Of a DNA stretch of 64,000 nucleotides, positions 1 through 64,000 are shown in pieces. The stretch comes from Methylocystis sp. (GTDB taxonomy: Bacteria > Pseudomonadota > Alphaproteobacteria > Rhizobiales > Beijerinckiaceae), in assembly GCA_022843405.1 (NCBI GenBank), contig JALHNQ010000009.1, positions 1 through 64,000 on the forward strand. The letters run 5' to 3'. A program made the position numbers and the translations under genes. A model generated the notes under the pieces. The model was not told the origin of the DNA, ran no database searches, and saw only the letters and a list, made by a program, of their open reading frames with translations. Numbering within the stretch: the stretch's first letter is position 1; each line of letters opens with the position of its first letter.

Positions 1-1
1 T

Positions 2-103
2 CGATTAAAGGACTTCCGACGCGTCGCCACGCGCTATGACCGAAACGCAGCCAACTTCCTCGCCGCCGTTTGCCTCGCCGCCACCGTCAGCTATTGGTTA
101 TGA
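2..103 (+). CDS. IS5-family transposase, C-terminal fragment (cut by window edge)
   Basis: The second forward frame is open from the window edge to a TGA at 101-103 and reads as the last 33 residues of an IS5-type DDE transposase. The tail has the family's typical RRVATRYD and FLAAVCLAATVSYWL segments. Only the C-terminus lies in the window, so it cannot be said whether the element is intact upstream. It sits at the left edge of an integrase-bearing island and overlaps the 3' end of the opposing hypothetical gene, which it appears to have disrupted. Recognition rests on a short but characteristic tail. Confidence 0.75.
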   Translation, partial: RLKDFRRVATRYDRNAANFLAAVCLAATVSYWL

Positions 104-881
104 GTCCGAGCCCTAATCCTGGGTCTGCCCCTTCCAGCCGCGCATCGATCCAGCCGACGAAATCACCGTCGCAAACATCACGGATGAATAGAAACAGGCT
201 GTAGGCCGCAACATTCAGCGATCCCTTCCGGAGCGGATGTTTCGGCAGTGGGCAGAATGGCTGCAGCCCTGGTTCGGCGCAGCTCCCCTCGCCTTTTCGA
301 TAGCGGCAAGCCTCAAAACGCCAGTAGCAATGCAGTCGGCAGCAGATTGGCGGCCTGCGCAATGCTGACTCGATCTCGGCGTAGCGAACGCCACCATGGC
401 GCGCGTCAAAACCAAGAGCGATCGCATCGCTGATTCCCTGCAATGAAATCGAGGCCATCAGCCAATCAAAGATCGCCGCGCTGTCCCGTCGGCTCACTGC
501 ATCCTGAATATGCGCCTCGCAAAGGCGCACTGCGATCGCGTCAAGATAATTTCGCGGCGCCAGCAGCAGCGCCGGACGCACAATGCAAGTGGCGAAATCC
601 CATGCGCGCGAAACTTCCCGCATCTCCGTCCTCGAGAGCTGAGCGTACGCATCGTTACCGCGTCGCCAATAGCCCGCGTCAACTCCGATGCAGAAGCGGA
701 AGATCGTCGCTGGATTGCATGATTCAGCACCCTTTTCGAGGGCAAGCCGCCCGGTAAAGGAATGCGAATTAAAGGTACAGGCCAAGCACACCGGCATGTA
801 GTGGAAGCGCCACGCAAGCCTCGCGACGCCATCGGAACTCTTAAATGCAGGTTCGCGAAGAGCGGACCCGCAGTTGAACAA
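87..881 (-). CDS. Hypothetical protein, 3' end replaced by an IS end
   Basis: This is a 264-residue reading frame of unknown function. It has protein-like composition, with several cysteines around residues 181-208 (CCRLHCYW, ACRYRKGEGSCAEP, FCPLP) that might bind metal, and an aromatic-rich helix (YSLFLFIRDVCDGD) near residue 225. The final residues, LGLGLITNS, are encoded by the IS5-type terminal repeat and transposase tail. The natural C-terminus has therefore been lost and the protein is probably truncated. The first codon used here is TTG at 881; the first ATG is at 797 but has no good ribosome site. It lies in the mobile island, and its neighbours give no functional clue. Confidence 0.55.
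   Translation of the reverse strand: MFNCGSALREPAFKSSDGVARLAWRFHYMPVCLACTFNSHSFTGRLALEKGAESCNPATIFRFCIGVDAGYWRRGNDAYAQLSRTEMREVSRAWDFATCIVRPALLLAPRNYLDAIAVRLCEAHIQDAVSRRDSAAIFDWLMASISLQGISDAIALGFDARHGGVRYAEIESALRRPPICCRLHCYWRFEACRYRKGEGSCAEPGLQPFCPLPKHPLRKGSLNVAAYSLFLFIRDVCDGDFVGWIDARLEGADPGLGLGLITNS
98..116 (+). mobile_element. Probable right terminal inverted repeat of the IS5-type element
   Basis: Immediately after the transposase stop comes TTATGAGTCCGAGCCCTAA, which resembles the terminal inverted repeats of IS5-group elements. The opposite end lies outside the window, so pairing cannot be checked. Read on the minus strand, the same bases encode the last residues of the neighbouring hypothetical protein, placing the insertion boundary near 116. 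Confidence 0.5.
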
Positions 882-944
882 CTATACCCCTATAGCCTGA
901 ATAGTAGCCCACTAGCCCGCTACAACCACTGGAGAACCACAGCG

Positions 945-1586
945 ATGAAACACACAGACAGAAACAGCTTCGAAGGCGCCAATGGATATTCCCCCTCGGC
1001 CAACTGGATAACATTCTCCAAGAGGCGCGAACTCGTTAAGAGCTGGAGCAGTTACGTCGAGGAGCACGTGCGCGAGGGTTGGACCGCGTACCTTCTAACG
1101 TTTCAGTTCAGAGAAATTGGCGGTTCGGCGCAACACGTCGGCCGTGAGATGGAGAAAGAGCTTGAGCGCGTTTACGCGAAGCTCTTAACGCGAATTGTCC
1201 GAAGACCTCACTCATGGATGAATACGAACAGGCTTCCGAAATGGATCGCTTGCCCGGACTTTCCGGTGCGTAAATTAGAAAAAACGCCAGTCGGGGATTT
1301 CTGCGTGAATGGCGGGCGCCATATCCACGCAATATGCTTGATACCGCCGAAATCTCGGCTTGGAACGCCCTTGGATGAGCATTTTGAGGATAACGCGTCG
1401 CTCTATATCCGGCCGCGCCTGCCGCTCGTCCGCCTACATGCAAAGCCAATTACCGAGACGCCAGGCAACGCTACCGACTATGTGCTGACGGCGCTTAAGA
1501 GCGGCCGAGCGCTCAACGATGACGTCCTGGTCCTGCCGCGCTCGGCGGACGAAGTTTCCGAGCGCGGCAGGAATCCGCGTGGTTAA
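945..1586 (+). CDS. HUH-like replication/relaxase-type protein candidate
   Basis: The 213-residue protein starts at ATG 945 behind GGAG at 931-934. Three features in the right order recall single-tyrosine HUH nucleases: a hydrophobic strand (AYLLTFQF, residues 48-55), an H-hydrophobic-H motif (HIHAI, H126 and H128), and a late tyrosine helix (Y179 in DYVLTALKSGR). Such enzymes nick DNA to start rolling-circle replication or transfer. The motif match is direct, but the family assignment is inference because the spacing is not textbook and the protein is short. It lies in an island with an integrase and an AlpA-type regulator, where a replication initiator would fit. It could instead be an unrelated island protein. 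Confidence 0.5.
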   Translation: MKHTDRNSFEGANGYSPSANWITFSKRRELVKSWSSYVEEHVREGWTAYLLTFQFREIGGSAQHVGREMEKELERVYAKLLTRIVRRPHSWMNTNRLPKWIACPDFPVRKLEKTPVGDFCVNGGRHIHAICLIPPKSRLGTPLDEHFEDNASLYIRPRLPLVRLHAKPITETPGNATDYVLTALKSGRALNDDVLVLPRSADEVSERGRNPRG

Positions 1587-1605
1587 CACGCGCCTTTCGA
1601 TGCCA

Positions 1606-2424
1606 TTAAACCACCGGAGGCTTGATCCGCTTCACATCCAGAATTGAGATGTCGAACTTGGACCCCTTGCTTCCTTGCATCACTATGCTCAGATTAGCAT
1701 GTGCCCCCTTGGGAAGGCTGAAAAACTCCTCTCCCTGTTCGACGAGTTTTGCGCGGAGATCTACGAACGTAGAGCTCTTCGCGGTAGGCCCGTGCTTGAT
1801 CGCTTCACCTTCCGTCTTTTTGGGAGCGGTCAGCAGTTTCTTTGCAGGCGCCCCCCTGGTCGACTTGCTCTTCCGCGCTTTAGCATTTCGGCGCGCCAGA
1901 GCTTCAATTCCTCCTCCTTTTTTTAAGGCGGTCGGTATGTCTTTAGGTGCGACGCCACTTTCGACAAGCGGCTGAACGGCTCTGTACCATTTGCTAGCCC
2001 GCTTCGCGCCTCCCTTGTTCAAGCCAGAGATTCGAAGCAGCACGAAGCGTAGCGCCTGATCCGACTTCTGAGGATGAGGTTTTAGCGTACGTCCTTTCCA
2101 AACCTGGTGATCACAAAAGCTGGCCCATGCTTCCTCATGCAATTCGAGGAATGCGGCGACGGCGCATGCGCTCGCGATTATCCAGCGCTGCTCTTGCCGA
2201 TACCCATGAAGAGCCTCGAGGAGACTCTTCTGAAGTCGCACGATTTCCTTCTCGGCGCCCCGTTCCAAGTCCTCTTCACGCAGCGATGAAAGAAGGGTGG
2301 TCGATTTGAGTGCCTCCATTGGCTTCCGAACAGGAGCCCTATGCCCCGTCGCTTTAAGCGATTGCGCGCCCGGGAGTCTCGTTGCAGGTTTTGCGATTGA
2401 TCGATTGTGCGGAGGACGAATCAT
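1606..2424 (-). CDS. Hypothetical island protein
   Basis: This 272-residue protein has no family I recognise. The ATG at 2424 is chosen because it follows the stop of the alpA-like gene by four bases, as expected for a two-gene operon; an earlier in-frame start would run into that gene. The N-terminal third is basic and proline-rich. The middle (about residues 55-150) is helical with several Trp, and a lysine- and alanine-rich linker follows around residue 185. The C-terminal 50 residues look like a small beta-rich domain ending in KRIKPPVV. A DNA-associated role is possible from the basic linker and the partner gene, but nothing is diagnostic. Confidence 0.6.
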   Translation of the reverse strand: MIRPPHNRSIAKPATRLPGAQSLKATGHRAPVRKPMEALKSTTLLSSLREEDLERGAEKEIVRLQKSLLEALHGYRQEQRWIIASACAVAAFLELHEEAWASFCDHQVWKGRTLKPHPQKSDQALRFVLLRISGLNKGGAKRASKWYRAVQPLVESGVAPKDIPTALKKGGGIEALARRNAKARKSKSTRGAPAKKLLTAPKKTEGEAIKHGPTAKSSTFVDLRAKLVEQGEEFFSLPKGAHANLSIVMQGSKGSKFDISILDVKRIKPPVV

Positions 2425-2428
2425 TGGT

Positions 2429-2644
2429 TCAGCCCTCCCCGCGCGAGATTGTCGCGATGAGTGCTCGAATTTCTTCAACACGCCACGCGGACATTCTCGG
2501 GCCAAGCTTTATTGGCTTGGGGTATCGACCGGCCTTGATTCCCGCCCAGAACGCCGAGCGCGAAATCGGAAGGGGGCCTTTAGGGAGGATTATGTCCTTG
2601 AGTCGGACGAAGCCGCAGTTCGGAAAGCCGTCATTTTTTTCCAT
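2429..2644 (-). CDS. AlpA-family helix-turn-helix regulator
   Basis: A 71-residue protein with the layout of AlpA/excisionase-like regulators: an N-terminal strand (FVRLKDI), then a MerR-type helix-turn-helix (LPISRSAFWAGIKAGRYPKP), a wing (KLGPRMSAWRVEEI) and a short final helix. In P4-type islands AlpA proteins activate the integrase or act as the directionality factor for excision. It is directly upstream of the 1606-2424 gene and on the same strand as the integrase at 3844-5070, which fits control of this island. Specific target sites were not identified. Confidence 0.8.
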   Translation of the reverse strand: MEKNDGFPNCGFVRLKDIILPKGPLPISRSAFWAGIKAGRYPKPIKLGPRMSAWRVEEIRALIATISRGEG

Positions 2645-2795
2645 GTGTCACCTCTCTGTCGAGGCGACTTTTGTCCGGCCTGAGCCGAGGCAAATGAAAT
2701 ACGCAGCGAGGAAAATACCACGCTAGCCACAGTGGACGACAAGAACGATTCTGGCTCTTCGTGGCTAAAGTTGATCCTTTGCGTAAACTCGCAGA

Positions 2796-3884
2796 TCAGC
2801 CCCTTTCAGCTTCATCGGCTGTCAAAAGCTGCTTCTTGATCGCATTCAATTTGTCTTGCATTTTGCCCTTGGGCGGCTTCGTAGCCTCCATTCTGCCGAT
2901 CGCGTCCTTGAGGTGCTTGCGAAGAGTCCTTTCGCCAACGACAATCCCCGCCTTTCCAATGTTGGCGCAAAAAATAGAAACCTCGTCAGCGCCACCGGCC
3001 TTTGCTGCAACCCTGTTCTGCTCAGCCTTCGAATCAAGCAAGTAGTGATAAAGGAGAGCGCCCAACAGAGCATCGCCCAGCACTCGTAATGATTTCGGAT
3101 TTTCCTCCAGCCCCCGAGCGGCGCCATTAGTCGTAGGCGACATGAGCCGAGGATCGAATTGACCTATTTTTGTTTTCTTCGCCCATGCGATGTATTTTTT
3201 TCGCTCCGAGACACGGTCGAGCGCGCCGGCTTTGATCGCCCGTTCGATAACTTGCCTGCGCTCGAAATAGCGATCGACGAAATCAGATCCCTCAATGGCT
3301 CCTAAGGTCTTGTCATTTACCTTGCGAGGGTCTTTGTCGAACGACAAAGCGGCTGCTTCTTCCGCCGTCCAGTAATGCTGCTCTGACCAATATCCATAAT
3401 CAACTGCAGCCGAAGGACGGTTAAAAAACCTCAACCGGTCATATTTCTCGGAATCAGCTTTGCGTTCCTGTGCATCGCGTTCAATTTGTTCTCTGTAACG
3501 TCGGTCCAGCTCCTCCTTGTCCAAGGTGTCTAACTCGGTTTCGTAATCTCTAACCTTATCGATACAGGCGCTTGCATATTGGAGGTGCTCGCCGCTATTC
3601 TTGTCGAACTTTCTTGCACGAGCAATCATGCGTTCGTGGTAAGATGTAATCGCCTCCGTCCCGAGCCGAAATTGTCTCGCATATTTTGCCCAAAGTACCG
3701 AAATCGGCATTCTGTTCGGCTCGTCCTCTTCCACGCCGCGCAGGTGTATCCTAATGGCGCTTATCATGCCGGGCGGAAAGAACGTAAATCGGCGCTTTAA
3801 AAGGTAAGTTTTCTGTTGAAAGGACTCGAGCGAGGGCAACCCCTTAAGAGGCGGCAGGTGAAGACCGGTAGGAGAAATTCGCAT
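2796..3884 (-). CDS. Hypothetical island protein, coiled-coil region
   Basis: A 362-residue protein of unknown function. The ATG at 3884 has GGAG eight bases upstream and overlaps the 3' end of the integrase gene by 41 bases, so the two are probably co-transcribed. Residues 85-150 are highly charged and likely coiled coil (ELDTLDKEELDRRYREQIER). A segment with YGYWSEQHYWTAEEAAALS near residue 162 resembles the short domain often preceding helix-turn-helix regions in phage and island proteins. The C-terminus is basic (RTLRKHLKDAIGRMEATKPP). Its place next to integrase suggests a mobility or replication accessory role, which is inference only. Confidence 0.6.
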   Translation of the reverse strand: MRISPTGLHLPPLKGLPSLESFQQKTYLLKRRFTFFPPGMISAIRIHLRGVEEDEPNRMPISVLWAKYARQFRLGTEAITSYHERMIARARKFDKNSGEHLQYASACIDKVRDYETELDTLDKEELDRRYREQIERDAQERKADSEKYDRLRFFNRPSAAVDYGYWSEQHYWTAEEAAALSFDKDPRKVNDKTLGAIEGSDFVDRYFERRQVIERAIKAGALDRVSERKKYIAWAKKTKIGQFDPRLMSPTTNGAARGLEENPKSLRVLGDALLGALLYHYLLDSKAEQNRVAAKAGGADEVSIFCANIGKAGIVVGERTLRKHLKDAIGRMEATKPPKGKMQDKLNAIKKQLLTADEAERG

Positions 3885-5070
3885 GGTCTGCTCCGTGCAA
3901 ACAATATTCGTTCCAATCTTCCATCAGTGAGCGTCGTTTTTCAAATAGGTCCCCACGACGGTAAGCCGCTTCAACCTTATTGCCGACTATGTGGGCCAGA
4001 GCCATTTCGCATAATTCTCGCGAGTAGTTTGTGCATTCGGCGGCCCAGTCCCTGAATGAAGATCGAAAGCCGTGGACGGTGAAGGGCACGTCCATTCTCC
4101 GCAGCATCATATTAAAGGCCATGTTCGACATTGGACCAATAAACGTTCGACCCGGAAAAAGGTACTCACTCCCTGCGCCGAGCAGCTGGCTCCGTCCAAG
4201 AATTTCTAAGCACCGACTGCTCAGCGGCACTCGATGAGCTCTACCTGCTTTCATTCGATCGGCCGGTATCGTCCAAACTTGTCCAGATTCGTCGATCTCC
4301 CGCCATTTTGCGCCCAGCACCTCGCCTGTGCGCGTTGCGGTGAGGATCAGGAACTCCAGCGCCAGACGCGTAATTTCCCCCTGGTCGGCTGCGCCTTGCA
4401 GTCGCGCAACAAAGGCGGGAACCTTAGCAAATGGCATGGCGGCATGGTGCTCATTCCGATCGCGCTGCTTGGGTAGCCCCTTGGCGACTCCTTCGACGGG
4501 GTTGTCGCCAGTCCGATATCCGGCCGCCTTGGCCCAGCTCAATACCGTGCCAATCCGCTGTCGAACGCGGCGTGCGGTTTCTGGCTTCGACAGCCAGATC
4601 GGCGAGAGGACGCGTAGGACGTGGGGACTGTCGATCTCGTTGACCGGCATGTCGCCGATCGCTGGAAATGCATATTGCCGCAGCGTGTTCATCCATTGCA
4701 ATGCGTGCTTTGAGTTTTTCCAACTCGGCAGGTGCTCATCAAAGACTTTCTGGGCCGCCTCTCTGAACATCGGCGCTTTCGCCTCCGCCTGCCGCCGTTT
4801 GTCAGCAAGAGGATCGCCGCCCTCACGCGCGCGTTTCCGGTAGCTGAGCGCCTTTTCCCGCGCCTCGGCCAGCGAAACGAGGCTGGTTCCTCCGAGCCCA
4901 ATGTCACGCCGGCGACCCTGCACGACGGTTCGCAACATCCATCTCTTTGCGCCTGATGGATCGACGACCAGATAAAGGCCATTTCCATCAGCGTAACGGC
5001 CCGGTTCTTTCAAAGATCGAATCTTAAGCGCGGTCAGAGCCTTTTCTGGATGCTTCCCACGCTTTGGCAT
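3844..5070 (-). CDS. Tyrosine-type site-specific integrase, P4-like
   Basis: This 408-residue recombinase would integrate and excise the island. It has the N-terminal DUF4102-type arm-binding domain (DGNGLYLVVDPSGAKRW, about residues 28-44), a core-binding domain (about 100-190) and a catalytic domain with all the expected residues: R247 (TATRTGEVLGAKW), H333 and R336 (VHGFRSSFRDW), H360 (LAHIVGNKVEAAY) and the nucleophile Y370. The gene looks intact. ATG 5070 gives a family-like N-terminus (MPKRGK), although GGAGG is only two bases away; an in-frame GTG at 5091 is the alternative. No tRNA is present beside it in the window, so the attachment site is not obvious. Confidence 0.92.
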   Translation of the reverse strand: MPKRGKHPEKALTALKIRSLKEPGRYADGNGLYLVVDPSGAKRWMLRTVVQGRRRDIGLGGTSLVSLAEAREKALSYRKRAREGGDPLADKRRQAEAKAPMFREAAQKVFDEHLPSWKNSKHALQWMNTLRQYAFPAIGDMPVNEIDSPHVLRVLSPIWLSKPETARRVRQRIGTVLSWAKAAGYRTGDNPVEGVAKGLPKQRDRNEHHAAMPFAKVPAFVARLQGAADQGEITRLALEFLILTATRTGEVLGAKWREIDESGQVWTIPADRMKAGRAHRVPLSSRCLEILGRSQLLGAGSEYLFPGRTFIGPMSNMAFNMMLRRMDVPFTVHGFRSSFRDWAAECTNYSRELCEMALAHIVGNKVEAAYRRGDLFEKRRSLMEDWNEYCLHGADHANFSYRSSPAAS

Positions 5071-5452
5071 GCCTCCGCCCAATCCACACACCCCACATTT
5101 TTACCCACATCCTATTCCGGCTTTAATAGGACAGCAACAATCTTGACTGGACAACGATATATCCGTAAATTCAACCAAAGCAGATGCTTGTGAGATTAAC
5201 CTGGACTAGCCTGGAATATGGGGGTGGCGGACGCCCCCTCCGCCAGTCCTATCGTTGTCCAGTCTGAAGACATAGGTGACAGTCTGTTCCTAGGGCATGG
5301 TGACAACCTCGGGCTGAACGGCGGCTGCTGTCGCAAACGCATTGGCGAAGCGTACCGGCAAGCGCACCCGCGATTTTTGCGTCAGACGCGTGATTCTCCT
5401 GCCGCGTCGACGGGTTTCGTCCGAATAGTTGGCGGCATGGCGATCTGATCAA
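5071..5452. other. Integrase upstream region, candidate attachment/regulatory DNA
   Basis: No convincing gene is present. The stretch holds a CCTATT/AATAGG inverted repeat at 5111-5130 and the 15-base inverted pair listed separately. Downstream of that, the phrases ACATAGGTGACA (5270-5281) and CATGGTGACA recall the ends of IS481-type elements and may be a degenerate IS remnant. It is the natural place for the island's integrase promoter and attachment site, but no tRNA or direct repeat pair was found to prove it. Confidence 0.4.
5145..5264. repeat. Perfect 15-bp inverted repeat pair
   Basis: GACTGGACAACGATA at 5145-5159 is repeated in inverse orientation as TATCGTTGTCCAGTC at 5250-5264, with 90 bases between the arms. 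A perfect 15-base match in a short noncoding stretch is unlikely by chance. The arms could be recombinase or regulator binding sites for the adjacent integrase, or the ends of a small decayed insertion. Confidence 0.6.
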
Positions 5453-5782
5453 ATGAGCGAGTCTTTTAGCGACAATGAGCTGCGCTCGATGGCGTTCGAC
5501 TGGCTTCAAGAAGGACGAGGCGTCGCGATTGCGACCGTCATCGAAACTTGGGGCTCCGCGCCGCGCCGCTCTGGAAGTCATTTGATCGTCGATCAAGAAG
5601 GACATTTCGCCGGGTCCGTATCCGGCGGTTGTGTCGAGGCCGAAGTCATCGTCGCCGCAACGGAATGCATTGAAAGCGGCGCGCCAAAAATCCTCGAATT
5701 TGGCGTGGAAGATGAAACCGCCTGGCGCATCGGCCTACCCTGCGGCGGGCGCATCCGCGTCTATGTCGAAAAGGTCTCTTGA
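5453..5782 (+). CDS. XdhC/CoxI-type N-terminal domain protein
   Basis: A 109-residue protein corresponding to the N-terminal half of XdhC/CoxI proteins, which bind molybdenum cofactor, help sulfurate it and insert it into xanthine-oxidase-family enzymes. Family motifs are GSAPRRSGS (34-42), SVSGGCVE (55-62) and GLPCGG (94-99). The C-terminal Rossmann half is encoded separately by the next gene, whose ATG overlaps this stop as TGATG. The position facing the molybdenum hydroxylase operon makes that enzyme the likely client. Start 5453 gives MSESFSDN; an upstream in-frame Met at 5429 is less likely. Confidence 0.85.
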   Translation: MSESFSDNELRSMAFDWLQEGRGVAIATVIETWGSAPRRSGSHLIVDQEGHFAGSVSGGCVEAEVIVAATECIESGAPKILEFGVEDETAWRIGLPCGGRIRVYVEKVS

Positions 5783-6471
5783 TGCGGCGCGAACTTCTCG
5801 CGGCAATGAAATTTGAGACCGACGCGCGGCGCGCTTCCGTGCTTGTCACAGATGTTGCGGATGGGGCGCAATTTCTGCTGCTGGCGTCGTCGGAGCCGAA
5901 AAACTCGGTGGAGGTTGCTGCGCGACAGGCGCTTCTCGACGGCGAGAGCCGGATGGCGCTTGTCGAGGGGCGCGAATATTTTTTTACGGTGGCGTGGCCC
6001 GCGCCTCGGCTCGTCATTGTCGGAGCGTCCCATGTGAGCCAAGCGCTTGCGGCATTAAGCGTGACCGCCGGCTTCGATGTGGCGATCGTTGATCCGCGCA
6101 AGGCTTTCGCCTCCGAGCGCCGATTTCCAGGGGTCAATCTCGTCGCGCAATGGCCGCAGGACGCATTCAAACAGGCGCCCTTAGACCCGTTTTGCGCGGT
6201 TGCGCTGCTTGCTCATGTTCCCAGTATCGATGATCCGGCGCTCTTGGAGGCGCTCGACGCGGGCTGTTTCTATATCGGCGCGCTTGGCTCCAAGAAAACG
6301 CGCGACGCACGTATGAAGCGGCTAGCGGCCGCTGGTCGCCAGTCCGAGGCCGATCGGATTCACGCGCCTATTGGGCTTGATATCGGCGCGAGAACGCCGG
6401 CGGAGATTGCTGTCGCCATCCTTGCCGAGATTGTCAGCGTGATGCGCCGCGGAGGCGCGAGGCGCCGATGA
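5782..6471 (+). CDS. XdhC-type Rossmann domain protein
   Basis: A 229-residue protein matching the C-terminal (XdhC_C) half of the XdhC family. After about 70 N-terminal residues comes a Rossmann-type nucleotide-binding motif (LVIVGASHVSQALA, 77-90) and the family signature YIGALGSKKT near 164-173. With the preceding N-domain protein it would form a complete molybdenum cofactor chaperone split over two genes. ATG 5782 overlaps the upstream TGA, and the stop overlaps the start of the MocA-like gene (ATGA at 6468), so the three genes are translationally coupled. Confidence 0.85.
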   Translation: MRRELLAAMKFETDARRASVLVTDVADGAQFLLLASSEPKNSVEVAARQALLDGESRMALVEGREYFFTVAWPAPRLVIVGASHVSQALAALSVTAGFDVAIVDPRKAFASERRFPGVNLVAQWPQDAFKQAPLDPFCAVALLAHVPSIDDPALLEALDAGCFYIGALGSKKTRDARMKRLAAAGRQSEADRIHAPIGLDIGARTPAEIAVAILAEIVSVMRRGGARRR

Positions 6472-7070
6472 GCGTCGCTGGCGTTATCCTCGCGGCCGGA
6501 CGATCGACTCGCTTTGATCCTTCGAGCGAGCAGCCAACGAAACTTGTCGCCTTGTTGCGCGATGAACCCATTGTGCGTCGCGTCGCCAATATTGCTCTCG
6601 AGGCAGGCGTGTATCCGCTCATCGCCGTAACCGGGCATGCGCGAGAAGCCGTCGAATCGGCGCTTGCAGGATTGGAGATCCAATTTGTCCATAATCAGCA
6701 GTATTACGCGGGGCTTTCGACATCCCTTAAAGCGGGTCTGGCGGCAGTTCCCTGCGCCGCTTCTGGCGCACTGGTCATGCTGGGGGATATGCCATTCATA
6801 AAGCCGGAAACAATACGGAAACTGATTGCCGCGCTCGAGGCAAGGACAGGTAACCCGATTGCGATCGTGCCGAGCTTCAATGACGCTTGGGGCAATCCAG
6901 TTCTGCTATCGTCGGCTCTCTATGATCAGGTCATGTCGCTTCAGGGCGATGAAGGGGCGCGTGCATTGCTCTTAAAGTCTCGCGACTCCGTCATTGAAGT
7001 TCCCGTTGATGACGACGGCGTGCTGGCCGACATCGACCGGCAACAACAATTACAACGGAACGCCGATTAG
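6468..7070 (+). CDS. mocA: Molybdenum cofactor cytidylyltransferase (MocA-like)
   Basis: This 200-residue NTP transferase would convert molybdopterin to its cytosine dinucleotide form, used by bacterial xanthine-oxidase-family hydroxylases. The nucleotide-binding signature LAAGRSTRF is at 8-16, followed by K25, and the metal-binding aspartate is in LGDMPF (105-110). The length is normal for MocA/NTP_transf_3 proteins. MobA (guanylyl) and other sugar-nucleotide transferases share the fold, but coupling to two XdhC-type genes and proximity to the hydroxylase operon favour MocA. It converges tail to tail with the deacetylase gene. Confidence 0.85.
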   Translation: MSVAGVILAAGRSTRFDPSSEQPTKLVALLRDEPIVRRVANIALEAGVYPLIAVTGHAREAVESALAGLEIQFVHNQQYYAGLSTSLKAGLAAVPCAASGALVMLGDMPFIKPETIRKLIAALEARTGNPIAIVPSFNDAWGNPVLLSSALYDQVMSLQGDEGARALLLKSRDSVIEVPVDDDGVLADIDRQQQLQRNAD

Positions 7071-7113
7071 AAGATGCACATCCCGGGCGTGAAAGAGTCC
7101 TTGGGCGAGTCGC

Positions 7114-8109
7114 TCATTTCAGGACAGCCGCTTTCAAAATGCCGTCGGCGTCCGTCAACCATACAGCGTCGTCCTCCTTAAGGCGCAATAGCACGCGCCG
7201 CAGCGCCGAAGCTCCATCAGGCGTGCCGACGACAAAAGGGTGAATCCCGATGACCACCGTCGTGGCGCCTCGCGCGGAGTCGGCGCGGGCCTCATTGGCC
7301 AGCTCCGACACATAATCCAACCAGAGCGTCTCGATCTCTCTGACGGTCTTCATCCGTGCAAGATACTGGCCCATGTCGACAGTTACGGTCGGATAGGGCA
7401 ACAAGATCAGCGAACCTTCCGGGGTCTTCAAACGTGAAATAATGTCCGAGTCCATTTGATCGAGCGTGTAAGCGACGCCCTCGGCGACCATCGCCCGCAT
7501 CGTGTCGCGATTGGCATAGACGCTCGGACTCGACCAGCCAGTCGGCCGGACGCCGGTGGCTTCGGCGATGAGATTCAATGTTTGGCGAATGTAGGCTCTC
7601 TGCTCGGCCATCCCACTGCGCAATGGCAGCATGTGGCTCGTGTTGTTCATGCCGTGAGCGACGATGGGCGCGTTCGGCAGCGCCGAACGAAGCTCCTTCC
7701 ATACCGATGGGTGCTTACCGGGAAATTCCGCATTCAGCGCTATGGTAAGCGGTGCATGAAGTTCTTGAAATAGCCGGCCGACACGAACAATGCCCCAGTC
7801 AATCGCGTATTGACGGAAGGCCTCGTTCACGAGGTCCGGCTTGCGGGACGCAAGATCCGGGCGGAAGATCGGACCTTGGCCGAAGCCGAACTCCTCCACG
7901 AAGAGCGCAAAGCTGACCGCGACCTTTTTGCCGGAGGGCCAAGCGGCGATGTGGATCGTTTCGCGCGCGAAGCCGGTTACGTGGTCGATTCCGTCTTGCG
8001 CGCTGCTGTCAAAGGGAAGCAGAACGGCAAGAAATAGCGCAACTCCCGCGACAAAACGAGGTTCAGGAGCCCTTCGCGCCGTGATCCTGGCGACAGGATT
8101 CACCTTCAC
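7114..8109 (-). CDS. Exported polysaccharide deacetylase-like protein
   Basis: A 331-residue protein with an N-terminal hydrophobic signal (FVAGVALFLAVLLPF, about 19-33, then an SSAQD cleavage-like site). The rest resembles the NodB/PuuE branch of polysaccharide deacetylases: WPSGKKVAVSF near the start, EFPGKHPSVW, IVAHGMNNTSHMLP, TGWSSPSVYANRDTM and a terminal IGIHPFVVGTPDG strand. Members act on N-acetyl sugars or, in the PuuE group, are linked to purine breakdown. The GTG start overlaps the upstream stop (GTGA), so it is the last gene of the molybdenum hydroxylase operon. The substrate is unknown. Confidence 0.75.
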   Translation of the reverse strand: MKVNPVARITARRAPEPRFVAGVALFLAVLLPFDSSAQDGIDHVTGFARETIHIAAWPSGKKVAVSFALFVEEFGFGQGPIFRPDLASRKPDLVNEAFRQYAIDWGIVRVGRLFQELHAPLTIALNAEFPGKHPSVWKELRSALPNAPIVAHGMNNTSHMLPLRSGMAEQRAYIRQTLNLIAEATGVRPTGWSSPSVYANRDTMRAMVAEGVAYTLDQMDSDIISRLKTPEGSLILLPYPTVTVDMGQYLARMKTVREIETLWLDYVSELANEARADSARGATTVVIGIHPFVVGTPDGASALRRVLLRLKEDDAVWLTDADGILKAAVLK

Positions 8110-9218
8110 GGAAGGTCGCTCAAGCTCTTAGGGCCGGGCCCTGGCATGATCAGCGTCGGCCATTGACGCGAGCCGAACGGCACTTGCGGCGGCAGGACCA
8201 CATCCATCTTGCGCTTCGCGTCTTCGTCGATGATCGCTTGACGCGCGTCTCCGCCCATCAATTCGTAATCCATGAGATGGTAGTCGCCGAAGAAGGCGGC
8301 GCCCACGGATCGGTCGGCGATAATGCGCGTGAGCGACTCGAGCATATCGTCGGGCGTCGTGGTGAATGATATTGTCTCGATCAGCATCAAGCGATCATTG
8401 ATGGCGTCAGGTCCGAAAAACTGCGCGAGCACGCTAAACAGGACGTTGTTCTGGCGGGCCACGTAGATCGTATTGCTGGCCGCGTAGGTCTTGTCCCAAT
8501 CGGCGCCAAGCATCTCTTTCCAACCGCCGATGACATCCATCCAATGGGCGACCTGGGTTTGCGCCGCCCAAGCGATATTTTTCTTCAAAAGCGGCGATTG
8601 CTTCTTGGCGAATTTCTGCAGGCCTTCCGCTGAGATCGCGTTATTCTTCAGGCACTCGTCCATGAATGCGATGTTGTTCTGCAGAATGCTTCGGTTGTTT
8701 GGCCGCCAGTCTTTTTGCATGCCGCTCGCATCAAGCGTGTCGAGCGCGGATTGCATGCGGCTCCTATATGCCGCCAATGCGCCACGCCATGTCGTGTCCT
8801 TGGGACTGCTCAGATAGGGAACGACGACTTCGGCCAACGCCATGGTGCTGTGGCCAACCGATTTCAGCAATTGATAGACGATCGGCGCCTGCGGCGCCTC
8901 GATCGGCGCCATGCCGGGGCGATAAAGGATAAATCGTCCGCCAGCGCCGGAAAACAGTCCGAGGATAACCGGATGCTTGGCGAGGATGTTTTTCTTGAAG
9001 ATCTGCGCGGCGTCGCCGTAGAGCTGGAACATCGACGTGTTCAGCTGCAGCACATTCTTGTTTGCGATTTCGGCGGGACTGGCAGTCTCGACGGCGACAA
9101 GCTCTTTGAAATAGGTTGGCAACTCCGCAGCGCGACTGGGCGAGACCGATAGTCCAAAGACGACAACCGACGACAGCAGCGTGCAGAGACCGCTTGTCGT
9201 GAGCGTGATGGGTTTCAT
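8106..9218 (-). CDS. Unknown exported protein of the Mo-hydroxylase operon
   Basis: A 370-residue protein with a clear signal peptide (hydrophobic stretch about 8-28, ending SRAAELP). I do not recognise a family. The mature part is mostly helical with several Trp, no CXXCH haem motif and only one or two cysteines, so it is unlikely to be a redox protein. ATG 9218 has GGAG seven bases upstream, within ATGGAGATTCTC. It lies between the cytochrome gene and the deacetylase gene and overlaps the latter by four bases. Cotranscription with a periplasmic hydroxylase suggests a periplasmic role in the same pathway, perhaps in substrate binding or processing. Confidence 0.75.
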   Translation of the reverse strand: MKPITLTTSGLCTLLSSVVVFGLSVSPSRAAELPTYFKELVAVETASPAEIANKNVLQLNTSMFQLYGDAAQIFKKNILAKHPVILGLFSGAGGRFILYRPGMAPIEAPQAPIVYQLLKSVGHSTMALAEVVVPYLSSPKDTTWRGALAAYRSRMQSALDTLDASGMQKDWRPNNRSILQNNIAFMDECLKNNAISAEGLQKFAKKQSPLLKKNIAWAAQTQVAHWMDVIGGWKEMLGADWDKTYAASNTIYVARQNNVLFSVLAQFFGPDAINDRLMLIETISFTTTPDDMLESLTRIIADRSVGAAFFGDYHLMDYELMGGDARQAIIDEDAKRKMDVVLPPQVPFGSRQWPTLIMPGPGPKSLSDLP

Positions 9219-9346
9219 GAGAATCTCCATTAGAAGAGAACAGCAAGGGCGCGGCGCGAACGGCCAAGTGTTTCGACGATAGAACCGGCGGCGGCGCGTG
9301 ATCGCTTCACCGGAAGGTGCGCCGGTTCGCATGTCCATGTCTTCCG

Positions 9347-9934
9347 CTATTTCGGGCATACGGCCCCAGTGTTGATCCAGGCTTCGACGAGAGCGCCCGC
9401 CTCCTTCTGCGTTCCCGGCGCGGGCTGGCGGCCGAATCCGGGTGACCAAGCCCAGCCTACGAGCTTGTCCCCGCCAATGTGACGCGTAAGTGCGTCCAGC
9501 GAGCGGCCGCCATTGCGCGCCTGATCTTTGATCTGCGCACAGATCTCACCGAGCGTTTTGCCTTCCCAGCCCATCTCACGCGGCGCGAGACGCCATTCCG
9601 GGTTACCGGGAACGCGGCCGGGCTCGAAATTGGCGTCCTGATGGCAGATGGGACAGCGCATGGCCGCGAGGCCACGGCCATCCGATCCGCGTTCCACCGG
9701 CGGTTGATGAATCCGACCCAATTCACCCTGGTGCGGGCGATCGCCGGCGGGATGGCAATTGACGCAGCGCGGACTGGTCAGGACTTTGCCGAGTTCGGTA
9801 AACAATGCCGCAGACCGCGTCGCGGCGTCGCCGATGCCGGCAAATGTTTCTGGAGTTGCGAGCGTCGCAGATCGGCTGTCGCACGTCACGCATGTCGTCA
9901 GTCCCACGACCGCTGCGAGAACCGCAAATTTCAT
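9347..9934 (-). CDS. Di-haem c-type cytochrome of the Mo-hydroxylase operon
   Basis: A 195-residue exported protein with a signal peptide (about residues 1-23) and two haem-attachment motifs, CVNCH at 57-61 and CPICH at 94-98. AGGAGG lies about ten bases before ATG 9934. It resembles the cytochrome subunit that often accompanies isoquinoline 1-oxidoreductase-type hydroxylases and sits just after the 2Fe-2S subunit gene. It probably takes electrons from the iron-sulfur subunit and passes them to the respiratory chain in the periplasm. Axial ligands beyond the CXXCH histidines cannot be assigned by eye. Confidence 0.85.
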
Positions 9935-9979
9935 CTTCGGTCCCCCTCCTGCGCCCGCACCCATGCGAACGCCGTTTCG

Positions 9980-10495
9980 CTACGTCAGATATCGTCCTGG
10001 ATCGGCGAGAATGACGTCGCGCACAGCCTCATGATATTTGATGTAGCCCGTGCACCGGCACAAATGTCCGTCAAACGCGTCAGCGATCGTTTTCTCGAGA
10101 TCGGCGCGCGTCACCGGCGTCTTCGTCAGACGCTCAAGCAGAACCTGTCCCTCGTTCAAGAAGCCGGCCGTGCAATAGCCACATTGGAACGCGAAATGTT
10201 CGATGAACGATTTTTGCAGCGCAGTGAGCTCGCCGTTCGTCGCATGGCCTTCCACGGTCCGAATGGATTTCCCATTGAAGCTCGCCGCCGGAACGATACA
10301 GGTCGGGCTCGTGTGGCTCGTCCCGTCCGGATCGTCGATGATCACTGCGCAACTGAGGCACTGGCCGGCGCCGCAGCCAAATTTGGTGCCGGTTAGTCCA
10401 AGCCGCTCCCGCAAGAAATCATTCATGGTCAATTCGTCGCGCACCTTCACCGGCCCATATGCGCGTCCATTGATCTTCACGCTGACAGTCGTCAC
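9980..10495 (-). CDS. iorA: 2Fe-2S subunit of isoquinoline 1-oxidoreductase-type Mo hydroxylase
   Basis: This 171-residue small subunit carries two [2Fe-2S] clusters that relay electrons from the molybdenum site. The plant-ferredoxin-like N-domain has C41, C46, C49 and C66 ([11 protein letters not shown]), and the C-terminal helical domain has C105, C108, C146 and C148 (QCGYC, LCRCTG). GTG 10495 overlaps the stop of the large-subunit gene, indicating coupled translation. Lacking its own export signal, it is presumably carried across the membrane by the Tat signal of the large subunit, as in related complexes. The symbol is by family resemblance; isoquinoline is not shown to be the substrate. 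Confidence 0.87.
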
Positions 10496-13266
10496 GCGAG
10501 CGCCCCCTTGAGCATTTGCTGAGTCACCGGCAAGGCGCGGAAGCGCCGCCCCGTCGCGTCGAAGATCGCGTTTAACAGCGCCGGAACAATGGGAATCATA
10601 ACGACTTCCGCCATGCCCTTTGGCGGATCGTTTGGAAGCGGAGGCAGCACTTCGATCTCGAGTCCTTGCAAAGGCAGGTCCGACCCGCGCGCGATCAGGT
10701 ACTGCCCGAGATTCCATTGCCCGTTGCCGGGTCCGTCTTCATAAAGCGGCAGCGATTCGAGGAGCGCGTAGCCCACGCCCATCGCGAAACCGCCCTGTGC
10801 TTGGCCCAGTACGATTTCGGGCGTCAGCGCTCGACCACATTCGAGGACAGAATATGCTCTGGCGATGCGCAAGGCGCCGGTGGCGTGCTCGATCTCAACG
10901 CGGACCAGCGCGCCGCACAGGGAGGTGTAGGAGGTCCCGAACCGATTGAACACGGTGGGCGGGTATTGGACATTGGCGCGATCTAGGCGAACGAATTTTC
11001 CGGCGCCTTTTCGCACGGCCAGCGCATCAATTTCAGCCGTCCACTCTTGTTCGCCGATCGCAAACGTCGCTTTCGCCCATGACCAGCGAGAGAAGCTGTG
11101 CGCCATCGCCGCTGTCACGCCTTTGCGCGCATGGGCCTTTGTCGCGATCTCCGACAGGGGCAAGGGCCTTAAGTCCGACATAAGGAGGCGCCCCTGCTCC
11201 CAATGCGCGGCCTCCCATTTCGCGGCTCTTGGATCGGTTGAAGCGATGCCCCACAGTTCGAGCGCCGCGGGCCACAAGCCGAACCGGAATATGACGCGGG
11301 CCGCTTCGGACGCCGAATGAGTCCCGACGTGTGCGCCAATCGAGGAACTTGTAGGAACGCTGATGGTCGGAACCCAACGCGGATCGCGCTGTAGGAGGTT
11401 CTGCGTCGCCTGGTCGATAGTGTAAGGATCGCCGGAGGTGACGAGGCCCAGCGCCGAGAAGCGATCGACTTCCGCGACCGCGACTTCGTCGGCCACCGCG
11501 CCGAGATGGGCCGCCACCCGGTTCGCGAGCGCCGTGCCTATGCCGTTACCCATTTCGACGTGATCGCAGTGGATCGAGATCCGGCCCTTCGGGTCGATCT
11601 CCACTGACGACATTGCACTGTCGGCTCCACTGCCATAATCCTTGGTGACGCAAGCCACGCCCGTGCCGACAATTCTCCCTGCGCGCTGACCAAGCGCTTT
11701 CTCTTCGGCGCGTTGCCGCCAGATCGCATGCTTTTCCAGTCGGTCCAAGATCTCGGGCGTACGAACCACGACGTCATAGGTGTTTCCCGCCATTGTCCGA
11801 CCGCCGGTCTTCAGCGCATTGCGTCGGCGGAACTCGATCGGATCGATCGCCAGCGCCGAAGCCGCCTCGTCGATCAACACTTCCAGCGCCGTCATCGTCT
11901 GCAGCGTGCCATAGCCCCGCATCGACCCTGCCGTCACGGCGCGCGAATGCAGAGCGACTGTGGTGACGTCGACTTTTGGAACATCGTAGATGCCTATCGC
12001 GGCGTTTGCGGAAACCGCCGCGACGCTGGCTGAAAAATTGGCGAGGCCGCCGCCATCTAAAACATGGTCAGCGGCGAATGCGGAAATTTTGCCTGTAGCT
12101 CGGTCAATCCCCATCCGTGTGCGCATCTTGAACGCATGCCGCTTAATTCCCGCCTGGAACTGCTGATAGCGATCATGAGCGAGCCGCACGGGGCGACCGG
12201 GAAAAAACATCGCCGCCAGCGCAACGTAAAGAGGGAATGGCGTGTGGTCGCGTCCGCCAAATCCGCCGCCGATATATGCGAAATGCGCGTTGATATGCGC
12301 CGGCTTGAAATTGGCGCGCGCGCTGCCCAGCAGAGTTGCGACCGAAGTTGCGGCGTCGTACGGCGACTGCACGCCGAGCACGAGTTCGAGGTTCTTGCGA
12401 TCGGCGTCATACCAGGCAAGACCGCATTCCGGCTCGAGAAACATTGGGTCAATGGATTGAGTCTCGAATTCGCGGTCGAGAACGAGAAGAGTTGGATTGT
12501 CGGCCTCAAGTTCCGCGCGGATCTGTTCGCCGTAGGTTGCCGTTTTGGCGTAGGCGGCCCCTGTCGGCACGGGGAGCCGCGCCCATACTGGGCCGCCCCC
12601 GTCTTGAAAGAACCCTGGACTGACCCAGCCATCCTTGACCGGCGAATACACGTCGGGCGCGTCGGGCGACGCGCCGGCGACGCGCGTGAATCGAAACGCG
12701 CCGTAGCCGCGCTCGACGACGGGACCCGTTTCCGCGCCAAATTTCAGAAGCGTCTCGTTGCGTAACGCGAGCCGCGCCTGATCGAAATCATCGAAGCTTT
12801 CATAAATCAACAGAGCGACGGGCTGGCCCAGATATAAGGGCGTCTTGCCGACCGGGCAGAAGAGATCGCCGGAATAAAATTTGGGAACGCGAGCGCCGAT
12901 CCGCGTAAGGTCAGCAGCTGTAACCACCAAGGAGGGTTTCAAAGCGCCGCTCAAGCGCGCGAGATCGATGCCCTCGTAAAGATGCGTGGCGTTCGCTGTC
13001 CGAATGAGCATGGCGTGCGCGGTATGCGCCGGCCACCCCGGGAGATCGGCGGCGCGGAAATCGGACGCGTAGAGCTTGGCCCCTGTTACTTTGGCGACGC
13101 CATCTATCCGACCAACGCCGGCAGCGGCCGGATTCCAGCGTTGTCTCCCAGGCAGCGTCTCGCGCGCCGCGAACGTCGGTTCATTAGCCGACGCCAGACG
13201 CGACATGCTGAGCGCGATGCCGGTCGCGGTGACCCATTTAGCGAACTCCCGTCGCGAAGCCTTCAC
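10492..13266 (-). CDS. iorB: Tat-exported molybdopterin-binding subunit, isoquinoline 1-oxidoreductase type
   Basis: A 924-residue catalytic subunit of the xanthine oxidase family. It opens with a Tat signal (SRREFAKWVTATGIALS, residues 4-20), so the folded enzyme is periplasmic. The length and single-chain form match the IorB branch. Molybdopterin-domain signatures include GGGFGGRDHTPF in the middle and GMAEVVMIPIVPALLNAI near the end, with the likely catalytic Glu at about 887. The organic substrate (N-heterocycle or aldehyde) cannot be inferred. It is the first gene of a five-gene minus-strand operon with the 2Fe-2S subunit, cytochrome, unknown exported protein and deacetylase; maturation genes face it. 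Confidence 0.9.
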   Translation of the reverse strand: MKASRREFAKWVTATGIALSMSRLASANEPTFAARETLPGRQRWNPAAAGVGRIDGVAKVTGAKLYASDFRAADLPGWPAHTAHAMLIRTANATHLYEGIDLARLSGALKPSLVVTAADLTRIGARVPKFYSGDLFCPVGKTPLYLGQPVALLIYESFDDFDQARLALRNETLLKFGAETGPVVERGYGAFRFTRVAGASPDAPDVYSPVKDGWVSPGFFQDGGGPVWARLPVPTGAAYAKTATYGEQIRAELEADNPTLLVLDREFETQSIDPMFLEPECGLAWYDADRKNLELVLGVQSPYDAATSVATLLGSARANFKPAHINAHFAYIGGGFGGRDHTPFPLYVALAAMFFPGRPVRLAHDRYQQFQAGIKRHAFKMRTRMGIDRATGKISAFAADHVLDGGGLANFSASVAAVSANAAIGIYDVPKVDVTTVALHSRAVTAGSMRGYGTLQTMTALEVLIDEAASALAIDPIEFRRRNALKTGGRTMAGNTYDVVVRTPEILDRLEKHAIWRQRAEEKALGQRAGRIVGTGVACVTKDYGSGADSAMSSVEIDPKGRISIHCDHVEMGNGIGTALANRVAAHLGAVADEVAVAEVDRFSALGLVTSGDPYTIDQATQNLLQRDPRWVPTISVPTSSSIGAHVGTHSASEAARVIFRFGLWPAALELWGIASTDPRAAKWEAAHWEQGRLLMSDLRPLPLSEIATKAHARKGVTAAMAHSFSRWSWAKATFAIGEQEWTAEIDALAVRKGAGKFVRLDRANVQYPPTVFNRFGTSYTSLCGALVRVEIEHATGALRIARAYSVLECGRALTPEIVLGQAQGGFAMGVGYALLESLPLYEDGPGNGQWNLGQYLIARGSDLPLQGLEIEVLPPLPNDPPKGMAEVVMIPIVPALLNAIFDATGRRFRALPVTQQMLKGALA

Positions 13267-14285
13267 GAGCTGACCTCATAGCTTCCGCCTCCTCGGCCAT
13301 GGTCATCCATAATCGCCCATTTGGATAGGGAAAGATCGCCGTCAAGATCAAACCTGCTTGGCCTAATTCTTCCAGACATTGACCTGCCCATGAGAAACTC
13401 CTCCCGGAGCAAGTCCATTCTTGACTGCCTAAGAATAGAGTTTGCGGGACCACGTGAGGGATGAAGGGCTGGGCGCGCGATAGGAAGGGTGCATCGCGAT
13501 CCGAAATTTATTGTCGATCGCCGCGCCCCATGTGGCGGATCGTCACCTTAGTATCATCACCGATCCTCCATTTTTTTCCTCGCGCGTCAAGGATGTCGTC
13601 ACCTTGTCAAACGTTGGACGCGAATGCAGGCGTTTACAGCTTAACACGCTGAACTCGCGCGAAAGCAGCGTTGACTTCTCTCCTCAGCTGCAGTGACCCG
13701 TCGCATCGCTCCGAGCGCTGTGCGTTTCGGCGCGAAGCCGGCGATGCTTTGATCGGCGGATCAAGTGTCGTTGCACATTGCGAACCGCACTGTCCGTGTT
13801 CGCGGAGCGGTACTACGTCTCGTTGGATGGCGGATACGATGTCAAAATTATCGGCGCCGCGCAGGACGTCGAGAGATTCCAGCGCCGGGGCGTTGTCAAG
13901 TTTTGTTGTTAAAGAGCGACGATAGTGGCGGCCATGGGCAGTGACGGTCCGCGTCTGCTGCGAGTCGCCCATATTCCTTTTGCGCCGCCAATTTGGCCGT
14001 TCCCTCTTCGTCTGTGGCCCGTCTTTCGTGCGCTTCGCCACCGCCCGAAGAACGTTCGCATCAAAGTCTTCCGCATTCCAATCGCAGCCACCATGGCGAA
14101 CTTCCTCCCGTTCGCCGATTCGAATCAGAAGCCGCCCGATACGGGAATCCGCTGCTCGTCTCTGCCTAAGCGCGGATTGGTTTTAGCGGCTGTTCACGGG
14201 CTCGTCACGCAGAGCCGCAAGACTGGATTTGGTCCAATGTGTCGAGGCCGGGGCTTCAATTCACCACCAAACCAGGATTCCAAAC
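13267..14285. other. 1-kb intergenic region without an assignable gene
   Basis: This holds the promoter regions of the divergent hydroxylase operon and phosphatase gene. No reading frame is convincing. One plus-strand frame open from 13697 to a TAA at 13914-13916 ends in a protein-like peptide (YYVSLDGGYDVKIIGAAQD and 18 more residues) but lacks a plausible start and ribosome site, so it may be a gene remnant. A second short frame around 13511-13696 is similar in quality. Confidence 0.4.
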
Positions 14286-16565
14286 ATGAAGGGCATTACC
14301 CACCCGAAGAATGACATCGCGCTAAGCCCCGCGGGCGGCGAGCATATCTGCGACATCATCGAGCGCGTCAGCGTCGACCGCCGCAGCTTCCTGCACAGCG
14401 CGGTCAGCTCGGCCGCGCTGGCCTCGGTCGGCGGCATTACGCTGGGCGGCCTCGTCAGCACCGTACATGCCGCGCCGATCCCCGCCAGCTTCCGGGGCCC
14501 GGGCATCGGCTTCGACAGCATCCCGGCCGAGACTCGCCGCCGCAACGTGGAGGTGCATCGCGGCTCGGCCGAGGCCGTACTGGACCGCGTCACCGTGCCG
14601 GCCGGTTACAAGGCCGAGGTGTTCGTCGCCTGGGGCGACCCGATCATGCCGGGCGCAACGCCTTTCATCGGCGACGCCAGCGAAACGGCGGCCCAACAGG
14701 CCCGGCAGTTCGGCATGCACAACGATGGCATGCACTTCTTCCCGCTGCGGGAACCCGGTTTCAGCGCGTTCGGTGGCGGCGTTAGCAGCGAGCGCGGCGT
14801 CCTGTGCGTCAACAACGAATACACGCACGAAGACATCCTGTTCACCAAGGGGCAGGAACTCGGCGCCAATTACACCATCGACAAGACCCGCAAGTCGCAG
14901 AACGCGCACGGCGTATCCATCCTCGAGGCGCGGCGCGTAGCCGGCAAGTGGACGGTGGTCAAGAACTCGCCCTACGGCCGTCGCATCACAGCCAACACGC
15001 CGTGCAGAATCTCGGGCCCGGCCGCCGGCCACTCGCTGATGCAGGCCAAGGCCTACAACATCAGCGACACCGCGACCACGCCCACCGGGGGCGCCACCGA
15101 CGGCCGCAGCTGCTTCGGCACGGTCAACAACTGCGCCCACGGCATCACACCCTGGGGAACTTACCTCACGTGCGAAGAGAACTGGAACGGCAACTTCAGC
15201 AGCGACCTGCCGGTCGACCAGTCGGCCGCCACCGAGATCGGCAAGCTCAACCGCCGCTATGGCGTGAGCAAGGACGGCTTCTCCGTGTATAACTGGCACA
15301 AGAACGACGAACGCTTCGACCCGGCCAAGAACCCCAAAGAGCCGCACCTGTTCGGCTGGGTGGTGGAGATCGACCCGTTCGCGCCGAATTCCCAGCCGGT
15401 CAAGCGCACGGCGCTGGGCCGCTTCAAACACGAAAGCGCGCAGTACGTGGTCGACGCGGCCAATAACGTCGCCTTCTACATGGGCGACGACGAGCGCAAC
15501 GAATACATCTACAAGTTTGTCTGCGCCGGCAAGTTCGACCCCGTCAACCTAGCCGCCAACCGCGACCTGCTGGACAACGGCACGCTTTACGTTGCGCGCT
15601 TCGACGCGAACCTGCAAGGCAAGTGGATCGCGCTGGCGCCGGGCACCACCGGCCTAGATGGCAAAGCGCTGCGCAACAACCCCAACTTCAGCGGCGCCAA
15701 TGACGCCGAGGTGCTGGCCAAGATCCTGATCAAGACGCGCATGGCCGCCGACGCCGTGGGCGCCACGCAGATGGACCGCCCCGAGTGGACCGGCGCGCGC
15801 CCGCGCATCTCGGGCCAAGACGAAATTGAAATCTACTGCACGCTCACCAACAACAACCGCCGCGGCGGTGGCGGGACGGACAACTCGACCACCTCCAACA
15901 ACCCCGACGGCTCTACGCTTGCCGCTTCGGCCCGCCCGCCGTTCGACGCCGCCAATCCGCGCCCCGACAACGACTTCGGCCACATCATCCGCTGGCGCGA
16001 GACCGGCAAGCTCGTCACCGCCACCACCTTCGGCTGGGGCATCTTCGTGCAGTGCGGTGATTCGATCACCACCAAGACCCTGGCAGGCAACTACACGCCG
16101 AACCCGGCCTTCGGCGTCGGCCCTGCCAATTACGTCGGCAACATCGTCGACGTCCCTGCGGGCAGCGCCGACTTCGGCGCCCCAGACGGCCTGTGGTTCG
16201 ACTATTTCGGCCGTCTATGGGTGCAGACCGACCAGGTCGGCGACGGTTCGGGCGACTTCATCAACATCGGCGCGAACTGCATGGTTTGCGCTGATCCGAA
16301 CACCGGCGAGGTGCGCCGCTTCCTGACCGGCCCGAATCGCTGCGAAGTGACTGGCGTGACCATGACTCCGGACGGCAAGACCATGTTCGTGGGCGTGCAG
16401 CACCCGGGCGAGGATTCGCGGGCGAATGCCCCGACCTTGTACTCGAACTGGCCGCAGAACCAGTGGACCGTCGAGTCCGACGGCGTCACGGCGCTCCCCG
16501 CGGGCCGCCCCCGCTCAGCCGTTGTTGTGATCACCAAGAACGACGGTGGCGTCATCGGCAGCTGA
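14286..16565 (+). CDS. PhoX-family (DUF839) alkaline phosphatase-like protein
   Basis: A 759-residue protein of the PhoX/DUF839 type, predicted to be a periplasmic calcium-dependent phosphatase that releases phosphate from organic esters. It carries a Tat signal (VDRRSFLHSAVSSAALASVG, residues 30-49). Family-like segments include VCVNNEYTHED-type text (LCVNNEYTHED), TCEENWNGN, HLFGWVVEIDPFAP, GRFKHESAQYV, YMGDDERNEYIYKFV and a final TGVTMTPDGKTMFVGVQHPGE. ATG 14286 follows AGGA. Codon use differs from neighbours, strongly preferring GCC, CTG and AAC, which suggests recent transfer, perhaps from a betaproteobacterium. No operon partners; the flanks are noncoding. Confidence 0.85.
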   Translation: MKGITHPKNDIALSPAGGEHICDIIERVSVDRRSFLHSAVSSAALASVGGITLGGLVSTVHAAPIPASFRGPGIGFDSIPAETRRRNVEVHRGSAEAVLDRVTVPAGYKAEVFVAWGDPIMPGATPFIGDASETAAQQARQFGMHNDGMHFFPLREPGFSAFGGGVSSERGVLCVNNEYTHEDILFTKGQELGANYTIDKTRKSQNAHGVSILEARRVAGKWTVVKNSPYGRRITANTPCRISGPAAGHSLMQAKAYNISDTATTPTGGATDGRSCFGTVNNCAHGITPWGTYLTCEENWNGNFSSDLPVDQSAATEIGKLNRRYGVSKDGFSVYNWHKNDERFDPAKNPKEPHLFGWVVEIDPFAPNSQPVKRTALGRFKHESAQYVVDAANNVAFYMGDDERNEYIYKFVCAGKFDPVNLAANRDLLDNGTLYVARFDANLQGKWIALAPGTTGLDGKALRNNPNFSGANDAEVLAKILIKTRMAADAVGATQMDRPEWTGARPRISGQDEIEIYCTLTNNNRRGGGGTDNSTTSNNPDGSTLAASARPPFDAANPRPDNDFGHIIRWRETGKLVTATTFGWGIFVQCGDSITTKTLAGNYTPNPAFGVGPANYVGNIVDVPAGSADFGAPDGLWFDYFGRLWVQTDQVGDGSGDFINIGANCMVCADPNTGEVRRFLTGPNRCEVTGVTMTPDGKTMFVGVQHPGEDSRANAPTLYSNWPQNQWTVESDGVTALPAGRPRSAVVVITKNDGGVIGS

Positions 16566-17199
16566 GCGCGCCGCCCATCCAACACGGTGGCGCGAAGGCC
16601 TTCACGGTGGTCTGCGCCACCGCGACCTTCGCGCTCACCGTCGGGCTGATCACTTTTTTAAGGCTGTGACGACCTGCTGTACGAGGGAATACATGCCAAC
16701 GGCGGAGAGAATCCCTGCCGCCGGGGCCGGTAAAACCAGGCCAGTTGGGAGGGAACGCCGTGGCCGCCCGAAACGACGCGGCTCAATCAGCTGATCTTTC
16801 TGCAGACGGTGAATTGGCTGCCGGAGCGCGAACGCGATCGGTTGCGCTTCGAATTTCGAACTGAAGCGACTGAATCTTGCCGCCTGAATGACGGCGACGG
16901 CGCCGAATCAGCCGCCGGGGAATTTGCTGAAAAATCGTGATCCGGCTTCGCTCGCGCCGGCAAAGCCGTTCGGCGAATCGTCTCGCGTGAGTGCGGCGGC
17001 TCGGCGCTAAAAGCGGACCTCGCGCCAATCTCGTTAGCCGGTCTGAAACCACAGCGCTGGGCGCGGTCCGCCGCGCGCATTTCCTGCCGCGCCGAGACCA
17101 GATACAAAGCGAAGGAGTGGCGTCTTTTCGCTCGCGCGCGCCAAAAAATACGCGCCAGTTCAGTCGGTCTTGTAAAAAATCCAGCGCAAAGGGAATGGC
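16566..17199. other. Intergenic region with an orphan open frame
   Basis: No gene can be assigned. A plus-strand frame from about 16735 to the TGA at 16938-16940 encodes a protein-like run (RLNQLIFLQTVNWLPERERD) but has no good start codon or ribosome site. It may be a gene remnant left when the phosphatase gene arrived. The remainder before the permease gene shows no feature beyond a possible ribosome site (GGGA) at its end. Confidence 0.35.
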
Positions 17200-18315
17200 G
17201 TGATCCAGCGGTTCATATGGCTTGCTCTCGGCTATTGGAAAGGCCAAACGCAACGCGCCGCGTGGTTTCTGTCAGTCGGATTTCTCATATGCCTTATCGT
17301 CAACACTTACATGGCGCTGGCGGTCAACCGTTGGACCAAGAGCTTTTTCGACGCGCTTCAGACTCATGAAGTCGATGAAGTGATTCAGGGAATTATTCGA
17401 CTCGCCGTCCTGGCCATCGGCGTCGGTCTTGCTTCAATTGCGACAACTCAGTTTCGCATGAGACTTCAGGTGGGTTGGCGACTATGGCTCGCAGCATCGC
17501 TCATTGAAAAATGGCTGGTGAGCGAATCTCGCCTAGCATGCGCGATATCGCCAGCCATCGATAATCCTGAGGCGCGCATCGCCGATGATGGTCGGCTAGC
17601 GATCGAGCTTCTCGTCGATCTTGCCGGCGGCGTCATCAATATTTTTTTGGTGTCGGCCGCCTTTATCGTCGTTCTGTGGCAGGCCGGCGGATCATATGAG
17701 TTTTTCGGCGTCGTCATCCCCGGTTATCTGGTGCTCGCGGTCTTCGTCTATTCCGTTCTGACCTCGTTCGGCATGTGGCTGCTGGGACGGCCGCTGGTGG
17801 CGAGCGTCGAAGAAAAGGCGGCGGCGGAGGGGAACTTCCGTTATGCGCTAACGCGCGCGCGTCACGAGTTCGAATCCCTCGCGATCGTCGACGTTGACGA
17901 AGACGTGGTTCGTGATGTTGGCGATTACCTGCGTCACCCTGTCGTGAAGCAGGTTTCGACGCTGCCAAATCAGACGCCCGAAGCCGACGCCAGGAGCGGG
18001 AATCCCTTCGACAGATTTCTCGTATTGCTCGCAAAGACCTGGGGAGATGTCATCCAGGGACAGACCAAGATCGTTTTTTTAACGCATGCAAACAATCTTT
18101 TGGCGCCTGCGGTCCCCCTCCTACTCGGCGCGCCGAAATATCTTGCCGGCGATTTGACGCTCGGAGATCTGATGCAGGCCGCCGCAGCCTTTTTGCAGGT
18201 GCAGCTTTCCCTCAATTGGCTCGCCGACAACGCCCTGAGCATCGCAAACTGGTCAGCGTCGGCGCGGCGCGTCGCGGCGCTTGATGTGGCGATCGACTCG
18301 CCGTTGGGCGAATAG
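17200..18315 (+). CDS. SbmA/YddA-type ABC transporter transmembrane half
   Basis: A 371-residue membrane protein like the ABC_membrane_2 domain of SbmA/BacA and YddA transporters, which move peptides, vitamins or fatty acids. About six hydrophobic segments are visible (near 21-40, 64-82, 88-110, 145-165, 172-195 and 295-315), with the typical VNRWTKSFFDALQ loop early on and LADNALSIANWSASARRV at the end. YddA-type proteins of about 580 residues continue into an ATPase domain, but here a TAG follows and no ATPase is encoded downstream. It is either a BacA-like proton-driven importer or a truncated ABC protein. Start GTG 17200 follows GGGA. Confidence 0.75.
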   Translation: MIQRFIWLALGYWKGQTQRAAWFLSVGFLICLIVNTYMALAVNRWTKSFFDALQTHEVDEVIQGIIRLAVLAIGVGLASIATTQFRMRLQVGWRLWLAASLIEKWLVSESRLACAISPAIDNPEARIADDGRLAIELLVDLAGGVINIFLVSAAFIVVLWQAGGSYEFFGVVIPGYLVLAVFVYSVLTSFGMWLLGRPLVASVEEKAAAEGNFRYALTRARHEFESLAIVDVDEDVVRDVGDYLRHPVVKQVSTLPNQTPEADARSGNPFDRFLVLLAKTWGDVIQGQTKIVFLTHANNLLAPAVPLLLGAPKYLAGDLTLGDLMQAAAAFLQVQLSLNWLADNALSIANWSASARRVAALDVAIDSPLGE

Positions 18316-18406
18316 CGCGCGGCGCTTGCATGAGGCGCGTGGCGGCGATGGCGAAGACATTCGAGCGCGCGCTTCTGAGCTTCCGCCTGAGCGCGACGGC
18401 GCCAGA

Positions 18407-18700
18407 TTATGGTCGCTTCGAGCTCTTCGACGCAGCCGCGCTCTCGGCCGGCGTGGCGGCGGTCGCCAATTCTTCTTCCATGTCCGCCGGCGCGACCGCT
18501 TGGGACGCGACCGCCGGCGCCGGCCTGACGAATGGGTTGGCGCGCATGGACGCGTGGCGACGCGGCGGCGACCGCACGAACTCAATGACCGTAAAAACGG
18601 CAGCGCATTTGGGGCAGAGAATAGGCGTGCGGCCAAGGTCGAAAAAAGGCGTGTTGCAACTGAGGCACCGGCGTTTTTCGCCGAGTTCCGCTTTTGCCAT
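18407..18700 (-). CDS. TIGR02300/FYDLN-acid family zinc-ribbon protein
   Basis: A 97-residue protein of the alphaproteobacterial TIGR02300 (FYDLN acid) family. The N-terminus MAKAELGEKRRCLSCNTPFF and the following CPKCAAVF give a CXXC-CXXC zinc ribbon (cysteines about 12, 15, 29 and 32), with FFDLG in place of FYDLN. The C-terminus is low-complexity Ala/Pro/Glu. Function is unknown; a role in transcription or RNA handling is often guessed from the ribbon. The start at 18700 follows AAAGGAA. No operon partner. Confidence 0.85.
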   Translation of the reverse strand: MAKAELGEKRRCLSCNTPFFDLGRTPILCPKCAAVFTVIEFVRSPPRRHASMRANPFVRPAPAVASQAVAPADMEEELATAATPAESAAASKSSKRP

Positions 18701-19032
18701 TGACTTTGTTCCTTTCAAAGCCTTGCAAAGCGCGCAAAGCTTTTTGTTGAATCGACGCCTCTCGCCGCCGCCGCGGACGAACTCCCGCGGCGCCGGTCTT
18801 CACGCGCTGCTCGGCGCGATGAACAGCGTCGACTTGCAAGAAGCTGCAATTTAGAGAAGTCAGGCGCGCTGACGCGCCCGTGTTCGCCGAAATCGTTCGG
18901 CGGAAGCCTACTTTGAACATGCGCGTTCAGCGAGCGGAATACAAGGCGACGTCCAGGATTTTCCGGCGGGAGCGAGCGGAAGCCGGGCCGGTCGCAAGCA
19001 ATATTCACGACATGCGGTGGCCAGGAGGAATC

Positions 19033-19734
19033 ATGAGCCGGCTTCGCTTGCACCGGGAAAGCCATCTCGTCCAGCGCATCGGCTGGCTGAGGGCGGCGGT
19101 GCTCGGCGCCAATGACGGCATCGTCTCGACCGCGAGCCTGATCGTCGGCGTCGCCGCCGCGGCGGCGACGCGCGAGGATGTGCTGATCGCTGGGGCCGCC
19201 GGATTGGTCGCCGGCGCCATGTCGATGGCGGCGGGCGAATATGTTTCGGTCAGCTCTCAGGCCGACGCCGAACGGGCCGACCTCGCGCGCGAGCACAAGG
19301 AACTGAGCGATCATGCGGAAAGCGAATGGGAAGAGCTTGCGCAAATCTACGTCGAGCGTGGCGTCGACCTCGACCTCGCGCGGCGCGTCGCCGCGCAGCT
19401 GATGGAGAAGGACGCGCTGAGCGCCCACGCGCGCGACGAACTGGGAATTTCGGAAATCCTCGCGGCAAGGCCGGCGCAAGCGGCGTTGACGTCGGCCCTG
19501 ACATTCGCCGCCGGCGCCGGTTTGCCGCTTCTCGCCGTATGGATTTCGCCGCGAGATTTGGTCGTCCCCGTCGTCTCGGCCGCGTCTTTAGGATTCCTCG
19601 CGCTTCTCGGCGCAATCGGCGCGCGAGCCGGCGGCGCCGCGATTCTTCGCGCCACGGCGCGGGTCATGGTCTGGGGCGCGCTGGCGCTGGCGCTGACGGC
19701 GAGCGTGGGCAAGATTTTCGGCATGGCCGTTTGA
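19033..19734 (+). CDS. VIT1/CCC1-family transporter
   Basis: A 233-residue inner-membrane protein of the VIT1/CCC1 family, which transports Fe(II) or Mn(II). The opening HLVQRIGWLRAAVLGANDGI is the family signature, followed by SLIVGVAAAAATRED and AGAMSMAAGEYVSVSSQ. The charged central loop (about 85-140, EHKELSDHAESEWEELAQ) is where VIT proteins bind metal, and three hydrophobic segments complete the C-terminus. ATG 19033 sits behind a strong AGGAGGAA. It stands alone, with a cupin gene following 67 bases later on the same strand. Confidence 0.9.
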   Translation: MSRLRLHRESHLVQRIGWLRAAVLGANDGIVSTASLIVGVAAAAATREDVLIAGAAGLVAGAMSMAAGEYVSVSSQADAERADLAREHKELSDHAESEWEELAQIYVERGVDLDLARRVAAQLMEKDALSAHARDELGISEILAARPAQAALTSALTFAAGAGLPLLAVWISPRDLVVPVVSAASLGFLALLGAIGARAGGAAILRATARVMVWGALALALTASVGKIFGMAV

Positions 19735-19801
19735 CGCGCGCGACGAAAGAAGGCCCTCGATACGGCCGATGCAGGACTGGATTTTGGGAAGGGAGCAACA
19801 G

Positions 19802-20227
19802 ATGATTCGCTTGGCGATTGTCGCGATGTTCGGCGTTGCATTGATGGCGAGCGGCGCCTCTTGTGCTGAGGAGCGCGCGTCCGCCGAGGTCGTGACCGAA
19901 ATCGCCAGGACGACCAAAACCGCCACGGGGCAGCCGATCGCTCCGCCGCAGGGTCCGCTCGAGGTCGTGGCTTCGATTTATACTTTGGCGCCCGGCGTCA
20001 AACTGCCGGAGCACAAGCATCCCTATCAGCGCTATGCTTATGTTCTTGAAGGCGAGCTGAAGGTCCAGCAGGCGGATTCCCCGCCGCGGCTTTACCGCGC
20101 CGGCGACTTCATCGTCGAAAGCGTCGATGGTTGGCATTTCGGCGCGACGGCCGGGACCGTTCCGGTCAGACTGCTGGTCATCGACCAAGCGCCGCCCGGC
20201 GGCGTCATCACCATTAATCGGCCGTAG
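19802..20227 (+). CDS. Exported cupin-domain protein
   Basis: A 141-residue single-domain cupin with an N-terminal signal (about residues 1-21, ending SGASCAEE; the Cys may be lipidated, although the preceding residues are not an ideal lipobox). Metal-binding motif 1 is visible as PGVKLPEHKHPYQRYAYVLEGEL, and motif 2 as RAGDFIVESVDGWHFG. Small cupins of this kind bind metals or act as isomerases or dioxygenases; nothing here decides between these. ATG 19802 follows GGGAG. It could share a transcript with the VIT-family gene. Confidence 0.8.
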   Translation: MIRLAIVAMFGVALMASGASCAEERASAEVVTEIARTTKTATGQPIAPPQGPLEVVASIYTLAPGVKLPEHKHPYQRYAYVLEGELKVQQADSPPRLYRAGDFIVESVDGWHFGATAGTVPVRLLVIDQAPPGGVITINRP

Positions 20228-20283
20228 ATCACGCCTCGCGCCGAAAGGCGCCCTGCCGGGGGCAAGCCTGAAGGCGGCGCGCT

Positions 20284-22305
20284 CTAGCGCAGTTTGATCG
20301 TCAGATCGGTGCCGACGGCGCCGGTCTCGCTGCTGACCGGCTGATCCGAGATAATGAGCGAAGCGCCCGTCCAAAGCCGCTCGGCGATGCGGTCGCGCAC
20401 GTCCTTGGGGATGTCGACGCGCTCCAAAGCCTCGGTCGGGCTCGCGGGGCTGCGCACCGTCCAAGACATGCCGGTATCGGCGGAGGCGGTCTTTCTGCTT
20501 CCCGTCGGCTCATCGCCGGAGCGGGCCGGCATCGAGACGACGTGCCATTTGAGCGATTTCCCATCGTCGCCGGCGGCCGTCGCCACATAAAGATGCGATC
20601 CGAGCGGCGTATTCGGGTCCTTTATGTCGATCGGCGCGTCGAACAGCGGCGCCAGCGCCTGGCGCACATAGATGCGCCGTTCCTTCTTGCTGATCAGCAT
20701 CGAAATGGGCGCCGCGCGCCGTTCGGCTTCCCGTTGAGCGACAACCGCCGCAGCCGCCGCAGTTCTCACGGCGTCCAGGCGGCGATCGGCGTCGGCGAAT
20801 TCGGAATCCTTGGCGGCCGAGGCTGTTTTCGCCTGTTCAAGTCTCGCCATGGCGTCGGTAAGAACGGCGTCGGCGTTCGTCTTCGTCAACAGCGCCGCGT
20901 CCTGTATCAGCAACGCTTTTCCGTAGGCTCTCGTCAGGCGGTCGGCGTTGGCCTTGGCCGGCGCGTCGCCCGCCGAAGCGCTGCGTTCCGCCGTCGCGGC
21001 CGCCTCATGCTGGCTGGCCGCCGAAGCCGTCGCCGCATCATATGACGCGCCCGCCGCTTCCGCCTTCGTGCGCGCCCACATCTGAGACGCCTCGGCGGCG
21101 CTGAGTTCCGCCGCAGCTCGCGCCGCTTCTTTCTGCTTGGTTCCTGCTTCGATGGTCAAGGCCTTGACCGCCTTGTTGGCGGCGGCGGCTTCGGCGACGG
21201 CCTTGGCCTTGAGTTGCTGCGCGTATTGCTGCGGATTGACCGCCGGCCGTTCGGCGACGGCGCTCGCGGGCGGGCTTGCCGAAGGCGCCGCCTTATCCGC
21301 GCCGGCTTCGATTTTTGGCTGTTCCGCCTGACGCTGTGGATTGGCGGAGAGTGGGTCCGCGGCGACGGACGCCGCTTGCTGCTGCTCCGCGGTGGGCGCG
21401 GCTTTGGCGGCGGCCTCGGCCTTCGGCTGCTCCGCCTGGGCGGGCTTTGCGGCCGGCGCCTCGGCGACGACGGGGGATGCCGGCTGGCCTGCGGCGGGTT
21501 CCGCTTTTGCCGAGCCGGACGCTTCGCCGCCGGTCTTGAGCTCGGGCTTCTCCTTCTGCGGCTGGGAAGCGACCGACGTGCGATCCGCCGCGACTTGCGT
21601 TCCCGAATCGGCCTGTTCGGCTTCAGCGGCCGTCCGCAGTCTCGGCTGGGGCAGCAGCGCGTGGTCGAATTCTGTTGGCGTCACCTCATGCGGCGAGATG
21701 ACGACCCGCTCGCCGATCCTGGTCATGCCCCAGAGCTTGGCGGCGAATGCGGCGGGGAGCCGGACGCAGCCATGCGAGGCCGGATGGCCGGGCACCACGC
21801 CGAGATGCATGGCGATGCCGGACCAGGTGATCCTCTGCATGAACGGCATCGGCGCGCCGGAATAAATATTGGAACGATGGAAACGCTCGCGGCCGATGAT
21901 GGAAAAAATGCCTTTGGGCGTTGGATGGCCGGCCATGCCTGTCGAGATCGCCGAACGGACGACGAGGCCGCGGTGATTGTAGATCGACACATGCTGGTCG
22001 GCGATCGAGGCGATGAGGAACAGCGGCCGCTCGAGTTGCGGCGCCTCGGCCTTGGCCTCGCGCCCCGGCGTCGCGCCGGTTTTTTCGGCCGCCGTCGTCG
22101 GCGTTTTCCTTGTTCCGGCGTGGCGGGGTCGAACGACGCGACTGCGCTCTCTCGCCGGCTCGACGCGACGCTGGCTCTCGCCGCCCCAAAAAAAGAAGCC
22201 CTGCGCCATGGCGGGCGTGCGCCAAAAGCCAAACGTCGCGACGGCGCCCGCTGCCAGAGCCACCGTCGAAAAAAACCGGGCGCGAGAGCGCGCTGTCAAA
22301 CGCAT
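20284..22305 (-). CDS. L,D-transpeptidase (YkuD) with long Ala-rich C-terminus
   Basis: A 673-residue exported protein. The N-terminus has a signal peptide (hydrophobic about 12-26, then MAQG). The YkuD domain (about 95-205) contains the catalytic set HLGVVPGHPASHGCVRLP with H178 and the nucleophile C180; it would form or remodel 3-3 peptidoglycan links or attach proteins to peptidoglycan. About 450 further residues are Ala/Glu/Lys/Pro-rich, partly coiled coil, ending in a second folded region (LFDAPIDIKDPNTPLGSHLY) that resembles a repeated half YkuD domain. ATG 22305 follows GGAG; a TTG at 22317 is less likely. Confidence 0.85.
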   Translation of the reverse strand: MRLTARSRARFFSTVALAAGAVATFGFWRTPAMAQGFFFWGGESQRRVEPARERSRVVRPRHAGTRKTPTTAAEKTGATPGREAKAEAPQLERPLFLIASIADQHVSIYNHRGLVVRSAISTGMAGHPTPKGIFSIIGRERFHRSNIYSGAPMPFMQRITWSGIAMHLGVVPGHPASHGCVRLPAAFAAKLWGMTRIGERVVISPHEVTPTEFDHALLPQPRLRTAAEAEQADSGTQVAADRTSVASQPQKEKPELKTGGEASGSAKAEPAAGQPASPVVAEAPAAKPAQAEQPKAEAAAKAAPTAEQQQAASVAADPLSANPQRQAEQPKIEAGADKAAPSASPPASAVAERPAVNPQQYAQQLKAKAVAEAAAANKAVKALTIEAGTKQKEAARAAAELSAAEASQMWARTKAEAAGASYDAATASAASQHEAAATAERSASAGDAPAKANADRLTRAYGKALLIQDAALLTKTNADAVLTDAMARLEQAKTASAAKDSEFADADRRLDAVRTAAAAAVVAQREAERRAAPISMLISKKERRIYVRQALAPLFDAPIDIKDPNTPLGSHLYVATAAGDDGKSLKWHVVSMPARSGDEPTGSRKTASADTGMSWTVRSPASPTEALERVDIPKDVRDRIAERLWTGASLIISDQPVSSETGAVGTDLTIKLR

Positions 22306-22692
22306 ATTCCGCTCCAAAGGTGGTTGTCCGCCTTTCAGTCTAAGGCGAATCTCTCATTTAATCGATAATGAATGGCTAATCCGAGGCCGGATTACGCAGC
22401 CAAGATCAAGATTTCGGGCGAACTGCAAAGCATTGCACCCTCGCGAATGCGGCAGATCGCTCGGAATCGGCGCGGCCTGCGCGCCAGTTATTTCGGCGAG
22501 CAGACATTTCTGCAAGAATTCAATAACGTATTACGCCGCTAAGCGATTTTACGACTTTTCCTTTCAGCCGATCCAGAAGCGAATATTTATCTTGAGCGTA
22601 ACCTTTCAAGTAACAAAGACCGATTCGGCAGCGATTCTGCACAAATCCGCGCGAGGCGGCAACGCCCGGCCGACGCCGGCCTCCCGACGACA
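22306..22692. other. Intergenic region, promoter side of the transpeptidase gene
   Basis: No gene is seen here. The part near 22500-22620 is AT-richer than the surroundings and could hold the transpeptidase promoter, but no clear hexamer pair or operator stands out. Confidence 0.4.
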
Positions 22693-23736
22693 TCATGATC
22701 CTTGCAGCGCGTCGGCGAGGAATCCGCCGATCGCCACGACGGCGGCGTCGGCCTCGCTCAACAGGCCTGGAAAGAAGTAGAAGCCGTGCGGCATGGCGCT
22801 TCCAATAAAATGTTCGACTTTAACGTCCGCCGCCTTCAATTTTTCGGCAAAGGCGCAATTGTCGTCGATTAGCGGATCAGCCGCGCCGCTGATGATGATC
22901 GTTCTTGGGTAGCCATGCAAATCGCCGAGCGCCGGGCTTGCCCAGGGATGGCGCCATTGCTGCTGCGTCGTAAGATAGGCCCCGCGCGCAAATCCCATGA
23001 AGGCCGCGTCGATCACGATGCCCGTCGGAGCCAGCTGCTCGAAGGACGGAAATTGTTCGAAACAAAAATCCGTGACCGGGCATAACAGCACGGCCGCAAG
23101 AACCGACAGGCGCTCGTCGCGGGCTCTGATCGGCAACGCCGCGGCGAGATTGCCGCCAGCGGAATCTCCGCAGACCACAATGCGCGACGCGTCGCCGCCG
23201 ATTTCGCTGCCTTTATCGCGCATCCACAGTAGAACCGCCATGCAATCGTCGAGGCCGGCGGGAAATGGCCACTCGGGCGCCCAGCGATAGTTGACGCTGA
23301 CGACAATGATATTGTTTTCGGCGGCGATGCGGCTGGTGACATACGCCGTATCTTCCGATCGTCCGACGACAAAGCCGCCGCCATGGACATAAAGCATCAT
23401 CGGCCTCGGCCCTTCGCCGGGCGGCGTGAAACATTCACAGCGGATCGGACCGGCGTCCGAAGGAACGGCAAGAGTCGATACCGTCACTTGCGGATAAAGC
23501 TGCGCCCCGCTGGGCGGAAACTCTGAGGGGTCGATCGTTAGGCCCTCGCCCCTGTAACAGGCGCGCACCGGCGCGATCATCATGTCTCGCATCGCCACCG
23601 GCGCGCGCAGTTGCATCAGCAAGCGATAAAAGGGCGCGGCGGGATCGCTTTCGGAAAAACTGACAACTCCCGGTCCATCCGCGCGCTCGTCGACGAAGAC
23701 GGACGCGGCGGCGGGTCGATGTTCAACTTCGCCCAT
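22693..23736 (-). CDS. Alpha/beta hydrolase, hormone-sensitive lipase family
   Basis: A 347-residue esterase-type protein. The HSL-family oxyanion motif HGGGFVVG is near residue 118, the nucleophile is in GDSAGGNLAAA (near 191-200), the acid is in SGAADPLIDD and the catalytic His in AMPHGFYFFP. About 90 residues precede the catalytic core as a cap. Such enzymes hydrolyse short- to medium-chain esters in the cytoplasm; no signal peptide is visible. Ribosome site GGAGAAGG precedes the start. It lies downstream of leuA on the same strand but is separated from it by a strong terminator. Confidence 0.88.
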   Translation of the reverse strand: MGEVEHRPAAASVFVDERADGPGVVSFSESDPAAPFYRLLMQLRAPVAMRDMMIAPVRACYRGEGLTIDPSEFPPSGAQLYPQVTVSTLAVPSDAGPIRCECFTPPGEGPRPMMLYVHGGGFVVGRSEDTAYVTSRIAAENNIIVVSVNYRWAPEWPFPAGLDDCMAVLLWMRDKGSEIGGDASRIVVCGDSAGGNLAAALPIRARDERLSVLAAVLLCPVTDFCFEQFPSFEQLAPTGIVIDAAFMGFARGAYLTTQQQWRHPWASPALGDLHGYPRTIIISGAADPLIDDNCAFAEKLKAADVKVEHFIGSAMPHGFYFFPGLLSEADAAVVAIGGFLADALQGS

Positions 23737-23804
23737 TGGCCCTTCTCCAAGTCCTTTCGGTGTCGCGACGAATGAGCCGGTTCCAGATCGGCCGCGGCGA
23801 TGCG

Positions 23805-23837
23805 AAGGCTCCCGCCGGCAAGACCGGCGGGAGCCTT
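23805..23837 (-). terminator. Terminator hairpin downstream of leuA
   Basis: A perfect 14-base stem (AAGGCTCCCGCCGG and its complement) around a 5-base loop lies 15 bases after the leuA stop. On the minus strand only a few T residues follow, so its strength as an intrinsic terminator is inferred from the stem. Confidence 0.75.
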
Positions 23838-23851
23838 TAGCGCCGAGGACG

Positions 23852-25429
23852 CTAGATCGCCTGCATCGCTTCCGGCTTGGTGCGCGCGCGCTTGGCGATC
23901 AGCCGGTTGAGCGCGGACACATAGGCGCGCGCCGAGGCGACGAGCGTATCGGGATCGGCGCCACGGCCCGTCACCGACTTGCCGTTTTCGCACAAACGAA
24001 CCGAGACCTCGGCCTGCGCGTCGGTGCCCTCGGTAACGGCATGGACCTGGAAGAGTTCGAGGGTCGCGTCATGCGGGGCGAGCGCCTTGATGGCGTTGAA
24101 GATGGCGTCGACAGGGCCGTTGCCGGTCGCCTGATGCGTCAACTTCTCGCCGCCGACGTCTAGCGTGAGAGCCGCCGACTGCGGGCCATGGGTGCCGGCC
24201 ATCACCATCAGCGCCTCGACCTTGATGTGATCATGGGCGTTGACGATCTCGTCGTCGACGAGCGCGGCCAGATCTTCGTCATAGACGAATTTCTTGCGGT
24301 CGGCCAAATCCTTAAAGCGGTTGAACGCGTCCTCCAACGCGTTCTCGCCGAGATCATAGCCGAGCTCCTTCAGCTTCTCGCGGAAGGCGTGACGGCCCGA
24401 ATGCTTACCCATCACGAGCGACGTCTTGGAGACGCCGACGCTTTCGGGCGTCATGATCTCGTATGTATGCGCATTCTTGAGCATGCCGTCCTGATGGATG
24501 CCGCTCTCATGCGCGAAAGCGTTCCGCCCGACGATCGCCTTGTTGTACTGCACCGGAAAGGACGTAACCGCCGAGACGAGCTTCGACGCGCGCGTCAGCA
24601 GTTTGGCGTCGATATGCGTGTAAAACGGCAGCGCGTCGCCGCGCGTCTTCATCGACATCACGATTTCTTCGAGCGCGGCGTTGCCCGCCCGCTCGCCGAT
24701 GCCGTTGATGGTGCATTCCACCTGCCGCGCGCCGCCGCGCACACCGGCGAGCGAATTGGCCACGGCCAGTCCCAGATCGTCGTGGCAATGCACCGAGAAG
24801 ATCGCCTTGTCGGAATTCGGCACGCGTTCGCGCACGGTGCGGAACAGCTGCTCATATTCCGCCGGCGTGATGTAGCCGACAGTGTCTGGAATATTGATCG
24901 TCGTCGCGCCGGCCTTGATCGCGGCTTCCACGCAGCGGCAGAGAAAATCGAGTTCCGTGCGGGTGCCGTCCTCCGCCGACCACTCCACGTCGGCGACATG
25001 ATTGCGCGCGCGACTCACCGAGGCGGAGACCATCTCCAATACGCGTTCCGGCTCCAGCTGGAGCTTGTATTTCATATGTACGGGCGAGGTGGAGATGAAG
25101 GTGTGGATGCGCGGACGCTTCGCTTCCCGCAGCGCTTCGGCGCAACGGTCGATGTCCTTTTCCGACGCGCGCGCCAGTCCGGCGACGGCCGCGTTCTTCA
25201 CCCGCCGCGCCACTTCGCTGACGCTCTCGAAATCGCCGGGACTGGCGATCGGAAAGCCGGCCTCGATAATATCGACGCCCAGATGGTCAAGCAGATCTGC
25301 GACCTCGAGTTTCTCTTCGAGAGTCATGGAGGCGCCGGGCGATTGCTCGCCGTCGCGCAGGGTGGTGTCAAAAATCAGGACGCGCCCGTCGTTATCTGCG
25401 ACGGCGCCGGGCTGTGACGAATGGCTCAT
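23852..25429 (-). CDS. leuA: 2-isopropylmalate synthase
   Basis: A 525-residue enzyme catalysing the first committed step of leucine synthesis, condensing acetyl-CoA with 2-oxoisovalerate. The TIM-barrel N-terminus starts with the metal and substrate motif [10 protein letters not shown] (20-29), [12 protein letters not shown] carries two metal-binding histidines near 210, and [16 protein letters not shown] follows. The C-terminal LeuA regulatory domain (about 390-515), which binds leucine for feedback inhibition, is present. ATG 25429 begins MSHSSQPG; the upstream frame extension is leader DNA. Expression is likely controlled by the attenuator-like leader at 25440-25640. Confidence 0.95.
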
Positions 25430-25439
25430 TGATTTGGAA

Positions 25440-25526
25440 TCCTGCTTTGCCCCCTCGGGGGCTCTTGTCGTGACTGCATGACATGTCCCCTGAAGGCCTG
25501 GGCGCGAGCCCGTCGGGCGCTCAGGG
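25440..25526 (-). promoter_or_regulatory. Candidate leucine attenuator structures upstream of leuA
   Basis: On the minus strand CCCCTGA (25520-25526, overlapping the leader stop) can pair with TCAGGGG just downstream (about 25486-25493), enclosing a GCCC/GGGC hairpin. Further on, GCCCC-CGAG-GGGGC (about 25449-25464) forms a compact GC stem before the leuA ribosome site. Competing stems after a run of Leu codons fit attenuation. A run of T after the last stem is missing, so control might act on translation instead. Confidence 0.5.
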
Positions 25527-25634
25527 GCGACTAAGAAGCAGCAGGCCAAAAAGCGGAAGGGAAAGCGGGCAAGCGAATGCGCGCGCGCGTAAAGGCGTCG
25601 CAGCAAAATTCGCGGAGGCGGTTGCGTAGGGCAA
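25521..25634 (-). CDS. Putative leucine-rich leader peptide of leuA
   Basis: A 37-codon frame starting at TTG 25634, four bases after an AGAG-containing site, ends at the TGA at 25521-25523. It contains four consecutive leucine codons (25533-25544), with several more leucines just before them. Its stop codon lies inside one arm of a stem with TCAGGGG, as in ribosome-mediated attenuators. There is no ATG start, and an alternative overlapping frame (stop at 25531) exists, so the exact peptide is uncertain. Confidence 0.5.
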   Translation of the reverse strand: MPYATASANFAATPLRARAFACPLSLPLFGLLLLSRP

Positions 25635-25847
25635 CGATCTCTTCCCGTTCCAGCGGCGCTTGGCCGCAATCGTCGATTAGAATAACGCAAGAAGCGCCTT
25701 CGCCGCAAGCGCCGAGTCGCCGCTTTTTCCTATCGTGGACCGGCGACCGAGCCAAAAGCGCGCGCCGCCCGGCCAGAAGATAATTTTTGCGGCCGAACCG
25801 CTTATGGCACTTGCCGAAACGAATGTAGGAGACCTAACATTCGAAGC

Positions 25848-26369
25848 ATGGTCAAAACCGCATTCTCCATCCGTCATGCGCGTCCCGGAGACGCAGAGCA
25901 GATCACGCGCGTTCATGACGCTTCGTGGCGCTCCGCCTATCGCGGCGTTATTCCTGGCGCGGAGCTGGAACGGATGATCGCGCGCCGGGGCCCCAATTGG
26001 TGGCATTCGGCGATCGTGCGCGGCACCGGCCTGCTTGTGCTCGACTTTGACGACGACATCGTCGGCTATTCGACCTATGGCCGAAACCGCGTGCCGTCGA
26101 TGCCCTATTCCGGCGAAATCTTCGAAATCTATCTGACGCCGGAGCAGCAAGGCTTGGGTTTCGGGAGGCGGCTGTTCAACGCCACGCGCCGCGAACTCGC
26201 CGAGCACGGCTATCTCTCGACCATCGTTTGGGCGCTCGCCGACAATGACAAGGCGCTCTCCTTCTATCGCAGCCTCGGCGGACAGACAGTGCGCCGCGCC
26301 GAGGAACGATTCGGCTCGGACATGCTAACGCGTGTCGCCTTCGGTTTCGTTTCGGCGCCGGTGCGCTGA
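25848..26369 (+). CDS. GNAT-family N-acetyltransferase
   Basis: A 173-residue acetyltransferase of the GNAT superfamily. The fold's landmarks are visible: SIRHARPGDAEQITRVHDASW at the start, the beta-4 strand EIFEIYLTPEQQGLGFGRRL with the acetyl-CoA pyrophosphate loop (Q/R-x-x-G-x-G/A form QQGLGFG), and NDKALSFYRSLGGQTV near the end. The substrate is unknown; the WRSAYRGVIPGAEL segment is common in the RimI-like small-molecule branch. It is divergent from leuA and not part of a clear operon. Confidence 0.88.
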   Translation: MVKTAFSIRHARPGDAEQITRVHDASWRSAYRGVIPGAELERMIARRGPNWWHSAIVRGTGLLVLDFDDDIVGYSTYGRNRVPSMPYSGEIFEIYLTPEQQGLGFGRRLFNATRRELAEHGYLSTIVWALADNDKALSFYRSLGGQTVRRAEERFGSDMLTRVAFGFVSAPVR

Positions 26370-26500
26370 ACGACAAAGGCGCGGCAATCTTGCGCCAAAG
26401 ACGCCGCCGCGCGGCGCGCATCGCTGTCGCCCTAACGACAATCGAAGAGATCGGCCGGCGAATCCTCCTCGCCGCGCCGTCGATCTTATGGGAGCCTTGA

Positions 26501-27034
26501 ATGCGTCTCGACGCCATACCGATCGGCGTGAACCCGCCTCACGAAGTCAATGTCGTCATCGAAGTGCCGCTTGGCGGCGAGCCGATCAAATATGAGCTCG
26601 ACAAGGCTTCGGGCACGCTCTTCGTCGATCGCTTCCTCTATACGGCGATGCGCTATCCAGGCAATTACGGTTTCATTCCGCACACGCTGTCCGACGACGG
26701 CGATCCCTGCGACGTTCTGGTCGCCAATACGCGACCCGTGGCGCCGGGCGCGGTCATCGCGGTCCGGCCGATCGGCGTGCTGCGCATGACCGACGAAGCC
26801 GGCGGCGACGAGAAAATCGTCGCCGTGCCGTCCGCGCGGCTGACGCAACGTTACGTCGACGTGGAGAATTACACCGACCTCCAGGAGATGACCTGGCGTC
26901 GGATCGAACATTTCTTCGTCCACTATAAGGATCTCGAGCCCGGCAAATGGACGAAGGTCGTCGGTTGGGGCGACGCTGCGGAGGCCCGCGCGCTCATCGA
27001 CGAGGCGATCGAGCGGGCGCGCGCGTCGAAATAG
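26501..27034 (+). CDS. ppa: Inorganic pyrophosphatase
   Basis: A 177-residue family I soluble pyrophosphatase that hydrolyses pyrophosphate and pulls biosynthetic reactions forward. The active-site signatures are intact: [39 protein letters not shown] with the catalytic and Mg-binding aspartates, and the late [14 protein letters not shown]. The length is typical for the bacterial hexameric enzyme. GGGAG precedes the ATG. It converges with the DUF1636 gene, with only three bases between the stops. Confidence 0.96.
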
Positions 27035-27037
27035 CGA

Positions 27038-27400
27038 TTAAGAAACCGGCGGGACGCGCGACACCACGCCCTTCTTGAAGCACGCCGGCCGGTCCTTCCA
27101 GGCGACGACGCCATTGTCGGTCGCCGCGAAGCTTTGCGCCGAGTCGATCAATTCGTCGACATGCGCGGCGCCGTCGAGATCGCCGATCACATAGGTCCAT
27201 TTGCCGGCGCCAGCGAAGGCGATCGTCGCCGGGCGCTTGCACACCGCGAGGCATTCGACGGGCTCGACCGCGATATCGAGGCTGCGCTCGTTTAATCGCG
27301 CGCGCAGCGCTTCCAACAGCAGCGCGCCCGGACGGACCTCCGTGTCCTCGCCATCGCGGCAGGACACGCAAACAAAGACCGTGACGCCCGGCGCAGCCAT
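27038..27400 (-). CDS. DUF1636-family metal-binding protein
   Basis: A 120-residue protein of the DUF1636 type, related to the thioredoxin-like ferredoxin fold. Cysteines are in FVCVSCRDGED (about 9-12), VECLAVCKRPATIAF and DRPACFKKG. DUF1636 proteins are often found near cobalamin or metal-uptake genes, but no such genes are here. ATG 27400 directly follows GGAGGTCAAA. The role is unknown; cluster or metal binding is inferred from the cysteine spacing. Confidence 0.8.
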   Translation of the reverse strand: MAAPGVTVFVCVSCRDGEDTEVRPGALLLEALRARLNERSLDIAVEPVECLAVCKRPATIAFAGAGKWTYVIGDLDGAAHVDELIDSAQSFAATDNGVVAWKDRPACFKKGVVSRVPPVS

Positions 27401-27470
27401 TTTGACCTCCAGTCGCTGAGATCGCTTTCTCGACCAAAGCCGCGCCAAAGACAAGGGCGTCCGCCTCTCA

Positions 27471-27546
27471 GATCACGCTGCATTTGGGCGGAATCGCCCA
27501 AATGCAGATAAATTGATCGATTCAAAAAGTTTAGAGCGCGCTCTAA
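27471..27546 (+). repeat. Dispersed palindromic repeat, copy 1
   Basis: The sequence begins GATCACGCTGCATTTGGGCG, contains the internal hairpin ATTTGGGCG/CGCCCAAAT, runs through AAATTGATCGATTCAAAAAG and ends in the palindrome GAGCGCGCTC. A nearly identical copy is at 53905-53983 and a degenerate inverse copy at about 53427-53482. The end palindrome of this copy contains the stop codon of the 27543-28019 gene, so it may also act as its terminator. Confidence 0.85.
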
Positions 27547-28019
27547 GGCGAAAAGGCGCAGCGCGCGCCGCCGCCAGCCTTTTCCGCAACTTCATCGGCG
27601 TCGACAATGCAGTCGAGCGCCGTGATCGATGCATGCGAAGAGCCTGCCGCGCCTTCCGCCACGACGCCATTCTCGATCAAGGTCGCGTAGAGTTCATTCG
27701 CCTTGCGGCCGCTCAAGTCGATCTTCTTGGCGCCGAAGGTCAGTTCGCAGGCGCGGGACGTGATGTCGACATTGCCGGCGCGGCAGTCGATGGCGTCGGC
27801 CTTGACCGCGATGCGCTGGCCCTTGGCGTGCGGCGCTTCAGCGCGTCCGGCGAAATAGGCCGCGAGAAGCTTCTTGTCGGCGGCGCTTGTTTGAGGCGAT
27901 AAGTCGCCGACGATCGCCGAAAGCGCCAGCGCGTTCGAGCCGCTGCTCGCTCCCGCTTGAGCTGCGGCCGGCGCGAGGGCGGATAAGAAGGCCAATGCAA
28001 CCGTCTTGTGTGCGATCAT
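27543..28019 (-). CDS. Hypothetical exported protein
   Basis: A 158-residue protein with a clear signal peptide (hydrophobic about 7-20, cleavage near AAAQAGAS). The mature part has three cysteines spaced for disulfides (AIDCRAGNVDITSRACEL and ALDCIVDAD, plus a fourth near the C-terminus, ARCAFSP). I do not recognise the family. It is probably periplasmic. Its stop codon falls in the end palindrome of repeat copy 1. It is not in a clear operon. Confidence 0.7.
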   Translation of the reverse strand: MIAHKTVALAFLSALAPAAAQAGASSGSNALALSAIVGDLSPQTSAADKKLLAAYFAGRAEAPHAKGQRIAVKADAIDCRAGNVDITSRACELTFGAKKIDLSGRKANELYATLIENGVVAEGAAGSSHASITALDCIVDADEVAEKAGGGARCAFSP

Positions 28020-28308
28020 GGCGAATCCTCCGATAAATAGATCTACGCAATTGACGACGCGCCTCCGCCGAATATGCGGCGCAGGCGTTCAGTCGACGGC
28101 GACAAGTCTATCCGCCATTTGCGCGAGCGTGAATGCGTCGGCCTAAAAAAGTTCGATGGGGAACGGACCGCTCGGCCATCCAGCGTTGGGGCCCGGCGCA
28201 AAGGCGCATAATGCGATCGATCTCAAAAGTCTGTCGTGTGATCGATGCGAACGCTCAAATTTGCTTCGGCGGGACGCGCGCCGGGCGGCGACGCGCCGCC
28301 TTTCAATG

Positions 28309-29094
28309 TTACGACGCTTGAAAAGCCAAACGGGCGCGCGCGCCCGGTCGGCCGCATTGCTCCGCGAGATGCGCAACGCTCTCGACATGCACATTCCGCG
28401 TCTCGGTGCGCACGCCGTGGACGCGCAGCTTGGCGAAGGCCCGCGACAGCGTTTCCTGCTTGACGCCAAGACGCGCAGCGATGAGGCGCTTGTCATAAGG
28501 CAGGCGGAAGCGGCAGCGGTCCTCGTCCGGCGGGCAAAGGGCGAGCAGAAAATGGGCAAGGCGCTGATCGGCGTTCTGGCTCTTGAGCGACTCAATCTCG
28601 CCGACGAGACGCGCGATTCTCTCCTTGGAGTCCCGAAGCACCGCGGCGCAGAGCGAGGGCGATTCCTTGATCTGCCGCGCGAAGCGCGGCGCGGGGAGTT
28701 TGAGCGCCTTTGCGGCGCCGACCGCTTCCGCCGAAACCGCGTGGATCTCGTCGCCGCCGGCGGGGGCTTCGCCGATCATTTCGCCGTCCGAACGAATGCC
28801 GATGAGCGTTTGGCGTCCGGAAGGCGCCATGCGCATCAGCTTCACATAGCCGCTCATGACGAATGAGACGTCCGTGACGCCGGCGCCCTGATGAAAAAGC
28901 GTATCGCCGTCTTGGAGCGATTCGATCCTGGCGTCGGCTGAGAGCCGCGACAGCGTCGCTTCGTCGACATCCGCGAAGAGCGGCGCTTTGCGTAGTTCGT
29001 CGGGGCCCGCCGGCAAAGACGCACGTGAACCGGCCCGTCCCTTTCGCCGGACGGCGTCATAGCGTTGCGCCGCGCGGCTGGTATCGATCGTCAA
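28309..29094 (-). CDS. Crp/Fnr-family transcriptional regulator
   Basis: A 261-residue regulator with an N-terminal cyclic-nucleotide-binding-type beta-roll (about 35-150: GDTLFHQGAGVTDVSFVMSG) and a C-terminal winged helix-turn-helix with the recognition segment DKRLIAARLGVKQETLSRAFAKLR. The DNR/NnrR-like HTH text suggests a redox or nitrogen-oxide sensor. There is no cluster-binding cysteine set at the N-terminus, so it is not an oxygen-sensing Fnr. The start codon is TTG 29094, ten bases after AAAAGGA. Targets are unknown; no neighbouring gene is an obvious regulon member. Confidence 0.88.
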   Translation of the reverse strand: MTIDTSRAAQRYDAVRRKGRAGSRASLPAGPDELRKAPLFADVDEATLSRLSADARIESLQDGDTLFHQGAGVTDVSFVMSGYVKLMRMAPSGRQTLIGIRSDGEMIGEAPAGGDEIHAVSAEAVGAAKALKLPAPRFARQIKESPSLCAAVLRDSKERIARLVGEIESLKSQNADQRLAHFLLALCPPDEDRCRFRLPYDKRLIAARLGVKQETLSRAFAKLRVHGVRTETRNVHVESVAHLAEQCGRPGARARLAFQAS

Positions 29095-29273
29095 GCTCGC
29101 GCATCCTTTTCGAAGCGCAGCAACTCATGCGCGTCATTCAATGAATGACGCGACAATGAAGCGGAGGCGCCGCCGCTCCCTCCTGCGCATATTCGATAAT
29201 GCCGCCAACAGGAAGGCTAACGCGAACCGTCACACGGCGAAAGGCGGTGACGCGGGACAAACCGTCGCATGAG

Positions 29274-29930
29274 TCAGGTCCGTTTGCCGCCGCGCTCCAA
29301 AAGAAACACCGCCTGTTCGCCGAAAAGATTCCAGACCCACCAGGGGGCGTTGAAGCGAATCGGCGCGCCGGCGCGGTCCAACGCGGCGCCGCGCTCGATA
29401 TGAGCGCCGAGCTCGTCGACAAGTTCGACGAAGTCGCGAATGGTGCAAAGATGGATGTTGGGCGTGTCGTGCCAATGATAGAGTAGATGGCCGGTCACCG
29501 GCATTCGGCCGGTCAGGCTGAGTTGGGCGCGCACCCGCCAATAGCCGAAATTTGGAAATGAAACGATGGCGCGACGTCCGATGCGCAGCATATTGGTCAG
29601 CGCCGCGCGCGGACGCCTGGTCGCCTGAAGCGTCTGCGAGAGAATCACATAATCGAAGCCGTCATCGGGATAATCGGAAAGGTCGGTGTCGGCGTCGCCC
29701 TGAATGACGGACAGTCCCTTGGCGACGCATTCATTGACGCCGCGCTGCGAGAGTTCGACGCCGCGGCCGTCCACGCCCTTTTTTTGGGCGAGAAGCTGCA
29801 GCAAGGAGCCGTCGCCGCAGCCGACGTCAAGAACGCGCGCGCCGGGCGCGACCATCTCAGCGATGACGGCGAGATCGAGGCGCGGTTGATCGCGCGGCGG
29901 CGCAGGCTCCTCCGCTGGCGTGAAGTTCAT
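29274..29930 (-). CDS. metW: MetW, methionine biosynthesis protein
   Basis: A 218-residue SAM-methyltransferase-fold protein of the MetW family, which assists the homoserine O-acetyltransferase MetX. Motif I is [14 protein letters not shown] and the typical [19 protein letters not shown] and [20 protein letters not shown] segments are present. Its ATG overlaps the metX stop (ATGA), so the two are translationally coupled, the usual arrangement in proteobacteria. The length is normal. Confidence 0.93.
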
Positions 29931-31156
29931 TTCGAGTTTCCGTGCGCCGCAAGGCCGCGCGCCGCCGCGGCCGAGTCGAGAAAGCCGCGCGTCGTCGCGA
30001 TAAACATCGGCTCATGCAGCAAGAAGGCGTCGTGTCCCTTGTCGGATTCGATCTCGACGAAGGACACCGAGGCGCCGCCAGCGTTGAGCGCATGAACGAT
30101 GGCACGCGAATCCGAGGTCGGATAAAGCCAGTCCGACGTGAAGGAGACGACGCAAAAACGCGTCTTGATATCCTTGAACGCCATGGCCAATGACCCGCCA
30201 TAATCGGCGGCGAGATCGAAATAGTCGCAGGCGCGGGTAACGAAGAGATAGGAATTGGCGTCGAAGCGCTCGACGAAGGCGAGGCCCTGATAGCGCAGAT
30301 AATTCTCGACCTGAAAATCGGCGTCGAAGGAGAAGGTCGGCGCGCTGCGGTCCTGCAGCTTGCGGCCGAACTTGCGCTGCAAGGCCGCTTCCGAGAGATA
30401 GGTGATATGCGCCGACATGCGCGCCACCGCGAGACCCTTCTCGGGCCGCACGCCCTGTTCCTGATAGCGTCCCGAGCGCCAATCGGGATCGGCCATGACC
30501 GCCTGCCGGCCGACTTCGTGAAGGGCGATGTTCTGCGCCGAATGTTTGGCGGCGGTCGCGATCGGCATGGCCGAAAACACCCGCTTCGGGTAGCTCGCGG
30601 CCCATTGCAGCACCTGCATGCCGCCCATCGAGCCGCCGGCGACGCAAAACAGCGTCTCGATCCCAAAATGATCGATGAGCATCGCCTGCGCTCGCACCAT
30701 GTCGCGGATGGTGACGACGGGAAAGTCGAGCCCATAGGGCTTGCCGGTCGCGGGACTGATCGACGATGGCCCGGTCGTGCCCATGCAGCCGCCGACGACA
30801 TTGGAGCAGATGAGGAAATAGCGATCGGTGTCGAAAGGCTTGCCGGGACCGACCATCGCCTCCCACCAGCCGGCCTTGCCGGTGACGGGATGAACGCCCG
30901 CCGCATATTGGTCGCCGGTGAGCGCGTGGCAGAGCAGAATCGCGTTGCTGCGCGCGGCGTTGAGCGCGCCATAGGTCTCATAGGCGATGGCGAGCGGCGC
31001 GATGCGGCCGCCCCCATCGGTCAGAAGCGGGCGGTCGGGCTCAAAAACAACGGTTTTCGGGGCGAAGCCCTCGCCGGAAGTGGGCCGCGTTTCTGACACG
31101 ATGGACAAGAGATCTTCCCAAGCGTTCGATATGCCGAACATTTCGTTCGGCAACAT
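29927..31156 (-). CDS. metX: Homoserine O-acetyltransferase (or O-succinyltransferase of the MetX type)
   Basis: A 409-residue alpha/beta-fold acyltransferase that activates homoserine for methionine synthesis. Hallmarks are [25 protein letters not shown], the nucleophile in [13 protein letters not shown], the acid in [14 protein letters not shown], and the His in [10 protein letters not shown]. The MetX fold can use acetyl- or succinyl-CoA, which cannot be told here. The start is uncertain: ATG 31156 is used, with ATG 31141 and TTG 31180 as alternatives, none with a good ribosome site. It is followed by the coupled metW. No SAM riboswitch was recognised upstream. Confidence 0.93.
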
Positions 31157-31216
31157 CGATGCGGCCGGCGGAGGTGTCAAGCGCCGTGCGGCGGCGCCAT
31201 CACGCAGCGCCGGCCT

Positions 31217-31287
31217 TCAATCGAAAAGAGTCGGCGGGGGCGCGCTCATCGTCTCGACGGCGGCGGCGAGTTGCGCGAGGTCTTCGG
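31217..31287 (-). pseudogene. Duplicated 3' end of the alpha/beta hydrolase gene
   Basis: On the minus strand these bases encode EDLAQLAAAVETMSAPPPT followed by LFD and TGA, identical to the tail of the hydrolase at 32234-33109 apart from a missing four-residue GEPP. There is no start, so it is a fragment. It and the intact end bracket about 950 bases that include the AT-rich secreted protein gene. This resembles an insertion that regenerated or displaced the gene's 3' end. Confidence 0.85.
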
Positions 31288-31485
31288 GCCATCCTCCGCC
31301 GGGTCGGCAATTTCTTGCGTCGGAGATCGTTAACGTCCGTCGCTACTCGCGATAATTCATCGGTCCAGATGTGGTTGCGACAATTAGACCGGGGTTTGTG
31401 AAGGAAAAAAATCACTTTTTTCTTGACGGGGACCCCACACTGCGGAAGATTTCAATTAAGACAAGAGTTCGTATTTATAGAATTT

Positions 31486-31503
31486 GAAATCCTACGGGAT
31501 TTC
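31486..31503 (+). other. Hairpin in the leader of the 31523 gene
   Basis: GAAATCC-TACG-GGATTTC is a perfect 7-base stem with a 4-base loop just before the ribosome site (AGGAGAAG) of the next gene. It could stabilise the transcript or affect translation. Confidence 0.45.
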
Positions 31504-31522
31504 TAAACTTCAGGAGAAGTAC

Positions 31523-32083
31523 ATGTTTAATATAACTTCACGATTTTTGGTCATTTGTGCATATTTCATTATTGGCACAACAGTAGCATTTGCCGCCTGC
31601 ACAATTCCGTCAGGATCATATTCTGGTAAAGGCGGCGGAACTGTATATTTTACCGGTGGCGTGCCGGCGCCGGTTATCCATGCCGTTTCGCACATTGTCT
31701 CATTCCCTGTATTTCCCTCGACCTCGTCGGGTGGGACTTTTACAATGTTCACCAAATTTTCTGCCACTCCGCCGAATTCGGCTAGCCCATCTGGCGATAC
31801 AACCAAGCCCGCCTTTGGGCAAATGCCTACCGGAACAGTTTCAGCTATCTCCAATTGGAACCCGACAACCTGCCAAGGGAACATAACCGTTAACGGAACC
31901 GGGTTCATCAGGTCCCTTACATGCAGCGACCCCTCTACCTGCACGCTGGATTCACCGGGAGTGCTACAAAATAAATTCGTGTATTTGTTCACAAGCGCCG
32001 ACTCGGGCAATCACATCGTCATAGTAGAATCGAGTCTCAACGGCTACACTGTTAACTCCCCCATAGAACTTTGGCGACAATGA
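31523..32083 (+). CDS. Hypothetical secreted protein, AT-rich foreign gene
   Basis: A 186-residue protein with a strong signal peptide (FLVICAYFIIGTTVAFAA, about residues 8-25, cleavage after AFA). The mature part is rich in Ser, Thr, Gly and Pro with two cysteine pairs (CTIPSG, TCQGN, LTCSDPSTCTLD), suggesting an extracellular beta-rich domain. I do not recognise it. ATG 31523 follows AGGAGAAG. Its base composition is clearly more AT-rich than the neighbours, and it lies between duplicated copies of the hydrolase gene end, so it was probably acquired by transfer. Confidence 0.7.
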   Translation: MFNITSRFLVICAYFIIGTTVAFAACTIPSGSYSGKGGGTVYFTGGVPAPVIHAVSHIVSFPVFPSTSSGGTFTMFTKFSATPPNSASPSGDTTKPAFGQMPTGTVSAISNWNPTTCQGNITVNGTGFIRSLTCSDPSTCTLDSPGVLQNKFVYLFTSADSGNHIVIVESSLNGYTVNSPIELWRQ

Positions 32084-32233
32084 CGGGCCGCGTATGGAGA
32101 GCTGACCTGGCGAGTGACGAAGCGATACGGCGCCCTGATCGATATCGAGCTCCCTAATCGACAATCGCCGCCTTGTTCTGACGGAAGTAGGTCAGGAGAG
32201 CTTGCGCCAGTCGCCAAAGGCGACGCGCGGCCT

Positions 32234-33109
32234 TCAATCGAAAAGCGTAGGCGGCGGCTCGCCCGGCGGCGGCGCGCTCATCGTCTCGACGGCGGCGGCG
32301 AGCTGCGCGAGGTCTTCGGTCCGCGACAGCCGGTGGTCGCCGTCGGCGATGAAGGTCAGCGTCACGGGGTCGGCGTTCAGATGTTCGACGATCGTCAGCG
32401 CATGGCGCCAGGGCACGGTTTCATCGCGCATGCCCTGCAGAATATGCACGCGGGCATAAGCGCGGATCAGGCCGCCGAGCATCAGATGATCGCGTCCCTC
32501 TTCGATCAGCCGCCTTGTGACCGGCCCGTGATCCGGCTCCTTGGCGGGCAAAACGCCCTTTTCCATCAGTTCGCGGCGGGTGGCTTCGTCGAAGCCTTCC
32601 CACATCAGCGCCTCGGTGAAATCGACCGCCGGGGCGAGGAGAATGAGCCCCGCGAGCCGCGCGCTCTCGCCTTTTGCGGCGAGCCGGCGCGCCAGAAGCA
32701 GCGCGAGCCAGCCGCCCATCGAACTGCCCAGCACGATCTGCGGCCCATGGGTCGAGCGCTCGAAGACGGCGAGGCTCTGCTCCAGCCAGTCGCCGATGCA
32801 ACCGTCCTCGAAACGCCCCGCCGAGCGGCCATGGCCGGAATAGTCGAAGCGCACATATGCGCGCCCACGCGCGCGCGCCCATTCGTCGAGAAAGCTCGCC
32901 TTGGCTCCCTCCATATCGGAGGCGAAGCCGCCGAGCCAGACGAGGCCGGGAGCTGTCGCGTCTTCGGAGGCGGCGGGACGCAAGCGCCGGGCGATGCGCC
33001 AGGCGCCGCCGGCGGGATTTTCAATGTCGAGGAAGTCGAGAGCGTCCGGCAAGCGGGTCCGATTGCTATCTAAGGAGGCGTCATCATTGAAATTAAGCGT
33101 TCTGCTCAT
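32234..33109 (-). CDS. Alpha/beta hydrolase
   Basis: A 291-residue serine hydrolase with the fold's markers: LVWLGGFASDMEGAK, FDYSGHGRSAGRF, the nucleophile in GSSMGGWLALL, the acid in LQGMRDETVPW and His in ADGDHRLSR. It resembles the ABHD10-like bacterial group of thioesterases or acyl-ester hydrolases. The substrate is unknown and it lacks a signal peptide. The ATG at 33109 has no evident ribosome site; a TTG at 33130 is an alternative. Its 3' end exists as a second, truncated copy at 31217-31287. It is divergent from the glycosyltransferase gene. Confidence 0.85.
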   Translation of the reverse strand: MSRTLNFNDDASLDSNRTRLPDALDFLDIENPAGGAWRIARRLRPAASEDATAPGLVWLGGFASDMEGAKASFLDEWARARGRAYVRFDYSGHGRSAGRFEDGCIGDWLEQSLAVFERSTHGPQIVLGSSMGGWLALLLARRLAAKGESARLAGLILLAPAVDFTEALMWEGFDEATRRELMEKGVLPAKEPDHGPVTRRLIEEGRDHLMLGGLIRAYARVHILQGMRDETVPWRHALTIVEHLNADPVTLTFIADGDHRLSRTEDLAQLAAAVETMSAPPPGEPPPTLFD

Positions 33110-33180
33110 AGTTGGTAAAGAATCTCGCAACAGAATGCGAGGGCCGGACGATTCTGTCCGGGGCCCGCATTAGCCTAGCG

Positions 33181-34404
33181 ATGTCGCAACCGCTCGCCCC
33201 GATCGTCTCCGCCGAGCAACCGCTGGCCGGCCGAACGATCCTGCAGATCGTGCCCGACCTCCAGTCGGGCGGGGCGGAGCGCGCCGCGGTGGACGTCGCC
33301 GAGGCGCTGAGCCGGGTGGGCGCACGCTGCCTCGTCGCGTCGCGCGGCGGACGCATGGTCAGCGAATTGCAGTCCAAGGGCGGCGTCTGGGCGCCTTTTC
33401 CGGCGGCGACGAAAAATCCCTTCGCGATGGCGCTGAATTCCGTGCAGCTGGCCCGGATCATCCGCGACGAGGGCGTCGACATCGTTCATGCGCGTTCGCG
33501 CGCGCCCGCCTGGGTGGCCTATTACGCCGCGCGACAGACCGGCGCGAAGCTAGTGACGACCTATCACAGCGCCTATGGCGGGGCGTCGGCGATCAAGCTG
33601 CGCTACAACGCCATCATGGCGGCAGGCGACGCCGTGATCGCGATTTCGGAATTTGCCGCGCAGCGCATTCGGGACCTGCATCCGGAATGCGCCTCGCGCA
33701 TCGTCGTCGTTCCTCGCGGCGCGGATCTGCGCGCCTTTTCGCCGACCGCCGTCGACCAGCGCCGCGTCGAGCGCTTGCGGGCGGCATGGGGCATGGCGCC
33801 CTATGACCGGGTCGTGCTGCTGCCCTCGCGGCTTTCGGCGCGCAAGGGCCATCCAGTTCTGATTGAGGCGGCCAAGCGCCTGATCAAGGAAGGCTTTCCC
33901 GATCTGCGCGTCGTCTTTGTCGGCGACCCGCATAGCGAGTCCTTTCGCCGCGCCATCGAGGCGCAGATCGAGCGCGCCGGGCTGCGCGGCGTCGTTCGCC
34001 ACGTCGGCTATTGTGAGGACATGCCCGCCGCCTATCTCGCCGCCGCCGTCATCGTCGCGCCGGCGACCGAGCCGGAGGCTTTCGGGCGGATCGCGGTCGA
34101 GGCGCAGGCGATGGGCGCGCCGGCGATCATCTCCGACATCGGCGCCGCGCCGGAAATCGTTCTGGCGCCGCCGCAGACCTCGCGCCAGCTCGCGACGGGT
34201 TGGCGGACGCCGCCGGGCGATCCGGTCGCCCTGGCCAACGCGATCGCCGAGGCGCTGACCATGAAAGCCTCGGCGCGCGACGAAATGGCGCTGCGGGCGC
34301 GCAAATATGTGCAGGAGCGCTTCTCGGTGGAGGAGATGCAGCGCGCGACGCTGCAAGTCTATGAGCGACTTCTCGGGCTCTCGCCGCCCGGTCAGCCGAG
34401 CTGA
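33181..34404 (+). CDS. Glycosyltransferase family 4
   Basis: A 407-residue GT-B enzyme. The N-domain has the acceptor-side loop QIVPDLQSGGAERAAVDVAE, and the C-domain has the sugar-nucleotide site signatures LLPSRLSARKGHPVLIEA, VFVGDP and APATEPEAFGRIAVEAQAMG with the conserved E-x7-E. Such enzymes add a sugar to lipopolysaccharide or exopolysaccharide precursors at the inner membrane. No neighbouring polysaccharide genes reveal the product. Start 33181 gives a compact N-terminus. Confidence 0.9.
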   Translation: MSQPLAPIVSAEQPLAGRTILQIVPDLQSGGAERAAVDVAEALSRVGARCLVASRGGRMVSELQSKGGVWAPFPAATKNPFAMALNSVQLARIIRDEGVDIVHARSRAPAWVAYYAARQTGAKLVTTYHSAYGGASAIKLRYNAIMAAGDAVIAISEFAAQRIRDLHPECASRIVVVPRGADLRAFSPTAVDQRRVERLRAAWGMAPYDRVVLLPSRLSARKGHPVLIEAAKRLIKEGFPDLRVVFVGDPHSESFRRAIEAQIERAGLRGVVRHVGYCEDMPAAYLAAAVIVAPATEPEAFGRIAVEAQAMGAPAIISDIGAAPEIVLAPPQTSRQLATGWRTPPGDPVALANAIAEALTMKASARDEMALRARKYVQERFSVEEMQRATLQVYERLLGLSPPGQPS

Positions 34405-34496
34405 CGCGTCGTTTCGAATGCCGCCCGGGTCTGATGATTCGACAATCAGCGGCGCCAGCCTCTAACATTGACGCGTCAACACAATGGAGCGATCGA

Positions 34497-34937
34497 ATGA
34501 AGAGGCGTGGCGTCTTCGATCTTCCCTGGCGGCGAGGCTTCGCCGTCGCGCTTCTTACGATCGCGGGGGCCTCCGCCGCTCACGCCGGCGGCGGCGAGCC
34601 CTATGGAATCTGGCTGCGGCCCGAAGCCGGTCAGCAGTTCAGCTTCTACGACTGCGGCGGTCTGCTCTGCGCCAAGCTGGTTTCGGTTCGAAACGCCGAG
34701 GAACAGCACGCGGTCGGCACGGTCATCCTGCGCGGCGCGTCAAAGAGCGGCGCCAGGGAATGGCGCGGCAAGCTGTACAACACCAAAGACGGCAACGTCT
34801 ATGACGGCGTCATCACTCTGAAATCCGCCAATGAGTTGACGCTGAAGGGTTGTCTTTGGGGCGTGATCTGCAAGGGCGAGACCTGGCGCAGAGCGGGGGG
34901 CGCAAAAGCGCAGGACTCGGGCGGCGCCGAGGAATAG
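34497..34937 (+). CDS. DUF2147-family exported protein
   Basis: A 146-residue protein with a signal peptide (about 14-31: FAVALLTIAGASAAHA). The mature part fits DUF2147: PYGIWLRPEAGQQFSFYDCG, then CAKLVSVRNAEE, WRGKLYNTKDGNVYDGVITL and LKGCLWGVICKGETWRR. The fold is a small beta-barrel found in periplasmic proteins of unknown function. The cysteines may form disulfides. ATG 34497 follows ATGGAG. It is not in a clear operon. Confidence 0.8.
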   Translation: MKRRGVFDLPWRRGFAVALLTIAGASAAHAGGGEPYGIWLRPEAGQQFSFYDCGGLLCAKLVSVRNAEEQHAVGTVILRGASKSGAREWRGKLYNTKDGNVYDGVITLKSANELTLKGCLWGVICKGETWRRAGGAKAQDSGGAEE

Positions 34938-35201
34938 GCGTCGCAACGATCGTCCCGCATGTCATGTTCCAATCGCTTTTATCAAAATGTCTGACGCCGG
35001 CTCGGTTCGTTTCGCCGAGTGGCTATCGCATCAGATAGAGTTCCGTCGTCAATCGGATTGATTTTGTGCGCAGCGCCAGGGTTGCGCCTGTGGGCGAGGC
35101 CCCCAAGCTCGCCCGGCGGCGCGACTCTTGCTGTCTTTATCGCCCAATCGCCGTGTGATCCATTTAACATCCGCGCGGACACGCGCGGACGACGAGGCGG
35201 C

Positions 35202-37058
35202 ATGACGAACTCCTTCCATCTTGAATCCTATCGCGAGGCGCTGGTCTTTCTCGCCACGGCGGGCGTCGTCGTCCCGCTGTTTCATCGCATCAAGCTTTCG
35301 CCGGTGCTGGGCTTTCTCTTCGCCGGCGCGGCGCTGGGGCCGTTCGGCCTCGGCCGATTCGCGCAGGACCATGAATGGGCAAGCGATGTCACCATCGCCA
35401 ATGGCGAAGGCCTTTCCGATCTTGCCGAATTCGGGCTGGTGTTCCTGCTGTTCATGATCGGGCTGGAACTGTCCTGGGAGCGTCTTGCGCGCATGCGACG
35501 GCTCGTCTTCGGACTGGGCCTGGCGCAGGTCGTGCTCTGCGCCGGCGTGCTCGCGGCGGTGGGCTATTATTACTTCCACGTCCAGCTTGGACCGGCGCTG
35601 CTGATGGGTCTGGCGCTCGCCATGTCGTCGACGGCGGTGGTCCTGCCGGTGCTCGCCGAGGCGCGGCGCTTGAACAAGACCTCCGGGCGCGTCGCCTTCT
35701 CGGTGTTGCTGCTGCAGGACCTCGCCGTGGCGCCGGCGCTGTTTCTGGTTTCGGCGCTCGCCGAGGCCAAGACCGGCGGCTTCACCGCCGAACAGGCGGC
35801 CTGGGCGTTCGGACGCGCCTTCGTCGCCATGGGCGCGCTGATTTTCATCGGACGGCTGCTGCTGCGGCCGCTGTTTCGCATGGTGGCGGCCGTGCAATTG
35901 ACCGAACTCTTTATGGCCGCCTGCCTGCTGGTCGTCATCGGCGAGGCGGCGCTCTCCGCGGCCGCCGGATTCTCGATGGGCCTCGGGGCCTTCATCGCCG
36001 GCCTGCTCCTCGCCGAGACGGAATTCCGGCGCGAGGTCGAGGTGACGATCGAACCGTTCAAAGGCCTGCTGCTCGGCCTCTTCTTCGTTTCGGTCGGCGC
36101 CGGCCTCGATATCGGCGCGGTCGCCGCCGACCCTTTGCCGATTTTCGTTTACGCTGTGGGGCTGATCGCCGTTAAGGGCGCGATCACCTTCGCTCTGGCG
36201 CGCCTCTTCGACATCGACTGGCGGCCCGCCACGGAAGCGGCGCTGCTGCTGGCGCCGGGCGGCGAATTCGCCTTCGCCCTGCTGACCTCGGCGATGGCGG
36301 TCGGCGTGCTGCCAGGCCACAATGGCGCCGACGCGATGATCGTCGTCACCATCAGCATTTTCGCCATTCCATGGCTCGGGCGCCTCGGCGCGGCGCTCTC
36401 GCCGCCGACGACGGAAGCGGAGGACGAACAGCTTTACGCCGAACTCGCGCCCTCAGCCGAGATCGGGGAGAACCGCGTCGTCATCGTCGGCTATGGCAGG
36501 ATCGGCGGGCTCGTCGGCGAAATGCTGAAGCGCCATGACATCCCCTTCGTCGCGATCGAAAGCGTCGTGTCGCTCGTCACCGAGGCGCGGGAGGACGGCG
36601 TCGAAATCTACTGGGGCAACGCCACGCGGCGCGATTTCCTGATGCGCTGCGGGCTGGAGCAGGCGCGCGCGCTGGTGGTGACGATCGAAAACGCCCATGC
36701 GGCCGGTGAGATCGTTCGTCTCGCGCATGAGATTCGCGGCGATCTGACGATCGTCGCGCGCGCCCGCGACGCGCATCACGCGACCGAGCTTTACAAATTT
36801 GGCGCGACGGACGCCATTCCCGAAACGGTCGAAGCAAGTCTGCAACTCGCCGAAACCGTGCTCGTCGATATCGGCGTGCCGATGGGCTATGTCATCGCCT
36901 CGATCCATGAAAAGCGCGACGAATTCCGCAAACTGCTGCAGCCGTCCAATGAGAAGGCGCGCGTGCGGCAGGCCGAGCGCAACCGCAAGATCAGGCGCGA
37001 ACATGCGCGCCAGCGCATCTCGGGCCGCGCGGCGGAGGAGAGCGGGGAGGAGGGGTAG
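35202..37058 (+). CDS. Monovalent cation:proton antiporter-2 (KefB/KefC-type)
   Basis: A 618-residue transporter of the CPA2 family. The N-terminal two thirds form about 12 membrane segments beginning with FLATAGVVVPLFHRIKLSPVL; the ion-path motif (IGLELSWERL) and PVLAEARRLNKTSGRVAF are visible. A cytoplasmic TrkA-N/KTN domain starts near residue 425 (RVVIVGYGRIGGLVGEML) and would bind NAD(H) to gate K+ efflux. Start 35202 follows GAGGCGGC. The KefC-type glutathione-binding details cannot be confirmed. It stands alone. Confidence 0.9.
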   Translation: MTNSFHLESYREALVFLATAGVVVPLFHRIKLSPVLGFLFAGAALGPFGLGRFAQDHEWASDVTIANGEGLSDLAEFGLVFLLFMIGLELSWERLARMRRLVFGLGLAQVVLCAGVLAAVGYYYFHVQLGPALLMGLALAMSSTAVVLPVLAEARRLNKTSGRVAFSVLLLQDLAVAPALFLVSALAEAKTGGFTAEQAAWAFGRAFVAMGALIFIGRLLLRPLFRMVAAVQLTELFMAACLLVVIGEAALSAAAGFSMGLGAFIAGLLLAETEFRREVEVTIEPFKGLLLGLFFVSVGAGLDIGAVAADPLPIFVYAVGLIAVKGAITFALARLFDIDWRPATEAALLLAPGGEFAFALLTSAMAVGVLPGHNGADAMIVVTISIFAIPWLGRLGAALSPPTTEAEDEQLYAELAPSAEIGENRVVIVGYGRIGGLVGEMLKRHDIPFVAIESVVSLVTEAREDGVEIYWGNATRRDFLMRCGLEQARALVVTIENAHAAGEIVRLAHEIRGDLTIVARARDAHHATELYKFGATDAIPETVEASLQLAETVLVDIGVPMGYVIASIHEKRDEFRKLLQPSNEKARVRQAERNRKIRREHARQRISGRAAEESGEEG

Positions 37059-37160
37059 CGCGCGCTGCGAAAGCAGGAGTGAATATGATTGCGTGTTCAT
37101 AGCTAGAGGACAGGCGGCGAACGCAATTGTAACTTGATGGATACGGCTTCCGAATCGATT

Positions 37161-37166
37161 TATAAT
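37161..37166 (+). promoter_or_regulatory. Possible -10 box upstream of the 1254-residue gene
   Basis: A perfect TATAAT lies 47 bases before the ATG at 37213, in an AT-rich gap. A matching -35 element at the right distance is not evident; TTGATG at 37134-37139 is 21 bases away, longer than ideal. Confidence 0.35.
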
Positions 37167-37212
37167 TGCGAATGCTCATCAGCAAATTTGTGATGTTGAA
37201 CAAACGCGCCTC

Positions 37213-40200
37213 ATGAAGATTACCGCAACCCAACTCGAAAACTGGGCTGACACACGTGACGCACAGGGCATGCTACCGGTTCTTGTACGCCGACTGATTG
37301 CCGCTACCTCGACAACGACTGCATTAGCGATGCCCGGCGGCGAATCTGTTGGATTGCCCGGCTGGGATGGATTGATCGAGGTCGCTAAAGGAAATGCTTG
37401 GGTGCCGGACGGCCGATCGTATTGGGAACTCGGGTGCTCAGGTGACGTTTTCAAAAAAGCGAGAGGGGATTTCGCTAAGCGCTCATTGGAGATCAACCCA
37501 GAGACCGCTGCAATGGGCGTATTCGTATTTGTTTCGCCTAGGCGATGGCGCGGAAAGGCCGCATGGGTCAAGGAGGCTTCAGATCAAAAGAACTGGAAGC
37601 AAGTTATAGCACTTGACGCTGATGATCTGGAGATTTGGCTGGAAAATGCGCCGGCCGTTGCGCTTTGGTTTGGCGAACAAATAGGGCTCAGCGGGGTTGG
37701 GATTGAGTCTGTCGCGAGGTACTGGGAAAATTGGCGCACACAAACGCAAATTCAATTGACAAGCACCGCGCTCGAAACGGGACGCGAACAGGCAAAAAGC
37801 GGCCTCGGCGACGTTTTGGCAAAATCGCCGCCGTTGATTGGCATTGAGGCGGACAGCAGCGAAGAAGCGGTCGCTTTTACATGTTCTATGTTGCTGGAAC
37901 TGGGCTATGCCGACCGTGCCTGTTGCGTAACCTCTGATGAGGGATGGCGGTTTGTGGACGCCAACCCGAACTTGCGAATCGGAGTCGCGCTCAGTCCCGA
38001 TATTGCCGCTCGACGGTCCCCTAAGGAGGGGTTCGCGCTTGTCGTGCCGCTGAGCGCTGGCGACCGCCCTGCACAACTGCTCGGGACCGCCGCTCGTGCG
38101 GCGCAGGAGGAGCGCATTGTACTAGAACGCCCCCGAGCGGAGCACTTTGAGAAAAGCCTAATAACGCTCGGAGAGGAACAAGCAGATGCGGCGCGAATGG
38201 TTCGAGCGGTAGGTCGCTCGTGGTCTGTTTATAGACGCTTGCGCGCGAAGAACCCGCTCATCCGGCGGCCGACGTGGCTGAACGAGACGTTCCGGAAATC
38301 GCTTGTCACGGTTACGCTCGTCGGCGCTTGGAGCAGTGACAAAGGAGGAGATCGCTCATGTATCGAGGCGGTTTCAGGCCGAGCCTACTCCGAAATAGAA
38401 GCAGACCTCCGACAACTCGCGCGACACGACGATCCACCAATTCTCCAGATCGGGTCCGTGTGGAAGGCAAAGGCTCCGATCGAACTCCTTCACCTTCTCG
38501 GGCCGGAAATCACGCGGGAAGAGCTAACGCGTCTCCTTTCTGTTGCGGAGAATATTCTGGTTAAACCTGATCCTGCATTGGAGCTGGAAGACGAAAAGCG
38601 ATGGATGGCCGCTGTGTATGGAAAGGTTCGTGAGGAATCGGGTCTGGTGATCAGCTCCATTGTAGACTCACTTGCAAAGCTCAGCGTCTACGCCGAACGC
38701 ACAGCAGATCCGCAAGCCGGAGCTATCAAAGCCGGAATAGACGGGCTTGTCCGCTTGCTGCTCAACAACGCCGACGAACAACGCTGGCTTTCACTTAGCG
38801 GCGTCCTGCGAGAGTTAGCAGAAGCATCGCCTGACGAATTCTTGCGAGCGGTGGAGGCAAACCTCGAACTCCCATCTGCTCCAGTCCGCGCTCTACTGAC
38901 CGAAACAGCTGACAGCGGATTATTTGGTGGTCGCTGCTGGCATGCCCATCTGCTGTGGGCATTGGAGCTACTCGCGTGGTCGCCGGCTCGGCTCGCGCGC
39001 GTGGCCGATATTTTGGCGCGACTGAGTTCGACGCAGATCAAGGGAAACTGGGGAAACTCGCCGACTAACACTTTACATTCGCTTTTTCGCGTTTGGTGGC
39101 CACAAACCGCCGCCACGGTTGATCAGCGAATCGCGGTGCTGGATCGACTGATTCGGACGCACAATGATGTCGCCTGGAATCTAATGTATTCAATGGTTTC
39201 TGAACGATGCTATGCCGTCGCGAACGCAAAGCCGAATTGGCGGGATGATGACTCCGGGACACGCGACCGTCCGAATGACGGCGACCTTGGAAGGGCGCAA
39301 GAAAAAATTGGACGCAGACTCATCACGCAGGCGCGCCAAAACCCCAGTCGTATTGCTCAGCTAGTCGGTTCCTTGGATCGCTTCGGTGGTGAGTTCCTTG
39401 CCGAAATATTGCGGCTTGTCGATGAGTCCAAGAGTCTTGACGACGACGGTCGTGAAATTGTCCGCGACAGTGTTCGTCGATACCTCAACTGGCATAATTC
39501 ATTTAATCGAGACGGAGACAAAAAATCGCGGACGGCTGCGGACACGCTGCGTCCGTATTTCGATGCGCTCAGTCCAGTCGATCTCATCAAGAAGCATCGG
39601 TGGCTGTTCGAGAATCCGTGGACGCCGCTGCCAGACGGGCGCGCGGAGGACTTCCAAGCTGAAGACCGAACGCGCGAGCAGCTTCGCGCTGCTGCAATTC
39701 AAGAAATACTGGAAAACCGCTGTCTCAGGGGAATCGCCGATCTAGCTGAGGCGAGTCAGGACCAAAGGCTAGTCGGGCATCAATTCGCTAAGAGCAACAC
39801 TTCGAACGACAGCATTGCTCCTTGGCTCGCGGAGCAGTTCGTTAAAGGAGCCGCGAAGTCACATGTTCCCTTAGTCAGCGGTTTCCTTTCCGCTTTATCC
39901 GTCGAAAATCGAACCGATCTCTTGAACGAGATCATCGCTGATCCTGCCGAAAGCATCGGCGGAGCAGAAAAAATCGCGCCGCTGTTGGCCAACGCCCCGT
40001 TTGACCGCGATACATGGGCAATTGTCGAGCAAGCAGCTGAGGCAATAGGCGAGTTATATTGGAAGGGAGTGCACCCCAACTACGTTCACGGCGACTCCAA
40101 CGATTTGAAGTATGTTCTAACAAAACTGTTAGCGGCAAAACGCCCCCGCACAGCATTTCAGGCTATGTCGCTTGATTATAAAGATGTCGAAGCAGAAACG

Positions 40201-40977
40201 CTTGTTACGATCCTCGAAAAAATCCGTTCGGGTGAAGAAGATGATGGACCGCTTCCAGATGGATGGCACATTGGGGAGGCGTTAAATCAAGCAGCAATGT
40301 CGCAAGACATACCTCGCCGGCGACTGGCGCTCTTGCAGTTTGCCTTTTTTCCGGCCGTTGAGCATGGGGAACACGGAGCCAAATTTCTGTATGACGAAAT
40401 TGCAGATGATCCTGCGCTATTCGTTGAATTGGTTTGTCTCGTTTATAGACGAAGGAATGGGGGAGATGATGAGGAAGAGGCAAATACGACGGCAGCGGAA
40501 TTGGCGTATCATGTATTGCATGACGGTCGCGTAACGCCGGGCGCAAAGGACAATGGTGTTGTCGACGAAGCTGCATTCAGAAAATGGATTGATCACGTTC
40601 GAAGTGGGGCGCGTGAAAATGACCGTCTTGAAGTCGCGGAAACGATAATCGGGCAATGGCTTTCGCGTTGCCCCAGCGACGCAGATGGAAGCTGGCCATG
40701 CGCGCCCGTTCGAGATTTTCTGGACGAAGCCGACTCAAGTCGAATTCGAGAAGGGTTCGCCACGGGCGTCTTAAACAATCGTGGCATAACAAGCTGCGGA
40801 ATGACCGACGGTGGCGAACAGGAGCGTGTGCTCGCAGAAAAGTATCGAGACCTAGCAAAGCGGATACAAGAGTCGCATCCACGCGTTGCCGAAACCATCA
40901 CACAAATTGAAAAGCATTATGAAAGGCACGCCCAAAGAGAAGACTGGGAAGCTCAGCTTCGAATCGAAGGCCACTAA
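37213..40977 (+). CDS. 1254-residue putative anti-phage protein: nuclease-like N-terminus, NTPase-like middle, helical C-terminus
   Basis: I do not recognise a named family. Residues 45-92 have the pattern of a PD-(D/E)XK-like nuclease: GLPGWDGLIEV with D52, WVPDGRSYWELG with E72, then KKARGDFAKR with K81/K82, followed by FVFVSPRRWRGKAAW and a Trp-rich end of the domain near 155. Residues 205-330 resemble a STAND/AAA-like segment, but the P-loop place reads IGIEADSSEEA, so Walker A is missing. A winged-helix-like part (345-520, LVGAWSSDKGGDRSCIEAV) and a long helical repeat region follow. The architecture is like sensor proteins of bacterial immunity. It is low in GC, lies alone, and has weak translation signals. 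Function is inference. Confidence 0.6.
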   Translation: MKITATQLENWADTRDAQGMLPVLVRRLIAATSTTTALAMPGGESVGLPGWDGLIEVAKGNAWVPDGRSYWELGCSGDVFKKARGDFAKRSLEINPETAAMGVFVFVSPRRWRGKAAWVKEASDQKNWKQVIALDADDLEIWLENAPAVALWFGEQIGLSGVGIESVARYWENWRTQTQIQLTSTALETGREQAKSGLGDVLAKSPPLIGIEADSSEEAVAFTCSMLLELGYADRACCVTSDEGWRFVDANPNLRIGVALSPDIAARRSPKEGFALVVPLSAGDRPAQLLGTAARAAQEERIVLERPRAEHFEKSLITLGEEQADAARMVRAVGRSWSVYRRLRAKNPLIRRPTWLNETFRKSLVTVTLVGAWSSDKGGDRSCIEAVSGRAYSEIEADLRQLARHDDPPILQIGSVWKAKAPIELLHLLGPEITREELTRLLSVAENILVKPDPALELEDEKRWMAAVYGKVREESGLVISSIVDSLAKLSVYAERTADPQAGAIKAGIDGLVRLLLNNADEQRWLSLSGVLRELAEASPDEFLRAVEANLELPSAPVRALLTETADSGLFGGRCWHAHLLWALELLAWSPARLARVADILARLSSTQIKGNWGNSPTNTLHSLFRVWWPQTAATVDQRIAVLDRLIRTHNDVAWNLMYSMVSERCYAVANAKPNWRDDDSGTRDRPNDGDLGRAQEKIGRRLITQARQNPSRIAQLVGSLDRFGGEFLAEILRLVDESKSLDDDGREIVRDSVRRYLNWHNSFNRDGDKKSRTAADTLRPYFDALSPVDLIKKHRWLFENPWTPLPDGRAEDFQAEDRTREQLRAAAIQEILENRCLRGIADLAEASQDQRLVGHQFAKSNTSNDSIAPWLAEQFVKGAAKSHVPLVSGFLSALSVENRTDLLNEIIADPAESIGGAEKIAPLLANAPFDRDTWAIVEQAAEAIGELYWKGVHPNYVHGDSNDLKYVLTKLLAAKRPRTAFQAMSLDYKDVEAETLVTILEKIRSGEEDDGPLPDGWHIGEALNQAAMSQDIPRRRLALLQFAFFPAVEHGEHGAKFLYDEIADDPALFVELVCLVYRRRNGGDDEEEANTTAAELAYHVLHDGRVTPGAKDNGVVDEAAFRKWIDHVRSGARENDRLEVAETIIGQWLSRCPSDADGSWPCAPVRDFLDEADSSRIREGFATGVLNNRGITSCGMTDGGEQERVLAEKYRDLAKRIQESHPRVAETITQIEKHYERHAQREDWEAQLRIEGH

Positions 40978-41036
40978 AGAGATTTAAGTCAATTCCCTTC
41001 CGAGAGATATGAACGGCGTTCTGATCGAGCCGACAC

Positions 41037-41230
41037 TCACAGCCTCCACAGCCCCAGCGCGATCGTCGCCAGCGTCAGCGGCGCGCCGACCTTGAAACAG
41101 GTCCAGAAGCCTATTCTCACGCCAAGCGCTCGCCGCCCGCTCGACGACGATGAGATTGGCGATCGAGCCAACATGGGTGAAATTGCCGGCGAGCGTCGAG
41201 GCCCTGGCGACGCGCGCGGCGCTCCCGCCA
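41037..41230 (-). pseudogene. Remnant of an ArsB/SLC13-type anion permease C-terminus
   Basis: In one minus frame the text STLAGNFTHVGSIANLIVVE appears, followed after a frameshift near 41125 by GVRIGFWTCFKVGAPLTLAT and a stop at 41037. Together these match the last two membrane segments of ArsB/NhaD/SLC13 transporters. No upstream part of the gene remains; it is broken just where the foreign 1254-residue gene lies, so its loss may be linked to that insertion. Confidence 0.75.
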
Positions 41231-41317
41231 AGCCGGCGCGAGGATTTCCTATTGTGCGGCATGGTTAATAGATATATTCCTACCAATTAGGAAATTCTTC
41301 CGATTCGTGGCCGGTCC

Positions 41318-41962
41318 ATGTCCGATATCCTCACCCATGCCCAGATTTGGGCGGCGATCGACGCGCTCGGCGAGCGATATGGGCTGACGCCGTCGGGCCT
41401 CGCCCGCAAGGCCGGCCTCGATCCGACCACCTTCAACCGCTCCAAGCGCGAGACAACGAGCGGGCGCCAGCGCTGGCCGTCGACCGAATCGATCGCCAAG
41501 GTGCTGGCCGCGACCGGCGCCGGGCTCGAGGAATTCATGTCGCTGGTGACGGCGAACAGCGCCGCCGGCCGGTTGCGGCATACGCGGCCGCTGATCGGCC
41601 TCGCCCAGGCCGGCGTCGGCGGCTTCTTCGATGACGCCGGCTTCGCCACCGGGGCCGGCTGGGACGAGATCGACGTGCTCGCCGGGGCCGACGAACATTC
41701 CTATGCGCTGGAGATCACCGGCGACTCCATGGCGCCGCTCTATCGCGACGGCGATGTGGTGATCGTCTCGCCCGCCGCGCCGGTGCGACGCGGCGACCGG
41801 GTGGTCGTCAAGACCACATCGGGCGAGATCATGGCCAAGGAGCTGAAGCGCGAGACGGCGCGAACCATCGAACTGCGCTCGGTCAATCCCGCTTTTCCCG
41901 ACCGCACGATTTCCCGCGACGAGGTGAGCTGGATGGCGCGCATCCTCTGGGCGAGCCAGTGA
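41318..41962 (+). CDS. S24-family (LexA/CI-like) transcriptional regulator
   Basis: A 214-residue regulator with an N-terminal helix-turn-helix (LTPSGLARKAGLDPTTFNRSK, about 23-43) and a C-terminal S24 peptidase/LexA-like domain. The catalytic Ser137 in EITGDSMAPLYRDGD and Lys174 in IMAKELKRE are present, so self-cleavage is possible. Proteins of this type are often annotated as helix-turn-helix regulators in Rhizobiales and may be host genes, not prophage repressors; no phage genes are nearby. The neighbouring large foreign gene makes an island role conceivable but unproven. Confidence 0.85.
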   Translation: MSDILTHAQIWAAIDALGERYGLTPSGLARKAGLDPTTFNRSKRETTSGRQRWPSTESIAKVLAATGAGLEEFMSLVTANSAAGRLRHTRPLIGLAQAGVGGFFDDAGFATGAGWDEIDVLAGADEHSYALEITGDSMAPLYRDGDVVIVSPAAPVRRGDRVVVKTTSGEIMAKELKRETARTIELRSVNPAFPDRTISRDEVSWMARILWASQ

Positions 41963-42065
41963 CATGTGACGCTTCGCCGCCTTTCGCCACCTCTAGCCGC
42001 GCGCGGTTGTAGCCGTGCTATAAGCTTCAATCTCACACGCCCGCTTCCATCCAGGTGACCGCCGC

Positions 42066-43148
42066 ATGCGTCTTAAGCTGATCGCCTCTCTTGTCGCGCT
42101 TTGTGTCAGCGGCCTGGCGCTGGCCGATGTCCCCTTAAGGGATCGGGCGAAGGAATTGTTCGAGCCGATTCCGTCGGCGCCGCCCGCAATTCCCGGCGAG
42201 ACCGCGACGCCGCAAAAACTCGCGCTCGGCAAGATGCTCTTTTTCGAGCCGCGGCTGTCCGAAATCCGCGACGTGAGCTGCGCCGACTGCCACAATCTCA
42301 GCATGGGCGGGGTCGACGGCGGCGCGCTTTCGGGCGGCCATAACGGGCAGCTCGCCGGCCGCGAAGTGCTCACCGTGATGAATGCGATTTTCAACAAGTC
42401 GCAATATTGGGATGGGCGCGCCGCCGATCTTGCCGACCAGGTGGTCAATTCGGTGATGGCCAATCCCAAGGCGATGCTGAAAACGCGCGGCGGCCCGATG
42501 CCGATCAATCCGACCGAGCATGCGGCGGCGAAACAACGCGCGGTCGAGCAATTCAAGGCGATCCCGGGCTATGTCTCGGCCTTCAAACAGGCCTTTCCCG
42601 AACAGAGCGATCCGGTCGCCTATGACAATATCGGCCGCGCCATCGCGCTCTTCGAGGCGACGTTGATCACGCCGGATTCGCCCTTCGACCGCTGGCTCAA
42701 AGGCGACGATCAGGCGCTCGCCGACGCGCAGAAGGAGGGGCTGAAGCTCTTCATCGAAAAGGGCTGCGCGACCTGCCACAACGGCGTCAACATCGGCGGC
42801 GCCATGTATGCGCGTTTTGGCGTCGTCAAACAGCCGGCGCCCGACTATCTGCCGCCGGACGACTGGGGCCGCTATGCGGTCACCAAGGCGATCGCCGACA
42901 AATACGCCTTCAAGGTTCCCTCGCTGCGCAATGTCGAACTGACCGCGCCCTATTTCCACACTGGCGCGACCTTCGATCTGAAGAAGGCCGTGGCGGTGAT
43001 GGGCGAAAGCCAGCTCGGCGTCGCGCTCAGCGCCGACGAGACCGACAAAATCGTCGCGTTCCTCGATTCGCTGACCGGGCACCAGCCCGAGGTCGTCCTG
43101 CCGATTCTGCCGCCGCGCACCGCGCCGCCGATCGCGCAGGCGCAGTAA
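42066..43148 (+). CDS. Di-haem cytochrome c peroxidase
   Basis: A 360-residue periplasmic enzyme that reduces hydrogen peroxide using cytochrome c electrons. It has a signal peptide (about 1-20) and two haem-binding motifs, CADCH at 72-76 and CATCH at 234-238. Family text such as LGKMLFFEPRLSEIRDVSCADCH, GREVLTVMNAIFNKSQYWDGRA and SLRNVELTAPYFHTGATFDL is clear. MauG-like proteins share the layout, but the arrangement is that of CcpA. It is convergent with the gcvPB gene, with three bases between the stops. Confidence 0.92.
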   Translation: MRLKLIASLVALCVSGLALADVPLRDRAKELFEPIPSAPPAIPGETATPQKLALGKMLFFEPRLSEIRDVSCADCHNLSMGGVDGGALSGGHNGQLAGREVLTVMNAIFNKSQYWDGRAADLADQVVNSVMANPKAMLKTRGGPMPINPTEHAAAKQRAVEQFKAIPGYVSAFKQAFPEQSDPVAYDNIGRAIALFEATLITPDSPFDRWLKGDDQALADAQKEGLKLFIEKGCATCHNGVNIGGAMYARFGVVKQPAPDYLPPDDWGRYAVTKAIADKYAFKVPSLRNVELTAPYFHTGATFDLKKAVAVMGESQLGVALSADETDKIVAFLDSLTGHQPEVVLPILPPRTAPPIAQAQ

Positions 43149-43151
43149 CCG

Positions 43152-44693
43152 TCAGGCGGCGGCGCACGGCGTCCAACGCAACACCGGCTTTCTCGCCGCG
43201 AGCGTTTCGTCGACCCGCCGGCGCGGCGCGAGCCGCGGGGCCTGGGTGAAGCGCGTCATGTCTCCGGCCTTGGCGCTTAGCGCAAGATCGCGCAGAGTCG
43301 CGATGAAGAGATCGAGCGAGGCTTTCGATTCCGATTCCGTCGGCTCGATGAGCATGGCGCCATGGGCGACGAGCGGAAAATAGATCGTCATCGGATGGTA
43401 GCCTTCGTCGATCATCGCCTTGGCGAAGTCGAGCGTCGTCACGCCGGTTCCGCGCAGCCAGGCGTCGTCGAACAGAACTTCATGCATGCAAATGCGATCG
43501 CCGAATGGCTGAGTCATCACGTCGCGCAGCGACGCACGGACATAATTCGCCGCGAGCACGGCGTCTTTCGACGCTTGTGCGAGCCCATCGCCGCCATGGG
43601 CCAGCATATAGGCGAGCGCCCGCACGAACATGCCCATCTGGCCGTGGAAGGCGGTGAGACGGCCGAAGCTCTCAGCGCCATCGGCGTCTTCGATGAGCTG
43701 CAAAGACTCGCCGTCGCGGCGGATGAAGGGAACCGGCGCGAAGGCCGCGAGACGTTCCGAGAGAACCACCGGCCCCGCGCCAGGTCCGCCGCCGCCATGC
43801 GGCGTCGAGAAGGTCTTGTGCAGATTGATATGCATCGCGTCGATGCCGAAGTCGCCCGGCCGCAGGACGCCGGCGATCGCGTTGAAATTGGCGCCGTCGC
43901 AGTAGAAGTAACCGCCGGCCGCGTGCACCGCCTCGGCGATCTCGACGATCTCGCGTTCGAACAGCCCGCAGGTGTTGGGATTGGTCAGCATGATCGCGGC
44001 GACGTCGGGACCGAGCGCGTCCCTAACGGCCTCGGCGCGCACCGTTCCGTCCGGCGCCGCCGGCACGACGCGCACCGAAAAGCCGAGCAGCGCCGCCGTC
44101 GCCGGATTGGTGCCATGCGCGGACTGCGGGATCAGCACGACATTGCGCGTCGCGCCTTCGCCTTTGGCGGCGATGGCGGATTTGATCGCCATCATCCCGC
44201 AGAGTTCGCCATGCGCCCCGGCCTTCGGCGACAGCGCCACCGCCTGCATATTGGTGAGCGTCATCAGCCAATCGGCGAGCGTCTGCATCAGCTCCAGCGC
44301 GCCTTGCGCCGTCGATTGCGGCTGCAACGGATGCACATCCGCGAAGCCTTCGTAGCGCGCGATCTTTTCGTTGCTGCGCGGATTATGCTTCATCGTGCAG
44401 GAGCCGAGCGGATAGAGTCCGGCGTCGATCGAATAATTCTTGCGCGACAGACGCACATAGTGGCGCATCGTCTCGGGTTCGGTTAAGCCCGGAAGACCGA
44501 TCGGCGCGCTACGCTCCAGCGCCCCGAGCCGTGGGACGACCGGCGCGGGAGCTTCGATATCGACGCCGGTCGCGTCAAGGCGGCCGATCTCGAAGAGCAG
44601 CGGCTCTTCCTGATCGAGCCCGCGATTGCCGGTGAAGGTCGCGGGAATTTTGTCGTCATCGATCGGTTCGACGACAGCGGGTCTGTCGAGCAT
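43152..44693 (-). CDS. gcvPB: Glycine dehydrogenase (decarboxylating) subunit 2
   Basis: A 513-residue PLP-dependent subunit of the split P-protein. It decarboxylates glycine and passes the aminomethyl group to the lipoyl arm of GcvH. The PLP-binding Lys is in INLHKTFSTPHGGGGPGAG, with SCTMKHNPRSNEKIARYEGF and QSAHGTNPATAAL also typical. The ATG overlaps the gcvPA stop (TGATG), so the subunits are made together. Split P-proteins are typical of Gram-positives and some alphaproteobacteria. It is last in gcvT-H-PA-PB. Confidence 0.95.
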   Translation of the reverse strand: MLDRPAVVEPIDDDKIPATFTGNRGLDQEEPLLFEIGRLDATGVDIEAPAPVVPRLGALERSAPIGLPGLTEPETMRHYVRLSRKNYSIDAGLYPLGSCTMKHNPRSNEKIARYEGFADVHPLQPQSTAQGALELMQTLADWLMTLTNMQAVALSPKAGAHGELCGMMAIKSAIAAKGEGATRNVVLIPQSAHGTNPATAALLGFSVRVVPAAPDGTVRAEAVRDALGPDVAAIMLTNPNTCGLFEREIVEIAEAVHAAGGYFYCDGANFNAIAGVLRPGDFGIDAMHINLHKTFSTPHGGGGPGAGPVVLSERLAAFAPVPFIRRDGESLQLIEDADGAESFGRLTAFHGQMGMFVRALAYMLAHGGDGLAQASKDAVLAANYVRASLRDVMTQPFGDRICMHEVLFDDAWLRGTGVTTLDFAKAMIDEGYHPMTIYFPLVAHGAMLIEPTESESKASLDLFIATLRDLALSAKAGDMTRFTQAPRLAPRRRVDETLAARKPVLRWTPCAAA

Positions 44694-46033
44694 CAGAGCG
44701 ACTCCTTGAGCGCCGCGACGAAAGCGGCGCGATCTTCATCCGTATTGACTTCGGTGCTGGCGACGATGAGGAGATCGTCGAGGCGGGCTCCCGGCAAGAG
44801 CCGCGAAACGGGAACGCCTGCGAGCACGCCCCGCGCCGCCATTTTCTCGACAAGCGTGGCGGCGTCGCCTTCGACGCGCAGCGTGAACTCGTTGAAGAAG
44901 GTCTCGTTGAGAACTTCGACCCTTGGAACGTCGGCCAGCATCTGCGCCAGCAGAACCGCATTGGCGTGATTGACGCGCGCGAGCCGCGTCAGTCCCACTT
45001 CGCCGAGCAAGGTCAGATGAATGGTGAAGGCGAGCGCGCAGAGGCCGGAATTGGTGCAGATGTTTGAGGTCGCCTTGTCGCGGCGGATGTGCTGCTCGCG
45101 CGTCGACAGCGTCAGCACATAGGAGCGCCTGCCGTCGGCGTCGACGCTTTCGCCGGCGAGCCGGCCAGGCGTCTGCCGAAGGAATTCGTGCCGCGTGGCG
45201 AACAGACCAACATAGGGTCCGCCGAAATTCAGCGTATTGCCGATCGACTGTCCTTCGCCGACGACGATGTCGGCGCCCATCGCGCCCGGGGATTTGACGA
45301 GGCCGAGCGACACGGCTTCGGTGAAGACGGCGACGAGCAGCGCCCCGTTCTTATGGCAGGCTTCGGCGATCTTCGTCAGATCGCGCAAATTGCCGAAGAC
45401 GTCGGGCGTTTGCACGACGACGCAGGATAAGGTGTCGTCAATTTCTGCGATGACATTTTCGACGGCACGAATATCCGGCGCCATCGTCTCGACCTCGTCT
45501 TCGGCGAGGCGCGAGATGGTGCGCACGACTTCGGCGTAATGGGGATGCAGACCGCCCGAGAGCAGCGCCTTGCGCCGCTTGGTTAAGCGATGCGCCATCA
45601 GCACGGCCTCTGCAGTCGCGGTGGAGCCGTCATACATCGAGGCGTTGGCGACCTCCATGCCGGTCAGCAATGCGACCTGGGTCTGGAACTCGAAGAGATA
45701 TTGCAGCGTGCCCTGGGAGATTTCGGGCTGATAGGGCGTATAGCTCGTCAAAAATTCCGAGCGTTGAATGAGATGATCGACGCTTGCGGGAATGTGATGC
45801 TTATAGGCCCCGGCGCCGACGAAGAAGGGCGCGCGCGAAGCGGGAAGATTGCGCGCGGCAAGACGAGAGAAGAAGCGCTCGACGTCGAGTTCCGATTTGC
45901 CTTTCGGCAGATCGAGCGGCGTTTTGAGCAGCGTCTCGGCCGGCGCATCGGCGTAGAGCGCCTCGATCGCGGGAACGCCGATCGTCGCGAGCATCGCGCT
46001 TCGATCGGCCTCGGACAGCGGATGATAGCGCAT
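44693..46033 (-). CDS. gcvPA: Glycine dehydrogenase (decarboxylating) subunit 1
   Basis: A 446-residue partner of GcvPB; together they form the P-protein. The N-terminal MRYHPLSEADRSAMLATIGV, the FFVGAGAYKHHIPASVDHLI segment and YTPYQPEISQGTLQYLFEFQ are hallmark sequences. ATG 46033 gives a family-like N-terminus; earlier in-frame codons would overlap gcvH. The stop overlaps the gcvPB start. It lies 17 bases after gcvH. Confidence 0.95.
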   Translation of the reverse strand: MRYHPLSEADRSAMLATIGVPAIEALYADAPAETLLKTPLDLPKGKSELDVERFFSRLAARNLPASRAPFFVGAGAYKHHIPASVDHLIQRSEFLTSYTPYQPEISQGTLQYLFEFQTQVALLTGMEVANASMYDGSTATAEAVLMAHRLTKRRKALLSGGLHPHYAEVVRTISRLAEDEVETMAPDIRAVENVIAEIDDTLSCVVVQTPDVFGNLRDLTKIAEACHKNGALLVAVFTEAVSLGLVKSPGAMGADIVVGEGQSIGNTLNFGGPYVGLFATRHEFLRQTPGRLAGESVDADGRRSYVLTLSTREQHIRRDKATSNICTNSGLCALAFTIHLTLLGEVGLTRLARVNHANAVLLAQMLADVPRVEVLNETFFNEFTLRVEGDAATLVEKMAARGVLAGVPVSRLLPGARLDDLLIVASTEVNTDEDRAAFVAALKESL

Positions 46034-46050
46034 CGTCTTTTTCCTTGCGC

Positions 46051-46425
46051 TTAAAGCGTCTTCAGAAATTCCGAATAGGCGGGCTCGTCCATGAGCGAAT
46101 CGCATTCGCCGGGATCGCTGACTCGCAGCTTGACGAGCCAGCCGCGTCCGAGCGGATCCTCATTGACGAGCGCCGGGGTTTCGCCGAGTTGCGGATTGAC
46201 TTCGACGACTTCGCCGCCGACCGGCGAATAGACTTCGCTCGCCGCCTTCACGCTTTCGATCACCGCAATCTCCTTGCCTTTCGCGACCTTCCTGCCGACG
46301 TCGGGCAATTCGATGAAGACGATGTCGCCGAGTTGCGACTGCGCATAATCCGATATGCCCAATGTCGCGACGTTGCCGTCGAGCGCGACATATTCATGGT
46401 CCTTGGAGTAGCGACGATCGCTCAT
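46051..46425 (-). CDS. gcvH: Glycine cleavage system H protein
   Basis: A 124-residue lipoyl carrier that moves the aminomethyl group between the P, T and L proteins. The lipoylation site is K60 in AVIESVKAASEVYSP, and KDHEYVALDGNVATLGISDYAQ is the typical N-terminus. ATG 46425 overlaps the gcvT stop (ATGA) and has AAAGGAC upstream. The length is normal. Confidence 0.96.
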   Translation of the reverse strand: MSDRRYSKDHEYVALDGNVATLGISDYAQSQLGDIVFIELPDVGRKVAKGKEIAVIESVKAASEVYSPVGGEVVEVNPQLGETPALVNEDPLGRGWLVKLRVSDPGECDSLMDEPAYSEFLKTL

Positions 46426-47576
46426 CTCGCGTCCTTTCCAACCGGCGTCTTGAAATAGCGATGCGCGACGAAGGGCAGAGCCGCCACGTCGACCTCGATG
46501 CGTTTGTCGCGCAGCGTCGCCGAGAGCGTCGCGCCGACATTTGCGTGTTTGCTGGCGACATAGCCCATGGCGATCGGGCATTGCAGCGTCGGCGAAAAGC
46601 CGCCCGACGTCACATGTCCGACGACATCTGTGGATGCGTAAAGCTCGGCGCCTTCGCGTAGCGGCGCCTTCGACCGCGGGAGCAGACCGACGCGCTTGCG
46701 TGCAGGCGCCTGCTCAAGCGCGCTGTGAATGCGCTCGAAGCCGGGGAATCCGCCCTCCGCGCGTCTACGCTTGCCGATCGACCAGCTAAGTCCGGCTTCG
46801 ACCGGATCGGTCGTTTCGTCGAGATCGTGAGCATAGAGCGGCAGGCCCGCCTCCAGCCGCAAGGCGTCGCGCGCGCCGAGCCCCGCCGGCGCAACGTCCT
46901 CATGCGCGAGCAAAAGACGCGCAAGATCTTCGGCATGATCGGCGCGCAGCGACAGTTCGAACCCGTCTTCGCCGGTATAGCCGCTGCGCGATACAAAGAG
47001 CGGCGCGCCGCCAAAATCAAAGGCGCGCCACCCCATGAAAGCAAGGTCCTCGGCGCCGGGGAGGAGTGCGCCGAGGACCGCGGCCGCGCGCGGGCCCTGA
47101 AGGGCGAGCAACGCGCGGTCCAAAGGATTAAAGTCGAACTGGGGCAACGCGGCCGTGATAAGCGCGAAATCGGCTTGCTTGCGCGCGGCGTTGACGACAA
47201 GCAGCAGCCGCTCTTCGACGCCCGGCAGTCGCGTGACCAGAAGATCGTCGAGAATGCCGCCAGTCTCGTTGAGGAGCTGGGTGTAGCGCGTGCGTTCCCG
47301 CGCAAGCGAGATCAGATCCGCCGGCGTCAGACTTTCGAGCGCTCGTGCGGCGCCCGCGCCGCCGAGGATCGCTTGGCCCATGTGCGAAACATCAAAGAGG
47401 CTTGCGGCGCGCCGCGTATGAAGCGTTTCCGCGACGATGCCGGCTTCATATTGCAGCGGCATGTCATAGCCGGCGAAAGGCGCCATGCGCGCGCCGAGCC
47501 GTCGATGCAACGCATCGAGCGGGAGTTTCGCCAAAGCTGGTGGCGCAGGGGTCGCAACGTCGAGTTCGGTCACCAT
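46422..47576 (-). CDS. gcvT: Glycine cleavage system T protein (aminomethyltransferase)
   Basis: A 384-residue folate-dependent enzyme that releases ammonia and forms methylene-tetrahydrofolate. Characteristic segments are GARMAPFAGYDMPLQY, ASLFDVSHMGQ, YTQLLNETGGILDDLLV, SRSGYTGEDGFEL and ARDALRLEAGLPLYAHDL. ATG 47576 follows CGGAG; an upstream TTG at 47606 is unlikely. First gene of the gcv operon, preceded by a tandem glycine riboswitch. In a serine-cycle methylotroph the system links glycine to one-carbon units. Confidence 0.95.
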   Translation of the reverse strand: MVTELDVATPAPPALAKLPLDALHRRLGARMAPFAGYDMPLQYEAGIVAETLHTRRAASLFDVSHMGQAILGGAGAARALESLTPADLISLARERTRYTQLLNETGGILDDLLVTRLPGVEERLLLVVNAARKQADFALITAALPQFDFNPLDRALLALQGPRAAAVLGALLPGAEDLAFMGWRAFDFGGAPLFVSRSGYTGEDGFELSLRADHAEDLARLLLAHEDVAPAGLGARDALRLEAGLPLYAHDLDETTDPVEAGLSWSIGKRRRAEGGFPGFERIHSALEQAPARKRVGLLPRSKAPLREGAELYASTDVVGHVTSGGFSPTLQCPIAMGYVASKHANVGATLSATLRDKRIEVDVAALPFVAHRYFKTPVGKDAR

Positions 47577-47629
47577 CAACTCCGGCGGAATAGGCTGGCG
47601 CAGCAAAGTCGAGCTTTGCCGTGCGCCCC

Positions 47630-47810
47630 CTCTGTCCGGTGACCTGAGAGATTTCCCTGCGCTAAAAGCGTCAGGTTACGCCCTTCGGTGGGCGAAACGC
47701 TTGCGCGCCGCGCCGCTTTCCAGAGTTATGCTTCGTCGCGGTCCTTTGGCCTGAGCGTTTCCGGGGCGGTTTCGCCTTCGGCGCCGGCGCAAGCGCCGGT
47801 CTCTCCCGCG
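47630..47810 (-). ncRNA. Tandem glycine riboswitch upstream of gcvT
   Basis: Two aptamers of the glycine riboswitch can be read on the minus strand. The second (about 47712-47630) has the hallmark TCTCAGGTCACCGGACAGAG. The first (about 47810-47715) has the looser CGCTCAGGCCAAAGGACCGC, with AACTCTGGAAAG at its end. The order and spacing match known tandem aptamers in front of gcv genes; glycine binding switches the operon on. Confidence 0.93.
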
Positions 47811-47918
47811 ATGAAGTTGACCTCGCTCCAAGATGTGGGCGATTCGCGCAATCGTCAATCCCGAAGTATGCGCGTTTTTCTCGCACTGCCCACGGCGCGT
47901 TGTTTTTGCAGGAGTGCG

Positions 47919-48251
47919 TCAGTGGCGTTTGGGCGCCCGCATGCGATAGACGCCGTCGTCGTCGCGCTCGAAGGTTTCGTCAACCTGCGGGTGGCGGACC
48001 GGCCTGTTGCTGTCGTCGGGCAGAAGATTTTGCTCCGACACATAAGCGACATATTCGGTTTCGGCGTTCTCGGCGAAGAGATGATAGAAAGGCTGATCCT
48101 TGCGCGGGCGCAGCTCTTCGGGAATCGACAGCCACCATTCTTCGGTGTTGGCGAACACCGGATCGACGTCATAGATCACGCCGCGAAACGGATAGCGGCG
48201 ATGCTTGACCACCTGGCCGATGGCGAATTTGGCGATATTCTCGCGCGGCAT
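47919..48251 (-). CDS. hspQ: Heat shock protein HspQ
   Basis: A 110-residue protein of the HspQ/YccV hemimethylated-DNA-binding family, in E. coli a modulator of the Lon protease. Family text is clear: FAIGQVVKHRRYPFRGVIYD, VDPVFANTEEWW, QPFYHLFAENAETEYVAYVS and PVRHPQVDETFERDDDGVY. The length matches. It is a single gene between the gcv leader and mclA, in the same orientation as both, without evident operon structure. Confidence 0.92.
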   Translation of the reverse strand: MPRENIAKFAIGQVVKHRRYPFRGVIYDVDPVFANTEEWWLSIPEELRPRKDQPFYHLFAENAETEYVAYVSEQNLLPDDSNRPVRHPQVDETFERDDDGVYRMRAPKRH

Positions 48252-48341
48252 TCGAAAGCGCCCTTAACACGCTGTTTACTTGCTCTGTACTAGCGCAGGC
48301 GCCGCACGCTCGTCAATTGCGTCGCGCAGCCGCCGGGCGGG

Positions 48342-49385
48342 TCAGAATCCGTAAATCCTGGCGAAGTCGGCATCCTTGGCGGCGACCTGTCTGGCGAGAT
48401 CGACGACGACCTTGCATTGCTTCCAGGTGGCGTCGTCCTGCATGCGGCCGTCGATCATCACGGCGCCGGTGCCGTCGGGCATGGCTTCGAGCACTCGCTT
48501 GGCGAAGGCGACTTCCTGCGGATCGGGTGAGAAGACCTTCTTGGCGATGGCGATTTGCGACGGATGCAGCGACCAGGCGCCCGCGCAGCCAAGCAAAAAG
48601 GCGTTGCGGAACTGCGCCTCGCATGCCGGGGCGTCGGAGAAATCGCCGAACGGACCGTAGAACGCCTTGATGCCGGCGGAGGCGCAGGCGTCGACCATCT
48701 TGGCGATCGTATAGTGCCAAAGGTCTTGCTGGTAGGAGGCGCGCAATCCCTGTCCCGGCTCGGCGTCGGCGATCACCTTATAGTCCGGATGGCCGCCGCC
48801 GACTCGTGTGGTCTTCATAGCGCGGGAGGCGGCAAGATCGGCGGGCCCGAGCGAAATGCCGTGCATGCGCGGCGAAGCGGCGGCGATGGCGTCGACATTC
48901 TTGACGCCCTCCGCGGTCTCCAGAATGGCGTGGATGAGGATCGGCTTTTTCACGCCGTGGCGCGCTTCGAGCTGCGCCAGAAGCTGGTCGAGATAGGCGA
49001 TGTCCCATGACCCCTCGACCTTGGGCAGCATGACGACGTCGAGCTTGTTGCCGACCGCGCCGACGATTTCGATCATGTCGTCGAGCGCCCAGGGGCTATT
49101 GAGCGCATTCATGCGCGTCCACAGGCCGGTCGAGCCGAAGTCGGTCGCCTTGGCCATTTCGATGAAGCCGGCGCGGGCGGCCTGTTTGGCGTCGGCCGGG
49201 ATCGCGTCTTCGAGATTGCCGAGAACCACGTCGACCTGCTTGACGAGTTCGGGGACCTTGGCGCGGAATTTTTCGAGATGCGGCGGCACGAAATGAATCA
49301 TCCGCTCGACCTTGACGGGCGGCTCCCGCAGAGGCGCCGGAGCGCCGACGGCGAGCGGACGGTAGAATTGATTGGGCAGTTTCAT
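48342..49385 (-). CDS. mclA: Malyl-CoA lyase (HpcH/HpaI family)
   Basis: A 347-residue lyase that splits malyl-CoA into acetyl-CoA and glyoxylate, a step of the serine cycle for formaldehyde assimilation. Segments such as [68 protein letters not shown] and [20 protein letters not shown] (metal-binding Glu) identify the Mcl branch over CitE. ATG 49385 starts MKLPNQF. The gene is apart from other serine-cycle genes in this window. It is strong support for a methylotrophic host. Confidence 0.9.
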
Positions 49386-49474
49386 TTCTGTCGCAACTCC
49401 GGCCAAAAGCTGCGCCGAGTTAAGCCAGATGCGTCGCCTTGGCAATGGCGCGGTCTGTCACGGGAGCGGCGCGC

Positions 49475-50794
49475 TCAGCCGACCGCGGCGTCCCAGAGAA
49501 GCTTGACGTTGAGCACGATGATCGCCGTCGCGATGATCGCCGCGAGCGCGGTCGTGCGCCGAGGCGCAACGAGTTCACCCATGACGCTGCGCTGCGCCGT
49601 GAAGGCGACGAGCGGCACCACGGCGAAAGGCAGCGTCACGCTCAGCGCCACCTGGCTTAAGACGAGCAGTTGCGCCGTCGCCGATTCGCCGGCGTAAAGC
49701 GTCACGCCGATCGCCGGCGCGATGGCGATGCAGCGGGTGATGAGGCGCCGCATCGCCGGCTTCATCCGCAGCCGCACGAATCCTTCCATCACGATCTGGC
49801 CGGTGAGGGTGGCGGTCACCGTGGAGTTCAATCCGCAGGCGATGAGCGCCACCGCAAAAAGCGTCGCCGCGATCGGCTGTCCGAGCAGCGGCGCGATCAG
49901 CCGGTAGGCTTCGCCAAGCTCGGCGACTTCCGTGTGTCCGCTCGCGTGAAAGACCGCCGCCGCGAGAACCAATATCGCGCCGTTGATGAACAATGCGAGA
50001 AACAGCGCCAGCGTGCTGTCGATCACCGCGAAGCGGATCGCCTCGCGCTTTTTTTCGAGCGGCTCGGCGACGTTCCGCGTCTGCACGACGAAGGAGTGCA
50101 GAAAGAGATTATGCGGCATCACCGTGGCGCCGAGAATGCCGAGGCCGATGTAGAGCATTTCGGGATCGGTGAAAAACTGGCGCGTCGGGATGAGCCCTTG
50201 CGCGACCTGGGCGAAATCGGGATGCGCCATGATAAGCTGAGCGGTGAAGGACATTGTGATCAGCGCCAGCATCGCCACGACAAAAAGCTCGATCTTGCGG
50301 AATCCGACGCGCTCCAGCGCGAGCACCAAAAAAGTGTCGAGCACGGTGATGAGAATGCCAACCGCGAGCGGCAGGCCGAACAGCAATTGCAGGCCGATGG
50401 CCGTGCCGATCACTTCGGCGAGATCGGTGGCGAAGATGCCGACCTCGGCGAGAAGCCAGAGCCCGACCGCGGCCGGAAAGGGATAATGTTTCCGACAGGC
50501 CTGCGCGAGGTCCAGCTCCGCGCCGACGCCGAGCCGCGCCGCAAGCGATTGCAGCACGATCGCCATCAGGCTGGACAGCACCGCGACGAACAGTAGAGCG
50601 GTGCCGAATTTCGAGCCGCCGGCCAGCGCCGTCGCCCAATTGCCGGGGTCCATATAGCCGGTGGCGACGAGATAGCCCGGACCAATAAAGACGAAGAGCC
50701 GCCGAAGAAATTTGCCGCCTTCGGGCACATGCACCGACCGGCGCATATCGCCGCGCTGCGGAACAGGCGTTTCGGCGGTCGTCGCTGGCGTCAC
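49475..50794 (-). CDS. mntH: Nramp-family divalent metal transporter
   Basis: A 439-residue proton-coupled transporter of Mn(II) (and Fe(II)) with about 11 membrane segments. The metal site motif DPGNW is in GYMDPGNWATALAGGSKFG, and the second conserved motif in TVMPHNLFLHS. The start codon is GTG 50794. It is divergent from a bicupin gene resembling oxalate decarboxylase, a manganese enzyme, which suggests that the transporter supplies its cofactor. No Mn riboswitch was recognised in the 259-base gap. Confidence 0.92.
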   Translation of the reverse strand: MTPATTAETPVPQRGDMRRSVHVPEGGKFLRRLFVFIGPGYLVATGYMDPGNWATALAGGSKFGTALLFVAVLSSLMAIVLQSLAARLGVGAELDLAQACRKHYPFPAAVGLWLLAEVGIFATDLAEVIGTAIGLQLLFGLPLAVGILITVLDTFLVLALERVGFRKIELFVVAMLALITMSFTAQLIMAHPDFAQVAQGLIPTRQFFTDPEMLYIGLGILGATVMPHNLFLHSFVVQTRNVAEPLEKKREAIRFAVIDSTLALFLALFINGAILVLAAAVFHASGHTEVAELGEAYRLIAPLLGQPIAATLFAVALIACGLNSTVTATLTGQIVMEGFVRLRMKPAMRRLITRCIAIAPAIGVTLYAGESATAQLLVLSQVALSVTLPFAVVPLVAFTAQRSVMGELVAPRRTTALAAIIATAIIVLNVKLLWDAAVG

Positions 50795-51053
50795 ATTGTT
50801 CTCCTTGGCGGCGCCGGCGACGGCCGGACAGGATGTGCTCCGCGAGAGGTTTTCGCCTTAGGGCGTTCCTTTGTCACCCATGTAAATTCTCGGGCGCTAA
50901 ATTTCAGGCGGGGCCGAATCGCTTACATTGATCGAGCGCGCCGAGCGCCGGCGCGGCGCCGAAGCTTGGCAGTTACTATGTAAATCAACGAGTTGCGTTT
51001 GTCATACGCTGGCGCGATCCTTTTCGATCCAGGTCTAGAAGCGGGGCTTATAA

Positions 51054-52160
51054 ATGTTCCAACTAACGATCCCGATCAGCTCGGAAGGCGGACATCCGAG
51101 TTTTCACAACAACGTTCCCGATCCGGTGACCTCTGGCGCCGAGCTGCCGACGTTCAAATTCGAGCTCGAAAAATCGGCGGGGCGCGTCGACGGCGCGAGC
51201 TACGGCAAGGAGGCGACCGTCGCCCAATTGCCGATCTCCAAGGATATCGCCGGCGTCTCGATGCGCATGGAACAGGGCGTCATGCGCGAATTGCATTGGC
51301 ACGCGACGGCGGCCGAATGGGGTTTCGTCACCGAGGGGCGGGTGCGCACCACCGTCATCGATCCGGCGGGCTGCTCCGAGACCAACGACTTCGAGCCGGG
51401 CGATCTTTGGTATTTCCCCCGCGGCCATGGCCATGTCATCGAGACGCTGGGAAAAGACCTGTGTCACTTCATTCTCGTCTTCGACAATGGCTATTTCTCC
51501 GAATTCGGCACTTTCAGCATCAGCGACTGGATCGGCCATGCGCCTAAGGAGCTGCTGGCGAAAAATTTCGGCGTTCCGGCGTCGACCTTCGACAACTTCC
51601 CCAAGCAGGAAGTTTATTTCGCCAGGGGAAACATGCCGCCGGAGACCCCCACCCGACCGCTGCAGGGATGGAAGCCGCCGCCGCTCACCCACAAATACAG
51701 CCTTCTCTCGCAGAAGCCCTTCGAGACGTTTTCGGGCGGAATCGAATGGCGCGTCGACGGATCGCAATTCCCGATTTCAACGACGATGACCGGCGTCGTT
51801 CTCGAAATGGAGCCGGGCGCGCTTCGCGAACTGCATTGGCACCCGAACGCTTCCGAATGGCAATATGTGCTGAGCGGTCAGCTTTGTGTCACGCTGTTTG
51901 GATCAAAGGGGCGCTGGCGCCAGGAGACGCTGTCGAAAGGCGACGTCGGCTATATCCCACAGGGCATGGGTCATTCGCTCGAAAATGTCGGGACCGATAC
52001 GGTGCGCGTGCTCATCGTCTTCAACAACGCCCATTATCAGACGATCGACCTCTCGCAATGGATCGCCGGCAATCCGACCGACATTCTCGCGACGAATTTC
52101 GGCCAGGACCCATCGGTGTTCGAGAAATTCCCGCGCAGGGACGTCTTCATGACGAAGTGA
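51054..52160 (+). CDS. Bicupin, oxalate decarboxylase-type
   Basis: A 368-residue two-cupin enzyme similar to OxdC, which converts oxalate to formate and CO2 using Mn(II). Both cupins keep a full metal set: H81, H83, E88, H127 and H261, H263, E268, H307 (LHWHATAAEW and LHWHPNASEW). The active-site lid of OxdC (SENST) aligns with SEFGT at 149-153, keeping the catalytic Glu. No signal peptide is seen. In a methylotroph, formate from oxalate could be an energy source. Oxidase activity or another acid substrate remains possible. Divergent from mntH. Confidence 0.87.
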   Translation: MFQLTIPISSEGGHPSFHNNVPDPVTSGAELPTFKFELEKSAGRVDGASYGKEATVAQLPISKDIAGVSMRMEQGVMRELHWHATAAEWGFVTEGRVRTTVIDPAGCSETNDFEPGDLWYFPRGHGHVIETLGKDLCHFILVFDNGYFSEFGTFSISDWIGHAPKELLAKNFGVPASTFDNFPKQEVYFARGNMPPETPTRPLQGWKPPPLTHKYSLLSQKPFETFSGGIEWRVDGSQFPISTTMTGVVLEMEPGALRELHWHPNASEWQYVLSGQLCVTLFGSKGRWRQETLSKGDVGYIPQGMGHSLENVGTDTVRVLIVFNNAHYQTIDLSQWIAGNPTDILATNFGQDPSVFEKFPRRDVFMTK

Positions 52161-52164
52161 GCGT

Positions 52165-52186
52165 GAGGCTCGCCTCGGCGAGCCTC
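52165..52186. terminator. Bidirectional terminator candidate between convergent genes
   Basis: GAGGCTCGCC-TC-GGCGAGCCTC forms a perfect stem between the bicupin stop and the phosphatase-Nudix stop (52189). The T-tract is weak on both strands, so it may be a transcript stabiliser as much as a terminator. Confidence 0.5.
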
Positions 52187-52188
52187 CT

Positions 52189-53283
52189 TCACTTGCCGAC
52201 TTTGCGCAGCAGCGCCTCAAGCCCTTCGGGGAAAATCAGCTCATGCGAGACGGCGATCTCGTCGGCGCTCCACCAGCGCCAGCCGAGCACATGGATTTTT
52301 TCTTCCTCGGTGAGGTCGCGCGGCTTGGGCGCGAAGCGCTCGGTGCGGATGAGATAGTAGCGCTCGATCGCTAGACGCCAGTCGTCGCCGATCTCCATCG
52401 GGAATTCGCGCGTTGCGACGACCGGTCCGGGATCGAGGACGGTCAGACCCGTTTCTTCATAGACTTCTCGACGCAGCGCCGACTCGAAGCTTTCGCCTTC
52501 CCTGATGGCGCCGCCTGGCGTCGCCCAGAAATGATGGTGTCCGAGCGCGAGAAAATGCGGCGTCAGCCCCCCGGCGTAGCGCATCAGCAGGACGTCATTC
52601 TCGTGATCGACGATCAGCGCGCGGGCGGCTTCGCGACGCGGCAGCGCGCGCCCGTCCCATGGCGCGGCGACTTCCGCGCGCCCCTCCGGCGACGCCCAAT
52701 CGACGAGCGACCATTTTCCGTCTTCATAGGCGATCCAATTCGGCGTCGCGTTGAGCACCGGATGTTCGCGTTTTTCATCGAGTCGCTTGCCGGCGGCGAG
52801 GCGCCAGGCGATGTCGAGAACGCCCGCATGCGCAACGACAAGCACGGTCTTGCCGGCGCTCTCCTTCGCAATTTGGGTCAGAGCCTTGCGCACCCGCTCG
52901 GCGAAATGTTCGAGAGTCTCGCCTTGCGGCGCCGCGAAGTCCGGCTTGCGCGTGAGATAATTCATGTAGATGTCGGCGTGCGTCGCCTGCACTTCGGCAT
53001 GGGTGTGTCCCTGCCAGACGCCATCGTCCTTCTCGCGCAGGGCCGGTGTCTTGGCGACGTCGAGGCCGCGCACGCCGGCGATCGGCGTCGCTGTGGCGAG
53101 CGCGCGGCGTAGGTCGCTCGAATAGACTCTGTCGAAATGCGCGCCCGCGAGCTCCTTCGCCAGCGCCGCCGCCTGCGCGCGTCCGCGGGCGTTCAGCGCG
53201 ATGTCGAATTGGCCTTGAAAGCGCCTTTCGATATTCCAGTTGGTCTCGCCGTGGCGCGCGAGACACAGAAGCGTGCGGGGCAT
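52189..53283 (-). CDS. Histidine phosphatase-Nudix hydrolase fusion
   Basis: A 364-residue two-domain protein. The N-domain (about 1-200) is a phosphoglycerate-mutase-like phosphatase with R10, H11, G12 (LARHGETNW) and the second His152 (VVAHAGVLD). The C-domain (about 215-364) has a complete Nudix box (GGAIREGESFESALRREVYE and ETGL, 257-280). Mycobacterial MutT1 has the same two folds in the opposite order and degrades oxidised nucleotides, so a nucleotide-sanitising or phosphatase role is possible. The substrate is not evident. Confidence 0.88.
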   Translation of the reverse strand: MPRTLLCLARHGETNWNIERRFQGQFDIALNARGRAQAAALAKELAGAHFDRVYSSDLRRALATATPIAGVRGLDVAKTPALREKDDGVWQGHTHAEVQATHADIYMNYLTRKPDFAAPQGETLEHFAERVRKALTQIAKESAGKTVLVVAHAGVLDIAWRLAAGKRLDEKREHPVLNATPNWIAYEDGKWSLVDWASPEGRAEVAAPWDGRALPRREAARALIVDHENDVLLMRYAGGLTPHFLALGHHHFWATPGGAIREGESFESALRREVYEETGLTVLDPGPVVATREFPMEIGDDWRLAIERYYLIRTERFAPKPRDLTEEEKIHVLGWRWWSADEIAVSHELIFPEGLEALLRKVGK

Positions 53284-53654
53284 GTCTTTTCGGATTTAAG
53301 GCGAGGGAGTCGCCGTGCAAACCCGCCCAGCGTCCAAGCGAGCGGCGTCGGGCGTTCTATAGCTTTGGCGTGCAAAAGTCAGTCCGCTTTTGCCGGCGGC
53401 GGCGAATGACCGCACAGAACTGGAACCGCGCGGCAAATTTTTGAGATCGATCAATTTATCGGTCTTTGGGCGGTCCGTCCAAAGGCTTTGCGGCCTAGGG
53501 CTTGGACCCATAAGCGCTGCTGCAAAGAACGCGTCCTTGCGGGAAACCAGAATTGGGCGCAGGCTTCCATTCAGCCAGCGGAAATCTCCAATACGGAAAC
53601 ATCATGCGCTTAGCCCATGGTGTTAGGGACAACTCCTGTTTGGGTGGGGGAAGC
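53284..53654. other. Intergenic region with a degenerate repeat copy
   Basis: No gene apart from possible upstream codons of the small secreted protein. It contains an inverse copy of the dispersed palindromic repeat around 53427-53482 and is otherwise unremarkable. Confidence 0.5.
53427..53482 (-). repeat. Dispersed palindromic repeat, degenerate inverse copy
   Basis: The segment AAATTTTTGAGATCGATCAA followed by TTTATCGG and CTTTGGGCGGTCCGTCCAAAG matches the repeat of 27471-27546 and 53905-53983 in reverse orientation, with several substitutions and the hairpin changed to CTTTGG/CCAAAG. Confidence 0.65.
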
Positions 53655-53885
53655 ATGAAAGCAACTGTCATTGGCGCGCTCGTCCTAAGCTTAATATCAA
53701 CAAGTGCATCTGCATGGGTCTCTTGCGAAAATGATAAAATTTGCTCCGGCACCCAAACATGTAAAGACGGCTATTGTCAGGAAAAAGAAGGGGCGAATGC
53801 CTCTGTCTCCGCCAAACCCGCCAGGAAGGAGGGTCCCGTTCGTAATCTGAAGAAGGTTACACCCGACGCTCCTCTGCCCAAGTAA
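53655..53885 (+). CDS. Small secreted cysteine-containing protein
   Basis: A 76-residue protein with a signal peptide (VIGALVLSLISTSASA, about 4-19, cleavage before WVSC). The mature part begins with four closely spaced cysteines (SCENDKICSGTQTCKDGYCQ) followed by a basic tail without them, a pattern like small disulfide-bonded domains. ATG 53655 follows GGGGGAAG. Function is unknown. It sits between two copies of a dispersed repeat and just before the palindrome GGGTCCGGACCC. Confidence 0.6.
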   Translation: MKATVIGALVLSLISTSASAWVSCENDKICSGTQTCKDGYCQEKEGANASVSAKPARKEGPVRNLKKVTPDAPLPK

Positions 53886-53904
53886 TTTATGGGTCCGGAC
53901 CCTA

Positions 53905-53983
53905 GATCACGCTGCATTATTTGAGCGGAATCGCCCAAATGCAGATAAATTGATCGATTCCAAAAATTTAGAGCGCGCTCTAC
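53905..53983 (+). repeat. Dispersed palindromic repeat, copy 2
   Basis: A near copy of the 27471-27546 sequence, beginning GATCACGCTGCAT and passing through GCGGAATCGCCCAAATGCAG and AAATTGATCGATTC to the end palindrome GAGCGCGCTC. The hairpin arm is slightly altered (ATTATTTGAGCG). It follows the 76-residue gene by 19 bases, and a 12-base palindrome (53891-53902) sits between. Confidence 0.85.
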
Positions 53984-54022
53984 GTGAAAAGCCGGTTCCC
54001 GTTTTTTTTCGCGAGCCGCGCT

Positions 54023-54277
54023 CTAATGTCTCAGGCCGGTGGTGAATTCCCCGCTCCGCAGCCGCGCCGGCAGGGTTTCGGCGAAGGCGGCGATGGCTTC
54101 CTCGCCATAGGTCGCCACCAATTCGCGCAACGCCGCGGACAGTGCGGCATGTGCGAAGGAATCGCTTTCGATCCCCGCAAGTATGGCCTCGGCGAAAGCC
54201 TCGGTGACATAGGCGAGGGCGGCTCGATGCTGCTCACCGCCCAAGTCGCTCAGCGAGACGACGTTCGATTGGTTCAT
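54023..54277 (-). CDS. Small hypothetical protein
   Basis: An 84-residue, mostly helical protein with Ala-rich composition (AYVTEAFAEAILAGIESDSF, ALRELVATYGEEAIAAFAET). No family is recognised, no signal peptide, and no metal-binding motif. Its neutral codon use matches the surroundings, so it is probably a real host gene. It is downstream of the TIGR02301-type gene on the same strand. Confidence 0.55.
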   Translation of the reverse strand: MNQSNVVSLSDLGGEQHRAALAYVTEAFAEAILAGIESDSFAHAALSAALRELVATYGEEAIAAFAETLPARLRSGEFTTGLRH

Positions 54278-54350
54278 TGGGCCACTCTAGAGAAGCCGCT
54301 CGCGCCGCGCGAGGCGACGCTCGCCGGAAGGTTAATTTCGCCAAGGGCGT

Positions 54351-54941
54351 TTAAGGATTTCCGTAACGATAGGTGATGTCGCGGGTGAGCCGCGAGGCTT
54401 CCGCCAGATAGCGGGAAATCACGGCTTTGGCGTTGGGCGTGCAGGCGCGATAGGTCAGCTCGTAGCCATGGAATCCGCGGTTGAACGAGGCCATCAGCCT
54501 CTGGCGACGCGATCCGCTCGGCGCGTCGGCGTCGAGCAGGGCGGCCATTTTCACGCGCCATTCGTCGCCATCGCCGGCGCCGCAGAGGTCGCGCAAAAAG
54601 GACAATGCGCCGAGGACTTCCGAGAGCCGGGTAATCTGCGGCTCGTAAGGCGGCGGCGGACGCTCGGGCCCGCTGGGACCCGCTGCCGGCGTCGCGCCCG
54701 GCGCTCCCGGCGCGCCGGGGGTTTGCGGCTTCGTCTGCCCCTGCCCCTGCCCGGCGGCGTCCCGCTTGCGCGGCGGCGGGCGATCGGACCGTCTAGGCTC
54801 TGGCGCCCGATGGTGCCGAGGACCGTCGAAACCGCCGAAGAGGAAATCGAAAGGGTCTTGAGCAGCTGCTTCGCTCGCTAAGAGCGTCGCGGCCGCCACC
54901 GCGGCGAGCGCCGCCGCCGCGCGCTTTGATTGCGCCGTCAT
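54351..54941 (-). CDS. TIGR02301-family exported protein
   Basis: A 196-residue protein with a signal peptide (about 9-28) and a low-complexity linker rich in Pro, Gly and Gln (about 45-95). The C-terminal domain matches TIGR02301: [20 protein letters not shown] and [14 protein letters not shown], then [20 protein letters not shown]. The family is restricted to alphaproteobacteria and of unknown role, with a disulfide-forming Cys pair. ATG 54941 overlaps the pdxH stop, so the pair is translationally coupled. Confidence 0.82.
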
Positions 54942-55570
54942 GGGTAGAGCCGCTCCTTTCGCCAAGGTTCGCCAGGCGCCGCCCGGAAAAAGCGGACGCG
55001 GTCATGAAGCCGGAACGGCCGATCGGACCAGAATTCCATTGCAATGGGCGCAATCCGGAAGCCCCGCCAATAAGGCGGCCTCGGAATGGCGCCGATCACA
55101 TATTTAGCGGCGAAGGCGGCCACCGATTTTTCGAGCGCGAAGCGGCTCTCCAGCGGCCGCGACTGTTGGCTCGCCCAGGCGCCGATGCGGGAGTCGCGCA
55201 GGCGGCTGGCGAAATAGTCATCCGCCTCGGCGTCGCTGACAGGGCCGACGGGTCCGCGCAGCCGCACCTGACGGCGAAGCGACTTCCAGTGAAATAGCCC
55301 CGCCGCCTGCATATTGGCCTCGAGCTGGCGCCCCTTGGCGCTCTCCGCATTGGTGTAGAATACGAAACCGTCGGGCGTCCATTCTTTCAAGAGCACCATG
55401 CGCGCGTCGGGAAGGCCGCCGGCGTCCGCCGTCGCCAGGACCATCGCCTCGGGGTCGTTCGGCTCTTTGCGTTTCGCATCCTCGAACCATTGCGCGAACA
55501 ATGCGAAAGGCTCGGCGGCGTCGACAAAGTCACCGGGCGTTAACGCGTTCAAGCGAGTATCCCTTATCAA
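54938..55570 (-). CDS. pdxH: Pyridoxamine 5'-phosphate oxidase
   Basis: A 210-residue FMN enzyme that oxidises pyridoxamine or pyridoxine 5'-phosphate to pyridoxal phosphate, needed by GcvP and other PLP enzymes. Signatures are [52 protein letters not shown] and [20 protein letters not shown] ending in ERLYP. Start codons are weak: TTG 55570 has no clear ribosome site, while TTG 55552 has AAGGGA upstream. Divergent from a lipoprotein gene. Confidence 0.93.
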
Positions 55571-55653
55571 GCCGAGACAAAGATCGGCGGTTCGAAGGTG
55601 GCCGTTTGCAGTTCCAGCGCGTCAGACATACCGCCGCTTGCGTCATTGCTCAA

Positions 55654-56103
55654 ATGTCGCGCGGCGCCTGCCTTATCGTCCTGACCGGGACGGCCGGCGC
55701 TCTTTCCGGCTGCTCCATCGCCGTGCCGATGGCTGCGGAGCCTTCGGACATGTTGGGCAGCGCGCGCGCGACGACGGACGTGACCGGCGCGATCCCGAAA
55801 TCTCCGCCGAAATTGTCTCGTGCGCTCGATCCCGAAGATCATCGCCGCGCCATTGCCGCGATGAGCACGGCGCTCGATCCGCAGGGAAGCGGCATGAGCG
55901 TCAATTGGGACAATCCGGAGACCGGCGCCAAGGGCTCCTTCACGCCGATCGGCCAGCCCTATCCGCTGGAAGGCATGATCTGCCGCGCCTTCCATGCCGA
56001 TATCGCGGTGAACGAAACGCAGGAGAGCCTTCAAGGCGCCGCCTGTCGCGAAAAAACCGCCGAATGGGCGCTCACCGAGGTGAAGCTGTTGAAGAAAGGG
56101 TGA
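55654..56103 (+). CDS. RT0821/Lpp0805-family surface lipoprotein
   Basis: A 149-residue protein with a lipoprotein signal: hydrophobic core (ACLIVLTGTAGALSGCS) and lipobox LSGC, so the mature protein starts with a lipidated Cys near 20. The C-terminal part (SVNWDNPETGAKGSFTPIGQ, CRAFHADIAVN, GAACREKTAEW) fits the surface antigen-like 17-kDa family of alphaproteobacteria. The two late cysteines may pair. It is followed by a small membrane gene one base later. Confidence 0.8.
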   Translation: MSRGACLIVLTGTAGALSGCSIAVPMAAEPSDMLGSARATTDVTGAIPKSPPKLSRALDPEDHRRAIAAMSTALDPQGSGMSVNWDNPETGAKGSFTPIGQPYPLEGMICRAFHADIAVNETQESLQGAACREKTAEWALTEVKLLKKG

Positions 56104-56104
56104 A

Positions 56105-56389
56105 ATGTCGGCGCCCTTCGGCAGACGACTCGTCATGACGACCATCGCCGCGATCCTGGCGATTCCGGCGTTCTTTCTTTTTGCGCGCGCGATTACCGCC
56201 TGGAAGCAAGGCTACGCCTGGGCGGAAATGGACTGGGACGACAAGGGTCATACGTCGATTGCGGATTTCCTGCGCGCCGCCGATGTCGGCAAGCGGCCGG
56301 TCGACGTGAACGGCCAGTCCTGCGTCGAATATTTCCTCTACCGGGAAGGGATGACGGTGAAGATCGTCTGCCCGCGCGGCGGAAACTAA
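56105..56389 (+). CDS. Small membrane-anchored hypothetical protein
   Basis: A 94-residue protein with one N-terminal membrane segment (MTTIAAILAIPAFFLFARAI, about 11-30) and a periplasmic acidic tail with two cysteines (GQSCVEYF, KIVCPRGG). Unknown family. It follows the lipoprotein gene without a gap, so they are probably one operon. Its stop overlaps the stop of the opposite FAD oxidase gene by three bases (56386-56389). Confidence 0.6.
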   Translation: MSAPFGRRLVMTTIAAILAIPAFFLFARAITAWKQGYAWAEMDWDDKGHTSIADFLRAADVGKRPVDVNGQSCVEYFLYREGMTVKIVCPRGGN

Positions 56390-57810
56390 AGCAAGACGCC
56401 CGGATTGAGGATGCCGTTTGGATCAAGCGCCGCCTTGATCGCGCGCATGGCGTCGAGCGCGGCAGGGTCTTTCGTCTCGCGCAACAGATCGCGCTTCAGC
56501 CGGCCGATTCCATGTTCGGCGGAAATCGAGCCGCCGAGTTCGCGCACGACGCCATGCACGATGGCGTTGATCTCCGCCCAACGCGCCAGGAATTCCGCTT
56601 TGTCGGCGCCGACGGGCTGCGAGACGTTATAGTGGATGTTGCCGTCGCCCATATGGCCGAAGGGAATGGGCCGCGCCTGCGGGAAAGCCTCGCGCAGCCT
56701 TCGCCCAGCTTCTTCAATGAAATGCGGAATTTCGCTCACCGGAACGGCCACATCGTGCTTGATTGAGCCGCCCTCGCGCTTTTGCGCTTCCGACATGCTT
56801 TCGCGCAGCTTCCACAGCGCGCCCGCCTGATCCAATGATTGCGCCAGCGTCGCGTCCTGCGCCAAATCCGCGTCGAGGGCGGCGGCGAGAATTTCGGCGC
56901 CGGCGCGCTCAGCTTCGCCATCAGCGAAAGCGGCGAGTTCGACGAGCGCATACCAGTCGTGCGGCTGCGCCAGTGGATCGCGCGTTCCGGGAATGTGACG
57001 CAGCACGAGCGCCAGTCCCGATCGCGACGCGACCTCAAATGCGTTGAGCGTCGGTCCGGCGCGGCCTTTGACGAAGTTCAAGAGTTTCAGCGCTTGCGCC
57101 GGATCGCGCAGCCCCAAAAACGCGACGGCGCGCGAGCGCGGACGCGGGAAAAGCTTGAGCGTCGCGGCGGTGATGACGCCTAGCGTTCCTTCAGAGCCGA
57201 TGAAGAGCCGAGTCAGATCGTAGCCGGTGTTGTCCTTGCGCAGCGCGCCGAGCGTCGATAGCAGCCGGCCGTCGGCGAGCGCGACTTCGACGCCGAGCGC
57301 AAGGTCGCGCATCGAGCCATAGGCGATGACATGAACGCCGCCGGCGTTGGTCGCGAGATTGCCGCCGATGGTGCAGCTGCCTTCCGAGGCCAGCGACAGC
57401 GGGAAGAAGCGGTCGGCGGCCTGCGCGGCGTCCTGCGCCTGCGCCAGCGTCACGCCCGCCTCGACGGTCATCGCGTCGGCGTCCGCGTCGACGGCGCGGA
57501 TTTGGTTGAGCCTTTCAAGCGAGAGCACCACCGATGCACCGCTCGCGTCGGGGGTCTGGCCGCCGACAAGTCCGGTATTGCCGCCTTGAGGGGCTACGGG
57601 CGCGCCGGATTCATTGCATAGCGAAAGAATGTCGCCGACTTCGCGCGCGGTTCGCGGCTTTAGCACACAGAGCGCGCGGCCATGATAGAGGTCGCGGGGC
57701 TCGCCGAGATAGGGCGACATCGCCGTCGCATCCGTTACGACGGCCGCCTCGCCGACAATGGCCGCGAGACGAGAGAGGAAAAGAGGCGCGTCAGACCGAT
57801 CGGCTGTCAC
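56386..57810 (-). CDS. FAD-linked oxidase, GlcD/D-2-hydroxyglutarate dehydrogenase type
   Basis: A 474-residue flavoprotein. The FAD-binding domain (about 30-215: GAPVAPQGGNTGLVGGQTPD, EGSCTIGGNLATNAGGVHVI) is followed by the FAD-oxidase C-domain (FGHMGDGNIHYNVSQPVG, SAEHGIGRLKRD). Members oxidise D-lactate, glycolate or 2-hydroxyglutarate. The GlcE/GlcF partner genes are absent, which favours a single-subunit D-2-hydroxyacid dehydrogenase. The start codon is GTG 57810. Confidence 0.88.
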   Translation of the reverse strand: MTADRSDAPLFLSRLAAIVGEAAVVTDATAMSPYLGEPRDLYHGRALCVLKPRTAREVGDILSLCNESGAPVAPQGGNTGLVGGQTPDASGASVVLSLERLNQIRAVDADADAMTVEAGVTLAQAQDAAQAADRFFPLSLASEGSCTIGGNLATNAGGVHVIAYGSMRDLALGVEVALADGRLLSTLGALRKDNTGYDLTRLFIGSEGTLGVITAATLKLFPRPRSRAVAFLGLRDPAQALKLLNFVKGRAGPTLNAFEVASRSGLALVLRHIPGTRDPLAQPHDWYALVELAAFADGEAERAGAEILAAALDADLAQDATLAQSLDQAGALWKLRESMSEAQKREGGSIKHDVAVPVSEIPHFIEEAGRRLREAFPQARPIPFGHMGDGNIHYNVSQPVGADKAEFLARWAEINAIVHGVVRELGGSISAEHGIGRLKRDLLRETKDPAALDAMRAIKAALDPNGILNPGVLL

Positions 57811-57845
57811 AGTCAGTAGGATGCGCCCTTTTTGTCGCGCTGTCC

Positions 57846-57965
57846 TTAGCGATAAGGACGGCGGCGGTCGTCTTTGCGGCGGGCGTAGACATAGGCGCGC
57901 ATGGCGACAGGTGCACTAGCGAGGACGATACTGCACAATGTCGCGGCGATAAGCGCATTCATCAT
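57846..57965 (-). CDS. Short membrane peptide (39 residues)
   Basis: The frame begins MMNALIAATLCSIVLASAPV (a single membrane segment) and ends RRKDDRRRPYR, a strongly basic tail, then TAA at 57846-57848. A strong ribosome site GGAAGGAGA sits at a correct distance before ATG 57965. Peptides of this type are common, often unannotated. It lies between the FAD oxidase and RNA methyltransferase genes on the same strand. Function is unknown. Confidence 0.65.
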   Translation of the reverse strand: MMNALIAATLCSIVLASAPVAMRAYVYARRKDDRRRPYR

Positions 57966-58148
57966 GACGGTCTCCTTCCAGATCACGGAAATTATTTAAC
58001 TTCCGGCTACGCTGGACTACATCGCAAATCCTATGCCTGATTTGGCGGACCGGCAACTCCGCAGAGCACGACCGCTGCGTCTCAATGTCGCTTCTTGACT
58101 CTCCTGTGACATTCTCGGCACAGGAGCGTGACGCCGGCGCCGATGATT

Positions 58149-59420
58149 TCATCCAAGCAGACGGCGTTTTGCGGATTTGCGCCGGCTCTCCCTCTCAAGA
58201 ACCGCCACGATCTCGACATGCGCCGCATAGCGGAACTGATCGAGAGGCGCGATCTCGCGAATGACGTAGCCGCCTTTGAGCAAAATTGCGGCGTCGCGGG
58301 CGAAACTTTGAGCATTGCAGGACACGGCGACGACGATTGGAACATCCGAGCGCCCGATTTCGGCCGCTTGGGCGGCGGCGCCGGCCCGCGGCGGATCGAA
58401 GACGATAGCGTCGAAGCCGCTGAGTTCCTTGGTGTTCAGCGGCCGGGCGAAGAGATCGCGTTCGATCGCTTCGAGCGGGAGCAGGCCCTGCGCCGCCTGT
58501 GCGGCGGCGCGCATGGCCGCGATCGCCGAACCGTCCGAATCATAGGCGCTGACCTTGGCGCGTTGCGCCAGCCGAAGCGCGAAGGCGCCGACGCCGCAGA
58601 AAAGATCGGCGACGCTTTGCGCGTTCCACGTCGCCTTCAGGACACGCGCCGCGAGCTCATCTTCGCCGGCCTGCGTCGCCTGCAGGAAGGCGCCGGCGGG
58701 AAGCGTCAGCGTCGCAACGCCGATTGCGATTTGTGGCGCATGACGCAAAGCGACGAGCCTGCCGTGATTGGTCAGGCGCGCCAGATCATGCGCCTCGGCG
58801 GTGGAGATCAGCGCGTCGATTTCAGCCTTATCAAGCGGGCCGGCGCCGCGCAGCTCCACATCCAAACCGCCAAGCGTCGCCGTGATGGCGATGTCGAGCG
58901 GCTTGCCGAGCGGCGCGAGAACTGCGGCGATCGCGCGCGCGGCGGCCAATGCCCCGTCAAGCTCTGGCGCGAGCAAGGGGCAGCAGTCGATCTCGACGAT
59001 TCGATGCGAACGCGCCGCCATGAAGCCTACGTGCGCTTTTCCGGATTCGAATCGCGCGTGAAAAGTCACGCGGCGGCGGCCGGCGCCATGCGCGTCAATT
59101 AGAGGCGTGACCTCTAGCTGCAGTCCGGCGTTAAGAAGCGCCGTATCGACAAGGCCGCGCTTCCACTCGGCATAGGCGTCGGCGCGCAGCGCCTGCACCG
59201 CGCAGCCGCCGCAATCTTCAAAGTGCGGACAGATCGGCGCGATGCGCTGCGGGGAGGCTTCGACGATGTCGACGAGTCGCGCATGATCGCCGTCCACTTC
59301 CGCGGTCACGGTCTCGCCGGGAAGCGCGTAGGGAACGAAGACGCGCTTTTCATGCAGCAACGCGACGCCCTCGCCGCGATGGCCGAGCCGTTCGATGACG
59401 AGACGCTGCGGGCTAATCAC
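58149..59420 (-). CDS. TRAM-domain 23S rRNA/tRNA uracil methyltransferase (RlmD/TrmA type)
   Basis: A 423-residue SAM-dependent 5-methyluridine methyltransferase. The N-terminal TRAM-like strand (RLVIERLGHRGEGVAL) precedes an Fe-S cluster set C64, C70, C73 (CPHFEDCGGC) plus a fourth Cys near 147 (EIDCCPLL). The Rossmann motif is ADLFCGVGAFALRLA; the catalytic Cys is in VAVSCNAQSFARD. Subfamily (RlmC, RlmD or TrmA) cannot be chosen. The start is GTG 59420, next to a repeat element. Confidence 0.88.
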   Translation of the reverse strand: MISPQRLVIERLGHRGEGVALLHEKRVFVPYALPGETVTAEVDGDHARLVDIVEASPQRIAPICPHFEDCGGCAVQALRADAYAEWKRGLVDTALLNAGLQLEVTPLIDAHGAGRRRVTFHARFESGKAHVGFMAARSHRIVEIDCCPLLAPELDGALAAARAIAAVLAPLGKPLDIAITATLGGLDVELRGAGPLDKAEIDALISTAEAHDLARLTNHGRLVALRHAPQIAIGVATLTLPAGAFLQATQAGEDELAARVLKATWNAQSVADLFCGVGAFALRLAQRAKVSAYDSDGSAIAAMRAAAQAAQGLLPLEAIERDLFARPLNTKELSGFDAIVFDPPRAGAAAQAAEIGRSDVPIVVAVSCNAQSFARDAAILLKGGYVIREIAPLDQFRYAAHVEIVAVLERESRRKSAKRRLLG

Positions 59421-59426
59421 CCAAGC

Positions 59427-59566
59427 CCCTCACCTTACCTCTCCCCGCAAGCGGGGAGAGGGAACGGACACGTAGCGCACAATTCTGCGGCGCGCGAAGC
59501 GACAAACGTATTGTGGAGCGCTTGCCGCCTCTTCTCCCCGCTTGCGGGGAGAAGTGAGATGAGGGG
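59427..59566. repeat. RIME-like intergenic element with 36-bp inverted ends
   Basis: The left end reads CCCCTCACCTTACCTCTCCC and includes CTCCCCGCAAGCGGGGAG; the right end is its inverse (CTCCCCGCTTGCGGGGAG, then TGAGATGAGGGG). The two 36-base ends agree at about 30 positions and each also forms a hairpin. Such elements are widespread in Rhizobiales intergenic DNA (RIME/MITE-like). It lies between the methyltransferase start and the tlyA stop. Confidence 0.85.
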
Positions 59567-59586
59567 CCAGGGGTTTGGCGCGGCTT

Positions 59587-60315
59587 TCAAACATTGGCGC
59601 CATGAATCAAGAATTCGCGATTGCCGTCTCCGCCTTCGATCGGCGAAGGAATGACGCCGCAAACGCGCCAGCGCAAAGCTTCGATTTCGCGTTCTATGCG
59701 CGCGCAGACCTGCGCGTGAATCTTCTCGTCGCGCACCACGCCCTTCTTCGCCGCCGCGCGGCCGGCCTCGAACTGCGGCTTGATCAGCGCGACGAGATCG
59801 GCGCGCGGCGCGGCGAGCGACAGGACATGCGGCAGAAGCGCTGTGAGCGAAATAAAACTCGCGTCGATGACGATCAGGCTCGGCGCCTCGGCAAGATGCG
59901 CCGCGCTCAGCGCGCGCGCGTCCCGCCCTTCCAGCGACGTCACGCGCCGATCGGCGCGCAGCCTTTCATGCAATTGCCCGTGACCAACGTCGACGGCGGC
60001 GACATGGCGCGCGCCGCACGTCAACAGAACCTCGGTGAAGCCGCCCGTCGAGGCGCCGACATCGAGACAGAAGCGTCCTTGAGGATCGACGCCGAAATGA
60101 TTGAGCGCATGCGCAAGCTTCACGCCGCCGCGCGACACCCAGGGGTAAGCGGCGCGCGCCTCAATATTCGCGTCGGCGGCGATCGGCTCGGAGGGTTTCC
60201 TGACGACGCGGCCGTCGACGCTGACAAGGCCGGCTTCGATCGCCTCGCGCGCCTTGGCGCGGCTCTCGAAGAGACCTCGTGCATGGAGCGCGGTATCGGC
60301 GCGGGTCGCGGCCAT
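59587..60315 (-). CDS. tlyA: TlyA-family rRNA 2'-O-methyltransferase / hemolysin-like
   Basis: A 242-residue protein with an N-terminal S4 RNA-binding domain (about 8-60: ALHARGLFESRAKAREAIEA, GLVSVDGRVVRKPSE) and a FtsJ-like SAM domain (CLDVGASTGGFTEVLL, VAAVDVGHGQLHERLR, IVIDASFISLTALLPHV, LVALIKPQFEAGR). In mycobacteria TlyA methylates rRNA 2'-O positions. ATG 60315 follows GGGAGAG and begins two bases after the ABC permease stop, so the genes may be an operon. Confidence 0.9.
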   Translation of the reverse strand: MAATRADTALHARGLFESRAKAREAIEAGLVSVDGRVVRKPSEPIAADANIEARAAYPWVSRGGVKLAHALNHFGVDPQGRFCLDVGASTGGFTEVLLTCGARHVAAVDVGHGQLHERLRADRRVTSLEGRDARALSAAHLAEAPSLIVIDASFISLTALLPHVLSLAAPRADLVALIKPQFEAGRAAAKKGVVRDEKIHAQVCARIEREIEALRWRVCGVIPSPIEGGDGNREFLIHGANV

Positions 60316-60317
60316 CG

Positions 60318-61130
60318 TCACTCTCCCGTCTGCAGCAGCGTTCCGGCGCGCCGAGCGCTCTGCAACAACATGCCAAACGCGGCGGACGCGGCCGCGAACA
60401 GAACGACGTCGATCGCGAGCCCCTGCGCCAGCAGGTCCCAGCGAATGACATGTTCGATCAATACGGCGCGCAGACCTTCGAACACATAGGTCGGCGGCAG
60501 CATCCACGAGACCGGCTGCAGCCATGTCGGCAGCGTCGTCACCGGATAATAGACGGCGCCGAGCGGCTGCACGAAAAACATCAGCGACCAGACGAGATTT
60601 TCCGCGCCAAGCCCATAGCGCAGCAGAATGCCGGAGACAAAAAGCCCGATGCTCCAGGCAAAGAGCATCAGCACGACGAAGAAGGCGGCGAAGGCGATCC
60701 CCAGCGCCCACAGATTGAAACCGAAAAACAGGATCGCAAAAATCGTGACGGGAAGCACGCCGACCATCAATCGAATAAGGCTCATCGCGACCAGCGCGCT
60801 GACGAACTCCGCCGGCCGCAATGGACTCATCAAGATGTTCGGCAGATTGCGCGACCACATTTCCTCGATGAAGGAGAAGCAGAAGCCTTGTTGGCCGCGC
60901 AGCAGAATGTCCCATAGAAGAATGGCGCCGATCAGCGTGCCGGCGGCCTGCGCCGCGCCGCCCGGCGCTGCGAGCGCGCCGGCGCGCACAAGATAGGTCT
61001 GCAAAAATCCCCAAGTGAGAAGCTGAACGGTCGGCCAGTAGATGATGTCGAGCACCCTCGTGCGGGAGGCGCGCAGAAGATAAGAATAGCGCAACACCAT
61101 CGCGCCGACGCGCTTGAAGGAGAAACTCAT
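60318..61130 (-). CDS. ABC-2 type transporter permease
   Basis: A 270-residue membrane protein with about six helices of the ABC-2 type. The typical loop near the middle (EEMWSRNLPNILMSPLRPAEF) and terminal PLGAVYYPVTTLPTWLQPVS and LPPTYVFEGLRAVLIE resemble Wzm/NodJ-type export permeases. The ATG overlaps the stop of the ATPase gene (ATGA). The cargo is unknown. Confidence 0.88.
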   Translation of the reverse strand: MSFSFKRVGAMVLRYSYLLRASRTRVLDIIYWPTVQLLTWGFLQTYLVRAGALAAPGGAAQAAGTLIGAILLWDILLRGQQGFCFSFIEEMWSRNLPNILMSPLRPAEFVSALVAMSLIRLMVGVLPVTIFAILFFGFNLWALGIAFAAFFVVLMLFAWSIGLFVSGILLRYGLGAENLVWSLMFFVQPLGAVYYPVTTLPTWLQPVSWMLPPTYVFEGLRAVLIEHVIRWDLLAQGLAIDVVLFAAASAAFGMLLQSARRAGTLLQTGE

Positions 61131-61891
61131 GCCGCATCTCCGTCGACTCGGCCGCGGGCGACGTCGAGAAACACTTCTTCGAGCGTGTCGCGTCCGTAGC
61201 GCGCCAGGAGATTGGCGGGCGAACCATCGTCGACGAGGATTCCGTCCTTCAGCATCAGCACGCGGTCGCAGAGGCGCTCGACCTCATTCATATTGTGCGA
61301 GGCGAGCAGGATTGCGCAATTATGCGTGCGCCGATGGGCTTCAAGTCGCGCCCGCACCCAGTCGGCCGTGTCCGGGTCGAGCGACGCGGTCGGCTCGTCG
61401 AGCAGCAGGAGCTGCGGGTCGTTGATCAACGATTTGGCGATGGCGACGCGCGTCTTCTGGCCCGCGGACAAGCGTCCGGTCTGGCGGTCGAGAAAATCGC
61501 CAAGCGCGAGATCCGTCGCAAGCTGCTCGATTTTCGCGTCAACATTCTCGACGTCATAGAGCATGCCGAAGATGCGCAAATTCTGCCGCACGGTGAGGCG
61601 ATGCGGCAGGTCGACATAGGGGCTCTCGAAATTCATCCGGCCGAGCGCGCGATAGCGCTCGCGCGACATGTCGCAGCCGAAGACATGGATCGAGCCTTGC
61701 GTCGGTTCGATCAACCCCATCACCATGCCGATCGTCGTGGTCTTTCCGGCGCCATTGCCGCCGAGCAGACCGGTAACGGAGCCGGCCTCGAGCGAGAATT
61801 CGAGCGGGCCGACAACTCGGCGATTGTCGTAATTCTTGGAAAGGCCGGCGACGGCAAGCGTCGGCTCTGGCGCGACTGCATTTTGGGACAT
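61127..61891 (-). CDS. ABC transporter ATP-binding protein
   Basis: A 254-residue ATPase partner of the ABC-2 permease. Walker A is GGNGAGKTTT (44-53), the signature motif is LSAGQKTRVAIAKSL, Walker B is LLLLDEPTASLDPDTADWV and the switch His is in ILLASHNMNEVERLCDRV. The position and coupling show that it drives the adjacent permease. NodI/drug-exporter-type ATPases are the closest in appearance. It is divergent from no gene; mutM follows 40 bases upstream on the same strand. Confidence 0.93.
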   Translation of the reverse strand: MSQNAVAPEPTLAVAGLSKNYDNRRVVGPLEFSLEAGSVTGLLGGNGAGKTTTIGMVMGLIEPTQGSIHVFGCDMSRERYRALGRMNFESPYVDLPHRLTVRQNLRIFGMLYDVENVDAKIEQLATDLALGDFLDRQTGRLSAGQKTRVAIAKSLINDPQLLLLDEPTASLDPDTADWVRARLEAHRRTHNCAILLASHNMNEVERLCDRVLMLKDGILVDDGSPANLLARYGRDTLEEVFLDVARGRVDGDAA

Positions 61892-61931
61892 GGGCGTTAT
61901 TAAGCCCGCCGCGGCCAGCCTCGCAAGGGCG

Positions 61932-62801
61932 TCATTTCTGGCAACGGGGACAATAGAATGTCGAACGGCCGGACTGGACGACGCGCGCGATCGTTCCTTT
62001 GCAGCTCGGCGTCGGGCAGGCGGCGCCTTCGCGGTCGTAGACCCGGAAACTATGCTGGAAATAGCCGAGCGAGCCGTCGATCTGGCGATGGTCGCGCAGG
62101 GATGAGCCGCCCGCCTCCAGCGCGTCCTTTAAGACATCCTTGATCGCCTGCGGCAGCCGCGCCAGCGCGGCTGTGGGCCTGCCGCTTGCCGTGACGAGCA
62201 AGCCCGTGGCGCGCAGCGGCGAGATATGGGCGCGATGTAGGGCCTCGCAGACATAAATATTGCCAAGCCCGGCGATCAGGCGCTGATCGAGGAGCAGCGC
62301 CTTGACCGGCGCCGCGCGTCCCTGAAAGGCGCCTGCAAGGAAAGCGGCGTCGAGCGCGTCGCCCAAGGGTTCGACGCCGAGGCCGCGAAAGCGTTCTTCC
62401 TCGTCGATCGCATGCGTGGGAATGAGCAGCATACAGCCGAAGCGGCGCGGATCGTTGTAAACGACGCGCTTCCCGTGATCGAGATGGAAGACGACATGAT
62501 CATGCGCGGCGCTCTTGTCGCGTTTGTGCTGAAAAACGCCGGGCGTGTCATCATCGATGCGGAAGGACCCGCTCATGCCGAGATGCATAATCAGCGAATG
62601 CGCATCGTCGAGGTCGGCGATGAGATATTTGGCGCGCCTGCGAAGGTCGAGAACGCGCCTGCCCTGAAGACGCGCGGCGAAGCGTTGAGGAAAGGGAAAG
62701 CGCAGATCATGGCGGCGAAGCTCGACGCGCGCGATCGTCGCGCCGACGAGCGCCGGGGCCAGTCCCCGCCGTACCGTTTCGACTTCGGGCAGTTCGGGCA
62801 T
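61932..62801 (-). CDS. mutM: Formamidopyrimidine-DNA glycosylase
   Basis: A 289-residue repair enzyme (Fpg) that removes 8-oxoguanine and cuts the abasic site. The N-terminus [16 protein letters not shown] carries the catalytic P2 and E3 after Met removal; [16 protein letters not shown] is the helix-two-turn-helix, and the C-terminal zinc finger has four Cys ([18 protein letters not shown]). Divergent from ubiE with 112 bases between, an arrangement common in alphaproteobacteria. Confidence 0.97.
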
Positions 62802-62913
62802 AACTCGGGTTCATCCCGTCACAAGAGCCGGCGCGCCGGAGCGGCGCGGGCGTAGCCACCGGCGCGGCGACAGGCTATACCGTCCCCTTCCTTCCTCGTC
62901 ACCCGAGCGCCTG

Positions 62914-63681
62914 ATGATTGATCGAAGTTCCGAGCGAGAGGGCTCGACCCATTTCGGCTATTCCGAAGTCCCCTTGAGCGAGAAACAGGGCCTCGTCGAC
63001 GACGTCTTTCATAAGGTCGCGCGTCGCTACGACATCATGAACGACCTCATGTCGGGCGGCATGCACCGGCTGTGGAAAGACACATTGGTCGCCAAGGTCA
63101 ATGCGCGCGGGCGCAAGGGGTTTCGCCATCTCGACGTGGCCGGCGGCACGGGCGACATCGCCTTTCGCATCGCTGCCGGCGCGGCGCATGACGCTGAAAT
63201 CGTCGTGCTCGACATTAATGGCGAGATGCTCGACGTCGGCAAGGATCGGGCGCGCGAGCGCGGGCTTTCCGGCGTTGAATTCGTGCAGGCCAACGCCGAA
63301 TCGCTCCCCTTTCCCGACGCGCATTTCGACAGCTACACGATCGCTTTCGGCATCCGCAACGTGCCGCGCATCGATGTCGCTCTTGCCGAAGCCTATCGCG
63401 TGCTGAAGCCCGGCGGCCGTTTCCTGTGCTTAGAATTTTCGCAAGTCGCCGTCCCCGGACTCGACAAGCTTTATGAAGCCTATTCGTTCAACGTTATTCC
63501 GACCATCGGCAAATTCGTCGCCGGAGACGCCGAGCCCTACCGCTATCTTGTCGAATCGATCCGCAAATTTCCCAGCGCCGAGGAATTCGAACGCATGATC
63601 CGCAGAGCGGGCTTTCGCCGCACCGGCTATGAGCGGCTGACCGGCGGCGTGGTGGCGATTCATTCCGGCTGGAAAAGCTGA
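62914..63681 (+). CDS. ubiE: Ubiquinone/menaquinone biosynthesis C-methyltransferase
   Basis: A 255-residue SAM-dependent enzyme that C-methylates the ubiquinone precursor ring. The N-terminal [20 protein letters not shown] and GGMHRLWKD are signature motifs; the SAM motif I is [13 protein letters not shown], with ITFGIRNV-type text ([10 protein letters not shown]) and [13 protein letters not shown] following. The length is standard. It is followed after 22 bases by ubiB on the same strand. Confidence 0.96.
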
Positions 63682-63703
63682 CCTCTAAAGCGCGGCGGCA
63701 TTC

Positions 63704-64000
63704 GTGATTCTTGGCGTCGGTCATTTCTATCGTCTGGCGCGCGCCGGCTACATCATGGCGCGCGAGGGCGTCTTCGCGCTTCTCGACCCCACGCTTCTGC
63801 CGCCGGCGGCGGCGCCGCTGGTGCGCGTCGCCAATCTCTTCGCCGGCGGCAAGCGGGACGGCGCCGGCAAGGCGCTGGTGCGCGCGCTGGCGCAGATCGG
63901 TCCATCCTATGTGAAGCTCGGCCAGTTTCTGGCGACGCGGCCGGACATCGTCGGCGGCGAAATCGCCGATGCGCTCACCGCGCTGCAGGACCGGATGGAG
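63704..64000 (+). CDS. ubiB: UbiB ubiquinone biosynthesis kinase-like protein (truncated by window)
   Basis: The frame from GTG 63704 to the window edge gives 99 residues without a stop. It opens VILGVGHFYRLARAGYIMAR and contains the UbiB/ABC1 signature ALAQIGPSYVKLGQFLATRPD (the conserved KxGQ motif). The rest of the kinase-like domain lies outside. UbiB acts as an ATPase in ubiquinone assembly. It directly follows ubiE, as in other alphaproteobacteria. Confidence 0.93.
   Translation, partial: MILGVGHFYRLARAGYIMAREGVFALLDPTLLPPAAAPLVRVANLFAGGKRDGAGKALVRALAQIGPSYVKLGQFLATRPDIVGGEIADALTALQDRME

Follow-up and report, generated by a model that had tools for sequence, protein, structure and literature searches.

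A Methylocystis gene for a candidate single-gene anti-phage nuclease sensor of STAND-like descent without a P-loop

A 64,000-bp stretch of a Methylocystis sp. genome (contig JALHNQ010000009.1, positions 1–64,000; hereafter the window) carries a solitary gene for a 1254-residue protein with nuclease-like, NTPase-like, winged-helix-like and alpha-solenoid parts. Its architecture, its homologies, its conserved catalytic-type residues and the loss of the P-loop in all 30 aligned family members were established by computation. We consider it probable, though by no means assured, that the protein is a single-gene anti-phage nuclease sensor of PD-lambda-4_A/Avs-like STAND descent that was horizontally acquired, lost its P-loop, and is triggered through its solenoid without ATP.

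Gene and locus

The reading frame is intact over 1254 codons, and the ATG at 37213 is its first start codon. The frame opens 25 codons before this ATG and has no room for an upstream start with a fused helix-turn-helix (HTH) as in relatives, which is ruled out. The coordinates (37213–40977), length and single-gene status given in the original prediction all hold (Table 1). The TATAAT that it placed before the gene does have a promoter-like partner (TGGATA-17-TATAAT, 37138–37166), but two such sites occur in the stretch against 1.7 in shuffles, so the pair carries no weight and a promoter here was rejected.

Table 1. Features of the locus in window coordinates
Feature	Residues	Position	Strand	Basis
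Insertion, 3974 bp		37062..41035	.	Missing from same-genus regions; edges resolved to few bases
1254-aa nuclease / dead-NTPase / alpha-solenoid protein		37213..40977	+	Open frame; plasmid and genomic homologues of full length
PD-(D/E)xK-like nuclease domain	about 17–157	37261..37683	+	AlphaFold topology; D52, E72, K82, D86
Degenerate STAND-type NTPase remnant	about 192–345	37786..38247	+	AlphaFold, Foldseek, hhalign
Winged-helix-like segment	about 358–419	38284..38469	+	H-E-H-H-E-E pattern, both models
HEAT-like alpha-solenoid, presumed sensor	about 422–1254	38476..40974	+	AlphaFold, fold matches, BLASTP

The gene is lower in GC than its neighbours, as first noticed: the ORF has 55.1% GC and a GC3 of 0.54, against a GC3 of 0.74–0.89 in seven neighbouring genes. 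The surrounding insertion is missing in all nine same-genus regions with both flanks found (11 regions fetched), and its dinucleotide distance exceeds that of all 301 overlapping equal-size stretches in the window, with a close runner-up near 1601 (0.218 vs 0.215). The 1254-aa gene was, by these computations, acquired horizontally. The other same-genus genomes of the search gave no match to the protein. At the equivalent insertion site, one relative has two ORFs with Rx4H motifs, which we take to be as in HEPN proteins. The gene stands alone, in agreement with the earlier description. Its Pfam-matched neighbours are housekeeping genes (a Na+/H+ antiporter upstream; an S24 peptidase and a MauG-type peroxidase downstream), and no defence island was seen in the flanking genes by Pfam.

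Domain architecture

AlphaFold predicted a PD-(D/E)xK-like fold, an NTPase remnant and a winged helix (pLDDT 89), followed by an alpha-solenoid in a model of residues 345–1254 (pLDDT 85). The N-terminal topology is alpha-beta-beta-beta-alpha-beta, which fits the proposed nuclease-like N-terminus. All 30 aligned proteins (the window protein and 29 homologues; L005 was left out as its match is split over two frames) have D52, E72, K82 and D86. K81, the alternative to K82 in the D52...E72...K81/82 pattern first described, is not invariant. K82 lies on the helix after strand 3 and does not form a classical E-x-K; the topology and D52/E72 fit PD-(D/E)xK. The alignment has 33 invariant columns, all kept by the window protein.

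In the NTPase remnant, IGIEADSSEEA (residues 209–219) occupies the P-loop position of relatives. No Walker A motif (GxxxxGK[ST]) was found at the expected site in any of the 30 aligned proteins, so the replacement originally reported is an absence common to all of them and not a local loss. A conserved Walker B acid of the family was not found in this alignment. A regular-expression count covered 30 ORFs, including L005 and leaving out the window locus. The P-loop-like GQRWPGKT of homologue L014 was set aside, as it lies off the Walker A columns, which in L014 hold ISQPLIVVADSTAEALAFLS.

The suspected winged-helix-like part appears in both predicted models as an H-E-H-H-E-E pattern (H358–370, E372–374, H378–388, H392–403, E410–413, E416–419). 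A long helical C-terminus was likewise predicted where about 700 residues of helical repeats had been proposed. Solenoid fold matches are of the karyopherin/CAND1 type; CRM1, importin and CAND1 indicate fold class only (TM by query 0.11–0.27 among the 50 matches listed).

The best Foldseek PDB matches of residues 1–520 are Avs5 (9nc9, E 7.8e-6) and Avs4 (8dgf, E 6.8e-5). In 8dgf, Avs4 is in complex with a phage portal. The Avs matches have low TM-scores (0.30–0.32 by query), and lower in the list stand AAA+ proteins of general kind, among them NSF and clamp loaders, so the fold evidence favours the STAND/AAA+ class more than Avs. The viral predicted structures searched gave mostly AAA+ and clamp-loader proteins, and no sequence-level match of the window protein to an Avs model or chain was found. 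The Avs4/Avs5 receptors (AVAST STAND) also have an effector, an NTPase-type core and a C-terminal helical array. The window protein has a predicted N-terminal effector (nuclease-type topology, invariant D52/E72/K82) and a modelled alpha-solenoid as presumed C-terminal helical sensor, but its family differs from Avs in having only a fold remnant of the NTPase, lacking both Walker A and a conserved Walker B acid. Structure prediction and profile comparison support the layout foreseen, which runs from a nuclease through a degenerate NTPase and a winged helix to helical repeats, as well as the Avs-type kinship.

Family and distribution

The protein matches the profile phrog_18693, whose function is unannotated, at E 5.4e-144 (residues 3–1248 on model positions 4–1250 of 1258). 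The description of the system as undescribed holds only in part: the family is catalogued there, though with no function, and has homologues in the PD-lambda-4_A-like proteins and the large protein adjoining GapS6a. Sequence searches of Pfam, NCBIfam and PDB with the window protein gave nothing usable: Pfam DUF4167 was below the cut-off, and NFACT-C was rejected as a family domain after matching one of 30 members. Among the papers listed in literature searches for dead-NTPase immune proteins, none concerned the window family by title and abstract start. A single-protein scan found no match in viral contigs and one locus in genome contigs. With the alignment as query, 14 loci appeared in viral contigs; in 7 to 8 of these the form lacks the window-type N-terminus. 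Family matches occur in 23 plasmid records.

Annotated defence genes lie near seven of 14 annotated plasmid copies, and an eighth plasmid copy (L041) has an adjoining defence gene by PADLOC match. Annotation showed no defence genes in four 50-kb control stretches, which were scored by annotation alone and all come from records whose family copy had a defence neighbour. Annotation words were judged by eye; several copies come from close Rhizobiaceae, and the tally omits unannotated copies L004, L038 and L042 and matches H10, H19 and H21–H23. A defence role of the window copy is likely.

Relationship to PD-lambda-4_A

A table in PMC10952713 credits PD-lambda-4 component A (PADLOC PDLC03991) to Vassallo et al. 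2022. The 30-member alignment matched five PD-lambda-4_A-like proteins in hhalign at E 4.8e-25 over residues 2–1083, and residues 1–345 alone matched at E 5.5e-12; the reversed-alignment control gave E 0.18. The five proteins share the length class and domain order of the window family and match PADLOC PD-Lambda-4_A with 144–370 bits. GxxxxGK[ST] is present in four (the fifth, L047, is N-terminally incomplete). The P-loop-bearing proteins (GASGLGKS, GLSGLGKT) also carry a classical Q-x-K, whereas the window family has neither, and the window gene stands alone among its Pfam-matched neighbours (antiporter, S24 peptidase, MauG-type peroxidase). The PD-Lambda-4_A model finds 13 of the 30 family members at E ≤ 0.01, the strongest with 4.4e-11. 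The window protein matches it weakly, over residues 580–651 only (17.1 bits, E 2.1e-4); its homology along the chain comes from hhalign and not from a full-length PADLOC model match.

Proposed mechanism and alternatives

The C-terminal alpha-solenoid would sense infection, either by one of its products or by a consequence. Binding would alter the protein's shape or oligomeric state, acting by way of the winged helix and the NTPase remnant, and thereby release the N-terminal PD-(D/E)xK-type nuclease, which may cut phage DNA or the cell's own DNA (abortive infection). The infection-derived trigger and DNA as nuclease substrate are both proposed. STAND/NLR receptors are thought to require nucleotide for switching on. 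An ancestral PD-lambda-4_A/Avs-like STAND receptor may have lost its P-loop, and this loss in the lineage suggests ATP-independent switching. A widespread family that lacks the P-loop in all 30 aligned members and keeps nuclease-type residues and a sensor would suggest that the ATP step is dispensable. Immunity by Avs5 depends on its Walker A residues Gly362 and Lys363 (PMC12931631), so loss of the P-loop could also mean that function was lost or that a partner is needed.

A restriction-like nuclease that senses foreign plasmid or phage DNA directly, with the winged helix (and HTH in relatives) as DNA readers, would fit the nuclease-like fold, the winged-helix segment and the HTH extensions at the N-terminus of 18 among the 30 aligned proteins (Pfam was used for three, the others were judged by eye). 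It is unlikely: the HTHs fused in relatives resemble Xre/HigA or MerR and read as autoregulators, their kinds differ by clade and are missing from the window's clade, and the solenoid is common to the GapS6a-adjoining protein, which has no nuclease part. A recent HTH loss in the window was rejected, as all four clade members (window, L001, L025, L026) have none.

Slightly less likely again is a paired system in which the dead-NTPase protein serves as sensor or scaffold and depends on an active-NTPase relative, by analogy with paired plant NLRs. In Rhizobium leguminosarum (L041), the family member is followed, 63 bp downstream, by the start of a PD-lambda-4_A-like protein with GASGLGKS; R. gallicum (L116) shows this order too, its two annotated genes being 398 bp apart, and a third record has both protein kinds close together. 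However, of the 23 plasmid records matched by the family, only three are also in the PD-lambda-4_A-like match list, and in the window's genome the PD-Lambda-4_A profile finds the window locus only (E ≤ 0.001), where the copy is solitary.

A toxin-antitoxin-like or plasmid-addiction protein, with the HTH/HigA-like part as antitoxin and the nuclease as toxin, is improbable. A Shewanella HigA-like N-terminus is annotated "HigA family addiction module antitoxin" and 12 of the 23 plasmid records are conjugative, but the HTH is fused, of three kinds and missing in 12 of 30, and the window copy is solitary among housekeeping genes without an HTH. A decayed remnant, suggested by the lost Walker A and the same-genus genomes without a match, is the least probable reading, given the intact 1254-codon frame, the 33 kept columns and a P-loop missing from 30 aligned proteins that stay full length.

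Solenoid proteins without an NTPase

DSR2 joins a Sir2 effector to a helical HEAT-repeat sensor and has no NTPase. It resembles the window protein in its effector-and-sensor layout and in the phage trigger proposed for that protein; the DSR2 effector is an NADase, not a nuclease. The trigger of DSR2 is a phage tail-tube protein (PMC11087589, PMC11263360).

Residues 357–1254 are homologous to a 930-aa protein encoded directly after GapS6a in GAPS6 (BLASTP 24% identity, E 4e-68), which differs in lacking a nuclease or NTPase part. GapS6a (NCBIfam NF047935, antiphage_GapS6a) matches Pfam HetE-N. The window protein shares its solenoid with the large partner of GAPS6, but no GapS6a gene lies directly upstream of its gene, where the antiporter gene stands. 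An E. coli 1180-aa hypothetical protein (L060/L068), encoded beside prophage genes, has the same solenoid and a nuclease-like N-terminus; this N-terminus is different (GGGxxFE...TDD...QxK), and the protein is too short for an NTPase domain.

On a solenoid tree (23 of 30 window-type rows) with a PD-lambda-4_A-like root, the GapS6a-adjoining protein and the E. coli fusion nest inside the dead-NTPase group; holding that group together was rejected (p-AU 0.0002, quick method). There is about an even chance that a STAND-type receptor lineage dropped its ATP switch once and stayed functional, with dead-NTPase nucleases giving rise to these two NTPase-free descendants and the solenoid alone controlling different effectors. 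PD-lambda-4_A, the GapS6a partner and the unnamed E. coli protein would then be linked into one series, testable stepwise. The E. coli protein occurs in seven of 5426 E. coli genomes at a cover of at least 80%.

The evidence is consistent with the window protein being a nuclease sensor, encoded by one gene, that is of the Avs/PD-lambda-4_A type but has lost its nucleotide switch. The gene was originally noted as standing alone and lower in GC than its neighbors, and both points hold: the ORF is intact, insert GC is 54.6%, and ORF GC3 is 0.54 vs 0.74–0.89 in seven neighbors. The ORF lies inside a 3974-bp insertion whose dinucleotide make-up is farther from the window mean, by a narrow margin, than that of all 301 overlapping equal-size stretches. 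A Pfam scan of ten window ORFs assigned seven to housekeeping families and left three without a match. The S24 gene downstream is present in 37/39 same-genus genomes, and S24-gene regions from 11 of the best same-genus matches were compared at the insertion site. Both insertion sides were found in nine regions and lie 0 to about 95 bases apart in eight; the other, L114, has 2.2 kb of other genes between them. Regions L107 and L108 match the right-hand side only and are uninformative on the insertion. The site, between antiporter and permease genes, is possibly a small cargo hotspot.

Coordinates of features in the window and in fetched loci (L-numbers)
Location	Feature	Detail
Window 37213–40977 (+)	Window ORF	1254 codons
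Window 1201–5800	Second stretch of unusual dinucleotide make-up	Low GC (53–58%)
Window 41036–41211	Membrane permease gene remnant	Adjoins insertion; about 1.27 kb missing, present in siblings L105 and L106
L114:8266–10430	A pair of different ORFs (348 aa and 314 aa)	Same genus and insertion site; both with Rx4H motif, as in HEPN proteins
L060:3890–7429	E. coli 1180-aa protein	Same solenoid, other nuclease-like N-terminus; annotated hypothetical, adjoins prophage genes
L068:12001–15543	E. coli 1180-aa protein	As L060
L069:11081–11401	GapS6a match to Pfam HetE-N	Het-E N-terminal domain
L041:9656–17683	Dead-NTPase family member and intact-P-loop PD-lambda-4_A-like gene in tandem	Rhizobium plasmid; 63 bp between annotated genes
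L116:8716–16676	Same tandem	Rhizobium plasmid; 398 bp between annotated genes
L044:8904–13765	PDDEXK nuclease-domain gene and family member	Adhaeribacter; first gene stops 11 bp 5′ of the second

The gene occurs once in its own genome and in 3/101 related genomes, own genome included, with no other of the same genus. Class and phylum samples gave 14/385 and 13/398; in both, the own genome is counted along with some matches of partial length. Plasmid matches number 23 records (at least 80% coverage in 18), and phage records gave one partial match. Viral contigs yielded no match to the single window protein and 14 loci with the family alignment.

The model of residues 1–520 (11 sequences) has mean pLDDT 89 and pTM 0.85. 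Its N-terminus comprises helix 17–32, strands 35–39, 53–57, and 67–73, helix 79–93, and strand 103–107, which in this prediction is the secondary-structure order known for the PD-(D/E)xK core. Strand 2 is preceded by D52, strand 3 carries E72, and the helix after it carries K82; model confidence is low at residues 43–50. Strands and helices alternate at 208–281. The proposed winged helix is borne out as a predicted pattern at 358–419, as is the long helical C-terminus at 345–1254 (15 sequences, pLDDT 85, pTM 0.62), whose best fold matches are karyopherins and CAND1. Six PDB chains matched residues 1–520 at E ≤ 0.001, the top four Avs5 and Avs4 (TM-scores 0.30–0.32 by query length), then two NSF; many weaker matches are general AAA+ proteins.

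The window protein was aligned with 29 full-length homologs (24–41% identity to it), HTH parts removed. Of the proposed D52...E72...K81/82 pattern, D52, E72, and K82 are invariant; with D86 they are among 33 such columns. Replacement of Walker A extends to the aligned homologs: GxxxxGK[ST] occurs at the expected site in 0/30 proteins, where rows read like IxADSxEEAxAF, and no acid is conserved on the strand that should hold Walker B. STAND proteins carry G-x-P, and the segment at that position reads like SGRSLTVLRR. phrog_18693 (function unknown) spans the whole window protein. We infer a defense role, DNA cutting, ATP independence, and the nature of the trigger. DSR2, an effector on a helical sensor lacking an NTPase and reported to be triggered by a phage tail-tube protein, is a precedent. 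The strongest point against a nuclease sensor without a nucleotide switch is that Avs5 requires its Walker A, according to excerpts of PMC12931631.

The PADLOC PD-Lambda-4_A model matches 13/30 family members at E ≤ 0.01 (best 4.4e-11), the window protein at residues 580–651 on model positions 596–667. Good matches in L121, L120, L041 (second gene), and L116 carry a P-loop. The family profile aligned with these four plus L047, a template of five sequences only, over residues 2–1083 (E 4.8e-25; reversed family control, 0.18). A table in the review PMC10952713 gives PD-lambda-4 a P-loop NTPase domain and attributes it to Vassallo et al. 2022; searching the Vassallo paper (PMC9519451) for that name gave no hit in its main text. 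The L041 and L116 tandems resemble paired immune receptors.

E. coli relatives were reached by searching outwards from the solenoid. In L069 and L070, a 930-aa protein matching window residues 357–1254 is encoded directly 3′ of the gene NCBI names GapS6a (NCBIfam NF047935, E 3.4e-40). From the NCBIfam name, we take GAPS6 to be anti-phage. Het-E is a fungal NLR-type protein. No PADLOC match was found for the 1180-aa form or two short forms (L045, L065). A solenoid tree, for which five PD-lambda-4_A-like sequences served as the outgroup, nests the 930-aa and 1180-aa groups inside the window-type group, beside L007 and L030 (branch 100). A constraint that keeps the window-type group in one piece was rejected (p-AU 0.0002). 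The tree was made by the quick method; 10/32 of its inner branches stay open, some long branches carry a flag, and the letter make-up of seven rows deviates from the model. On the tree of the 30 aligned proteins, HTH states need three changes: HigA-like in one clade of 7 rows, a second Xre-type in another clade of 10, MerR-type in 1 row, and none in 12, including the window protein. One row of each kind was assigned by Pfam and the others by eye. L002, L003, and L043 exemplify the three N-terminal kinds, in different clades. The fused domains are probably autoregulatory.

The survey of defense neighbors covered 14 annotated window-type plasmid copies with 8 to 10 kb of sequence on either side, and its tally excludes toxin-antitoxin genes and reverse transcriptases. 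Seven copies (L003, L005, L006, L040, L116, L117, and L119) have an annotated defense gene nearby, the kinds being AbiEi/AbiEii, SIR2 or Abi proteins, restriction systems, and a Shedu domain; the cases are not independent because several copies come from related Rhizobiaceae. Reading of annotations found none at L002, L007, L039, L043, L044, and L118, some of which carry toxin-antitoxin or ImmA/IrrE genes. At L041, a neighbor matches PD-Lambda-4_A by PADLOC. As controls, four of these plasmids, each bearing a defense-positive copy, supplied four 50-kb stretches, in which annotation shows no defense genes; control L123 does carry a reverse transcriptase close to transposases, and control L124 encodes an adenine methyltransferase as well as an endonuclease. 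The Adhaeribacter arrangement suggests that the PDDEXK gene and the family member form an operon.
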